40,116 nt of DNA from a virus. How positions within the stretch are numbered: position 1 is the stretch's first letter; every line of letters starts with the position of its first letter. Below are positions 1-40,116 of this stretch, piece after piece. The notes beneath the pieces are model-generated. The model was given only the letters and a program-made list of their open reading frames with translations. It made no database searches and was not told where the DNA came from. A program made the position numbers and the translations under genes. The DNA lies in IMG/VR virus record IMGVR_UViG_3300018018_000453, positions 1-40,116 of that record. The stretch is one strand, 5' to 3'.

Positions 1-248
1 GTGCTAGTAGTGGAAACCGTGGTCGAACTAGTTATTATCGAAGTTGAGGTTGACGTCGTTGTGGTTGATTGTATTGTGGTCACCGTGGGGGTGAAGCTGG
101 TTGACGTTGTCACCGGCGGTGTGACCACGCTAGCAACCCCAAGTATTCCACTGGCCGTAGAATTCGACAGCAGTATAACGCTCAATAGCGAGAGAACGAA
201 CACAAGGCCAAGTACCAGTTCACGACGCGCCCCTTTCCCTTTTCTCAA
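1..248 (-). CDS. Secreted Thr/Ser-rich surface protein, N-terminal part (runs off the window)
   Basis: The minus strand is open from a TTG at 248 to the window edge (82 codons). The first residues are basic (RKGKGARR), followed by a hydrophobic stretch (LVLGLVFVLSLLSVILL) typical of a signal peptide, and then a sequence made almost only of Thr, Ser, Val and Pro. The TTG start overlaps the TGA stop of the upstream 930-aa gene (TTGA), so the two are probably co-translated and both exported. The low-complexity tract resembles the glycosylated stalk regions of archaeal cell-wall proteins. The plus-strand ORF over the same bases is a codon shadow of the ACN/TCN-rich tract. Function beyond a surface location cannot be told. 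Confidence 0.6.
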   Translation of the reverse strand, partial: MRKGKGARRELVLGLVFVLSLLSVILLSNSTASGILGVASVVTPPVTTSTSFTPTVTTIQSTTTTSTSTSIITSSTTVSTTS

Positions 249-3037
249 TCGAACAACCTCCGCAGTAGAATGGGGACCACCAATAACAACATTCCAAGCA
301 AGCCGAGCTCATCACTAATGCTCCTTTGAATGGCTTGACCCAAAGTCACGGTTTGAGTTGTCGTCGTAGTCCCGGTCGTCGGAAACGAGGTCGACCCCGT
401 TACCGTTGAGACTACAGTCGTTACCCCGCTAACGGTGGTCAGGGTCTGTTGCGGGAAGACGATTGTTGTTGCACCGGTGGAAGTAAACGTGGTCGTGGTT
501 AGTGATGAAGAGATTGATGAATAAGTTGTAAGCGTCGTCGTGGCCGTCGAACTGGTAAAGCTGGTTGTCGTAGTGCTAGTGGAAGTTGCCGTAGTTAGCG
601 AGCCCAGTGACAGGTAGTTTGATGCAAAGTCGCCGAAATCTGTCGCATTCACAGTGATTAGGTACAAACCAGGAAGAGCCGAAGTGGAGACTTGGAATGT
701 GCCAGAGACAAAGCCTCCTGAGATTGCGCAGGAGCTTGTACTAAACAGCACAGGGGTGGGTCCTGATGACTGGAGTACACAGTGAAGGTCACCCGCATTG
801 AATCCGGACCCGCTAACCGACACAGTAACAGGGGGGCCTGCGCCGGGGGCAATGACAATGTTTGGTGAGATTGTAATTTGAGCAAGTGGCGTCCCAATTG
901 TGAAAGTTGTCGACGCATTGTGCCCAAGTTCATCGCCAACGTTGAGAACGTAAAGGCCTGCAACAACAGTTTTCGGCGCAACGAATGAACCTGACACTTC
1001 CCCAGAATTGGGACTTACGATCCCGCAGTTATTGACTTGCCCGAAGGAGCCTGGGGGATGGAATGACAGTTGACAGGCAGTCGCTAGGGAGCTGAATCCT
1101 GCTCCGGCGAAATTGAAAACTGAGCCGGCAGTGCCAGTATTAGGCGAGACCGTTACGCTTGCGGTAACGTTGAAGAAGTGGAATGCGGCAGCGGGTATGT
1201 CGTTTTGTGGTGAACCTTTGACCGTGACGTTCCAGTTAATGTTTGTAGTTGCTTGCGGACCGACCACGAAGCTTCCTGTTGCCACCTGTTTGCTTATCGT
1301 GCAAACGGGTGAGGTTATCAGATTGAAGTTCTGGACGCCGAGGGAAATATCTCCCACGTACGCCAATACGCTGCATCCACCGCTGTCGCTGATTGAGAAG
1401 CCCGTGGCCGTGAAAGTTATCGTTGAGCCGTTCGTTGCGTTGTTTTGCGAGAGCACGAGCGACGCGGTGAAGTTCTCTGTGAACGTTGTGAATGCACTGT
1501 CACCAGTCGACCCCTTGACAGTAATGGTGTAGAATCCGGAAGCGGCGCCTGAGGTTACGAAGTTTGTTCCGTTCAAGTTTCGCCCGCTGTTGCCAACAAC
1601 GCAATTTGAAGTTGAGAACAGATTACCCGGCGATGAGCTGATGGTACACGAACCTTGGTCTCCACTACTGAATTGGCCTCCTGTGAGACTTATGCTTACG
1701 AAGGTCCCCGGCACGCCCGTAGCGGGAATTGCTCTGATTGTGGGGAAAACGTCAACTATGAAGTTGATTCCGGCTTGATCTCCTGAGCTTCCTGTTACGT
1801 TCACGGCGCGAGTGCCCGGTGTCGCGCTTGTGCCTACAGTGAACTGAGCGGTAACCGTTCCTGATTTTATGCTGCAGGTGGGTAAAGTTATTAGAGCTGG
1901 GTCCGCGCCGGGGCCTAGGGATGTTAGCTGGCAGCTTGCGTCAGCAGTCCGGAAACCGGTCCCAGTCACCTTGACAATTGTACCTCTCGGGCCATCAGGT
2001 GGACTAATCGCGAGAGTGGGGACAAATACTTGTGTGACGTTGAATGTTGCTTGAGCGAAGTCACCTGTGTTGCCCCTCAGTTGAACAGTGTAGAACCCCT
2101 GGGCTACGTTCCCCACGTTGAAACTGCCCACAGGTTGGCGTGTACCGTTACCGTAAGTAAGGATGGTACAAGATGGGAACGTGATGAAGCCGGAAACGCT
2201 TGAAAGGGAGCACGACGTGTCGCTGAACGAGAAGCCAACGCCAGTTACCGCAACGAAAGTTCCGACGCCGCCCTTTGTGGGATTCAGATAGATGGCGGGA
2301 GCGGTTACGGTGAAGGTTGTCTGGACGAAGTCGCCCGATGAGCCTGTCACGCGTACTGTGTATGGGCCTGGGCCCAGGGTATCCACAACAAACCTTCCGC
2401 TGAAATTGCCCCCTGTGGAGCCTGAGATTGTGCAACTGCTTGTGCCGAGAAGTGAGTAAGTGATTGTCGTCGTGCTCGTTGTGGTTGTGGGGTTTGCGAA
2501 CGAACAACTTGTGTCCTTTGCATTAAGCGACCCAGTTACATTGACGACCGTGCCCTGCGGGCCGCTCGTCGGATGAATATAGATCTCGGTGACGGCGAAG
2601 GTTGCTTGGGCTTTTATGAAGCGCCAGCCGTCCGTCATATTGATGATAAAGGCGTATGGATTTGGTACGGGCGTACTAATCAGAACGCTCACAATGAATG
2701 AGCCGGATATGCTGCTATTGTCGGCGGTTATCAGATTACATATTGGGCTGATGACCAAAGTGCCTGGAGTGTTCTTCCCGTCGAGACTGTAAAAGTTGCA
2801 TTGGACTGCGTGACCTCCCGCGCCGTGAACATTAGAGCCAAGTTTTGTACCGTTTGGAAACGAGAATCCGGATCCTGACACACTGATGAGCGCTCCTCGC
2901 GGGGAAAATGTGGGGTTAAGCGTCACTGTGGGTGCGCCTAGAACAGATGGGGGGATGTCGAAGTAGGAAGCTGAGACCAGCATCGCCGATACGAGGAGGA
3001 GTATGGTGACTACGTGTTTGGACCGGCGAGTACTCAA
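245..3037 (-). CDS. Large cell-surface protein with about eight IPT/TIG-like repeats, Thr-rich stalk and C-terminal membrane anchor
   Basis: This 930-aa protein starts at TTG with RRSK and a hydrophobic signal segment (residues about 9-25). It then has about eight copies of an Ig-like unit whose start reads like 'P..GP.GT.V.VTG.GF....  .C', each with a conserved Cys. These resemble IPT/TIG beta-sandwich repeats of adhesins and surface-layer proteins. Residues about 790-890 are almost pure Thr/Ser, a likely O-glycosylated stalk. The chain ends in a hydrophobic anchor followed by RR. The architecture says exported and membrane-anchored, a probable surface-layer or adhesion protein. No Shine-Dalgarno precedes the TTG; a TATA-like box lies about 43 bases upstream. 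Whether it belongs to the host or to the virus cannot be decided here. Confidence 0.8.
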   Translation of the reverse strand: MSTRRSKHVVTILLLVSAMLVSASYFDIPPSVLGAPTVTLNPTFSPRGALISVSGSGFSFPNGTKLGSNVHGAGGHAVQCNFYSLDGKNTPGTLVISPICNLITADNSSISGSFIVSVLISTPVPNPYAFIINMTDGWRFIKAQATFAVTEIYIHPTSGPQGTVVNVTGSLNAKDTSCSFANPTTTTSTTTITYSLLGTSSCTISGSTGGNFSGRFVVDTLGPGPYTVRVTGSSGDFVQTTFTVTAPAIYLNPTKGGVGTFVAVTGVGFSFSDTSCSLSSVSGFITFPSCTILTYGNGTRQPVGSFNVGNVAQGFYTVQLRGNTGDFAQATFNVTQVFVPTLAISPPDGPRGTIVKVTGTGFRTADASCQLTSLGPGADPALITLPTCSIKSGTVTAQFTVGTSATPGTRAVNVTGSSGDQAGINFIVDVFPTIRAIPATGVPGTFVSISLTGGQFSSGDQGSCTISSSPGNLFSTSNCVVGNSGRNLNGTNFVTSGAASGFYTITVKGSTGDSAFTTFTENFTASLVLSQNNATNGSTITFTATGFSISDSGGCSVLAYVGDISLGVQNFNLITSPVCTISKQVATGSFVVGPQATTNINWNVTVKGSPQNDIPAAAFHFFNVTASVTVSPNTGTAGSVFNFAGAGFSSLATACQLSFHPPGSFGQVNNCGIVSPNSGEVSGSFVAPKTVVAGLYVLNVGDELGHNASTTFTIGTPLAQITISPNIVIAPGAGPPVTVSVSGSGFNAGDLHCVLQSSGPTPVLFSTSSCAISGGFVSGTFQVSTSALPGLYLITVNATDFGDFASNYLSLGSLTTATSTSTTTTSFTSSTATTTLTTYSSISSSLTTTTFTSTGATTIVFPQQTLTTVSGVTTVVSTVTGSTSFPTTGTTTTTQTVTLGQAIQRSISDELGLLGMLLLVVPILLRRLFD

Positions 3038-3079
3038 GCTAGAACACGCATCTCTACTGCGCTAAGCGCTTGTTCACGA

Positions 3080-3087
3080 TATTTAAT
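3080..3087 (-). promoter_or_regulatory. TATA-like box for the surface-protein pair
   Basis: ATTAAATA on the minus strand lies in an A+T-rich intergenic stretch, 43 to 50 bases before the TTG at 3037. Transcription starting about 25 bases downstream would give a leader of about 20 bases without a Shine-Dalgarno. The rest of the 297-base gap (3038-3334) is A+T-rich and I see no gene in it. Confidence 0.35.
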
Positions 3088-3248
3088 GGCTTTTAACGCA
3101 TTACGCCAAATTATTAACAAAATTGCAGCAAAATTTGCTTGATTTTGCATTATTTCAGGCACTTGAGAGAAATCCGCCATTCAAGCCCACCCAAGATAGC
3201 TTCCAATATCTCCCCGAGTAAATTGCCCGCCCAACCATGGTGAGGTTG

Positions 3249-3256
3249 ATATTTAA
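3249..3256 (+). promoter_or_regulatory. TATA-like box for the small zinc-ribbon gene
   Basis: ATATTTAA lies about 80 bases before the ATG at 3335. A start about 25 bases downstream would leave a leader that carries the AAGGAG Shine-Dalgarno seen just before that ATG. Confidence 0.3.
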
Positions 3257-3334
3257 CTGTTGTTGCGTACCACACAAATACGCTTCCAACCCACCATTCA
3301 GAATGAGAGATGGCAAGTAAAGGAGTTACATTGT

Positions 3335-3526
3335 ATGGAGCCGCAGATCAATCAACCGAATCTGGTTTTCTGCAGCAAATGCGGCTTCTCCAATCCTACA
3401 TCAAATAAGTTCTGTTTCAGTTGCGGTAGTTCGCTCTTCACTTTCACATGCTCATTTTGTGGGACCGTCAACCCGCAGTATGCGAAGTTCTACGGCTCCT
3501 GCGGCCGACCGCTCAGTACCGTCTAG
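3335..3526 (+). CDS. Small double zinc-ribbon protein
   Basis: The 63-aa protein contains two tandem zinc-ribbon units of about 22 residues. The first is intact (CSKC ... CFSC). The second reads CSFC ... YGSC, so its third cysteine is replaced by Tyr and metal binding there may be lost. The longer ORF opens at 3260, but AAGGAG at about 3319-3324 points to the ATG at 3335. It converges on the end of the minus-strand viral block. Such proteins usually mediate nucleic-acid or protein contacts. Specific role unknown. Confidence 0.65.
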   Translation: MEPQINQPNLVFCSKCGFSNPTSNKFCFSCGSSLFTFTCSFCGTVNPQYAKFYGSCGRPLSTV

Positions 3527-3539
3527 ACTCGCAAGACTG

Positions 3540-3758
3540 CTAGATCTGTTCGATAACCAGGCTTCCTGAGTTGTCAACGCGTATTCGGAAGCGTTTCGTG
3601 CCGTCGGGCGTAACGACAACGAGGCCTTTGCTAGCCACGTTCATGCGCAGGTCGTCCTCGAAGAGGGACCCGTACGCTGAGGCGCCGCCCACGTAGTCGA
3701 CCAGGTTGTTGTAATCGTCCCTGGTGATGGTGCCGCTAGGTTTCCTAGTGATACCCAT
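3540..3758 (-). CDS. Small protein at the end of the tail/adsorption operon
   Basis: This 72-aa hypothetical protein is the last gene of the viral minus-strand block and directly abuts the 249-aa gene upstream (stop at 3759). The second half alternates charged and hydrophobic residues (FRIRVDNSGSLVIEQI), suggesting beta-strands. The N-terminus has a helix with RDDYNNLVDYVGG. Its position after the adsorption proteins suggests a small virion or fibre-assembly component, but no family is recognised. Confidence 0.6.
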   Translation of the reverse strand: MGITRKPSGTITRDDYNNLVDYVGGASAYGSLFEDDLRMNVASKGLVVVTPDGTKRFRIRVDNSGSLVIEQI

Positions 3759-4508
3759 CTACGGATTCTCCTGCTGCAGCAGCGTGAGCGTGTAGGGAAT
3801 CTCGTTGTAGTTGTCAGCCAACTCGTCGAAGCTGGGGTTCAGCATGATGCAGAGGAACACGTTGTTCAGTTGAATGTTGTAGATTGTCGCAGGGGTTGTG
3901 ATGCTGGCCGCGTGCACACGGACCCAGAACTTGTTCGCCACACCGTTCACTGTGTCCGACTTCCAGTCGGCGGGTGGTGTGAAGGTGACGGCGCCGTTCT
4001 GGTGTAGACTGCTGGTCCCGTCCGTGACGGTGAGAGTTGCCCAAGCGCCGTTGCCTTGACTGTACTCCCATGTGAGAGTTCCGTAGGTCCCAATCGCTGC
4101 GAGAACGAAGGCCAGCTGGTTACATTTCTCCCTGTGGCCAAAGTATCCGTAATCCGTCGAAGTGCCGAGAAGCGTGAACGGGGTCCCGACGGTGCTTTGG
4201 GATTCAGCGGTGAAATCGGTCCATGTGGGACCGGCCACATAACGGAAGCAGCTCTCCAAGAGCGTCAACGTGGCCTCCTGCAGGTCAAGGATCCTAGCCG
4301 TCCCGTCCGCTAACCCTGCGATTAGGTCTCTGGTCGCTTGGCTGGAAGGTCGAATCGCACCACCCAAAACAAACTGGGCGCCGAAGCCGCCCCGGTCCCT
4401 TCGATACGCGAAGCTTCTTCCTGGTAACGGTACCTCCTGCTTGATGCGCGGCTGCTGCCGCTGAACGGTCAGAACCGCCGGTAACGTCGTGGCACCGAAC
4501 AGAACCAT
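3759..4508 (-). CDS. Tail/adsorption-apparatus protein
   Basis: This 249-aa protein contains, around residues 130-200, a pattern met in phage tail proteins: a W.Y..GNGAW.TL.V.DGT stretch, then FTPP.DW, then VNG...FWVRV, and a closing strand. This resembles a beta-sandwich host- or carbohydrate-contact domain. The N-terminal part (about 1-60) looks like an attachment domain, beginning with VLFGATTLPAVL. AGGTGA lies nine bases before the ATG. It sits between the 167-aa and 72-aa genes at the distal end of the tail module, where receptor-binding proteins usually lie. The structural role is inferred from pattern and position. Confidence 0.65.
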   Translation of the reverse strand: MVLFGATTLPAVLTVQRQQPRIKQEVPLPGRSFAYRRDRGGFGAQFVLGGAIRPSSQATRDLIAGLADGTARILDLQEATLTLLESCFRYVAGPTWTDFTAESQSTVGTPFTLLGTSTDYGYFGHREKCNQLAFVLAAIGTYGTLTWEYSQGNGAWATLTVTDGTSSLHQNGAVTFTPPADWKSDTVNGVANKFWVRVHAASITTPATIYNIQLNNVFLCIMLNPSFDELADNYNEIPYTLTLLQQENP

Positions 4509-4521
4509 GGTTCTCTTTCAC

Positions 4522-5025
4522 CTACTCGTAAGCGTAAGGGTCGAAGGCGGAAGGGTCGAACACATTCTCAGTCACCCGCATGCGAACCATGTACTGCAGC
4601 CGCCCCGATCGCAACACTCGAACGGCGAAGCGGTCCCCGCCGAGGCCTGAATCAAGGACCTGGAAGTCTTTGCTGAACAATTCGACGGCTGTTCCAGCGT
4701 CGAACCCGGGGATCTGAGCTTGCCAGGAGACCGCGTCGGCTCCTGAACCAGTGTCGGCTACTGGCAGCGTCACTTGGGCGGAGAACACATCGAGCCCGGC
4801 GGCGACCTCGGTGAACGTAAGAGCAATCTGAACCGTGCCTTCGATGGCGATACCTGCGTCAGCCACCGAAACGTTGGCTGATAGCGCTGCCAGCGAGTCC
4901 GCGCCGAGCCCTGAATCTGCGGCGTTGATGTATGTGTAGACCGAGACGGTGAAGGGAAAGAGGATTACATCGTTTGTGCCTTGGCCTACTTGCTGCGGCC
5001 GAAGAGTGACGTCAGAGTCGGGCAT
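4522..5025 (-). CDS. Repeat-containing virion protein with D-[ST]-G-x-G-x-[DE] motifs
   Basis: This 167-aa acidic protein is built from about five to six units of roughly 22 residues. Each has a turn motif such as DSGLGAD, DAGIAIE, DTGSGAD, DAGTAVE or DSGLGGD between hydrophobic strands, which suggests a repetitive beta fibre. The C-terminus (RMRVTENVFDPSAFDPYAYE) leaves the pattern. The same motif recurs in the 379-aa upstream gene, so the two probably form one structure. Its ATG directly follows that gene's TAG. Likely a tail-fibre or adsorption component; no named family. Confidence 0.65.
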   Translation of the reverse strand: MPDSDVTLRPQQVGQGTNDVILFPFTVSVYTYINAADSGLGADSLAALSANVSVADAGIAIEGTVQIALTFTEVAAGLDVFSAQVTLPVADTGSGADAVSWQAQIPGFDAGTAVELFSKDFQVLDSGLGGDRFAVRVLRSGRLQYMVRMRVTENVFDPSAFDPYAYE

Positions 5026-6165
5026 CTAGCTTCCAGCCAACGTTCTATCGGTCACGCCAAACACTCGGTCCCCGCCGTAACTGTCATGGTGGGCTCGCAC
5101 AAAGTATTGTGTTGACTCCGGAACGGAGAAATAGTAACCTCCCGCCCCATCAGTAGTTGTTACACCCATGTACGCTCCATCACTCGTCCTGAAAAGCCAG
5201 ACCGTTGCTCCCGCAACAGGGTTGCCGATGGAGTCCTTCACTGTACCAACGATGCTGAGCAGCCTTAGAACCGCGTCGACAGCGAGGCCTGAATCAGCGG
5301 CACCTAGCGCGGCTTGGTTGCCGAACCCCTCCGACCCTGAGCCGGTATCCGATATGTTGATTGGTACTTGGCCTTTGAAGGTGGCAATACAACCAGCCCA
5401 ACCATAACTGCCACTAGCTGGACTAGAGCAACCTGAAGAATAGGTTCCGGTCGCTGCAACAATTTTGTAAAGAAAGCCGGACGAATAATATGTGTTGATG
5501 TATGCGCCGTCGAACATTGTGAAACCGTTGGCCGGGCCACTGTGCCCAATACTTGTGGCAGCCAGCTGCGTTCCGCCAATAAGTAACTCTACCGCTTGGG
5601 TAGTGGTGGCGGTTGTTCCGGTCTTAATAGGAAGGGCGGTAGGCCAAGCGTCGCTCGCGGTCTTATCCAAGAACCCTGAGGTCAGCATGCCTGAGAACTC
5701 GCAAATGTTTGCAATTCCACCATTTACTGTGCCTGATAGATTCACGGTCACGCTTGTATCCGGAGAAGCGCCAATCACCCCATACCAAATTTCTACGTGC
5801 GCGTTACTATAGGTCGATGATTTCTGAAAAGTCCAAGTTACATTCGTCTGAGTGATGCTGGTAACAGTGTACACATTTGTACCAACAACCGCGATAAGCA
5901 CGTTGCCGGCTAGTGGGGTCCAACCAATCGTAACAGCGATTGTGGTACCGCTGGTCTGGGTGCCTCTTGCATTACCATTAACAAAAGCGGGTCCGGCTGC
6001 ACCGCGAAGCATGATTTCGCCGCGGAAAGCTCTACGCAGCCAGTCGTAGTACGCTAAGTCATTCCAACTGGTGCGCGCTGCGTTGTGGACTGCAACAGCG
6101 GCTATGAGGACGGCGAGTTGAAGTGCTAGCCTCCGGCGGGAACCGACTTCGTAACTCTTGCTCAT
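5026..6165 (-). CDS. Tail-fibre/adsorption protein with a carboxypeptidase-regulatory-like C-terminal domain
   Basis: The 379-aa protein begins with a basic and hydrophobic stretch (RRRLALQLAVLIAAVAV). A Gly/Thr-rich beta region at about 50-260 follows, with periodic Trp/Tyr resembling lectin-like or spike domains. DTGSGSE and DSGLAVD motifs lie near 275-295. The final domain starts at IVGTVKDSIGNPVAGATVWLF and ends with Y.V..H.DSYGG, matching the CarboxypepD_reg-like Ig fold often found in archaeal surface proteins and tail fibres. GGAAAG precedes the ATG. Likely a receptor-binding or fibre protein. The N-terminal hydrophobic segment is odd for a virion protein. Confidence 0.7.
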   Translation of the reverse strand: MSKSYEVGSRRRLALQLAVLIAAVAVHNAARTSWNDLAYYDWLRRAFRGEIMLRGAAGPAFVNGNARGTQTSGTTIAVTIGWTPLAGNVLIAVVGTNVYTVTSITQTNVTWTFQKSSTYSNAHVEIWYGVIGASPDTSVTVNLSGTVNGGIANICEFSGMLTSGFLDKTASDAWPTALPIKTGTTATTTQAVELLIGGTQLAATSIGHSGPANGFTMFDGAYINTYYSSGFLYKIVAATGTYSSGCSSPASGSYGWAGCIATFKGQVPINISDTGSGSEGFGNQAALGAADSGLAVDAVLRLLSIVGTVKDSIGNPVAGATVWLFRTSDGAYMGVTTTDGAGGYYFSVPESTQYFVRAHHDSYGGDRVFGVTDRTLAGS

Positions 6166-6177
6166 GGTGCTTTCCTT

Positions 6178-6732
6178 CTACGAGAGCGTTATCGTCAAGG
6201 TTGCAACCCACACAGAGCCTGAGGCTTTCGTACCCATCGACGATACCAGGCGGTTCAAGGCGTGGGTGAAGTCGTTAGCGTTGCTGACGGTGATCTCATT
6301 CCAAGTCCAGTTCGCATCTCCACTGGCGAAGGTTGAACGCCAAACTTCTGCTTGGCTAGCTGCTGCGAGTGGATATGTTGCGTCCATGGCCTTGTTCAGC
6401 TTGTTCGTGGCTGCTTGAATCCCAGTCTGCGTGGCCACGGCGCCAGTTGCTGAGTCACCAACGCCGATGTAGGCGTGGGTATTGTCGAAAGCTGTACCAC
6501 CAGCTCCGCAGATCAGACCCCAGGCAACGTTGATGCCCGAGTTCAGAAGCAGGTTGCCTTCGAATCGAGAGCGTCCGAGGTACTGTTTTGTGAACATGCG
6601 ATTCAAACGGGCGATGCTCATGCCTCTTTGAGAGAGTACGCCGATTTCTCCAGTTGGGTCCTTGAATTTGTCTATTGTCCAGACCGGATGCCAGTTGGCG
6701 TGCTCATGCATTCCCATTAGTTCTAATTTCAT
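6178..6732 (-). CDS. Tail/virion protein of the phage minor structural type
   Basis: This 184-aa protein has a central AYIGVGDSATGAVATQTGIQAA segment followed by a region ending in ANWTWNEITVSNAND. The pattern 'GxGDS.T....Q..L', then a stretch about compared conditions, then 'W.E..V.N', is common in phage tail-fibre or baseplate-proximal proteins. A near-perfect Shine-Dalgarno, GAGGTGAT, lies a few bases before the ATG. It is the first gene of the distal adsorption operon; upstream is a 220-base gap with only a plus-strand ORF. Role inferred from pattern and neighbours. Confidence 0.65.
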   Translation of the reverse strand: MKLELMGMHEHANWHPVWTIDKFKDPTGEIGVLSQRGMSIARLNRMFTKQYLGRSRFEGNLLLNSGINVAWGLICGAGGTAFDNTHAYIGVGDSATGAVATQTGIQAATNKLNKAMDATYPLAAASQAEVWRSTFASGDANWTWNEITVSNANDFTHALNRLVSSMGTKASGSVWVATLTITLS

Positions 6733-6823
6733 TTCAGAATCACCTCGAAGGAAGTGTTTCGTCTCGCCTTTCGGCGTGACCGCAATGGTTTTGGGACGGC
6801 GGAGATGAAATCGCTACGAAGCG

Positions 6824-6988
6824 ATGGTGTTGAGAGTAACCCTCGATATTCCCGATGTAAAACTCGAAGAAATTGAACGCCTACGAAAACAGACCAGGGA
6901 CTTTGAGAATCTTGAGGAAAGGAAGCACGGCGATACGCTAGAAGCATTCATTCTATACTTGGTCGACATGGGAATCGGCGAGTGGTGA
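6824..6988 (+). CDS. Small RHH-like protein encoded antisense within the tail module
   Basis: This 54-aa ORF reads on the plus strand in a gap where the minus strand has no convincing gene. It begins with a strand-like LRVTLDIP, followed by two charged/hydrophobic helices (DVKLEEIERLRK and DTLEAFILYLVDMGIGEW). The layout recalls ribbon-helix-helix DNA-binding proteins with a longer middle. ATG, GTG and TTG stand side by side as possible starts; GGCGGAG lies somewhat far upstream. Its 3' end overlaps the 3' end of the 112-aa minus gene by 36 bases. A regulator opposing the structural operon is possible. Coding status rests on composition only. Confidence 0.5.
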   Translation: MVLRVTLDIPDVKLEEIERLRKQTRDFENLEERKHGDTLEAFILYLVDMGIGEW

Positions 6989-7291
6989 CTGGGCGGTTCC
7001 CTCGAGTTCAGGGGCGTCTTCAGCAACCCAGGCCGCTTCCACTTCGATGGTTGCGTGGAAGTTTCCCCGGTCAGGGTCAGTAACCCACACCGTGCCGGCC
7101 CTGTGAAGGGCGAAGAGTTGCTCCAAGGTCACCCGATCGGCGAGGCCTTGTAGCTCCCAGGTGTCCCCGTTCGTGGCCAGCACTCTATCATACTCGATGC
7201 CACGGTTAGGAATAGGCCGCGGCCCAAGCAGGGCGGCGCCGACCCGGCGGACCAGCAACAGCTGGGGTGGGGTGAGGCCTTGGATTTGCAT
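6953..7291 (-). CDS. Small tail-module protein, unknown function
   Basis: This 112-aa protein follows the 862-aa hub-like gene after 12 bases and has GGAG before its ATG. It begins with a helical segment (LTPPQLLLVRRVGAALLG). The central region (TNGDTWELQGLADRVTLEQLFALHRAGTVWVTDPDRGNFHATIEVEAAW) reads like a beta-rich domain that might pack on the hub. The position next to hub and fibre genes suggests a baseplate or tail-tip component. No family recognised. Confidence 0.6.
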   Translation of the reverse strand: MQIQGLTPPQLLLVRRVGAALLGPRPIPNRGIEYDRVLATNGDTWELQGLADRVTLEQLFALHRAGTVWVTDPDRGNFHATIEVEAAWVAEDAPELEGTAQSPLADSHVDQV

Positions 7292-7303
7292 GTGTGGTTT
7301 CTC

Positions 7304-9892
7304 CTAAGCGACGGCGAGGTCTTTCACAATGGTGCGAATCAACTGAACCGCATCCGCGAGGGTGAGGGGGCGGTTGGTCAAGGAGAACTCGGCCGACTTC
7401 GCGTCTAGCAGGTCCCGTGTCAACATGTAGATCACGTAGATGCCTGAAAGGCCGGTGTCCGCGTCGGTGACGGTGACAGTGTCGAATGGGGCGTAGGAGC
7501 CAGAGACGTAGTCGTCTATCCATTTCACGTCGATGGTTTCCCGCAAGTTCTGCTTCTGCGCTAGGAGGGCCTGGGCCCGGAGGCTTAGGGTCCCTGCATC
7601 AGTGATGTTCTTCGCTGGGAACGCCTCTTCGATGAGGCCGTAGAGCAGCTGCGTGGTTAGGTTCGTGGCCGCTGCGACCAGGGATGCACTAGCGCCCGCA
7701 CCAATCGCGTACACGGATGTGTCCAGCTGTGACCAATCTTCCTCATGCGTCGACTCCGTTTCCTGGTTTCCTTCCAGAATAGTAATCGCCTTCGCGGCCC
7801 CGAAGGATGGGGCAAAGTCCAGGGTCTTATCAGCGTTCAACCGGAAGAGCCAACCGGTCGCATTCTGGACCTGGATGAGGGCGTCGTAGAGGCTCTCGTA
7901 ACTGGCAACCAGTTTGATGTTTGAGCCGAAAAGTGATATCGTGCCGGCCGTGATGCCGCATGGGAATCTGGAGAGCAGGTCGGTTATGATGTTCTTCGGG
8001 TCGTCCAGGTAGGTTCGGTTCACGATGCGGCGTTGAAGAGTGATCACTTCGCTGACGCCGTCGAACGTGAGGAGGGGTGTTGCGCCGCTGACTCTTTTCC
8101 GGTGCATGATCCGGCCGGCGAACTCTTTCACGCCAAGCCTGTAAATCTCAACAGCCCACCAACCCCCCAGGCTAGTGCCCATCTGGGGCGTTGTGATGCT
8201 GAAGGGCTGCGGTTTGAAGTCGGAAGAGAGCACATAGCTCCCACCACTCGAAACCACTTCCTGGCCGGCTATGAAGACCTGGTAATCTTTCGACGAATCA
8301 GGGGCCACTTGCGCGTAGTAGATGTCGATGAGCTGCTGACTGTTCGACGGGGCGTAAGTGGCGTCGCCGCCGAACACTGCCTGCACGCCTCCCAGCCCAG
8401 GGCTGCTGCCGGGCGTGAACGTGGTCTGCAGTTGCCCGTTCGAATCAGTTGTGCCACTGGTAGGGCTACAGGTCCCCAGGTTCGGCGTGAAGGCAATTGC
8501 CTTGCCGCTCAGTGGGCTTCCGGTGTCTAGATCTGTCAGTGTGACGGTGACGAGGGCAGTTGCCGGGGAGAGGCCGCTGCCCGCCCGGTAGATGAGAGTG
8601 TTGTCGGCGGAGATAGCTTGGCTGCTCTGGTTCGGAATCCACGTGTAGATGTCGCCGCCCCAGAGGATTATCGTGGTCCCTGTGTAGAGAAGCGTCGTCC
8701 CATCGGTGTCGTAGACTTTGAAGTACCCTGAGAACCCGTACGCTGTGGTGACCTGAGCGCTGACGTCTATGGTGACTGCGCTTCCAGGAGCGGGACAGGT
8801 CCCTGTTCCAACGAGGCCGCCGCCTGCGTTGTAGATTTCAACTTTCTGGCCGCCAAGCAGCGCGTTAATCGTGATGACCTTATCCAGCATGATGATTAGG
8901 TCGTCCCAGGTGCACTGGGCGCTGCGATTATCCGCGCCCGCGGAGGCGTTGCGCAGTTTGAGTTCGAGGGTCTGCGTTCCTGTCGGCGTGACCGCAACCC
9001 ATCCTGAGTCGAAGAAACCGTTATCCAGGGACCTGGCTTCGGTCTGCACGTCCTGGTCGAAGATGGTTTGGCTGCCGATGGCGTAGCTGACTTTCCACAT
9101 GTTGGTGCCAGTAACGTAGCCGAAGGAGTCAACCAGGAAAGTGCCGGCATTATTAGTGAATCCAACATTCGCTGGAAAAGTATCTGGCGCTGGGACAGAG
9201 GAATCGCTGCATGTTCCGATCTGAACGTTATCTCTATAGAGCTTGACGTTGCCTGCAGTCCAGGCCACCAGGTAATTGTGGTAGCCGGCGACTATGGCGC
9301 CGCAATCCGTGGTTGTCGCCAGGCCTGAAGAGTTCGTGTACAGTTTAACGTGGCCCGTGCCATCCGTGTTGAATTGGATGGCGATGGCGGAAACGGCATC
9401 GGTGGCAAGGTAGACGGATACGGTACCTTGAATGGGGCTGTCGGCTTTGCAACACACGAACGAGTTGTAGTACACACTTGGTGGGAGCTGGAAAGCGGCC
9501 TGGGTGGTGAAGGATGCCCCCGCTGGGATGCTGCAGATGCTGTTGGCAACTGTGCAGGTGCCGCCTCCATTCCACTTCGTTGCGTCGAGGCTTCCACTTC
9601 CTGGGAAATCATCCATGATGGAAGCCACATAGCCGGGCCCACGGAACAGGCGGGTAACCCGATTAGCGCCGGATCCCACGGCCACGCTCTTCGTGAACCT
9701 GGAATATGCACCACTTGGCCAGCTGCTTAGGGTTTCGAGTTGAAACGCGCCGGCGCCGCTATGGGCTTTTCCAATCTTGCTGCCCAGGGCGGTTGTTGTT
9801 CCGCTGATGCTGAAGGTCCAGCTGTTCAGGTAACTCTCACAGTTCTCCGCGAGAATCAACCCGGTGCTGGCCAGGACGATGACGCCGGTCAT
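7304..9892 (-). CDS. Tail hub/tip protein with an inserted Big_1-like domain
   Basis: An 862-aa protein directly after the tape measure, overlapping it by ATGA. Residues about 1-300 look like laminin-G/concanavalin-type beta sandwiches. Near residues 430-530 comes an Ig-like unit with the Big_1 signature (VTVTLTDLDTGSPLSGKAIAF, then SGTTDSNGQLQTTFTPG and a VQAVFGGDATYAPS end). The last third (about 560-860) resembles phage hub proteins: strands, then IITDLLSRFPCGITAG, a 'TGWLFRLNADKTLDF' segment, and a final VTVTDADTGLSGIYVIY. This fits a hub that closes the tube and carries carbohydrate-contact domains. The hub assignment comes from position and general pattern. Confidence 0.7.
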   Translation of the reverse strand: MTGVIVLASTGLILAENCESYLNSWTFSISGTTTALGSKIGKAHSGAGAFQLETLSSWPSGAYSRFTKSVAVGSGANRVTRLFRGPGYVASIMDDFPGSGSLDATKWNGGGTCTVANSICSIPAGASFTTQAAFQLPPSVYYNSFVCCKADSPIQGTVSVYLATDAVSAIAIQFNTDGTGHVKLYTNSSGLATTTDCGAIVAGYHNYLVAWTAGNVKLYRDNVQIGTCSDSSVPAPDTFPANVGFTNNAGTFLVDSFGYVTGTNMWKVSYAIGSQTIFDQDVQTEARSLDNGFFDSGWVAVTPTGTQTLELKLRNASAGADNRSAQCTWDDLIIMLDKVITINALLGGQKVEIYNAGGGLVGTGTCPAPGSAVTIDVSAQVTTAYGFSGYFKVYDTDGTTLLYTGTTIILWGGDIYTWIPNQSSQAISADNTLIYRAGSGLSPATALVTVTLTDLDTGSPLSGKAIAFTPNLGTCSPTSGTTDSNGQLQTTFTPGSSPGLGGVQAVFGGDATYAPSNSQQLIDIYYAQVAPDSSKDYQVFIAGQEVVSSGGSYVLSSDFKPQPFSITTPQMGTSLGGWWAVEIYRLGVKEFAGRIMHRKRVSGATPLLTFDGVSEVITLQRRIVNRTYLDDPKNIITDLLSRFPCGITAGTISLFGSNIKLVASYESLYDALIQVQNATGWLFRLNADKTLDFAPSFGAAKAITILEGNQETESTHEEDWSQLDTSVYAIGAGASASLVAAATNLTTQLLYGLIEEAFPAKNITDAGTLSLRAQALLAQKQNLRETIDVKWIDDYVSGSYAPFDTVTVTDADTGLSGIYVIYMLTRDLLDAKSAEFSLTNRPLTLADAVQLIRTIVKDLAVA

Positions 9893-12204
9893 ACGGTTCC
9901 CCGCTTGCCTCTGCTCGCGTCACGGTAGAGTGTCTGAACGAGGCGTTTCTCGAGGAAGGTTTGGATTTGCTGGCCGTCCAGGTAGACGCTGATGGGTAAC
10001 GTGATCGCCTGGCTTGAGGGGGCTGCAGGTGATCCAGTCGCGGTGGGCGCTGCCCCGGCAAATGCTGCCCCTCCAGTTTGCATAGCGGATAGGATGCCAG
10101 TGGGACCTGAGAATCCTTGGGCGAACTCTCCCTGGAGGGCAACCATGCCGGCGTGTGTTTGCGCAACCATCTCAGCCATCATGTCCGGCCAGATGGAATG
10201 ATGCGTGAGCGCATTCCACAGGTTGTTCGCAGCGTTGGCGATGGCGGTCATCGCACCCTGCACGAGATTCCCTAACGTGCTCATGGCTGACGCGGCATCA
10301 TTCTGCATGTCACTCCACGCAGTGGCCAACGCGGCCTTCGCCGTGTTGATGAAAGAACTGATGGTGGATGTAATGGCATCGAACTCAGTGTTCGCAATCT
10401 TGCCGAGATTATCGAAAGCAGCACCCCAATTGCCCTGCAGAATATCCAAGCCGACTTGGAGGGCTGACGCGAGGAGCGGGGACTGGGCTTGAACATCGGC
10501 AATCGTTTTGGTCAGCGTATCTTCGACGCCTTTCATGCCGCTGGACCAAGAGTCGTGAACTGCGGTGACGGCTTGAGTGAAGGCGTCCTGCAGTTTGCCG
10601 AAGAACCCGCCGGTCAACGCGTTCAGTATCCCCGTTATGGCTTGGGTGGTGACCGAGAGCACCGCGTTCCAGAGGTCTTGCCAGAGCGAACGCCCAACAA
10701 GCCAATCGTAGAAGGCTTGGAAGCCGTCGGTGATCCACTTGAAGAATGCGCCGAGGGCGTTTCGTATCGCTTCCAGAATTGGTACTATGAAGTCAGCTGC
10801 GTCCTTGAAGGCCTGCGCGAACAGGTGAATGATTGGTGTTATGACCTGGATTACAACAACGAGGCCCTTGATCGCCAGGACGATTGCTTCCAGGATGGCT
10901 TGGAAGAGGTTGAAGTCGGAGCCGGATCCCGTGATAGCTTTCCAGAGTTCATTGAACGCGTCGAAGAGAGGTTGCAGGGCCGCCATGAGTTGGTTGAAAG
11001 CATCCTGTAAGGATTGAAGCGCCGGCATCAGGTCCCCCTTGACAGAGTCCCAGGCGTCGTTGAACGATTTCACGAGGCCGTCCCAGATTCCTTGGAAAGC
11101 GCTCACAGTGCCCTGGATTTCAGGGAGTTTGCCGATCGCTGCGAAGAAACCCTCCACCGCGGGGATGGCTTTTGTGAACCCGTCCACGATCGGAAGAAGC
11201 GCTTCCAGGAGAGAGGTTAAGGCTGGTAGGAGTATGGCGCCAATCTTCTCGCCAAGTGTCTGAACGGCGTTCGCTAAGCGCTCCTGGAGACCTGCGTAGG
11301 TCGTCGCCTGCGCCTGCGCAGTTCCACCGTACTGGTCGTTCACCTGGCTGAGAACGTTCGCGTAATCCATCGCCAGGGCTTTGCTGCCCTGGAAGTTGAT
11401 GCCGAGGGCTGCGACAATCGTTGAGAGTTGGTCGCCGCTGATGGAGCCAGCCTTCCATGCGGCTTCTATCTCTTTCATGATGGCGGCGTGGGTCATCATC
11501 TTACCGCTTGCATCAGCCACGGCCAAGCCCGCAGCAGACATCGCATCGTCGAAGGCCTGCAGCTGTGGTGCGGTACCGGATTCTAAATTGACCGCGAGCT
11601 CCTTAATCGCCTCTGCCCCCAGTGTTGTCTGCTTCGCTACTGTCGCGACGTCTATCCCGTACCTGACGAGCAGCATGTCGTTTCCTTGGAATGCTTTCCC
11701 AAGCGCCGTGGCTGCGGTGCTGAGGTCGATGTGTTTGGCGGCCGCAATGTCAACGGCTGCGTTGAGGGCTGCGATAGCTTGGGTGGTGTTCATTCCATAG
11801 GTGAGAAGGACTTGCATCGAATTGGTGAGGTCCAGATCGCTCTGGGTTGTCGATTCACGGATTTTGTCGATGCCAGCTTGCAGCTGAACGGACACTGCAT
11901 CCCAAGCTGCGCCCGTGAGGTGGAGAACGCTTTGGATTCCAACCCAGGCAGTTTGCATGTTGCCGGCCGCTACGACGCTGTCCTGCAGGCCCTTGACGAC
12001 TTCACCGATGCCTACTATGGCCGCGCCGGTCGGGCCGCCAACCGCGAAACCTTGGATCACCTGGCCAAGTTGCGAGAAGCCTGGGCCGAGGGTCTGCAGC
12101 TCCATGCCGATTAGGCCCATAGAGGCGGATATCTTTCCCATCACGCCGGAGGCTTCATCGATGGCCTTCACAGTCATGACTATGCTGCCGATGCTAACGC
12201 TCAA
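9889..12204 (-). CDS. Tape measure protein
   Basis: This 771-aa protein is the longest helical product of the tail module and follows the tail-chaperone pair, the standard position of the tape measure. The N-terminus (about 1-380) holds the usual phage tape-measure pattern: Ala/Gly/Ser-rich helices with a TMP-like section (TALGKAFQGNDMLLVRYGIDV, LGINFQGSKALAMDYA). Hydrophobic stretches with possible membrane-inserting helices lie around 440-480. A long amphipathic helical C-terminus follows. Start is TTG, preceded by GGAAGTGA, which overlaps the stop of the frameshift extension. Length implies a fairly short non-contractile tail (at about 1.5 angstrom per residue, near 115 nm at most). Confidence 0.9.
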   Translation of the reverse strand: MSVSIGSIVMTVKAIDEASGVMGKISASMGLIGMELQTLGPGFSQLGQVIQGFAVGGPTGAAIVGIGEVVKGLQDSVVAAGNMQTAWVGIQSVLHLTGAAWDAVSVQLQAGIDKIRESTTQSDLDLTNSMQVLLTYGMNTTQAIAALNAAVDIAAAKHIDLSTAATALGKAFQGNDMLLVRYGIDVATVAKQTTLGAEAIKELAVNLESGTAPQLQAFDDAMSAAGLAVADASGKMMTHAAIMKEIEAAWKAGSISGDQLSTIVAALGINFQGSKALAMDYANVLSQVNDQYGGTAQAQATTYAGLQERLANAVQTLGEKIGAILLPALTSLLEALLPIVDGFTKAIPAVEGFFAAIGKLPEIQGTVSAFQGIWDGLVKSFNDAWDSVKGDLMPALQSLQDAFNQLMAALQPLFDAFNELWKAITGSGSDFNLFQAILEAIVLAIKGLVVVIQVITPIIHLFAQAFKDAADFIVPILEAIRNALGAFFKWITDGFQAFYDWLVGRSLWQDLWNAVLSVTTQAITGILNALTGGFFGKLQDAFTQAVTAVHDSWSSGMKGVEDTLTKTIADVQAQSPLLASALQVGLDILQGNWGAAFDNLGKIANTEFDAITSTISSFINTAKAALATAWSDMQNDAASAMSTLGNLVQGAMTAIANAANNLWNALTHHSIWPDMMAEMVAQTHAGMVALQGEFAQGFSGPTGILSAMQTGGAAFAGAAPTATGSPAAPSSQAITLPISVYLDGQQIQTFLEKRLVQTLYRDASRGKRGTV

Positions 12205-12209
12205 TCAAT

Positions 12210-12739
12210 TCACTTCCTTGGATGTTGTTTCTTCCAAATCAGAAGCAGCCAATTCCTCTGCAGGGGGGTGAGCTCATCCATGAGGTCGGTTAGCCGGTAA
12301 CCGAACCCGGTAACCAGAACCTCGAGGGGCGCCGAATACACGGACGCCTCAGCGAATGAGGCTAAGCGCCTTTTGGGGTCCCAGTCAGGCCGCTGAGCTC
12401 GAACGATTTCAAAATCAATTTCAGGGATTCCAGAGGCATCAGTGCCTTGGCCACATCTGGGACGCCGGTGACGATGGCGGCGCCTTTCTGAAGGAACTGC
12501 ATGTTCGATACCATCTTGTCCCTGTTGCCGATATCTTTCAGGTCCACGTTCGTGGTCTGCAGGAGTTCAGCTAGGTCGGCGTCGCTCATTGGTGAGACTT
12601 CGAACTTGTGCAGGTCATTGTCTACGCCGCGGACTTCGACGGGTTCATGGTAACTGGTGCCCTTCGTGATGAGTTCAGCTAGTTTCTTGTTCTGCGCTCG
12701 AGCTTCCAGAATTGCTTCCCGCTTGGTTTCTTGACTCAA
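12210..12739 (-). CDS. Tail assembly chaperone, frameshifted long form (G-T type)
   Basis: After the 123rd codon of the 125-aa chaperone ORF, a -1 shift at CCCAAAA opens a second frame of 53 codons (12371 down to 12213, TGA at 12212-12210). That frame reads coherently, with VYSAPLEVLVTGFGYRLTD, then LTPLQRNWLLLIWKKQHPRK. The result is a fusion of about 176 residues, laid out as in lambda gpG-gpT and many siphoviral chaperone pairs, where the two forms bind the tape measure and tail tube during assembly. The extension has no start codon near its beginning, ends six bases before the tape-measure start and would otherwise be an unexplained 157-base gap. Coordinates include the one-base overlap at the slip. 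Confidence 0.8.
12362..12739 (-). CDS. Tail assembly chaperone, short form (G type)
   Basis: This 125-aa acidic helical protein lies between the tail-tube region and the tape measure. It starts with a basic helix (EAILEARAQNKKLAELITKG) and contains DADLAELLQTTNVDLKDIGNRDKMVSN, then a long helical C-terminus (VAKALMPLESLKLILKSFEL). Its ATG overlaps the upstream TGA (12736-12739). The zero-frame product ends TGTPKGA just after the slippery site. By position and by the -1 extension it is the gpG-like chaperone that coats the tape measure before tube polymerisation. Confidence 0.8.
   Translation of the reverse strand: MSQETKREAILEARAQNKKLAELITKGTSYHEPVEVRGVDNDLHKFEVSPMSDADLAELLQTTNVDLKDIGNRDKMVSNMQFLQKGAAIVTGVPDVAKALMPLESLKLILKSFELSGLTGTPKGA
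12371..12377 (-). promoter_or_regulatory. -1 ribosomal frameshift site (CCCAAAA)
   Basis: The zero-frame codons are ACC CCA AAA GGC, so the heptamer C CCA AAA fits the X XXY YYZ rule exactly. After slippage the tRNAs pair with CCC and AAA and reading continues AGG CGC TTA. The shift avoids the TAG nine bases further on and enters a 53-codon open frame. Confidence 0.8.
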
Positions 12740-13056
12740 ATCTTCTCACCCCTTCTTGCTTTTTTCTTATGAACCTCCGCGAGTGCGGAAGTATCACCTT
12801 GTAGGATCCGTTCAACCTGCCTCTTACGCAGCAGAAATAGGTCGTCGTTGCTTGTGGTCTGGAATACTATGTGGCCACCTTCCTGTTCGATGCGGCTACG
12901 GATCCGGTCGACATCACCAAGCCGGCAGCTGATAACCACGCCGAAGCTAACCGGGAATTGCAGGTCGGGGCTACCGCTAGGCGGTATTGCTCCCGAAGAA
13001 ATAGTAGGGGGCTTGTGTTCTGGCTTACTTAATTCCTCGAAACTCGTATTCTCCAA
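12736..13056 (-). CDS. Tail-module protein upstream of the chaperone, unknown function
   Basis: This 106-aa protein begins at a TTG after a GGAGA-rich sequence. The first 30 residues are polar and Pro/Ser-rich. The remainder (FGVVISCRLGDVDRIRSRIEQEGGHIVF, then DDLFLLRKRQVERILQGD) looks like an alpha/beta fold with strand-helix-strand. Its stop overlaps the chaperone ATG, so translation is coupled. It lies where some siphoviruses have an extra tail-assembly factor. No family recognised. Confidence 0.55.
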   Translation of the reverse strand: MENTSFEELSKPEHKPPTISSGAIPPSGSPDLQFPVSFGVVISCRLGDVDRIRSRIEQEGGHIVFQTTSNDDLFLLRKRQVERILQGDTSALAEVHKKKARRGEKI

Positions 13057-13101
13057 TTCTCCATCTCTCCAACCTTGCCGAAGGAAAGTCGGCTGGAAAA
13101 C

Positions 13102-13536
13102 CTATGGCGACTCTGTCGCGTTGTTGAACTTGAAGTCCCAGCTTTCCATCAGGAACCCGTCAGGGCTCTTGAGGTCGTTTGTGTACTTGCCCAGACAGTT
13201 GTTCAATGTAACCGTGCGGCTGGTCGTCTTGTTCTTAACCTCAATCCACAACGGTACTTTGGGATTCGCGAATGCACCCACGTTCTTTGCAAGCGTACCA
13301 GTTCCGCCCGAGACCACAGAGAGTTCATCATGCCAGCGGGAGATAGTGCCAGCGTATTTGACGAGTTTGTCGTGCACTTCAGTTTCCTGCGACCCGATGC
13401 CTACGGCAACCTCGACGACGCTTGGATCCTCGTTCCATGTAATGCTCTCCAGGTTGGTCAACGCTGGGGCTGTGGTAACATTGGATACACTTGTGCCTAT
13501 GCGGACTTCAACTTCATCACCATCATATTTTGGCAA
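13102..13536 (-). CDS. Major tail (tube) protein
   Basis: A 144-aa mostly beta protein located between tail-completion genes and the tail chaperone, as in siphoviral tube proteins. The N-terminus (VEVRIGTSVSNVTTAPALTNLESITWNEDPSVVEV) is followed by a strand run with YAGTISRWHDELSV. A helix-free C-terminal sheet ends in ESWDFKFNNA, typical of tube monomers in which a long loop and a two-sheet sandwich build the hexameric ring. Start TTG. A 45-base gap precedes the next gene. Confidence 0.75.
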   Translation of the reverse strand: MPKYDGDEVEVRIGTSVSNVTTAPALTNLESITWNEDPSVVEVAVGIGSQETEVHDKLVKYAGTISRWHDELSVVSGGTGTLAKNVGAFANPKVPLWIEVKNKTTSRTVTLNNCLGKYTNDLKSPDGFLMESWDFKFNNATESP

Positions 13537-13585
13537 ATATTATTTCACGCTCCGCCACGTCTCAATGAGACTATGACAAGGAAAA

Positions 13586-13939
13586 CTATTGGAACGCCCA
13601 CATGATGCCGTACAGGATTGCGTCGAGAAGTTTCTGTTCCCCAGCATCCCAGGCTGGGCGTATGAAGGGTTCCGCGGCCATGCGGCGGGTCCCCATTTCA
13701 ACGTATAGCGCGTAGTTGGCCTTGGCGCCTAACTCCAAAGTGAGCTCGCCAGGGTCGGCCTTGTGGTAGATGGTGCTTCGCAGGAAGCCTGTATCAACGG
13801 GGACAATCTGCCGCGCGGTGGCCTCCATCTCGGCGCCAGCCTCCTCGAGTTGGTTACCTATGGCCTTCTTGATCAGCGCGGTGCCCTTGAGTAGCTTCGG
13901 CGTCACCGTGTCCGATGTGATCTGAATACTGAAAGACAA
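13586..13939 (-). CDS. HK97 gp10-like head-tail/tail-completion protein
   Basis: This 117-aa protein has the layout of the HK97 gp10 family: a long N-terminal helix (KGTALIKKAIGNQLEEAGAEMEATARQIVPVDTGFLRSTI), in which VPVDTGFLRSS-type residues are the family signature. Strands with YALYVEMGTRRMAAEPFIRPA follow, including the conserved 'Y..Y.E.GT..M.A.PFLRPA' block. Such proteins complete the neck/tail junction. The TTG start lies one base after the stop region of the 73-aa gene, so the two are contiguous. Confidence 0.85.
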   Translation of the reverse strand: MSFSIQITSDTVTPKLLKGTALIKKAIGNQLEEAGAEMEATARQIVPVDTGFLRSTIYHKADPGELTLELGAKANYALYVEMGTRRMAAEPFIRPAWDAGEQKLLDAILYGIMWAFQ

Positions 13940-14161
13940 TTATTTTCCCCAGCCTAGCAGTTTGACGTCGTCGTGGAAACCGCAGACCGTGCAGAGTACG
14001 CTTGGCTTCACAGTCCCGTCCGCTTCAATCGTATGCCTGGCCAAGGAGAGGAGGTCGTTTCCGTCGTTGATGTACGCGATTGGTTTTCCGTCCTGGGCCT
14101 GGTAGAAATGCCAGGTCAATGGTTGCCAGTCGGCGTTCAACGCCTTCGGAAGTTCCCGCAT
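13940..14161 (-). CDS. Small neck-module protein with one CxxC motif
   Basis: This 73-aa protein begins MRELPKALNADWQPLTWHFY and ends with a CTVCGFHDDVKLLGWGK tail; a single CTVC pair with a nearby His might bind zinc. It overlaps the 56-aa zinc protein by one base (TGATG) and abuts the gp10-like gene, so it is probably made with them. Role unknown; placement suggests a neck or tail-completion helper. Confidence 0.6.
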   Translation of the reverse strand: MRELPKALNADWQPLTWHFYQAQDGKPIAYINDGNDLLSLARHTIEADGTVKPSVLCTVCGFHDDVKLLGWGK

Positions 14162-14331
14162 CAGCTGGCCAACTCCAGCACTTTGTCAGGATAGCCGAGC
14201 CCATGAAAGAGTCGCAGATGCAACGCGAGTGTTTCACTGTCGTCCACCATACACAGATAGCGGGGCTTTCCCTCCGCCTCGCAGAGTGGACAGATAAGCG
14301 CCCTCGGGGGTAGGATGATTTCGCATTTCAT
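14161..14331 (-). CDS. Tiny CxxC zinc-knuckle-like protein
   Basis: A 56-aa ORF fills exactly the gap between the tail-terminator-like gene (stop at 14332) and the 73-aa gene. It starts with ATG at 14331, has LICPLCEAEGKPRYLCMVDD near the N-terminus and a helical C-terminal half (SETLALHLRLFHGLGYPDKVLELA). The CPLC pair plus a later Cys and His could bind one zinc. End-to-end packing with both neighbours is the strongest argument that it is real. Confidence 0.6.
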   Translation of the reverse strand: MKCEIILPPRALICPLCEAEGKPRYLCMVDDSETLALHLRLFHGLGYPDKVLELAS

Positions 14332-14832
14332 CTAGGTGGCCAGCTGCCGGTGCGTCCAGAACGTGTAATCTTGAATGACCCTGGCTTCTCGCGTGAGAAC
14401 GGGGATCCGAAGACTCGCGCCTAAGGGTAAGGCGTCGACGTCGAGGAGTTTCTGCAGGCCATGAATATCGTAGGTGTCTCTCAGGGTGTCATGTGCATTC
14501 CATAGGGTCTGCTCAACTGCGTCGGCCAGTTGGCTGCATCCTTCCTTATCGTCGTAGTTGCAGTCCACCTGCAAACGGTACAGGTCCATGACTGCCCGGC
14601 CAGTCGCATCCTTCCGTGTGCCTTGCATGCCGACACCGGGGCTTCTACTCGTCCCAGAAACAATGCCGAGAACCACGCTCCGCACGTCAGCACCTTCGAA
14701 CGGCAAGCGATCGTAAATCGTCGGCGCCAGTGTGGTTAGGGTCCCTGTGCCGCCCGAGATTACCCGGATGGTGGCGGCGTCAAGAACCGCCTTGAATGCA
14801 GCTCTAACGCTCTCTCGAGGGGTAGTACTCAA
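14332..14832 (-). CDS. Tail terminator/minor tail protein
   Basis: A 166-aa protein with an N-terminal helix (ESVRAAFKAVLDAAT), a strand region carrying TIYDRLPFEGADVRSVVLG, and the segment YRLQVDCNYDD followed by a helix (CSQLADAVEQTLWNAHDTLRD). This resembles the tail-terminator family (lambda gpU / SPP1 gp17-like): 'YD..P....  P.V.L........  L.V.V....  .A..LAD.V...L'. It lies next to the gp10-like gene. TTG start overlaps nothing; the next gene stops six bases upstream. Moderately sure of the class. Confidence 0.65.
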   Translation of the reverse strand: MSTTPRESVRAAFKAVLDAATIRVISGGTGTLTTLAPTIYDRLPFEGADVRSVVLGIVSGTSRSPGVGMQGTRKDATGRAVMDLYRLQVDCNYDDKEGCSQLADAVEQTLWNAHDTLRDTYDIHGLQKLLDVDALPLGASLRIPVLTREARVIQDYTFWTHRQLAT

Positions 14833-14838
14833 CCTGAA

Positions 14839-15045
14839 TCACTTCTTCTTGAAGATACAAAGGATGGCCACGCAGGCGAACGCTAACCCAGCGAAGGCCA
14901 GGCTGTGCGTGAACCACCAAACAACCAGGGCCACCACTGCAGCCGGCAGGAAGAATATCGCCGCCTTCAGAAGGATAATTGCGATGGCGCCGACGATGAG
15001 GAAGGCGACCAGCAGGAGTAGGTCAACCATGAATGGTATGGGCAA
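14839..15045 (-). CDS. Small two-helix membrane protein
   Basis: 68 residues, nearly all hydrophobic, forming two to three membrane segments (about 8-30, 32-48 and 50-63) and ending CIFKKK. GAGGTGA precedes the TTG at 15045 at good distance; an in-frame ATG seven codons later is possible. The cytoplasmic lysine end and the hydrophobic pair fit a holin-like or virion membrane peptide, but lysis genes are not otherwise seen nearby. Function open. Confidence 0.55.
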   Translation of the reverse strand: MPIPFMVDLLLLVAFLIVGAIAIILLKAAIFFLPAAVVALVVWWFTHSLAFAGLAFACVAILCIFKKK

Positions 15046-15058
15046 ATCATTTCACCTC

Positions 15059-15571
15059 TCAAACATGTTGAAGCAGTGTGAGTGCGCGGAATCTCGTGTT
15101 CGTCCCAACGGCCAACCCCACGTAGCCCAAGAGCGCCCAGACTTTCTTGTTGTAAATCGGGACTGTGATGTCCACCCAAGCCAGGTTCGAGTGGGCCTCC
15201 ATAACCTGGCCAAGGTCCCTGATCACCTGGGGCTTGCTGAACGGCTTCTGGCCATACACTGCGAAGTCCCTGGCTCCATACGGGGGATCCGCCACGGCCA
15301 GGTCAGCCTTGTGCAGCTGCTTCTTGTGGGCCAGCAGGTTCCTGGCGTCGTCGCAGATCTGGGGCCGAACCTTCGGGTTGACGTCGTACGTGATTGTTCC
15401 AGGGTCGTGAACGGTCCCGCTGAACATGTGCAGGATGTGATGGCAGTCAGGGTAGAGGGCGAGGATGCGCTCTTTCACGGAATGCGGGAAGACGCCATAA
15501 TATTTGGTTCGTTTCTTTCTGAAGAGAGCGCCAATTACCCAAGTGCCGTAGAGGCGTCCGTTGTGGACCAC
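15059..15571 (-). CDS. Small DPPY-motif DNA methyltransferase-like protein inside the head-tail module
   Basis: The 170-aa product carries YYGVFPHSVKERILALYPD, a motif-I-like HMFSGT at about 48-53, then ITYDVNPKVRP and DLAVADPPYGARDF with DPPY at 95-98. It ends in a Rossmann-type tail ('TNTRFRALTLLQ'). This matches a short methyltransferase-like family often seen in phages and mobile elements. The frame is open and similar in style for about 22 more codons upstream (HFSEVFPQYAPLV...) as far as a TGA at 15640-15638, but has no ATG, GTG or TTG there. The GTG at 15571 is the only usable start. A real start upstream would need a frameshift or a rare codon. Confidence 0.7.
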   Translation of the reverse strand: MVHNGRLYGTWVIGALFRKKRTKYYGVFPHSVKERILALYPDCHHILHMFSGTVHDPGTITYDVNPKVRPQICDDARNLLAHKKQLHKADLAVADPPYGARDFAVYGQKPFSKPQVIRDLGQVMEAHSNLAWVDITVPIYNKKVWALLGYVGLAVGTNTRFRALTLLQHV

Positions 15572-15647
15572 GAGCGGCGCATATTGCGGGAATACCTCAC
15601 TGAAATGGTCCGCCCTGTCCTGTGCATTGAGAAAGGCTCACACTCTT

Positions 15648-16001
15648 CTAGTTCGCTAACGCTTCAGCGATCGGGAGAACGAATTTGCGAAGCAACCAAT
15701 CCTTGAAGCCGGCATGAGGCCGGCCCAAGTGAATGTACATCCGGTATCGACTAACGGGAATGGTCGGGGGCAGTTTGCCCTGGACGACTCTCTTGATTCG
15801 GCAGAATGCCACGCAGGTAAAGTGGGGACGCTTGTAGTTGAGCTCCGGGTGGCAGATGCAATTCCAACGCGTGGCCGGAACGTTATCTGGCGGCGTCATC
15901 TGCATGCAGAGGGATCCGTCGAGGACGTCACGCATGACCAAGGCATTGGGCCCAAACCGGTCGAAGGGAATCAGCCGGTCATTGGGTTGGGGTTGGCTCA
16001 T
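15648..16001 (-). CDS. Head-module protein with Cys/His cluster, unknown function
   Basis: A 117-aa protein with WNCICHPELNYKRPHFTCVAFC at about 45-67, a Cys-x-Cys-His then Cys-x4-Cys cluster that may bind zinc. The C-terminal part is basic and aromatic (VSRYRMYIHLGRPHAGFKDWLLRKF). It overlaps the upstream connector gene by 23 bases and lies between connector and methyltransferase-like genes. Could be a head-completion or neck factor; no family recognised. Confidence 0.6.
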   Translation of the reverse strand: MSQPQPNDRLIPFDRFGPNALVMRDVLDGSLCMQMTPPDNVPATRWNCICHPELNYKRPHFTCVAFCRIKRVVQGKLPPTIPVSRYRMYIHLGRPHAGFKDWLLRKFVLPIAEALAN

Positions 16002-16431
16002 TCCAATCGTCCGCGATGCGATCTGTCCGATAGGGAGTGGTCGCGGTGTAGGGATAGCGCTTGATCCAGGGAGTCAGGAGGTCCTGCAGGTCCTTCGGAA
16101 GCACCGCCTGAACAGGGATGCTGATCTGAAACATTGTTTCGTGGACGAGTGGGCCCATCTTGTTGCTGACCATGTACTGAATCATGTTCGCCGCGGCTCT
16201 TGCAGCAACGTCCTGGATGGCGGGCGGAATTGCGCCTGGAAAGTCGACGTCGAAGTCCCGTTTGCAGAACCGGTTGATGTGACTTTGGACCCGAGGAATC
16301 AAAGTATTGTCTATGAAATCGTCAAAGTCCTTCTGTTTCGTGAAGGGTGAGTTAGGCGCTGTGTTGAGGGCGTCCCATTTCGTGGACGCGTATTTCTCAA
16401 CCTCACCGTTATTCGTCCAAGCCGTTGCCAT
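15979..16431 (-). CDS. Head-tail connector (HK97 gp6-like adaptor)
   Basis: A largely helical protein of 150 aa, read here from the ATG at residue 5 of the longer frame (MATAWTNNGEVEKY...). Helices include FDDFIDNTLIPRVQSHINRFCKRDF, PPAIQDVAARAAANMIQYMVSNK and DLQDLLTPWIKRYPYTA, which follow the HK97 gp6 / SPP1 gp15 adaptor pattern ('I...I....I..Y', 'P..v..A...la', 'll..y'). It is two genes after the major capsid protein, the standard adaptor position. Overlaps the next gene by 23 bases. Confidence 0.8.
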   Translation of the reverse strand: MATAWTNNGEVEKYASTKWDALNTAPNSPFTKQKDFDDFIDNTLIPRVQSHINRFCKRDFDVDFPGAIPPAIQDVAARAAANMIQYMVSNKMGPLVHETMFQISIPVQAVLPKDLQDLLTPWIKRYPYTATTPYRTDRIADDWNEPTPTQ

Positions 16432-16471
16432 ACCCTCTACCATCTACTATCTGACGATGATTAGGAACGGG

Positions 16472-16525
16472 GCCTCACCGTGAAAGAGTGAGGCGAGAAA
16501 TTCGCGCCCGTTCAATGAAACGGGC
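16472..16525 (-). terminator. Two tandem stem-loops downstream of the capsid gene
   Basis: Two perfect 7-bp stems occupy the 95-base gap after the major capsid gene: GCCTCAC/GTGAGGC at 16472-16478 and 16488-16494, and GCCCGTT/AACGGGC at 16506-16512 and 16519-16525. There is no T-run after them on the transcribed strand, so they may attenuate, protect the 3' end or set processing rather than end transcription. Confidence 0.5.
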
Positions 16526-16538
16526 AATCCCGAGAACT

Positions 16539-17522
16539 CTAGCTGTGTATGCCTTCTAGTTCAGCGATCGCTGCGGCCACGCCGATTTGTGGTTGTAGCC
16601 ACTGGCGCATGATGAACGCATCATAGCCGGCTTCTTCGTTGCGATATCGGGCTGCTTCGGTTGGTCCCGCGCCGAGTATGAGTCCGCTGACCGTGTCGAG
16701 GACGTATGCGCTTGTTGTGGGGGTCATGAAGAAGTCGCTGTACCCTGTCACGCCCGGTAGCCCGGGGATGGGGAATCCGCCGCCCTTCGAGAGGTCCGGG
16801 TAGACCGCGCCAGCCAGTTGGCCTTTGACGAAGTCGTTGCCGAAGAAAGCCGACCACCCAGTCGGGTGGGCGACGACCGCGTTAGGCCTAAACCCGGCTG
16901 TGGCGATGCTGACCATAACGCCGATGATGTCCTTGTATGGGTTGTTGGCGCTGCGCCCGCTGGTAATCGTACCCCAATCGGTACCCGCGGTTTCTTGGGA
17001 TTCGGTTCCAGCGTCTAGCGCTGCCGCGATCTGATTGTTTTCGCTGGCTGCTAGTGCGCCTGCGGCGTCTCGGGTTTGAGTTCCGAAGATGTCCACGTTG
17101 GCCGTCTTCTGAACTTCATCCGAGATGACGATGTGGGTGACGTTCTTCCAGAGCGAGAAGGTTAAGCTAGTCCATCCAGCCGCTTCCAATGAGGCCTCCG
17201 TTAGCGGTGGGACCTTCTCTTGCGCGGTGGGTTTGGTGAATATTGGGATCGTGGCTTTGAGTTCGTTCATGTTGATGACGCGGCATACGTTGCGCAGGTT
17301 GTAGACTGGCCTTTGCAGGCCTAGGATCTCCTGCAGTAGTATGGGGATGTTGACGGCGCTGATGTCTGCGATGCTGAAGAGCTGCGCCTGTTTCGGGTTG
17401 GCGAGGTTCATCAACAGCGCTTGCGTTTCGCCGACTCTGCCTTGGTAGATCCTCCGGGAAGTCGGGTCGTACCACGCACTGTTTCGGAGCTCTCCAGTTA
17501 ATCCGCCTTCAAGTTTGTCCAT
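16539..17522 (-). CDS. Major capsid protein (HK97 fold)
   Basis: A 327-aa protein with the HK97 layout: an N-arm, long central helix region (residues about 140-170, SDEVQKTANVDIFGTQTRDAAGALAASENNQIAAALD), and P-domain strands. The key central segment NAVVAHPTGWSAFF (about 215-228) is the usual 'P..vvm.p..w..l' turn, and the C-terminal part is VTGYSDFFMTPTTSAYVLDTVSGLILGAGPTEAARY. AGGTGA precedes the ATG. Gene order with decoration protein and protease upstream and connector downstream is standard. It forms the icosahedral shell. Confidence 0.9.
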   Translation of the reverse strand: MDKLEGGLTGELRNSAWYDPTSRRIYQGRVGETQALLMNLANPKQAQLFSIADISAVNIPILLQEILGLQRPVYNLRNVCRVINMNELKATIPIFTKPTAQEKVPPLTEASLEAAGWTSLTFSLWKNVTHIVISDEVQKTANVDIFGTQTRDAAGALAASENNQIAAALDAGTESQETAGTDWGTITSGRSANNPYKDIIGVMVSIATAGFRPNAVVAHPTGWSAFFGNDFVKGQLAGAVYPDLSKGGGFPIPGLPGVTGYSDFFMTPTTSAYVLDTVSGLILGAGPTEAARYRNEEAGYDAFIMRQWLQPQIGVAAAIAELEGIHS

Positions 17523-17532
17523 GGCTCTTCAC

Positions 17533-17934
17533 CTACAGGTCGATGCGGATGAGGTCGCCGTCTTGGGCTGCTGCATCGTATGCGATTTCGCTGAGTAGCA
17601 ATGCACCGGTCCCGGTTGCGCCGGATACGGTTACTGAGTAGCCGTCTTGTTCGCTGACTTCGTCGACGTCCGAGGGGACTACGGGTGAGAACTGGTTGAT
17701 TGCTCCGCCAGCCGCCACCCAGACGACGCCGTCGACGACAATTTTGCCTTTCATATCTGCGCCGCTGGCAACGCCCTGGTTGGCTATGCCGAACGGTCCC
17801 TTGTCGCCAGCCTGCCAGGGCCGGCCGTCTTTGAGGCTGATGATTTGGCCTTTGGTGATGGTTGCGGTTGCGTTCTTGCTAGACGGGAGGAGGAAGAAGT
17901 CGTGGGTCATGTCGATGTCGCCTGCGTTAGGCAT
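17533..17934 (-). CDS. Head decoration/cement protein
   Basis: A 133-aa beta-rich protein directly upstream of the capsid gene. It has features of the DUF2190-type decoration family: FFLLPSSKNATATITKGQIISLKDGRPWQAGD, a Gly/Ala turn (FGIANQGVASGADMKGKIVVDGVVWVAAGG) and a closing AYDAAAQDGDLIRIDL. Its ATG overlaps the end of the protease-scaffold gene by eight bases. Proteins of this type trim and stabilise the mature capsid. Confidence 0.8.
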   Translation of the reverse strand: MPNAGDIDMTHDFFLLPSSKNATATITKGQIISLKDGRPWQAGDKGPFGIANQGVASGADMKGKIVVDGVVWVAAGGAINQFSPVVPSDVDEVSEQDGYSVTVSGATGTGALLLSEIAYDAAAQDGDLIRIDL

Positions 17935-19567
17935 GGATTATCTCTCCTTTCTCATCTCGGCGGTAACCGAACATGCGTTCCCTTGCATCTTCAAGCGCGT
18001 TGAATGACTGCTCCTGAGTGTGCTTCGCTTTTGGGCCTGAGGGCATGGAGTCGAGTCGGGCTTGGAATGCTGTCAGTTCTTTCTCGATTGCGTCGAGTGC
18101 ATCAGCTGACAGTTTCTCTAGCTCGCTGAAAGCTTGGGCGTGGTCTTTTGGTTCCAGTATGCCACAGCGGGACTTGAGGTCCACTATGGTTTGAGCCTTG
18201 GCCATGCGCTGCTTCTTTTCGACCTCGGCCTTGAACGCCTTGAGCGTTTCGTTCTCTGTCTTGAGTGCGGTTAATTGGGGTTCGAGTTCCTTGATTCTTG
18301 CCTGTAATTCACTGCCTTCCATTGCTTGTTCACTCTCCTTTTGAGGCATCTCTGCGGAGTGCTCCTTGCAAAAGTCGGAATCAATCCCCGCCTTCTTCGC
18401 TGCACTACACAGCTTCGACAGAACCTCCGATTTCTTGTCCGACGGGATATCGGTCTGGTTGAATCGGGCCAATGCGTTACGCAAGTGTCCCGGGTCAACG
18501 GACCCGTCCGCGTTCTTGTAGGGCAATGATCGTAGGCTCTTGCTCCCGTTCGGCCCCTTGGCCTCATCAGGAACGTAGGCGAAGCATTCATCCGGGAAGG
18601 AAGCATCTCCAAAGGATGCTTGAGTGGTTTTCATTTCGTTACCACCCTCCATTTTCTGGCCCATTTTTTCTCGGGAACCTTGCGTCTGGTTAGGGCTTGG
18701 ACTAGGTCCCATAGGATTCATCTCTCCATCACTCACAACGGTGTGAGAAGAAAGCGCCAGAGGCGGAACGGTTGGTTCAGCGTCCGGTTTGCCGTGTATG
18801 ATGATCTCGAGGCGTTCCTCGAGGGCGGTTAGGATGCCGCGGGCACTCTGCACCGCCTTCTCCATAACGGTCAGGTCCTGGTTGGTGATCGAAACTTGCT
18901 GCTCAGCCGCGCTGGCCAGGGCTTGGTAGAATCCCGCGTCGTAGGTCGATTCTACGCCTGCCTCCGGGTAGGCGCCCTTGTCAACGAAAAGTACGTGTTC
19001 GAAGTTGAAATCATCCACAACTGACACGTCGCCCTCGAGGTGTTCAACAAACGCCAAGACCGAGGGGCTGACCGCGCTCCATTCGCCACTCTTGATTTTC
19101 TCCCAGGCGTAGTCCTTGGTGATCTCGGCGATGCCGTGAGTGACGTGGTTTGATTCGAAGTCTATGAAGTGGCCAACCGGGGACCAGAGACCTTCATGCG
19201 GGGATCCCGGTGCGCCTCCAATCACGTTGCCTTTCTCACCATCAGGTGGCGGTCCCAGGAGGGGACTGTCCAGCAAGGTCTTGAGGGCTTTCGCTCGAGC
19301 GGGGGCGGTGACCTGCCACTTGTTCTTGTTCGGGGCCAGGTCTATGACGTGGATCTTGGCCAGGTGCTTGCCTTGTTCCTCGTAGGGTTCGAAGGTGGCC
19401 TGGTAGGCGAATGAAACTTTCCGGAGGCTCTGCTTGGCTTTGATGTGGCCGCAGGCCTTCATAGCCTCGTCCCTGCTCATGCCTTTTTTCATGTGGGCAG
19501 CGACGCAACTCTCCTGGTCCGGGAACTCCCGCAAGTTCACTGCCTTGATGTCCTCAACACTCATCAT
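17927..19567 (-). CDS. Prohead protease fused to a scaffold domain
   Basis: A 546-aa protein between portal and decoration genes. Residues 1-45 hold a helical DQESCVAAHMKKGMSRDEAMKACGHI unit. Residues about 46-205 fit a herpes-type capsid protease: strands, His in VTHGIAEI (about 144) and Ser in SAVSPSVLAF (164-169). Residues about 315-405 match a domain seen in other phage head genes (FAYVPDEAKG...SLPYKNADGSVDPGHLRNALARFNQTDIP). A long coiled coil (about 410-500) is the scaffold. Fusion means the scaffold is probably released and digested by its own protease. GGTGATT precedes the ATG pair. Confidence 0.8.
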   Translation of the reverse strand: MMSVEDIKAVNLREFPDQESCVAAHMKKGMSRDEAMKACGHIKAKQSLRKVSFAYQATFEPYEEQGKHLAKIHVIDLAPNKNKWQVTAPARAKALKTLLDSPLLGPPPDGEKGNVIGGAPGSPHEGLWSPVGHFIDFESNHVTHGIAEITKDYAWEKIKSGEWSAVSPSVLAFVEHLEGDVSVVDDFNFEHVLFVDKGAYPEAGVESTYDAGFYQALASAAEQQVSITNQDLTVMEKAVQSARGILTALEERLEIIIHGKPDAEPTVPPLALSSHTVVSDGEMNPMGPSPSPNQTQGSREKMGQKMEGGNEMKTTQASFGDASFPDECFAYVPDEAKGPNGSKSLRSLPYKNADGSVDPGHLRNALARFNQTDIPSDKKSEVLSKLCSAAKKAGIDSDFCKEHSAEMPQKESEQAMEGSELQARIKELEPQLTALKTENETLKAFKAEVEKKQRMAKAQTIVDLKSRCGILEPKDHAQAFSELEKLSADALDAIEKELTAFQARLDSMPSGPKAKHTQEQSFNALEDARERMFGYRRDEKGEIIHA

Positions 19568-19666
19568 TTTCGAATCACCAGGAATACCAAGGAGTTCGGC
19601 GAGTCCCGTGTTTCGCCTCTCCTTGGACGCTTCTCGCAGAGAACGGGACCAAAATCCGCGAGCGTA

Positions 19667-19698
19667 TATCAGATCTAAATCAGAAGTCTATCAGATCT
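19667..19698 (-). repeat. Ten-base direct repeat before the protease operon
   Basis: TATCAGATCT occurs at 19667-19676 and again at 19689-19698, a 22-base period, about two helical turns. It lies about 100 bases upstream of the protease start and overlaps the end of the tiny zinc-ribbon ORF. A paired operator is possible. Confidence 0.4.
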
Positions 19699-19798
19699 GC
19701 ATGCACCACATGCACTTCAGGACTTTCGACCCGTCAGCTGCTTCAACTTCAACGAGGGGATGATAACAGTAAGGGCAATAATCGGCCGTGTTTGACAC
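19691..19798 (-). CDS. Tiny zinc-ribbon peptide before the protease gene
   Basis: A 35-aa frame begins at GTG 19798 and reads a compact four-cysteine ribbon: CPYC, then a 16-residue loop with YHPLVEVEAADGSK, then CMWC. This is a near minimal zinc ribbon. GGAGG lies directly at the start, with almost no spacer, so the true initiation point is doubtful, and no other usual start is in frame. It could be a leader peptide, a real micro-protein or a remnant. Confidence 0.45.
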   Translation of the reverse strand: MSNTADYCPYCYHPLVEVEAADGSKVLKCMWCMQI

Positions 19799-19910
19799 CC
19801 TCCAAATTATACTCGTGATGTGAACAGATGACTGCTCATGCGGCTAACGACGATAACCCCAAGTGTTGAGCGACGGTTAGTAGTGTTTGTATTAGATGAG
19901 TGAAGGTAGC

Positions 19911-20201
19911 ATGAACGCTGACTACGTAATTTATGTCGCAACCAAACATGGAAGAACTTGGAGATACGTCAAAGAAGACGACGGATGGACACAAACCGCC
20001 CCGACAGGTCTCGTCCGTCGGCTCAGCGCAGAACAGTTGTTGTCGCATCTTTTGCCCCCGCTCTCAGGCGACCAGTCCAACCTTAGCGTCAGAGTGGAAC
20101 GAAGGGTACGGACTTCGAACAAAGGGGAAATTTGTCGAGTCTGGGTGAATCGGCCCACACCAACATCTCTCAGCCATCACGCATCACTAACCGCTGATTG
20201 A
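19911..20201 (+). CDS. Small plus-strand protein between protease and portal genes, unknown function
   Basis: Read from the ATG at 19911, with GAAGGT nine bases before it, the product is 96 aa. It opens with YVIYVATKHGRTWRYVKEDDGWTQTAPTG and continues RLSAEQLLSHLLPPLSG, looking like a beta-hairpin plus helix domain. The last 25 residues are less structured. It is oriented against the structural operon and overlaps the tiny 44-aa minus ORF by 25 bases. Such opposed small genes in viral late operons are often added independently. Family not recognised. Confidence 0.5.
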   Translation: MNADYVIYVATKHGRTWRYVKEDDGWTQTAPTGLVRRLSAEQLLSHLLPPLSGDQSNLSVRVERRVRTSNKGEICRVWVNRPTPTSLSHHASLTAD

Positions 20202-20311
20202 CGCTTTGCCCGCGCCAGGAGGCCCCGTATGTCTAGGAGTACCTCGAGGTGCAGAGAGTCGAGGGGTTTTCCAGCCTTCACGTCGGCTTCGATTTGGGTT
20301 CGCGGTCTCAT
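20177..20311 (-). CDS. Micro-protein coupled to the portal gene
   Basis: A 44-aa ORF starts at an ATG overlapping the portal's TGA (ATGA) and runs to TGA at 20179. The sequence is helical and basic, with KPLDSLHLEVLLDIRGLLARAKRQ. The tight overlap and good composition argue for a coding gene that is too short for standard callers. It might assist portal or protease assembly. No family known. Confidence 0.5.
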   Translation of the reverse strand: MRPRTQIEADVKAGKPLDSLHLEVLLDIRGLLARAKRQSAVSDA

Positions 20312-21924
20312 TGTCCAGTTGGCTCCGTTTGTTCGGTTTCCGCGAGCTCAGCAGGGTCGAACTTAGCCGATGCACCGTCCCTCATGAGCTCGTACGCTTT
20401 CTCCTTGTCAACCATGCCGAGGCCACCATCGTAGGCGGCCGCGACTGCGGTTAGGAGTTGGAAGAAGTCAGTTGTGCGAATCTCACGCCACCGATGCCGA
20501 ACACGGACCGGGGGGTCCTGGCCGTTAGGAGTCTTGAGGTAGAGGCGCGTTAGGGGGTCGTACCATTGCTGCTCCACGACTCGCTGTATCCAACGTTGAA
20601 TATCCGTGATGGGCCCGTCGACGAAGGACTCCAGCTGCGTATAGCTTGTCGCCCGGTTCACCTGTTCGGTGCGGTTGAGGATGAATTTCGGAACTTGGAA
20701 GTTGCCGATGATCTCCTGGTCCAGGTCGTTCTTCACTGCGACGAGGCTTTGCAGATCGGGCTTCAGGTCGATAACTTGAATGGCCCAACGGTTGTCTGTG
20801 GCAATGTGTTTGCCAGGCCGCAGCGAGGCTATGTGTGTGTCTATGATGGCTTGCACGTCGGCGTCGGTTAATCCTGCAGGGAGGCGGTCGACGTCGAGGC
20901 TGTGTATGGCGATGCCGGCCCAGAGAGTTGTCGCCGCTTCCTTCAAGTCTTCAATGCGAATCTTCGCCCTGGTCTCCACATCGTCCAGGACCGGTTCAAT
21001 ATCGCTGATGCCTTCATAGTCTGACTCAAGGGAGTTGTTCGTGAAGTACAGGAGTTCCCCTGGGGCGTAGAAGTTTTTCTGGCCACGCCACCAGAAACCT
21101 TCCAGTTCCCAGTCCTCGTTCACATTGGGGCGTAGGTCGAACAGGCTGAGGAGTGGGAGGGAGATGAGGCGCCCGGGTTCCTTCTTCTGGTTGAGTTCGA
21201 TTTCGAATCCTGCCTTCCCGTAAATCTTGGCTTTGATGATGGCCACACGCAGGACGTGGTCGAGGTCGACACGCAGGTTGATTTTGTCAATCCACTGCTT
21301 CAGGGGCAGGTTGGCGTCGATGGCTTGTTGCTGTTGTTCGGGGGTTAGGCCTTCGCCGACGGGTTCCAAGACCGTGTCGAAAGATTCCTTCGTCGACCAG
21401 TATGCGAGGGCGTTGATGCATCCGCGCACGATGGCGTCCATGCGGTATGCGCGGTAATGTTTCTCCATCCCCTTGTAGGCTTCGAAGATGGTCTGCGTCA
21501 TGCCCAGGTAGTACCGTGACTTGGCGGCCGACAGCTGATGGCTTAGGGGAAGGTTGCTCAGCTGCATCGCGGCTGCTTCAGCAACACGCCTGGAGCTCGC
21601 ATGAACAGCAATCCGAACGCCGGACGGTGTTCCTGGGTAGGGGAAGGAAACCGATTTCTCGCTGACCGTGACGCCAGGCATCCGCTCAAGCGCGGAGAAA
21701 TCCCCGATTGGGGTCCCTCCTGCAGACCTAGTGCCTGCAACAGGCCGGCGGTCCCTGGTTGCGGCTTTGGTGGCCATCAACGGCCGCTTGGTCGGTAACC
21801 GACCAGCCTTCTTTGGTGCATGCGTGACGGTCCAGGGAGGCGGCTTGTGTGCACTGCGCGTTTTGCGCATTCTGCGCGTTTTGCGCGGCTTGGGAGGCCA
21901 GGGCTTGTTCTTCGACTTGGTCAT
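20308..21924 (-). CDS. Portal protein
   Basis: The 538-aa product has a long basic and Pro-rich N-terminus (about 1-95) and then the portal core. This includes helices near residues 130-230 (TQTIFEAYKGMEKHYRAYRMDAIVRGCINALAYW), the wing strands with GKAGFEIELNQKK, FDLRPNVNED, LYFTNNSLESDYEGISDIEPVL, and the late crown/stem helices (KNDLDQEIIGNFQVPKFILN, TSYTQLESFVDGPITDIQRWIQRVVEQQ). This matches phage portal proteins of the HK97/SPP1 line. The basic leader is unusual and holds an 18-base repeat. Start ATG overlaps the upstream GtrA-like gene by four bases. Confidence 0.9.
   Translation of the reverse strand: MTKSKNKPWPPKPRKTRRMRKTRSAHKPPPWTVTHAPKKAGRLPTKRPLMATKAATRDRRPVAGTRSAGGTPIGDFSALERMPGVTVSEKSVSFPYPGTPSGVRIAVHASSRRVAEAAAMQLSNLPLSHQLSAAKSRYYLGMTQTIFEAYKGMEKHYRAYRMDAIVRGCINALAYWSTKESFDTVLEPVGEGLTPEQQQQAIDANLPLKQWIDKINLRVDLDHVLRVAIIKAKIYGKAGFEIELNQKKEPGRLISLPLLSLFDLRPNVNEDWELEGFWWRGQKNFYAPGELLYFTNNSLESDYEGISDIEPVLDDVETRAKIRIEDLKEAATTLWAGIAIHSLDVDRLPAGLTDADVQAIIDTHIASLRPGKHIATDNRWAIQVIDLKPDLQSLVAVKNDLDQEIIGNFQVPKFILNRTEQVNRATSYTQLESFVDGPITDIQRWIQRVVEQQWYDPLTRLYLKTPNGQDPPVRVRHRWREIRTTDFFQLLTAVAAAYDGGLGMVDKEKAYELMRDGASAKFDPAELAETEQTEPTGQ
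21855..21886 (-). repeat. Short tandem repeat in the basic leader of the portal gene
   Basis: The 14-base word TGCGCGTTTTGCGC (plus strand) stands at 21855-21868 and again at 21873-21886, an 18-base period. On the coding strand it yields a repeated RKTR pattern in residues about 13-24. It may be a site of length variation. Confidence 0.6.
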
Positions 21925-22154
21925 TTCTCAAAGACCCACAATTTGCTAAGTAGGAAGTGTACGCTGCCGCCGATGATGGTGGTGAGCTCGTAGAATCCCA
22001 TCTCCACGGCGTTGAACCGGTAGAGAAGCACCGTCCAGAACAGGTCTGGCAGCCGGCCCTTCAACCCGTAGAAAAGCAACGTGCTGATCGCAACGCCAAC
22101 GATGCCGCTAATACCGAACTTCAGCAGCTGCAGGAGAACATTCTTCGCTGACAA
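21921..22154 (-). CDS. Mini GtrA-like membrane protein
   Basis: A 77-aa protein with two predicted membrane segments (about 10-29 and 40-70), a basic N-terminus and the C-terminal block SVHFLLSKLWVFEK. This block strongly recalls the 'NFLLNRLWVF' end of the GtrA family (membrane flippase-like helpers for polyprenyl-linked sugars). Full GtrA has four membrane helices and about 120-140 residues, so this would be a shortened form. It starts at a TTG directly after the nuclease stop and sits between terminase and portal, an odd site for a sugar-transfer protein. Alternative: a viral membrane peptide with chance similarity. Confidence 0.5.
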   Translation of the reverse strand: MSAKNVLLQLLKFGISGIVGVAISTLLFYGLKGRLPDLFWTVLLYRFNAVEMGFYELTTIIGGSVHFLLSKLWVFEK

Positions 22155-22703
22155 CTAGAACGACCTTGTGATCGGCTTGAAGCCTGGGACTGGGGGCGCC
22201 CTAGTAGCGAACACTGCCAACGCAACCGCCCAAAAGATGTCGTCGTGGGTTCCGTCGGGGTGAGAGAATTGCATCTGGCCAGTCTTGGTGAGTTCGAATT
22301 GTTCCACGTTGAGTTCGCCGGTCAGGTTGACTTCGAACGGGTAGGTGAACAGTTCATTCTCCATGAGTTGCTTGAGGTGGCTGAGAATCTCCTGCTTCTT
22401 CGGCAGGCTTAGCATGACGCCTTCGACGTGTTTGATGCCGCCTTTCTGCATGTCCTCAACGATATACTCGCCCACGCCAGTTTGGTCGACAAGGCACTTC
22501 TGCACATTGCGAAGCCTCTCAATGATCACGCGGACCGACCCAATCACGGAACTGTACGGTGTCTCGAGGGGCCACCGCTTGTAGTAGACCAGGTCGACCG
22601 GTTCCCTGTTCGGTTGCTTGGAGACCACGGCGATAACGGAATAGTCGTGTTTCTTGCCAAGGTCCACGCCGAGGTAGAATGAGCCTTGCGGTTCTTTTGA
22701 CAA
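22155..22703 (-). CDS. Terminase large subunit, nuclease domain as a separate ORF
   Basis: The 182-aa product is the C-terminal RNase H-like nuclease half of a large terminase. It has GSFYLGVDLGKKHDYSVIAVV (acidic residues about 14 and 20), CLVDQTGVGEYI (Asp 73) and HDDIFWAVALAVF (HDD at 153-155). This matches known terminase nuclease folds, which cut the genome at packaging start and end. The ATPase half is encoded upstream in another frame, 262 bases away. It begins at a TTG immediately after TGA (TGATTG), with the same frame open for 87 codons or more before that TGA. Readthrough or frameshift may link it to the preceding ORF. Confidence 0.85.
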   Translation of the reverse strand: MSKEPQGSFYLGVDLGKKHDYSVIAVVSKQPNREPVDLVYYKRWPLETPYSSVIGSVRVIIERLRNVQKCLVDQTGVGEYIVEDMQKGGIKHVEGVMLSLPKKQEILSHLKQLMENELFTYPFEVNLTGELNVEQFELTKTGQMQFSHPDGTHDDIFWAVALAVFATRAPPVPGFKPITRSF

Positions 22704-22967
22704 TCAGGATCCCTTTTCCTCAGGGACCTGCAGGAGTTTGTTGAGTTTATCACTCTCAGAGGGTAGGCCGAGAACACGAATCAAATCCCCATCCACGGTA
22801 ACGAATTGGAAGAGTTGGCATGTCTCACCGGTTCTCTCGAAAAGCGCCTTAAATCCCCGCACGGTTAGCGTCGCGTCAAACTCAACCTTGTCTTGGCGAA
22901 TACGAGCCCACCAAAGACCGTCCGCCGTGTGGTAGAAAGCAACGACTTGGGTATCATTCCCGTGATT
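22704..22967 (-). CDS. Interposed ORF between terminase ATPase and nuclease, no usual start
   Basis: The frame of the nuclease ORF extends upstream of its TTG, across one TGA, through 87 codons from just after the ATPase stop. It reads like a globular protein (VVAFYHTADGLWWARIRQDKVEFDATLTVRG..., then TCQLFQFVTVDGDLIRVLGLPSESDKL), but there is no ATG, GTG or TTG until Val codon 36. The same frame stays open a further 19 codons into the ATPase coding sequence, up to a TGA at 23027. It could be a domain reached by a +1 shift from the ATPase end, an inserted gene, or part of a decayed fusion. Family not recognised; typical terminases have no such segment here. Confidence 0.5.
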   Translation of the reverse strand, partial: NHGNDTQVVAFYHTADGLWWARIRQDKVEFDATLTVRGFKALFERTGETCQLFQFVTVDGDLIRVLGLPSESDKLNKLLQVPEEKGS

Positions 22968-23829
22968 AGAATCCGAAGAAGGAATCGGGGATGAAGGAGG
23001 CGTCAGGGTTGATGCACCTAGTGATCAAGTCTTGGGAGAGGAATGCGGTTTCATCCTCGGTAAATTCAGCTTCGAACTCTCGCCGGAAACGGTCCGTAGG
23101 CATGCTGCGGCGCATCTCTTCAATGAACTCGGGCTTCGCCAGTTTGGCTTTCACGACGTCTTCCCAGGTTATGTGGTGCTTCGAGAAGTCGGGGTTCTGT
23201 GAGAACTTGTAGAAGACCGTGTTCTTGCCCCAGGGAGTGGAGCTCGTGATCAGACTGCCGTCGGTGGTTTGAAGCATCGGGTAAAGAACGTTGAAGAACA
23301 TCAACTCGTCGTCACGGAAGAAGGCCGCCTCATCGCAAAGTACCTCGGCGGCCGAATATCCCCTGAGTAGGTTCGGGCTGTTAGGCAACGCCACGATGCG
23401 GGACCCATTCTTGAAACGGATGGTGGTCCGCTGAACCTTGCCGAGGGCCTCTCGGCGCACGGGCTTGGGGATATTGTAGATGAAGTCCTGAATCTTATCC
23501 ATCATGATCATGCTTTGTCGGAGGCCTGGAGCCACGATCAACCGGAGGGTCCCTGGGAATTGGAGGCAGCGCTGGATCATTCGGGCAGCAAGTGTGGTGC
23601 TCTTGCCACTCTGGCGCGACCAGCACACATAGATCCGCTTGGACTCGTCTTTGAGGAGTTTCTCCTGGTACGGGGTCGGGTTGAACTTCAAATAAATTTG
23701 GCAGAACTTTACAGGATCCTTGACGATTGCCTGGTCGAGAGTCTGCGGGACTGTTGGGTCGTCGGGGTGTCCGTCCTCGGCCGCACGCTTTGCTTCAACT
23801 TTCTTTTCGAGTTTTCTTCGCAAGGCCAT
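22966..23829 (-). CDS. Terminase large subunit, ATPase domain as a separate ORF
   Basis: The 287-aa product is a packaging ATPase. The Walker A motif SRQSGKST is at 71-78 and Walker B VLCDEA at about 163-168, followed by the C-motif SSTPWG (about 196-201). The sequence then runs to FEAEFTEDETAFLSQDLI...CINPD, the usual link to the nuclease domain. Instead of entering the nuclease it stops at TAA after FGF. Classical terminases continue directly into 'YLGVDLG', which here opens a separate ORF. GGAGT precedes the ATG, which overlaps the small-terminase-like gene by 35 bases. Confidence 0.9.
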   Translation of the reverse strand: MALRRKLEKKVEAKRAAEDGHPDDPTVPQTLDQAIVKDPVKFCQIYLKFNPTPYQEKLLKDESKRIYVCWSRQSGKSTTLAARMIQRCLQFPGTLRLIVAPGLRQSMIMMDKIQDFIYNIPKPVRREALGKVQRTTIRFKNGSRIVALPNSPNLLRGYSAAEVLCDEAAFFRDDELMFFNVLYPMLQTTDGSLITSSTPWGKNTVFYKFSQNPDFSKHHITWEDVVKAKLAKPEFIEEMRRSMPTDRFRREFEAEFTEDETAFLSQDLITRCINPDASFIPDSFFGF

Positions 23830-24424
23830 CAGCGTCTACTCCTAACTCTTCCAGGAGGGTGTCAACGAAGGCGTCATCCTGGTCTTTGAGAATGGCCAGT
23901 TCTGTGCGCATGAGGCCGTTGGTAACGCGAAGCGCCAGCAACCGTGACTCGGCATCCGTGGCTGCGCCCTCGGTCTTGCTGTAGGTTACTGCCTCTTGGA
24001 CGGCCTGCCAAGCGAGCTCCTCGAGGTCGTCCCGGTGCTCTGCCCCAGGAAGTCTCGGTCCCTTCTCAGCCTTCATAGGAACCTTGCTGACTTGCCTGGA
24101 CATTCGGACGCGGATGATGTACTGCTTCGCTAGGTTGCTTAGAGCTTCAAGGTGTGTGGCACCCGAGGAATGTTCTTCGTTCCACACGCGTTCCACCTCT
24201 GCCTTTACCATCTTACGCACATAACCGCTAGGAGTAAGCCTCTCCTTCATCGCTTGCGTCACGATGAAAGCATGGTATTTCTTTCCCACCCGGAAACTAA
24301 CCCGATCGCCCACCCGGGGGCGGCCGAGACGGCTAATTCTGTCTGACACAGACGTTTTGCTGTCAGACAAAAGTTCTCTTTGTTCATTTTTCGCTTGCTC
24401 TAAGCTGCGCTTTGAGAGACTCAT
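23795..24424 (-). CDS. Small-terminase candidate with ribbon-helix-helix-like domain
   Basis: The longer frame begins at 24604, but the ATG at 24424 overlaps the preceding stop (ATGA) and gives a 209-aa product. A segment at residues about 40-80 (VSFRVGKKYHAFIVTQAMKERLTPSGYVRKMVKAEVERV) matches the pattern of an RHH or similar DNA-binding fold. The second half is a series of helices (LEELAWQAVQEAVTYSK, ESRLLALRVTNGLMRTELAILKDQDD), as in small terminases that form rings. It lies directly before the ATPase gene, where the small subunit is expected. The assignment is from position and layout. Confidence 0.65.
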   Translation of the reverse strand: MSLSKRSLEQAKNEQRELLSDSKTSVSDRISRLGRPRVGDRVSFRVGKKYHAFIVTQAMKERLTPSGYVRKMVKAEVERVWNEEHSSGATHLEALSNLAKQYIIRVRMSRQVSKVPMKAEKGPRLPGAEHRDDLEELAWQAVQEAVTYSKTEGAATDAESRLLALRVTNGLMRTELAILKDQDDAFVDTLLEELGVDADGLAKKTRKES

Positions 24425-24819
24425 TCGTCGCCTTGACCTCGTCGAGTAGGACTTGGATATCTCGTCACTGCCTTCTCCACTTTCTTGGCGGCTTTCTCCA
24501 CTTTCTTGGCTGCGACCATGACGTTGTTGGCCACGGCGACCGCGTACATCGCGGTTGGCGCGATGATTGTGGCCATGCCAAGCCGAGGATCCTTGAACCT
24601 GCACGCCAAGTACCAGGCGATGCCTAGGATGGCGGCCGGGACGACGACCAGTTTCAGAAGGAACGCGACCGGTGAGAATGGGCCACCCAGCAACAGTACG
24701 ATTGAATTGGCTTCAATCCCTCGCCCGGTGCTGACTGCAATCCACGTGGATACAACGTCTGCCAGGTTGAGGGCTAGAAGGCTGATTGCGAGAATGATTA
24801 GAATCCCTGATTTCTTCAT
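24421..24819 (-). CDS. DUF5658-like membrane protein
   Basis: A 132-aa protein with three or four membrane segments. The start LNLADVVSTWIAVSTGRGIEANSIVLLL...FLLKLVVVPAAILGIAWYLACRF matches the DUF5658 pattern ('N..D...T......G..E.N....ll......  lK'). The C-terminus is cytoplasmic and basic, with a 21-base repeat giving KKVEKAAKKVEKAV. It overlaps its neighbours by one and four bases. DUF5658 proteins are of unknown function and common in archaea and bacteria; here the gene is embedded before the terminase genes. Confidence 0.7.
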   Translation of the reverse strand: MKKSGILIILAISLLALNLADVVSTWIAVSTGRGIEANSIVLLLGGPFSPVAFLLKLVVVPAAILGIAWYLACRFKDPRLGMATIIAPTAMYAVAVANNVMVAAKKVEKAAKKVEKAVTRYPSPTRRGQGDE

Positions 24820-25319
24820 CAGGGTCGCCGGCGCAATAAGTAGAGGCTTGTGGCGAGAGCGGAGAACGCCATCACACCAATCCCGCTAAATTCAGAGGCC
24901 GGCTGCACGTTGTCTGGAAGCATGAACACGACTATGGCCCCGTCCCCGTCGACGGTCACGTTCGCGTAGGAAATGGAAACACCATACGCACCCGTCCCGG
25001 TCACGTGGATGTTGTTTGTGGCCAACCAGAGGGTCTGGTTTGAGGCGGTCCCGAACGGAAAGAATAGTATCGTATAGCTCCCCAAGGGAACAGCCGCGCT
25101 CGAGGGAAGCATTGTGGCCGGGTCGTCTGACATGCAGTATGGGCCACCGTGTTCGTTCTGGACGCCGCTAAGAAAGCATGCGTAGCCTTTGTTCCCGTTG
25201 GAGAAGAATTGAACCGTCGCGGTTCCGGATTGGTTGCCGGGCTGTAGAATCCCGACCGATATGGCCCCCACTAGGGTGAGAGCGGCCACGGTGACGACTA
25301 ACCATCTTCTTCGAATCAT
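24819..25319 (-). CDS. Exported, C-terminally anchored surface protein
   Basis: 166 aa. The N-terminus (RRRWLVVTVAALTLVGAISVGIL) is a signal or anchor peptide, the middle is a beta-rich extracellular domain with two Cys (YACFLSG...GPYCMSD), and the end is SEFSGIGVMAFSALATSLYLLRRR. That tail has the short acidic-Phe motif, membrane helix and Arg cluster of PEF-CTERM-like sorting signals seen in archaea with archaeosortases. An exported surface product in a virion operon suggests a change in the infected cell's envelope. Start overlaps the 55-aa gene by ATGA. Confidence 0.65.
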   Translation of the reverse strand: MIRRRWLVVTVAALTLVGAISVGILQPGNQSGTATVQFFSNGNKGYACFLSGVQNEHGGPYCMSDDPATMLPSSAAVPLGSYTILFFPFGTASNQTLWLATNNIHVTGTGAYGVSISYANVTVDGDGAIVVFMLPDNVQPASEFSGIGVMAFSALATSLYLLRRRP

Positions 25320-25483
25320 GGCTTTCCTTCCTTCACTGTTTGCATCGGTACCTTCAGGACGCGGGCGAGTGCGACAAGTTCCTGCAGGAGAAGCATCACG
25401 GCGGTGAGAGTTTCAGCGGTGATGGGAATTTTGATGGTTATGGTGCGCGGTCCCTGTTTTCGCCGGTGCCTCTTCGCCAACAT
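25316..25483 (-). CDS. Small basic helical protein
   Basis: The 55-aa ORF starts with ATG at 25483, four bases after the upstream 165-aa gene's stop, and ends at a TGA overlapping the next ATG. The N-terminus is basic (AKRHRRKQGPR), then TITIKIP and a hydrophobic helix (TAVMLLLQELVALARVLKV). The strand plus helix order weakly resembles a RHH half. Tight packing on both sides makes it likely real. Confidence 0.55.
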   Translation of the reverse strand: MLAKRHRRKQGPRTITIKIPITAETLTAVMLLLQELVALARVLKVPMQTVKEGKP

Positions 25484-25486
25484 TGG

Positions 25487-25984
25487 TCACTGGATTACTT
25501 TGGTGATTTCTTCAACGAGCTTGCAGGTGCCTTCGCGTGCCCATTTCTTGGGAACTTTGTCGACGCCACCGCTATCCTCGTGCGGCTTCCCGTTCCTGAA
25601 GACGATAACCCGGTCGACCTGGTACGTGTCTTGGCTAGCCCTGGTCATCTTCCTGGGCAATTTTACGGCGACCGTGAGGCGTTGAACTCTTGCAATCCAA
25701 GCGACGGGGATGGCGTCGTAATAGTCGGGGCGCCCCGACGTGGTTTCACCGGCAATGATCAGGTAAAGCACCCAGGGGTATTCAGGGTCTGGAACGCAGT
25801 CCCAGACTGTGCCCTGTGTTTCCTTCCGGGTCGAATAGTAATCCGGCCGCACATCAGGGTCGTTCGTCACCCTGCAGGCGTCATGCCAGACAACGAGAAC
25901 TCGGTCCCCCTTCTGGAGCTCCTGAATTTCATCAGCAATAGTGGCCGCCCTCTGGGAAGCCTGGTTGAGGTCTTTACCGACCAA
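25487..25984 (-). CDS. Hypothetical protein with SH3-like beta domain
   Basis: 165 aa. After a short helix (ASQRAATIADEIQELQ) comes GDRVLVVWHDACRV, then a strand-rich stretch containing TQGTVWDCVPDPEYPWVLYLIIAGE and PVAWIARVQRLTVAV. This order suggests an SH3-like barrel. It overlaps the zinc protein upstream by 11 bases. A nucleic-acid or protein contact role is conceivable. No family recognised. Confidence 0.6.
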   Translation of the reverse strand: MVGKDLNQASQRAATIADEIQELQKGDRVLVVWHDACRVTNDPDVRPDYYSTRKETQGTVWDCVPDPEYPWVLYLIIAGETTSGRPDYYDAIPVAWIARVQRLTVAVKLPRKMTRASQDTYQVDRVIVFRNGKPHEDSGGVDKVPKKWAREGTCKLVEEITKVIQ

Positions 25985-26186
25985 CCGTCTTCTCTTCCTT
26001 CATAATGTATTTCCGTGTCTGTTCCTCAGAACCGAGATGTTGGCACGTCTTGCAGACCCAAACGGTGATGTGGCCTTTCGGCGTCTCCACATCTCTCTTC
26101 TGGGCATGGGCTTCGTCGACAACGGACTCGCATATTCCGCAGACTACGAGGGGTTGGCTCCCCAGGGATTCATTGCTTCGACTCAT
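25974..26186 (-). CDS. Small zinc-ribbon protein
   Basis: 70 aa with CGIC and CKTC separated by about 27 residues, giving one standard zinc ribbon. The loop contains a strand TPKGHITVWVC. It overlaps both neighbours (11 and 17 bases), so it is part of the same operon. Role unknown; probably a small transcription or assembly factor. Confidence 0.65.
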   Translation of the reverse strand: MSRSNESLGSQPLVVCGICESVVDEAHAQKRDVETPKGHITVWVCKTCQHLGSEEQTRKYIMKEEKTVGR

Positions 26187-26466
26187 TGCGTTTCCGTTCC
26201 ATCAATTCTTTCTTTGAAATGGAGACCTGCTTCCGTACTCTCACCGAGAGGTCTACGGAGAAGAAGTCGATGAATGCTACGAACCCGAAGACGGCGACGA
26301 CGATGGCGGCGACTAGGACGATGATGTACTCGGTCGCGCCCATGGCCGAGAATCCGTTCAGCACATGTCGGACCACGATGTACACGATAACGATTGGGAG
26401 AAGCAAGCCAGCTAGGACGCTGGTGATCCAGCGCTTCTCAACTGTAGTTTCGCTCAAGTCTTTCAC
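26170..26466 (-). CDS. Two-helix membrane protein
   Basis: 98 aa with two membrane segments (about 14-35 and 46-68), short lumenal loop and a basic cytoplasmic tail (VRKQVSISKKELMERKRNESK). GTG start. It overlaps both the zinc-ribbon gene and the 290-aa membrane gene. It could pair with the latter in a membrane complex. Holin-like function is possible but not shown. Confidence 0.6.
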   Translation of the reverse strand: MKDLSETTVEKRWITSVLAGLLLPIVIVYIVVRHVLNGFSAMGATEYIIVLVAAIVVAVFGFVAFIDFFSVDLSVRVRKQVSISKKELMERKRNESKQ

Positions 26467-27310
26467 GTAGCTTTCGAATTAGTTCTTCATGTTCCTGGTC
26501 GACTATCCGGGTTATCTCCGTAGATACCTGGGGCATTGCCTTTGGCAGGGGTGGAGGCGCAGGAGAGGGAGTCTGCCCCGGCGTCTCTTTCATGCGTATA
26601 GCAGGAATGTTTCGTAGGGCGGTTTTCTCGCTGTAGCCGGCTTCCTTCATGATCTGGCGGGTCACGAGCAGGTTGACCAACGCAGATCTATACGCTAGGA
26701 AGAACAGGACGAACGAAATTGTGAGAGTGACGCCGTACCATTCAGGGATGATGAAGGGAATGCTGGGTTTCCAAGGATTTGCGAGCGTCACGCAGCCCAG
26801 GTTGAGGCCGCCACAGGTCCACGCGTGGCTGTTCAGGGCGTAGTTTCCGGCGTTGAATATCGGAGCGAAGAAGAAGTACGCAAAGTCCTGGATGGTGAGG
26901 GCCCAGGGGTAGCTGGCCATGGACGTGAAGAGCAGGTACCGCTTGCGGTAGTAGAGCATGCGGTTGAATTTCAGGAAACCAATCCCGAATGTGATACAGA
27001 ATATTGTGAAGCCTAAGAAAAGATGATAGCTGGAGTAGAGGCCTCCCAGGAAGGAGTACCATTGAACCTTACCGTTCACTGCGCCCGGGATCCCAAGCAG
27101 GAACCCGATGCCGATCACTGCTTCAAACCAGCCGTAGCCGACGGCCCAGCAGGTGGTTAGGAAGATCATGCTGAGAGTTTCGAGGTGGGCGTCCATGACG
27201 TCGGCAACGGCGCCCTTTGTTGCACCAAAAATGTGGATGACAGCGGACCGCCTAGTGGAGCTCACTTTTCTGTCGACCGCTGTCAAAATTTCCTTAACGT
27301 AGTTCCTCAA
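26438..27310 (-). CDS. Multi-pass membrane protein
   Basis: 290 aa with about five to six membrane helices between residues 45 and 215 (for example LSMIFLTTCWAVGYGWFEAVIGIGFLL, YHLFLGFTIFCITFGIGFL, VTLTISFVLFFLAYRSALVNLL). An extracellular loop with two Cys (HAWTCGGLNLGCVTL) follows the middle helices. The tail is cytoplasmic, Pro-rich, ending in a charged helix (EHEELIRKLRERLERN). No known family. It is the largest membrane protein of the viral block and may act in virion release, superinfection exclusion or membrane remodelling; these are guesses. Confidence 0.7.
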   Translation of the reverse strand: MRNYVKEILTAVDRKVSSTRRSAVIHIFGATKGAVADVMDAHLETLSMIFLTTCWAVGYGWFEAVIGIGFLLGIPGAVNGKVQWYSFLGGLYSSYHLFLGFTIFCITFGIGFLKFNRMLYYRKRYLLFTSMASYPWALTIQDFAYFFFAPIFNAGNYALNSHAWTCGGLNLGCVTLANPWKPSIPFIIPEWYGVTLTISFVLFFLAYRSALVNLLVTRQIMKEAGYSEKTALRNIPAIRMKETPGQTPSPAPPPLPKAMPQVSTEITRIVDQEHEELIRKLRERLERNYS

Positions 27311-27316
27311 AGAAAC

Positions 27317-27742
27317 CTACACCTCGTCGAGAGGATAGGCGCATTGAGAACAGAACTTCGATGCTGCTTCCCAGATCGGCGCATTACAGTTCGGGCAGGA
27401 CCCGTACACTGGGCGCCTCTGAGCTTTCATGGGTTGCTTTTCGGGTGGCGCGAGAGTCGGAGCTACATCTCGTGGCACTTCCGTGGGTTCTGGGACCATG
27501 GTTGCGGGTCCTGATGGTGGGACCAGGGTGACGCTTTCCCGGGAAGGCTTGAAGAAATCAAGCGCCTGTTGGACCGCGGCCACCTTGGCATCGGTCATAG
27601 TGAGGTCGATGATTTCGTTCAGGTACTTCTCGCGCAGCTGCTGAACACGGATACGGAACTCGGCTGCTTCGCCTTGGAACTCAGCCATGAACCGTTGCCG
27701 CATGACCGCAAGCTTCGCTATGACATTATTTTCACTTGCCAA
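27317..27742 (-). CDS. Coiled-coil protein with C-terminal zinc ribbon
   Basis: 141 aa: an N-terminal coiled coil (about 5-65, RQRFMAEFQGEAAEFRIRVQQLREKYLNEI), a Pro/Thr-rich linker (80-110) and a terminal ribbon with CPNC and CSQC. AGGTGAAT stands before the TTG at 27742. The architecture resembles archaeal adaptor proteins that bind membranes or nucleic acid. The gene lies between two membrane-protein genes. Confidence 0.65.
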   Translation of the reverse strand: MASENNVIAKLAVMRQRFMAEFQGEAAEFRIRVQQLREKYLNEIIDLTMTDAKVAAVQQALDFFKPSRESVTLVPPSGPATMVPEPTEVPRDVAPTLAPPEKQPMKAQRRPVYGSCPNCNAPIWEAASKFCSQCAYPLDEV

Positions 27743-27760
27743 ACAAATTCACCTGCCTAT

Positions 27761-27780
27761 CTACAATTGTAGAATTGTAG
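27761..27780. repeat. Twelve-base palindrome with a half-site repeat
   Basis: CTACAATTGTAG at 27761-27772 is a perfect palindrome and AATTGTAG follows at 27773-27780. It sits in the 42-base gap upstream of the zinc-ribbon gene, next to its Shine-Dalgarno. Could be an operator within the operon. Confidence 0.5.
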
Positions 27781-27784
27781 AAAT

Positions 27785-28036
27785 CTACTGTTGCGACTTG
27801 ACGCCGAAGTAATACCCAATTACGGTCCCAGTCAACGGGAGAACTTCTGCAAGCACTTGCAGTGCGCTTGCGGGGACGATCGCGATCGCAACGCCGGCGA
27901 TTCCCAAAGTCCCACCGACAAAGACGAGAGCGAGGATACCCTGTATGTCCCGTGGGTTTCCTACTCCTGTACCCGCCTGAGGGGCTGCAGCATCAACCGG
28001 CGCCGTAGCCGTGGGAGCTGGAGGATTTTCTGCCAT
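27785..28036 (-). CDS. Holin-like small membrane protein
   Basis: 83 aa. The first 28 residues are Ala/Pro-rich, followed by two membrane segments (ILALVFVGGTLGIAGVAIAIV and VLPLTGTVIGYYFGV). Strong GAGGTGAT lies nine bases before the ATG. Size and topology are like type II holins and similar peptides next to Dam-type methylase genes in other viruses. Function is inferred from topology only; no endolysin is seen. Confidence 0.6.
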   Translation of the reverse strand: MAENPPAPTATAPVDAAAPQAGTGVGNPRDIQGILALVFVGGTLGIAGVAIAIVPASALQVLAEVLPLTGTVIGYYFGVKSQQ

Positions 28037-28042
28037 GCGATA

Positions 28043-28837
28043 TCACCTCGTTTTGTAATTGCGAATTATCAACTGTCTCAGTCGTGGCCGCTTCTCCCCA
28101 GCTGCGACTTTGGCGGTGGCCATCTGCGTGTCCACCTTGGTTACCCGGTAACCGCGGTAGAGTTTGCGGACCTGGGGACGGTCGTTCAAGGTTAGAAGCC
28201 ACTTGGCCTCAACCTTGGCAAGAATCTTGGCCAGGTCTTCGTGGTCCCATGTTGTGAATTGGGGGCCACGCGACCGATACTTCGTAGCACCGTAGTACGG
28301 TGGGTCGATGAAGAAGAATGTGTCCGGCCCATCCCAGTTCTTGATGCAGCGGCGGAAGTCCAGGCAATCGATGTAGACCTTCCGTAACCTGTCCGAGACT
28401 GCGAGGATTAGCGGTAGGCCGTTCTCAAGGCGCATTGATTCACTAGTGTGAAGAGCGAAACGCCACCCCTTCTCCGGGTGGCCGAAGAAGCTGGCTCTGA
28501 GAAGGAACCAGAATTTTGCCGCACGCTGCACATCGCTACCTTTCAACCCGCTACTTTTGACCTCTCGCTGCAACCGTTCATACCAAACGCGGCTGTACGG
28601 AATCGCGCGGGCCGTTCTGATTAAGAGCCTTGGGCGGGTCTTGATTACGCGCATCAGGTTTGCGAGTTCGCCATCTAGATCGTTCCAAACTTCTACATTG
28701 CTCGGGGGTTTAGACAGGAGAAGGTTGCCGGCGCCTCCGAAAACCTCGCAGTAGGTTTCAATGTTCCTCGGGATTAGGCGTAAAAGCGTCTTGACCAGCA
28801 GGGCCTTCCCGCCCATGTAGCAAAATGCCGGCCGCAC
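28043..28837 (-). CDS. dam: Dam-type (D12 class) DNA adenine-N6 methyltransferase
   Basis: 264 aa with all class motifs in D12 order: N-terminal FCYMGGKALL, CEVFGGAGNLLL (33-37), WNDLDGELANL and FFIDPPYYGATKYR (DPPY at 178-181). The C-terminus holds the expected NDRPQVRKLYRGY. This class methylates adenine, often in GATC. No cognate endonuclease is adjacent, so it is probably a solitary viral methylase for host-defence evasion or timing. GTG start with GGTG near it; an in-frame ATG lies seven codons later. Confidence 0.9.
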   Translation of the reverse strand: MRPAFCYMGGKALLVKTLLRLIPRNIETYCEVFGGAGNLLLSKPPSNVEVWNDLDGELANLMRVIKTRPRLLIRTARAIPYSRVWYERLQREVKSSGLKGSDVQRAAKFWFLLRASFFGHPEKGWRFALHTSESMRLENGLPLILAVSDRLRKVYIDCLDFRRCIKNWDGPDTFFFIDPPYYGATKYRSRGPQFTTWDHEDLAKILAKVEAKWLLTLNDRPQVRKLYRGYRVTKVDTQMATAKVAAGEKRPRLRQLIIRNYKTR

Positions 28838-28899
28838 CTTTCACGAGCCTCATGGTCCCCTCAGTCTTTGACTGCGCGCGCATCGAAGAGCGAAAAAAT

Positions 28900-29178
28900 T
28901 CAGTTACGTTCTCTGACTTTGTTCTTGACGACGTTACCAAGGGATTCTGGAGTTTTTCGTTTTGTTAGGCCGAGAATTTCGAGCCGGTGGGACACCATGC
29001 TCATTGTGCGCCCGAGCTTTTGAGCAAGAATATGGTACGGTACCTTACCGTGAAACTCGCGAAGGACTTCGTCCTCCCAAGCTTTCCAAGGCCGGTGCTG
29101 AGGGTATTTCTTAGCCTCATCAAGGAGCGCTCGTCGGACATCCTCCGCGCTCAGGCGAATGGGCTCCAGATCTGGCAC
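28900..29178 (-). CDS. SANT/Myb-like DNA-binding protein
   Basis: 92 aa whose centre, RPWKAWEDEVLREFHGKVPYHILAQKLGRTMSMVSHRLEILGL, follows the Myb/SANT or GcrA-like pattern (W...ED..L.......  ...iA..LgRt...v..R...LGL). It starts at GTG 29178 one base after the metallophosphoesterase stop and so is coupled. It probably regulates viral or host transcription. A trihelical fold with basic tail supports DNA binding. Confidence 0.75.
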   Translation of the reverse strand: MPDLEPIRLSAEDVRRALLDEAKKYPQHRPWKAWEDEVLREFHGKVPYHILAQKLGRTMSMVSHRLEILGLTKRKTPESLGNVVKNKVRERN

Positions 29179-29179
29179 G

Positions 29180-29998
29180 TTAGGCCCTCACAGGTTGTGA
29201 GATTCCGAGAGGTGTAGGATACCTGATGCAATCGAAGGTGACTGAGTCCTTTGCGAAACGCCCTATGACTGCGCCGATTTCGGGAATCATCTTGTCGGGG
29301 TCCTTCATGATCTGGAAGTCTGTTTGGCCTTCCCAGCCGGGGCATAGCACCACGTGGAAATCTTTGCCGTCGTGCCACATGGTTCGCATGTGGAGCCAGC
29401 GGTGTGAGTGGCCGCAGATTATTCCTTCAATTTCGGGGAGCTTTTTTCTTGCAATTGCTTCCTGGGCGAATGTGCGACGCCTGCCCATCACGAGCTCAAG
29501 GTAGATGTAGGCTGTTGTCGAGCCGTGATAGATTCTGAAACTATGACCTGCAAATACAAAGATCCCGGTTGTCCCAAAGAAATGCCCGCCGAGGTCCGAG
29601 CAAATTTTCTGATTCAACTCCAAGTATAGTTGACCGTAGCTCGTAGACCCTATGAGACCGAAAACCGTTGTGCGAGCTTTTCTAGGAATCATTCGGAGGA
29701 GCGTAAGAGCACAGTCGCATTGCTCGTTCAAATCCTCTATGACGGATTCGTTTCTGTGACCCGTTCCGCCGTTGATTATGTCCCCGAGCAGGAAGATTAC
29801 GTCAGGTTTGATTTTGTCGAGCTTTTTGCAGAAGTGCACCCAGTAGTCCCAGAGCGCAATTTGCACATTATTCATTGCAGGGACGTGGGTAACAGGTTCC
29901 TTGCTTCTGAGTTCGCAGTCCGGATGCCAGAGTCCCCACCTCGACCCGATGTGCAAGTCCGTGAGGAATAGAACTATTGTCTCCTTCTTTTTTCCCAA
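29180..29998 (-). CDS. Metallophosphoesterase-like protein with altered active site
   Basis: 272 aa of calcineurin-like layout: FLTDLHIGS (D14, H16), FLLGDII (G72, D73) and a late GHSH (196-199). The middle motif, normally GNHD/E, reads GSTS at 117-120, so the usual Asn and His are both missing. A His at about 158 (FRIYHGST) may take over. The protein could be a divergent phage phosphoesterase or a catalytically weak form. It is encoded from a TTG at 29998; the next gene follows after one base. Confidence 0.7.
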   Translation of the reverse strand: MGKKKETIVLFLTDLHIGSRWGLWHPDCELRSKEPVTHVPAMNNVQIALWDYWVHFCKKLDKIKPDVIFLLGDIINGGTGHRNESVIEDLNEQCDCALTLLRMIPRKARTTVFGLIGSTSYGQLYLELNQKICSDLGGHFFGTTGIFVFAGHSFRIYHGSTTAYIYLELVMGRRRTFAQEAIARKKLPEIEGIICGHSHRWLHMRTMWHDGKDFHVVLCPGWEGQTDFQIMKDPDKMIPEIGAVIGRFAKDSVTFDCIRYPTPLGISQPVRA

Positions 29999-30034
29999 TC
30001 ATCGCCCGCTCACTGTTCTCTTACGTTTGCGCAT

Positions 30035-30367
30035 TCAGAGCTTGAAGGAACGACGGTACCGTGGAGAAGCAAGAACTTCGCCACGTTCAACATCTAATGC
30101 ATCCGAGGTCAGAAGAGAAATTTTCTCCGAATGATCTTTATCTTCGAAGGCTGAAGTGAACAGTTCTCTCAGCTGAAGGGACAGTTCCCTACGCTCCTGC
30201 CAACTGTGTTCTCTTCTTTTGTTTCTTGCCAGCCTTGAAGGGCTCTGATTCCTTCTTAGCTCTAGTTTGCGTGCTTGATTGAGCGTTGGAATGCGTCTCC
30301 AATGCCAGAGATTAGAATTAGTAATGGGCAATCCAGTCCCCTCAGGGCGGCAGAAACAAACATCCAA
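30035..30367 (-). CDS. Hypothetical basic protein after the RHH gene
   Basis: 110 aa with a very basic N-terminal half (RKLELRRNQSPSRLARNKRREHSW) and a helical acidic end (RRELSLQLRELFTSAFEDKDHSEKISLLTSDALDVERGEVLAS). It begins 15 bases after the RHH stop, without a clear Shine-Dalgarno, and may start at an internal codon. The coding status is fair, not firm. No family recognised. Confidence 0.45.
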   Translation of the reverse strand: MDVCFCRPEGTGLPITNSNLWHWRRIPTLNQARKLELRRNQSPSRLARNKRREHSWQERRELSLQLRELFTSAFEDKDHSEKISLLTSDALDVERGEVLASPRYRRSFKL

Positions 30368-30382
30368 CGGAGGTTCCAGTAC

Positions 30383-30601
30383 TTAGGGGGTTGTGCGGAA
30401 ACGCCTGTTCACTTCCGCCATAAAACGCCCTTTTTCCGCCAGACCGTTCAACTCCCAATAGAACCCTAACAATATCTCAACCACCCGGCTAACGGACAAA
30501 TCTGAATCCTTAGCCACTCGTTCCAAAGCTTCAACGATGTCTTCGCGTAGGTAGAGGTGAAGTTCACGCTTCTGTCGGCTGCGCCGTGGCTCAACGGTCA
30601 T
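30383..30601 (-). CDS. Ribbon-helix-helix (CopG-like) regulator
   Basis: 72 aa: a basic start (RRSRQKRELHLYLREDIVEALERVAKDSDLSVSRVVEILLGFYWEL) has strand, helix, 'dLSvSrvVe' turn and second helix exactly as in RHH repressors. A basic C-terminus follows (EVNRRFRTTP). It is the first gene of the viral minus-strand block, a suitable place for the master regulator. It may autoregulate. Confidence 0.8.
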   Translation of the reverse strand: MTVEPRRSRQKRELHLYLREDIVEALERVAKDSDLSVSRVVEILLGFYWELNGLAEKGRFMAEVNRRFRTTP

Positions 30602-30694
30602 ACAGTAGAAATATACTGAACTGTGACTAACGCAATTTCATAGAAACTAACCCGAAAGTTGGCAACTTCGCATCTCTCGCTATCGGCGAAAAAT

Positions 30695-30836
30695 ATTCTC
30701 TAGGCGCGACAACCCCTAGGGCAGTTTGTCGCGAGCACCCACCTTTGAATCCTTTAGCAATAGATTTGTCGATGAACGCCCGTGACCCATGTGATTTTCC
30801 CGATTGACGTTATTCGAATTCTCTAAGCGCGACAAC
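30695..30836. repeat. 19-base direct repeat plus hairpin at the RHH / KRYLLYLP gene junction
   Basis: ATTCTCTA(G/A)GCGCGACAAC stands at 30695-30713 and again at 30818-30836 with one mismatch. In addition CGCGACAA at 30705-30712 pairs with TTGTCGCG at 30726-30733 to form an 8-bp stem around the end of the 103-aa gene. The copies are in the same reading frame and give LSRLEN in both. A duplicated gene end with a terminator hairpin is the simplest reading. Confidence 0.5.
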
Positions 30837-31027
30837 GGAAACTCAGTACCCTTCGGCACGAGGATGATTGCTGGCCCGAACAGGCGCACTAGGTAATCTA
30901 CCGACCGGTCAACTTGATCTCCTATCGCGACCGGTAGATACAGGAGATAACGCTTGCAACGGTAGCGCCCCTTCCTCATGTACCGCTTCCAATACCAAAC
31001 CAACCGAATACGAGCTATAGTCCGCAC
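30716..31027 (-). CDS. Small basic protein downstream of the CKCGGNC gene
   Basis: 103 aa, very basic N-terminus (RIRLVWYWKRYMRKGRYRCKRYLLYLPVAIGDQVDRSVDYLVRLFGPAIILVP) containing the segment KRYLLYLP that reads like a beta-strand and turn of a small DNA- or RNA-binding domain. The second half is low in structure and perhaps not conserved. It starts 13 bases after the CKCGGNC gene and shares its transcript. Unknown family. Confidence 0.55.
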   Translation of the reverse strand: MRTIARIRLVWYWKRYMRKGRYRCKRYLLYLPVAIGDQVDRSVDYLVRLFGPAIILVPKGTEFPLSRLENSNNVNRENHMGHGRSSTNLLLKDSKVGARDKLP

Positions 31028-31040
31028 ACAACTCGACTAT

Positions 31041-31205
31041 TCAACGCCAACCCGACTCCTTCACCTGGAGCTGCAACAGCTCCCTTGAGAGGAACTGCAA
31101 CGTTTCACAATTCCCGCCACATTTACACCTGGGCGCCGCTTCAACCAGGAGGAGCAGCTTCCCAGCAACCGTCAAATTAGAATCGACATCAGCAGTCAAA
31201 CTCAA
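31041..31205 (-). CDS. CKCGGNC-motif micro-protein, copy 1
   Basis: 54 aa read from TTG at 31205: LTVAGKLLLLVEAAPRCKCGG and then NCETLQFLSRELLQLQVKES. A short helical protein with Cys-x-Cys-x3-Cys in its middle. It is clearly related, at both DNA and protein level, to the plus-strand gene at 35754-35933; 28 bases are identical. The shared frame begins at this TTG and breaks just upstream, which fixes the start. The motif may bind a metal, or bridge to another protein. Not in any family known to me. Confidence 0.6.
   Translation of the reverse strand: MSLTADVDSNLTVAGKLLLLVEAAPRCKCGGNCETLQFLSRELLQLQVKESGWR
31129..31156. repeat. 28-base perfect inverted repeat, left copy
   Basis: The reverse complement of this 28-base word is found at 35815-35842. 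Both are inside the CKCGGNC genes, encoding LLLLVEAAP. Weaker similarity continues on both sides for about 150 bases. The pair brackets 4.6 kb. Confidence 0.9.
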
Positions 31206-31401
31206 ACCACAGGAAATTCACATGTTCAATACAACCATAAAATCAGAGAGACCCCTAGTAATTACCCCGAGACTCCAAGAAAAGTAAAATCCCCAACTTC
31301 GAAGAGAAGCTCTAGCTTACGTCGTGTAGACGCATATCTTTCTCTAGTTCAGCAGTCTGTCTAAGCAGAACGCAGCATGAGTTGGAACAGGTGACCGTGG
31401 C

Positions 31402-31716
31402 ATGACCGCTCGCACCGAGGAGCGGACATGCGAATCTTGCCACCAACCCATACAGCGAAACTTGGCGCAGTTAGATGGCCTCGACTACCACTATGGCTGT
31501 TTGAAGGGCACGGTGCAGTTCGGTAGGGCTGTTGCCATATGCCAAGACTGTTTCAATTGGCTAACCGCCGCCAAGGTTGTTGAACTCAACTTTCAGGAGG
31601 GGCAGGTAAGGCGACAGAGGACCTGCGGCGTTTGTGGTGGCCAGGAGCTACGCTTTAGGCCAGTTCCGGATAGTGCGAGTGTCGCTGGAACCACGATCGT
31701 TCATTCTGGTTTGTGA
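31402..31716 (+). CDS. Multi-cysteine zinc-finger protein
   Basis: 104 aa with CESC near residue 10, HYGC at about 30-33, CQDC near 47-50 and CGVC near 75-78. This gives two zinc sites, possibly a treble-clef finger plus ribbon. AGGTGACC precedes the ATG by seven bases. The first gene of a short plus-strand unit with the next RHH-zinc gene. A transcription or nucleic-acid factor is likely. Confidence 0.65.
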   Translation: MTARTEERTCESCHQPIQRNLAQLDGLDYHYGCLKGTVQFGRAVAICQDCFNWLTAAKVVELNFQEGQVRRQRTCGVCGGQELRFRPVPDSASVAGTTIVHSGL

Positions 31717-31717
31717 C

Positions 31718-31742
31718 CTAACAGAACAGTCTAACAGAACAG
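31718..31742 (+). repeat. Tandem 12-base direct repeat before the RHH-zinc gene
   Basis: CTAACAGAACAG at 31718-31729 is repeated one base later at 31731-31742 (13-base period). It fills the gap between two genes, just before the ATG at 31749. Candidate operator for the encoded DNA-binding protein, or a slippage product. Confidence 0.6.
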
Positions 31743-31748
31743 ATTGGC

Positions 31749-32045
31749 ATGCCAACTGTAACGTTCCATATTCCAGAGGAAAAGAAGGCTACTTGGCAGC
31801 GGTTTTTAGAGATGATTCACGGCGAGCATGTCGGCGCCGGCAACATCATTCTACCATGGATTGAACAGTTCGTTGAAAACCGGTGGCCAGGCAACGCTCA
31901 GTGCCGCATGACACAATTCCTGGGCCTGGCGCACCCTCCCCGCGAGCGAGGCATAGATCAACGAGTTTGCCCACGCTGCACACGACTCATGATCTACTAC
32001 CACAACGACCAGAACTTGTTATGTTACGAGTGCCAGCCTCGATGA
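31749..32045 (+). CDS. RHH-like protein with C-terminal zinc ribbon
   Basis: 98 aa. The N-terminus (TVTFHIPEEKKATWQRFLEMIHGEHVGAGNIILPWIEQFVEN) has strand, helix, turn and helix as in ribbon-helix-helix proteins, with a longer loop. The C-terminus carries CPRC ... CYEC, a zinc ribbon. The fusion suggests a regulator. No clear Shine-Dalgarno; it lies just after a tandem repeat that might be its operator. Confidence 0.6.
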   Translation: MPTVTFHIPEEKKATWQRFLEMIHGEHVGAGNIILPWIEQFVENRWPGNAQCRMTQFLGLAHPPRERGIDQRVCPRCTRLMIYYHNDQNLLCYECQPR

Positions 32046-32062
32046 GGTGCCGGTCATACCCC

Positions 32063-32092
32063 AGGTATTAGGCACAATAATGCCGGATACCT
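32063..32092 (+). terminator. Stem-loop after the RHH-zinc gene
   Basis: AGGTAT (32063-32068) pairs with ATACCT (32087-32092), and GGCA (32071-32074) with TGCC (32081-32084), giving a bulged hairpin soon after the stop at 32045. It may end the plus-strand unit. The remainder up to 32225 shows no gene. Confidence 0.4.
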
Positions 32093-32225
32093 TATGACTG
32101 GTGAGTTTCTTCACCGTGTTCTACCCAATCGATTCTCAGATGATGGCTGACTCAAAGAGCTACGCGCGTTGGCTGGATGTCTTGAGGACCTTTTCGTAGC
32201 CTCAGATCAATAATCGCTAAGACGG

Positions 32226-33269
32226 CTAGAATCCAAGCACTCGAGATTTGCTTTGGAGATCGATGTTCAACAGACTTTTCTTGTTCGGCAATGTCCTCAC
32301 TCTCCTGATTAGGTGAGCCTTCCTCTTCTGCCTCACAAGCGGCAACAGTGCTCCAGTCTTAAAGCATTTCGCAATTTTGCGATGAGGTTCGCTTACGTCA
32401 ACGCGACCGAATACAGTGGCAAATCTGCGCAGGCAAGGCGTCGGGTCTCCAATATCACATCCAACCCACAACCGCTCGTGCACTTGGGCTGCGTGAAGCG
32501 TTGACCCCCCACCTGCAAAAATATCCAACACGATGTCATGCTTGTTTGTGGCCATCAAGATCGCCCTTTCCGGGATGTGTAGTGGGAGTTCGTTGACCCT
32601 GACTCTCCGAGCTTTGTCTTGATTGGCAGGCCGGGTATCCTCCCAAAAATCAGATATCTGAATCCATGGAACACCTAGGTCATCTTGAAACTTCTCGTAT
32701 TTCTTTCGATACCCTCCATAATCGGGCAGAACCGCATTACAATTTCGGCATGTCGGTGCCCTTTGGCGGACTATGTTGAAGGTTGCGTGTCCTCCTGTTT
32801 TGGTGTAATACAGAATCGTGTATAGTGCAGGGTGCAACCTGCCTCGAATGGGGAATCCGTTTTTCATTTTCACCGCAATCAGATTCCGGAGGGTGACATC
32901 GCCCCTTTCGTTCAACCAAGCGCCGAGGTCTAATGCCCACCGAGGTAGGTGGTATACACACAATGTTCCTCCAGGTTTCAGAACTCGGATCACTGCGTTC
33001 AACCATCTCTTGCACCACCGACGGTATTCGTCCACACCATTGTTGTCTTCAAAACTCGGATCTCCATAGTTCTTGCCCAGATTGAAAGGAGGATCCGCAA
33101 AGCAGAAGTCAATGCTCTCCGAACGGAGAAGATCGAGAAATCTAAGACAATCAGACCTAAAATAGGCCCCGTAACGGTTGAAGTAAATTGGTTCCACCGA
33201 ACGAATGCCGCGTTGAGCGGTTGAAGCCTCCATGACGAAATTATATCGTTTTACCGGTATAAATGTCAT
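32226..33269 (-). CDS. DNA methyltransferase of the beta class (DPPF ... FAGGGST)
   Basis: 347 aa. The catalytic motif DPPF at 59-62 precedes the SAM-binding motif FAGGGST at 251-257, which is the beta-class order of N4-cytosine or N6-adenine methylases. LKPGGTLCVYHLP (about 97-109) is the expected motif V region and a CRNC pair lies at 174-177 in the variable region, perhaps a zinc site in the target domain. It overlaps the upstream HTH gene by ATGA and lies divergent to the AIPR gene, so a modification role in a restriction-like cassette is likely. An ATG at residue 13 could also start it. Confidence 0.85.
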   Translation of the reverse strand: MTFIPVKRYNFVMEASTAQRGIRSVEPIYFNRYGAYFRSDCLRFLDLLRSESIDFCFADPPFNLGKNYGDPSFEDNNGVDEYRRWCKRWLNAVIRVLKPGGTLCVYHLPRWALDLGAWLNERGDVTLRNLIAVKMKNGFPIRGRLHPALYTILYYTKTGGHATFNIVRQRAPTCRNCNAVLPDYGGYRKKYEKFQDDLGVPWIQISDFWEDTRPANQDKARRVRVNELPLHIPERAILMATNKHDIVLDIFAGGGSTLHAAQVHERLWVGCDIGDPTPCLRRFATVFGRVDVSEPHRKIAKCFKTGALLPLVRQKRKAHLIRRVRTLPNKKSLLNIDLQSKSRVLGF

Positions 33270-33490
33270 CTCCCTTTTCTCCCCGGTCTAGGCTGGGATT
33301 GAATGTACTGGAGGAGACTTCCAGCATGGATGAACCAATCACGGCCACGTCTGGATCCGCGAACAACTCCTCTTCTGGCCAGAAGGGAAAGATGATCACG
33401 ATCGTACCCGGTGAGCCTTGATGCTTCGCTAGTCGTTAGCGTCGCACCCTCTCGGGCCTTATTCTCCAGCTCTGGGCTGACTTTCTTCAT
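33266..33490 (-). CDS. Small helix-turn-helix protein, candidate control protein
   Basis: Read from the ATG at 33490 (74 aa), since the long frame upstream to 33841 runs antisense through the AIPR gene. Residues about 18-60 (TTSEASRLTGYDRDHLSLLARRGVVRGSRRGRDWFI) look like an excisionase/MerR-type winged HTH. Coupled to the methyltransferase by ATGA. A TATA-like AGATATATC near 33513-33521 and a palindrome overlapping the predicted start of transcription fit autoregulation, as C proteins do in restriction systems. Confidence 0.6.
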   Translation of the reverse strand: MKKVSPELENKAREGATLTTSEASRLTGYDRDHLSLLARRGVVRGSRRGRDWFIHAGSLLQYIQSQPRPGRKGR

Positions 33491-33506
33491 TTTGGGCGCC
33501 CCAAAA
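33490..33506. promoter_or_regulatory. Palindrome at the start of the HTH gene
   Basis: TTTTGGG and CCCAAAA flank a three-base centre at 33490-33506. The TATA-like sequence about 25 bases further upstream on the minus strand would start transcription inside this palindrome. It is a natural operator for the encoded HTH protein and could tune methyltransferase supply. Confidence 0.5.
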
Positions 33507-33643
33507 GCTCCGTCGATATATCTTAGTTGCGGAGGAATCCAAGCTTGATACAGCTCTGTTCCTATGCAAATTCTAATAAAAGGTGATATCTGAGATCTAC
33601 AGGGCTTGCAGGTGGCGCATGTTATCACTTTTGCACAAAAGGT

Positions 33644-33711
33644 CTGACACGATATGAGTGAGATGTGATTGCCGCCAAAGAATTTTCGCATCCATGTTAC
33701 TGACACGATAT
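33644..33711 (+). repeat. 12-base direct repeat around the AIPR start
   Basis: CTGACACGATAT at 33644-33655 and 33700-33711, 56 bases apart. The second copy is inside the coding sequence (codons for TDTI). Possibly a pair of regulator sites around the start at 33669. Confidence 0.45.
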
Positions 33712-35534
33712 CTAGGCTGAAATCTGAATATGGCTGGACGGAAGACACCCAGGCCTTTGCCCACTGGGCAATTTGCCACGCGTCAGACCTGCATGAACGA
33801 GACGTATTTGATGAGGTATATGTGGGTTCAAAGGATGACATGGCACTGGACGGATTCTACATTGATCCAGATCAGAAGGAGATACACCTACACCAATGCA
33901 AATATCATACTTCTGAGTCGAATTACGACGACCGTGCAGCTCTGGATGAGTTCGTCAAAGTACTAGAGAGACTGAAGGATGAAAAATCCAGCAAAGAGTT
34001 CAAAAGTGCTGCATTACGAAGCTGTGCTAGAGTGTATCGCGAGGAGGCAATTGCCGATCGCTACAACGTGGTTATGAAGTTCATCGTATACGCCACCCTG
34101 ACGCCCTCAGTCACAAATGAAGCAACGATACTTCGAAAATCCCTTCCTCAGAGGCATAGTCTGGAAATTTGGGACCTTAAGAGACTCGAAAATACATATT
34201 ACGCTCGATTTGCTTGGGACGACCCAATAACTGAACCAATTACGTTCCCACTTGTAAACACAAAACATGTAGATATGAAGACGGAAAAGGCTAACGCAGT
34301 AGTTGTGAATATCCCAGCCGCAGAATTATACGACATTAGAAAGAAATATTCGAGACGGCTCTTTGCAAAGGACGTAAGGTATTACCTTCCTAAATCGCAG
34401 ATTAACAAGGCTATAGCTGAGACTTTGGATTCGCCGTCACAGAGAGAATACTTCTGGTTCTTCAATAATGGCATCAGCATCAGCTGCAGCGACTATTCGA
34501 TCAGCCGGAAGAAGAAAACGATTCGGATTGTTGAGCCCCAGATAATAAATGGCTGCCAAACCGCCGAGTCGATCTTTAACTTTGGTGATTCCGTGAAACA
34601 TGGACGCCATAACTTGGAAAAGGTGAGCGTTCTAGCTCGCGTCATTAAGCTCTCAGAAAAGGACGCGACTCTGAGCGCAAATATCACGGCCCGGACAAAT
34701 ACGCAGAATCCTCAAACATCACGAAATCTATGTGCAAATTACATATCACAGACGAGGTTAAAGAAGCGATTCAATGAGTTAGTTCCTCCAGTTTTCTATC
34801 AAACCAAGGACGGGGAATGGGAGAGCCTCCCTACCCACAAGAAAGATCACCACACAAGCAAAGAAGGCATGATCAGAAGAGTTGACAATCGCGATGCTGC
34901 CCAAGCATACATCGCATTCGCTAGGGACGATGACAAGTTGAATCCTGTGCAGGCTAGGCGATTGAGAAGTAGCCTGTTCGACATGACGAAACTCACTTAT
35001 CAAGACGTCTTCCCAGATGAGCCGCGAACTCCATATGAGTATCTGGTGCCGTGCCTTTTTCTCATGTACGTAGAAAGGAGGATTAGATCAATCCTCAAGG
35101 AAATCGGCGAACACGCACAGAAAGAGCAGGACGATGAAGAGCGCGTACAAGATGAAATAAAGGCGTCGGTGAGATATGCCAAGTGGTTCATGGTCGGAAT
35201 ATTGGGTTGGCTGGCTGGCAGACATTACGCGAAAGTGGCTTCCTACCCGGCAATCGCCAAGATTCTCTATCCTGCAATAGGCGATTTCTGGTCACCGTCA
35301 GATCTTGGGAAACAGATGCTTGACTTTGCGTTTACTGTGATCGAAGAGTACAGCGATGAAGAAACTAGGCGAGACGATGACGAAGAGGAGCCAGACCGCG
35401 AGGAGTTCGATCCTGCCCTAGCTTACAGACAGGATCGAACGTGGAAGAACTTGAAGCGTAAAGCGGCCCGGAACTATAAGCGAGAGATTGATTCTGGACG
35501 CTTCAAAGCCGACCTCTTCCCGAACTTGACTTAG
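33669..35534 (+). CDS. AIPR-family (abortive phage infection) protein
   Basis: 621 aa. The N-terminus has a nuclease-like pattern: ALDGFYIDPDQKEIHLHQCKYH, with Asp 61, Glu 71 and the Q-x-K pair at 76-78, as in PD-(D/E)XK folds. The centre has the AIPR hallmarks FNNGIS (265-270) and QIINGCQTAE (291-300), and downstream ARTNTQNPQTSRNL. The end is an acidic tail (DEETRRDDDEEEPDREEFD). AIPR proteins are linked to abortive infection and often sit beside methyltransferases. The TTG start is the first in frame. Base composition is more A+T-rich than the viral block, which suggests a separate origin. Confidence 0.85.
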   Translation: MPPKNFRIHVTDTISRLKSEYGWTEDTQAFAHWAICHASDLHERDVFDEVYVGSKDDMALDGFYIDPDQKEIHLHQCKYHTSESNYDDRAALDEFVKVLERLKDEKSSKEFKSAALRSCARVYREEAIADRYNVVMKFIVYATLTPSVTNEATILRKSLPQRHSLEIWDLKRLENTYYARFAWDDPITEPITFPLVNTKHVDMKTEKANAVVVNIPAAELYDIRKKYSRRLFAKDVRYYLPKSQINKAIAETLDSPSQREYFWFFNNGISISCSDYSISRKKKTIRIVEPQIINGCQTAESIFNFGDSVKHGRHNLEKVSVLARVIKLSEKDATLSANITARTNTQNPQTSRNLCANYISQTRLKKRFNELVPPVFYQTKDGEWESLPTHKKDHHTSKEGMIRRVDNRDAAQAYIAFARDDDKLNPVQARRLRSSLFDMTKLTYQDVFPDEPRTPYEYLVPCLFLMYVERRIRSILKEIGEHAQKEQDDEERVQDEIKASVRYAKWFMVGILGWLAGRHYAKVASYPAIAKILYPAIGDFWSPSDLGKQMLDFAFTVIEEYSDEETRRDDDEEEPDREEFDPALAYRQDRTWKNLKRKAARNYKREIDSGRFKADLFPNLT

Positions 35535-35753
35535 TGACACTGTCTAGCTCAGGAGGCCTTCGCCATCATTTCTTTCTTGTAATCAAGTATGTCGCAACGT
35601 AGGAATTTTCCGGCGTACTCTTTGGTATACTCTGAAGTAACGCGTCACCGGTATAGCCTAACCGGTATTTTACTTTCCTTGAGCTCTCGGGGTGGCTGGT
35701 TTTCGTCTGCGTGGTTTTATGGTTGCGTTGGATGTGTGAATTTTCTGCGTGGT

Positions 35754-35933
35754 TTGAGTTTGAGACCTGATGAAGATGCTGTGTTGGATTCTATGTTGAC
35801 GGTTGCTGGTAAGTTGCTCCTCCTGGTTGAAGCGGCGCCCAGATGCAAGTGTGGCGGTAACTGCAAGGCTCTGCAATTCCTTGCCAAAACGCTGACCGAA
35901 AGAAAGGTCCGGGAGGACGGCCGGCAACTTTGA
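35754..35933 (+). CDS. CKCGGNC-motif micro-protein, copy 2
   Basis: A longer frame opens at 35589, but comparison with copy 1 places the shared start at the TTG at 35754, giving 59 aa. It reads SLRPDEDAVLDSMLTVAGK, then LLLLVEAAPRCKCGG, then NCKALQFLAKTLTERKV. Copy 1 lacks four codons near DEDAVLD. The DNA similarity reaches upstream of the start, so part of the control region was copied too. Placed after the AIPR gene on the same strand, in inverted orientation to copy 1. Confidence 0.6.
   Translation: MSLRPDEDAVLDSMLTVAGKLLLLVEAAPRCKCGGNCKALQFLAKTLTERKVREDGRQL
35815..35842. repeat. 28-base perfect inverted repeat, right copy
   Basis: Reverse complement of 31129-31156. See the left copy. 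The distance and orientation would allow inversion of the 4.6-kb segment by recombination. Confidence 0.9.
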
Positions 35934-36222
35934 GCGGAGTCAGTAATTTCGAGGTTACGAGTCCTAGGTAACTTTGAGCGAGGAAACCCAGATTACCGAC
36001 ATGAACTTCAACTGGAAATGGCTAGAGCGCTGAAGTGGATTCAACCGATCTACAACAAACGAAGGACCTAGACCCACGCCAGCTCCTGGAATTGGTTGAG
36101 GGTCATTTGAACTAACCAAACTATTCAAAAGAAGAAAAGAAGTCCACTTTAGGACTAATTGGGAATCACGCCTAGAAAGCCATATGTACAAAATTGAGCG
36201 ACTGTCAAATGGAGAAAATCAA
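35934..36222. other. Non-coding gap with a short repeat
   Basis: No convincing gene in either strand. AACTTTGAGCG stands at 35926-35936 and again at 35970-35980. The second half is A+T-rich and leads into the DUF3800 gene, so it probably holds that gene's promoter. Confidence 0.5.
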
Positions 36223-36969
36223 ATGCATCTCTTGTATCTCGACGCCAGCGGAGACCCAGGTTGGTGTCCGCCCCATGGAAGAAGTCGAACCAAGTGGTAC
36301 GTTCTTGCTGGACTATCACTTGAAGAAAAACTATGGAAGCAGGCAGACCAAAACGTAAAGGACGTTCTTGCCAAGCATGGTCTCCAATGGCTAACGGACT
36401 TCAGAGAACTGAGGCTATCTACAATCCTTGCAGGAGCACATCCTTACGAAACTTTGGACATAGCTCGTCGCAGAGCTTTGGTGAATGATATCTTCACCCT
36501 GGTGGTAAACTTGAAGCCAGTCTTGTTCTATTCCGCTATTGATAAGGTCAAACATAGAACCCAGTATGGTGTGAGAGCTTATTCTCCGCATGTCTGGGCT
36601 TTTCAACTGATTTGTCCACGCTTCCACAAGTATCTAGAACGGATAGATGGGCTGGGTATTTTCGTTATGGATCCCGAAGAGACCAAACATGATGCCAAGC
36701 TGAAAGAATTAATCAAGAATGCCAGAGAACAAGGAATCGTGCTTACAAGCAGTTTTAATCCTTACTTTAGTAACACACAGCTGCCACGCATAATCGAAAG
36801 TGTCCTTTTCGTACAGTCACAGGATTCTCCAGGAATACAACTCGCTGACTTCTGTAGCCACGCTATTTGGAAACACTACGAAAGAAGTATGAGCTTACGC
36901 TACAAGCAGATCGCTGGACTACTGGACACGTTCTCTGGCACAGTATATGGTTCCAAGGTTTGGCCTTAA
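36223..36969 (+). CDS. DUF3800 protein
   Basis: 248 aa from the ATG at 36223, which has GGAGA eight bases before it. The DUF3800 marks are LLYLDASGDPG at the N-terminus, WLTDFRELRLS, FVMDPEE in the middle (about 145-151), and SVLFVQSQDSPGIQLADFCSHAIW near the end. The three acidic positions resemble an RNase H-like nuclease core, although activity is little studied. DUF3800 genes are common in defence islands and mobile elements, which fits the AIPR and methyltransferase neighbours. Confidence 0.85.
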   Translation: MHLLYLDASGDPGWCPPHGRSRTKWYVLAGLSLEEKLWKQADQNVKDVLAKHGLQWLTDFRELRLSTILAGAHPYETLDIARRRALVNDIFTLVVNLKPVLFYSAIDKVKHRTQYGVRAYSPHVWAFQLICPRFHKYLERIDGLGIFVMDPEETKHDAKLKELIKNAREQGIVLTSSFNPYFSNTQLPRIIESVLFVQSQDSPGIQLADFCSHAIWKHYERSMSLRYKQIAGLLDTFSGTVYGSKVWP

Positions 36970-37399
36970 TGCATAATTAAGAGGGAAAGTGGGACCACCG
37001 CTAGGGCAGCCCCGCGAGTCAACAAGGACTCTACTTTGCCCACACTCTATCCATATGAATGTATATATTGGGTTTGGGGTAAATTCGCTACTCGGGGATT
37101 TGTGCACGAACACGCGCATATTTGCAAATGGTTATCCTTAAAATTGTATCTTCTGTCAGGTAAGATTTTCCTTCTAGCAGCAGCATTCTCTATCATACGA
37201 AAAGCAACGGCCCCTATCGGGCTGACGAGAAGGTACCGTTACCGAATCAAGGGTAACGCAAAGGGAACGGTTGGTTGATAGGGCTCTTGGCGAACACGCT
37301 TCTGGTGATGTGGCAGAGGCCCCAGATTAGGACGGGAGCCTCGTAGATGTGGTAACGAAAAGACTCATGGGTTGGTGAGAATCCCCAAATTAGGACGGC
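36970..37399. other. Gap without a convincing gene
   Basis: A plus-strand frame at 37036-37278 has poor composition and no Shine-Dalgarno. ATTAGGACGG occurs twice, in the words CCCAGATTAGGACGG and CCAAATTAGGACGG, about 60 bases apart near 37320 and 37385; the first sits in a GAGGC/GCCTC stem. Confidence 0.45.
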
Positions 37400-38057
37400 T
37401 CAATTTCGTCCATTGCTTCTTTTCCTATGGAGCCGGACACCAAGAAGGGCAGTAAAGCTTGCCAGAACTATCGGGAGAATGGTTTGAAACTTGTTGGGTA
37501 CGAAATCCTGCTGACTCGCGATAAGACGAACTGGTGGCTGACTGCTCGGAACAAGACCCACATTCGTTAGGAAAAGGAAATAGTAGCCACCGGCAACCGT
37601 TGTGTTCCACTCGAACGGAATATTATACGTCTTATTGGCGTCGTAGTAGGTGAACTTTTGATAGCATCCTTCGCTCTGACTCTGAATCGTTGCCCCGGAA
37701 ATGTCGCTCGGCTGCCTCACATCGATACGGTCGTACTCGGGCTTGGTGAAAACGCATAGCGTGGGCATATATGCGAAGGCTGATTCGAGAATTGCTGCTG
37801 CTGGCCGTAAGTTTCACCCACCAAAATCAATTCTCCCACCGTAAGTCTCCCAACTGCGAAGTTAACGTTAGAAGCATCAAAAACACCCCAAACGCCAAAG
37901 CTCGCGTACCGCGGCTGGATAGAATCGTAAACACGCCACAAAACCTGATCCTGAATCGGATAGAACACAACCCAAAGAGAGGCCCCAGCCGTTAACGCGA
38001 TAAAAACGAAGCTTCTACTTCCTGTCTAACTCGTGAGCGGGGTTTGCCGCCCTCCAT
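37400..38057 (-). pseudogene. Membrane-anchored surface protein broken by two apparent frameshifts
   Basis: Three frames together give one sensible protein. The ATG at 38057 gives a basic, charged N-terminus (MEGGKPRSRVRQEVEASF). A shift near the A5/T5 run at 38002-38006 leads to FIALTAGASLWVVFYPIQDQVLWRVYD and onward to GETYGQQQQFSNQ. A second shift near the CAG repeat (about 37800) leads to the end frame with a beta domain (CVFTKPEYDRIDV...NTTVAGGYYFLFL) and a C-terminal helix followed by RLHRKR. Signal/anchor, extracellular domain and tail are all present but not in one frame. Decay, sequencing error or recoding remain open. Confidence 0.55.
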
Positions 38058-38105
38058 GGTTTCAGTCGGAGCTCTTCAGTCATTAAAGCATGAGCGGTGA
38101 TAATG

Positions 38106-38111
38106 TTTTAT
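38106..38111 (+). promoter_or_regulatory. TATA-like box of the Mod-like methyltransferase
   Basis: TTTTAT, about 26 bases before the TTG at 38134. Transcription would begin at or next to the start codon, so the mRNA would be leaderless, a common archaeal mode. No Shine-Dalgarno is present. Confidence 0.5.
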
Positions 38112-38133
38112 CGGCAATCCGTCAAGACTTAGC

Positions 38134-40116
38134 TTGGCATCAATCTTGGTGGAACTAGTCTGGGAGCGGAAGTACGATACATCAGGAGCCAAGACTGCCC
38201 CGGTTTCTGTAGCTCTGCCCTTCCAGACAATTGAAACCCTAAACGAATCTACACAGCAGCGTCAGAAGTCAATCGAATCATTTCTCACGGGAAGAGGTGA
38301 ATCTGAATGGCGGAACCGGCTCATATGGGGCGACAAGAAATACGTCCTTCCCAGTCTTCTGCCTGAATTTGCAGATTCAGTAGATCTAATCTACATAGAC
38401 CCACCATTTGATACAGGCGCTGATTTCTCATACTTGGTTGAAGTACCAGACCATCAAGTCGATACAACGTCTTTCACCAAGCTTCCCAGCGTGATTGAAC
38501 AGAAGGCTTACCGAGACACTTGGGGTGAAGGACCAACTCATCTTGATTCGTATCTGCGCTGGTTTTACGAGACACTCCTTTTCCTTGAAAAACTGCTCAA
38601 ACCAAGCGGAAGTATCTATGTTCATTTAGATTGGCATATCGGTCATTATGCCAAAGGGGTACTGGACGAAGTATTCGGTGCCGCACAATACCGCAGTGAA
38701 ATCATTTGGCAGAAGCTCCGTTCCGTTAAGTCACAAAGCTCGCATTTCGCCAACATGCACGATTCAATCTTCGCATATTCCAAGACTGATAATTTCGTTT
38801 TTAACCCGCCCTACGTCGAGAAAGATCCTAATCTCTTGAACACGCACTACCGACATACTGATCCTGATACCGGTAGACGGTACAATCTTGATAATTTCAC
38901 ACAGTCTGGCTCCGGCCCTCCTCGTCGATTCGGAAAGAAAGTTCTTGCTCCCCCGCCGGGAAAGCACTGGATATGGTCACAAGAGCGCATCGACGATGCT
39001 ATGCAGCAAGGATTAATTGTCTTTTCAAGTGGCGGTCTTCCGTATGTCAAGCGATTCTTTGATGATAGCGAAGGTACTCGTGTCGGAGACATATGGACGG
39101 ACATCAATCCAGTAAACCAAGTTGCTATCGAGAGGGTGGACTATCCCACACAGAAACCCGAAGCCCTGATCGAGCGTATCCTCAAAGCTTCCTCGAACGA
39201 AGGAGACCTAGTGCTGGATTGCTTCTGTGGCAGCGGAACCACGGCGGCGGTCGCGGAGAAGTTGGGAAGGCGCTGGATCATGTGTGACCTCAGTCGTTTT
39301 GCGATTCACACGACTCGAAAACGTCTTCTGGGGGTAGAGGGCGTCAAACCTTTCGTAATTCAGAATCTAGGTAAGTACGAGCGACAGGCTTGGCAGAACG
39401 CTGAATTTGGGAACGAAGCTGGAGCGAGAGTGCGGTCATACATTAGCTTTATTCTCACATTGTACAATGCCCAACCCTTGAACGGGCACATTTGGCTTCA
39501 CGGAAAGAAAGGGAGTCGGCTCGTTCATGTGGGTTCGGTTGACTCACCAATTTCACCGTTAGACGTTGGACAGATTGTTGCCGAGTTCAAGCGTTCAATT
39601 GGAACTGGGAAGGAAGCGCCGAGAACGAATGGCGTAGATGTCTTGGGATGGGATTTCGCTTTTGAATTGAATGAGCTGGCAAAGCAGCAAGCCGCCCTGG
39701 CTAATGTTGACCTGCGATTCTTGCGCATTCCACGTGAAGTACTTGACAAGAGGGCTGTTGAACAAGGCGATGTGCATTTCTACGAACTGGCATCATTGGA
39801 TGTTAGAGTAAAGTGTGCCGGAAAGAAAGCCACAGTTGCTATCAACGACTTCGTAATTCCATTGGATCACGTGCCAGCTGATATTCAGAAGGAGATTAAG
39901 CATTGGTCACAATGGATTGACTATTGGGCAGTTGACTGGAACAACAAGAATGACGCCTTTCACAATGAATGGCAAGAGTATCGCACCCGAGAAAAACCCA
40001 AGCTTGTAACAGAATCATCTAAGACATACGATGAGCACGGAGAATACCGTGTCGTCGTGAAAGTGATCGATATTCTCGGAAATGATACAACGAAAATGCT
40101 TCTGGTGAAGGTCTAG
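38134..40116 (+). CDS. Site-specific DNA methyltransferase (type III Mod-like)
   Basis: 660 aa, complete, ending with TAG at the last base. DLIYIDPPFDTGADF puts DPPF at 89-92. KPSGSIYVHLDWHIGHYAK is the conserved 'H.D......k' block, DYPTQKPEALIERIL precedes the SAM site and LDCFCGSGTTAAVAEKLGRRW puts FCGSGTT at 364-370. Beta-class order as in type III Mod subunits, which methylate adenine in one strand. The last 250 residues carry a beta-rich domain with DYWAVDWNNKNDAFHNEWQEYRT, found in Mod-like proteins that pair with helicase-type restriction subunits. A Res-like partner could lie just downstream, outside this window. Confidence 0.9.
   Translation: MASILVELVWERKYDTSGAKTAPVSVALPFQTIETLNESTQQRQKSIESFLTGRGESEWRNRLIWGDKKYVLPSLLPEFADSVDLIYIDPPFDTGADFSYLVEVPDHQVDTTSFTKLPSVIEQKAYRDTWGEGPTHLDSYLRWFYETLLFLEKLLKPSGSIYVHLDWHIGHYAKGVLDEVFGAAQYRSEIIWQKLRSVKSQSSHFANMHDSIFAYSKTDNFVFNPPYVEKDPNLLNTHYRHTDPDTGRRYNLDNFTQSGSGPPRRFGKKVLAPPPGKHWIWSQERIDDAMQQGLIVFSSGGLPYVKRFFDDSEGTRVGDIWTDINPVNQVAIERVDYPTQKPEALIERILKASSNEGDLVLDCFCGSGTTAAVAEKLGRRWIMCDLSRFAIHTTRKRLLGVEGVKPFVIQNLGKYERQAWQNAEFGNEAGARVRSYISFILTLYNAQPLNGHIWLHGKKGSRLVHVGSVDSPISPLDVGQIVAEFKRSIGTGKEAPRTNGVDVLGWDFAFELNELAKQQAALANVDLRFLRIPREVLDKRAVEQGDVHFYELASLDVRVKCAGKKATVAINDFVIPLDHVPADIQKEIKHWSQWIDYWAVDWNNKNDAFHNEWQEYRTREKPKLVTESSKTYDEHGEYRVVVKVIDILGNDTTKMLLVKV

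Follow-up and report, generated by a model that had tools for sequence, protein, structure and literature searches.

The window analysed here, 40,116 nucleotides of a virus (record IMGVR_UViG_3300018018_000453), carries the ATPase and the nuclease of a large terminase (TerL) in two separate open reading frames (ORFs), with an 87-codon ORF that lacks a usual start codon lying between them. Is this a broken gene, a single protein put together by recoding, or an enzyme of two chains with something inserted at the junction? Here, we propose that it is probably a genuine two-chain large terminase, the nuclease of which would be translated from its own TTG at 22703, while the segment in between would be a junction insert. 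Comparison with related genomes shows the split, its recurrence and, as predicted from alignment and modelling, the integrity of the nuclease.

Layout of the terminase locus

The first gene (22966-23829, minus strand; 287 aa, ATG start) encodes the ATPase and ends in ..PDSFFGF, followed by a TAA stop at 22968-22966. It has the Walker A (SRQSGKS) and Walker B (VLCDEA) motifs of a TerL ATPase domain, and matches Pfam Terminase_6N (E 1.3e-11) and the PHROG terminase large subunit (E 2.4e-35). A gap of 262 bases (22965-22704) separates this stop from the second gene (22155-22703, minus strand; 182 aa), the nuclease. In the reading frame used by the nuclease ORF, +1 to the ATPase, the gap is open, with a stop-to-stop extent of 23024-22704. 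Its 87-codon ORF (22704-22967, minus strand) has no ATG, GTG or TTG before a GTG at codon 36 and ends in TGA (22706-22704), directly adjoining the TTG at 22703 with which the nuclease ORF begins. The sequence-only reading had described this arrangement (an ATPase ORF, a 262-base gap in the nuclease frame, no start until codon 36 and a single TGA), and the coordinates confirm it. Unless recoding fuses them, then, the two domains of TerL lie in separate ORFs and not in one polypeptide.

The nuclease ORF matches terminase PHROGs and, by sequence, the nuclease domains of the Thermus phages P74-26 and G20c (5tge and 5m1f). The Asp residues of GVD, VDQTG and HDD are invariant in the nuclease alignment, as expected of the acidic triad of an RNase H-type nuclease. 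In the structural model (pLDDT 84; best fold match 5m1f, E 9e-11), the first strand occupies residues 8-14, so a chain begun at the TTG would be complete. The Thermus phage enzymes thus resemble the product of the window in nuclease fold and catalytic residues; they differ in having ATPase and nuclease in one polypeptide, where the window has two ORFs and an insert between them. The dN/dS ratio between the window and its relative L002 is 0.11 for the nuclease and 0.12 for the ATPase, and both halves are therefore under selection. The nuclease also has a predicted ribosome-binding site of its own: a Shine-Dalgarno (SD)-like stretch, GAGGAAAAGGG (22711-22721, minus strand), precedes the TTG, and the duplex dG over the 20 nt before this start is -9.4 in the window (background mean -3.9, s.d. 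2.5) and weaker (-5.6) in L002, where the TTG is kept.

Downstream of the terminase is a portal protein gene (20308-21924, minus strand), which matches Pfam Phage_portal below the curated cut-off (E 1.8e-8) and a portal PHROG (E 3.2e-6). Between nuclease and portal, a 77-aa membrane protein is encoded at 21921-22154 (minus strand; weak GtrA-like match, E 0.011, below cut-off), and an ORF similar to it also lies 3' of the nuclease in L002, L003 and L004. Elsewhere in the window, a gene for an AIPR-family protein (33669-35534, plus strand; Pfam E 1.2e-34) is found near DNA methylase genes (32226-33269 and 38134-40116); this part of the window may serve defence or restriction-modification. ARAGORN calls a tRNA-Leu (7554-7646, plus strand), antisense inside an 862-aa tail-like gene (7304-9892) and unconfirmed by Rfam at the gathering threshold.

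Recurrence of the split among related terminases

Eight IMG/VR scans and one genome-contig scan gathered 215 distinct related terminases, 24 of them divided at the ATPase/nuclease junction; L024, L411 and L424, with breaks inside the ATPase domain, were left out of this count. Most of the others consist of a single ORF, and among these are the terminases of MAGs titled Bathyarchaeota, Woesearchaeota and Terraquivivens. It is from relatives that an archaeal host is known, as the window record itself carries no host. Among the continuous TerL of archaeal viruses and proviruses, those of L095 and L096 (in Bathyarchaeota MAGs) and of L017 and L018 share the domain order and 57-63% ATPase identity with the window and, unlike it, are single ORFs of about 450-490 codons.

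A concatenated tree places the splits in three clades or more, each with continuous relatives around it. Clade I holds the window, L002-L005 and L012; clade II holds L039, L048, L050 and L109; and clade III, the unity of which is least secure (support 0.94, with 0.41 inside), holds L116, L136, L141, L146, L188, L192, L197, L200, L202, L205, L208, L260 and L355. L354, a near copy of L355, was not long enough to be placed. Archaeal genomes provide two more splits, L398 and L423. Like the window, the archaeal viruses or proviruses L355, L398 and L423 have separate ATPase and nuclease genes; unlike the window, they have no insert, and their nuclease begins at an ATG that overlaps the ATPase stop, in the +2 frame.

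Within clade I, the ATPase ORFs of L002-L006 and L012 all end at the same ..FGF* as that of the window (L004 and L006 are near-identical contigs, at 99.97%, and were counted once). This common split residue upholds the earlier view that the break lies exactly at the linker. The earlier interpretation as a whole was to fall if related viruses had one continuous terminase at this point, and here the answer is divided: distant relatives are continuous, and near relatives are split.

Could the break be a sequencing or assembly error, or the remains of a decayed gene, with one terminase ORF interrupted by indels? Errors or decay do exist in the data set, since L136 (3997-4130, clade III) has an extra in-frame stop in the nuclease frame and the ATPase of L024 is interrupted by a stop. 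For the window such an origin is highly improbable, given that several independent contigs agree in split residue and frame, that L002 has the same insert and that both halves are under purifying selection. An artefact, for which the sequence-only reading had counted at least two errors, can thus be set aside.

The segment at the junction

The gap resembles protein-coding sequence. Its codon usage in the ORF frame is 3.7 s.d. above that of shuffles, a coding signal of about 0.1 per codon that is at the low end among the genes of the window. Codons 1-35 are coding-like as well (z 2.3), which makes the GTG at codon 36 an unlikely start. The insertion recurs in L002, an independent contig, with 243 of 251 aligned bases identical to the window, beside an ATPase gene that is 78-95% identical. 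The dN/dS ratio of the segment between the two is 0.29, a value from just 4 synonymous and 4 other changes. Over 24600-20308 as a whole, identity between the window and L002 is 78% in the 5' ATPase gene, 97% in the insert and about 92% thereafter, with a possible recombination boundary near the split.

The profile search proposed for the segment in the sequence-only reading, run against Pfam, PHROGs and NCBIfam, returned no family match, and PDB sequences and phage records gave none either. In IMG/VR, by a scan that picks up close relatives only, the segment matched L002 alone; 398 archaeal genomes of one phylum yielded no match in a search that had no positive control. AlphaFold modelled the segment at low confidence (pLDDT 53), with a domain that starts at residue 5, just behind the ATPase stop, and a fold search with this model found no significant match.

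In the closest insert-free relatives, 7-16 bases separate the ATPase stop and the nuclease motif. The 87-codon segment is therefore an addition and not a lost linker, and we read it as a small coding insert at the junction, shared by this virus with a single close relative. Of the possibilities first raised for the locus, an insertion at the exact linker gains support from the insert-free close relatives (L003, L004, L012) and from L002. A third terminase subunit, as a conserved part of the enzyme, does not, the segment being common to L002 only and absent from the insert-free relatives.

Another option is that the segment is removed or skipped, as a group I intron, an archaeal splice intron, an intein or by ribosomal bypass. 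There are precedents: in Jug phages and Bastillevirinae, group I introns leave terL in pieces in the DNA, as in the window (PMC12363816; PMC11878797), and bypassing has been proposed for the terminase of phage Hau3 (PMC5009743). In the intron-bearing phages, RNA splicing restores one chain, whereas an Rfam search of the window found no intron match at the locus, of group I, group II or otherwise. The gap is moreover small, open and coding-like, and the insert-free relatives are still split, with a stop-to-motif distance too short for an intron. Removal or skipping is thus very unlikely.

Inserts at the same junction are also present in L200, L202 and L208 (clade III); there too, a conserved TTG precedes the nuclease. 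Relative to the ATPase, the nuclease frame is +1 in the window, 0 in L002, +2 in L200, +1 in L202 and +2 in L208. A varying frame with a kept TTG is to be expected if the nuclease is started separately, and speaks against readthrough of the TGA, which the sequence-only reading had suggested as a way to join gap and nuclease. We reject readthrough because L002, through a 10-base deletion relative to the window, has gap and nuclease in different frames and retains the TTG. As to content, the L200 insert (723-925) holds a forward ORF that is Cys-rich, with many CxxC pairs, and zinc-ribbon-like by eye; those of L202 (3790-3964) and L208 (3777-3964) hold short antisense ORFs that, also read by eye, have MWIFDE[EV]FW and a hydrophobic C-terminus in common.

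Separate start or frameshift

In light of the terminase being split, how might its parts be made? We suggest that the first gene yields an ATPase motor that ends right after the ATPase domain, and the second a complete RNase H-type nuclease begun at TTG 22703. The position of this TTG directly behind the upstream TGA suggests that the two are, probably, translationally coupled. Ribosomes would enter the segment in one of two ways: from a candidate non-canonical start inside the ATPase gene, a CTG in-frame with the gap ORF (23004-23006, minus strand) that follows an SD-like AGGTG by 8 nt (23015-23019, minus strand), or through a +1 shift by a minority of them at TTC|TAA, the last Phe codon and stop of the ATPase (22966-22971, minus strand). 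By either route they would stop at TGA 22704, be handed to the adjoining nuclease TTG and restart. The ATPase ring would then assemble on the portal, with the nuclease docking non-covalently as a separate subunit.

Speaking for an enzyme of two chains are the common split residue, the recurrence of the split in several clades, a complete nuclease with a dN/dS of 0.11, the kept TTG and the SD-like site. Three points count against it. The SD-like site of L002 is the weaker one, in L004/L006 and L005 a separate start would have to be a CTG, and phage T4 gp17, when split at the linker, kept its ATPase and nuclease activities and lost DNA translocation (PMC3012670). From the T4 result it follows that a motor of two chains requires a feature that T4 does not show: the halves may be held together in another way, or the nuclease may be used only for cutting.

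The alternative is a programmed +1 frameshift at the ‘shifty stop’ TTY TAR, where some ribosomes would skip one base. In the insert-free relatives this would make a one-chain ATPase-nuclease beside the ATPase alone, and so set the proportion of motor and cutter; the outcome in the window would be an ATPase with an 87-residue tail, and the nuclease would be restarted at the TTG. Such a shift is unlikely, though it has several points in its favour. TTY TAR followed by the +1 frame is constant across clade I, and in its insert-free members (L003, L004, L005, L006 and L012) the second ORF continues in +1 after ..FGF*. Ahead of the catalytic motif, the nuclease frame of L004/L006 is devoid of ATG, GTG and TTG; that of L005 has only a TTG, one codon from the motif, so that none would keep the first strand. 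A +1 fusion in L004 would have a linker of 21 residues, against 20 in the continuous L017. Upstream of the ATPase stop, the +1 frame has no coding signal and synonymous variation is not further constrained (0.46 in the overlap, 0.43 elsewhere). The low-confidence domain model of the segment, which begins right behind the stop, is also in keeping with a shift. In bacterial release factor 2 and antizyme, too, a stop ends the first ORF and the continuation is in +1 (PMC5009743). The window differs from the prfB type in that neither an SD at the prfB spacing upstream nor a 3' structure was found, although some known sites need no stimulatory element.

A rival start weighs against a shift. All clade I members except L003 have a CTG at -38 with AGGTG or CGGTG 8 nt before it (duplex dG over the 20 nt before the CTG: -9.4 in the window, -8.7 to -10.3 in L002, L004, L005 and L012), while in L003 and L012 an ATG lies 35 bases ahead of the ATPase stop, at the codon position next to that of the window's CTG. 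An SD-led CTG or ATG is thus found in every member of the clade. A slip from UUC to UCU, moreover, would allow only partial re-pairing. The earlier suggestion of a +1 shift at the ATPase stop consequently stands as a possibility, through the lack of a usual start in L004/L006, and is met by this SD-led CTG or ATG in the overlap.

The offset itself is weak evidence for frameshifting. Insert-free splits do have the nuclease in +1, except L354/L355, L398 and L423 (+2). In continuous relatives, however, the +1 frame at the junction is open for at least 25 codons in 28% and has a start-codon density of 0.079 per codon (0.016 in +2), so a new start would tend to arise in +1 anyway. This null, together with the +2 ATG starts of L355, L398 and L423, weakens the argument that all splits are +1 and hence frameshifted. 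In clades II and III, which are +1 as well, most nucleases have starts of their own, such as the conserved TTG of the L146 group with GGAGG about nine bases before it. Overall, 39% of the insert-free splits have SD-preceded starts (dG <= -8), against 5% of continuous pseudo-frames; under a stricter spacing rule the counts are 4 of 17 splits and 3 of 180 controls (Fisher p 0.0012, on tips that are related and not independent).

For clade I we keep both a separate start and a shift, leaning towards the separate start because it covers all clades. We also offer, as a doubtful but specific conjecture, that in archaeal tailed viruses a UUY UAR +1 shift gives a minority ATPase-nuclease fusion beside free ATPase, with few ring subunits carrying a cutter, and that in the window this shift joins the 87-residue domain to the motor while the nuclease is a free subunit.

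What would such terminases mean? In archaea, only a -1 shift, in fucA1, has been demonstrated, and a +1 event has been suggested in the haloarchaeal virus HSTV-2 (PMC8211752), so a +1 shift here, if true, would be an addition to a very short list. A search of the open-licence literature brought up no description of archaeal terminases that are naturally of two chains. Terminases that have been split repeatedly at one place, with both halves under selection, would offer natural tests of whether the covalent link between motor and nuclease is needed, and the viruses that carry them may equally serve to test whether the dose of nuclease is regulated apart from that of the motor.
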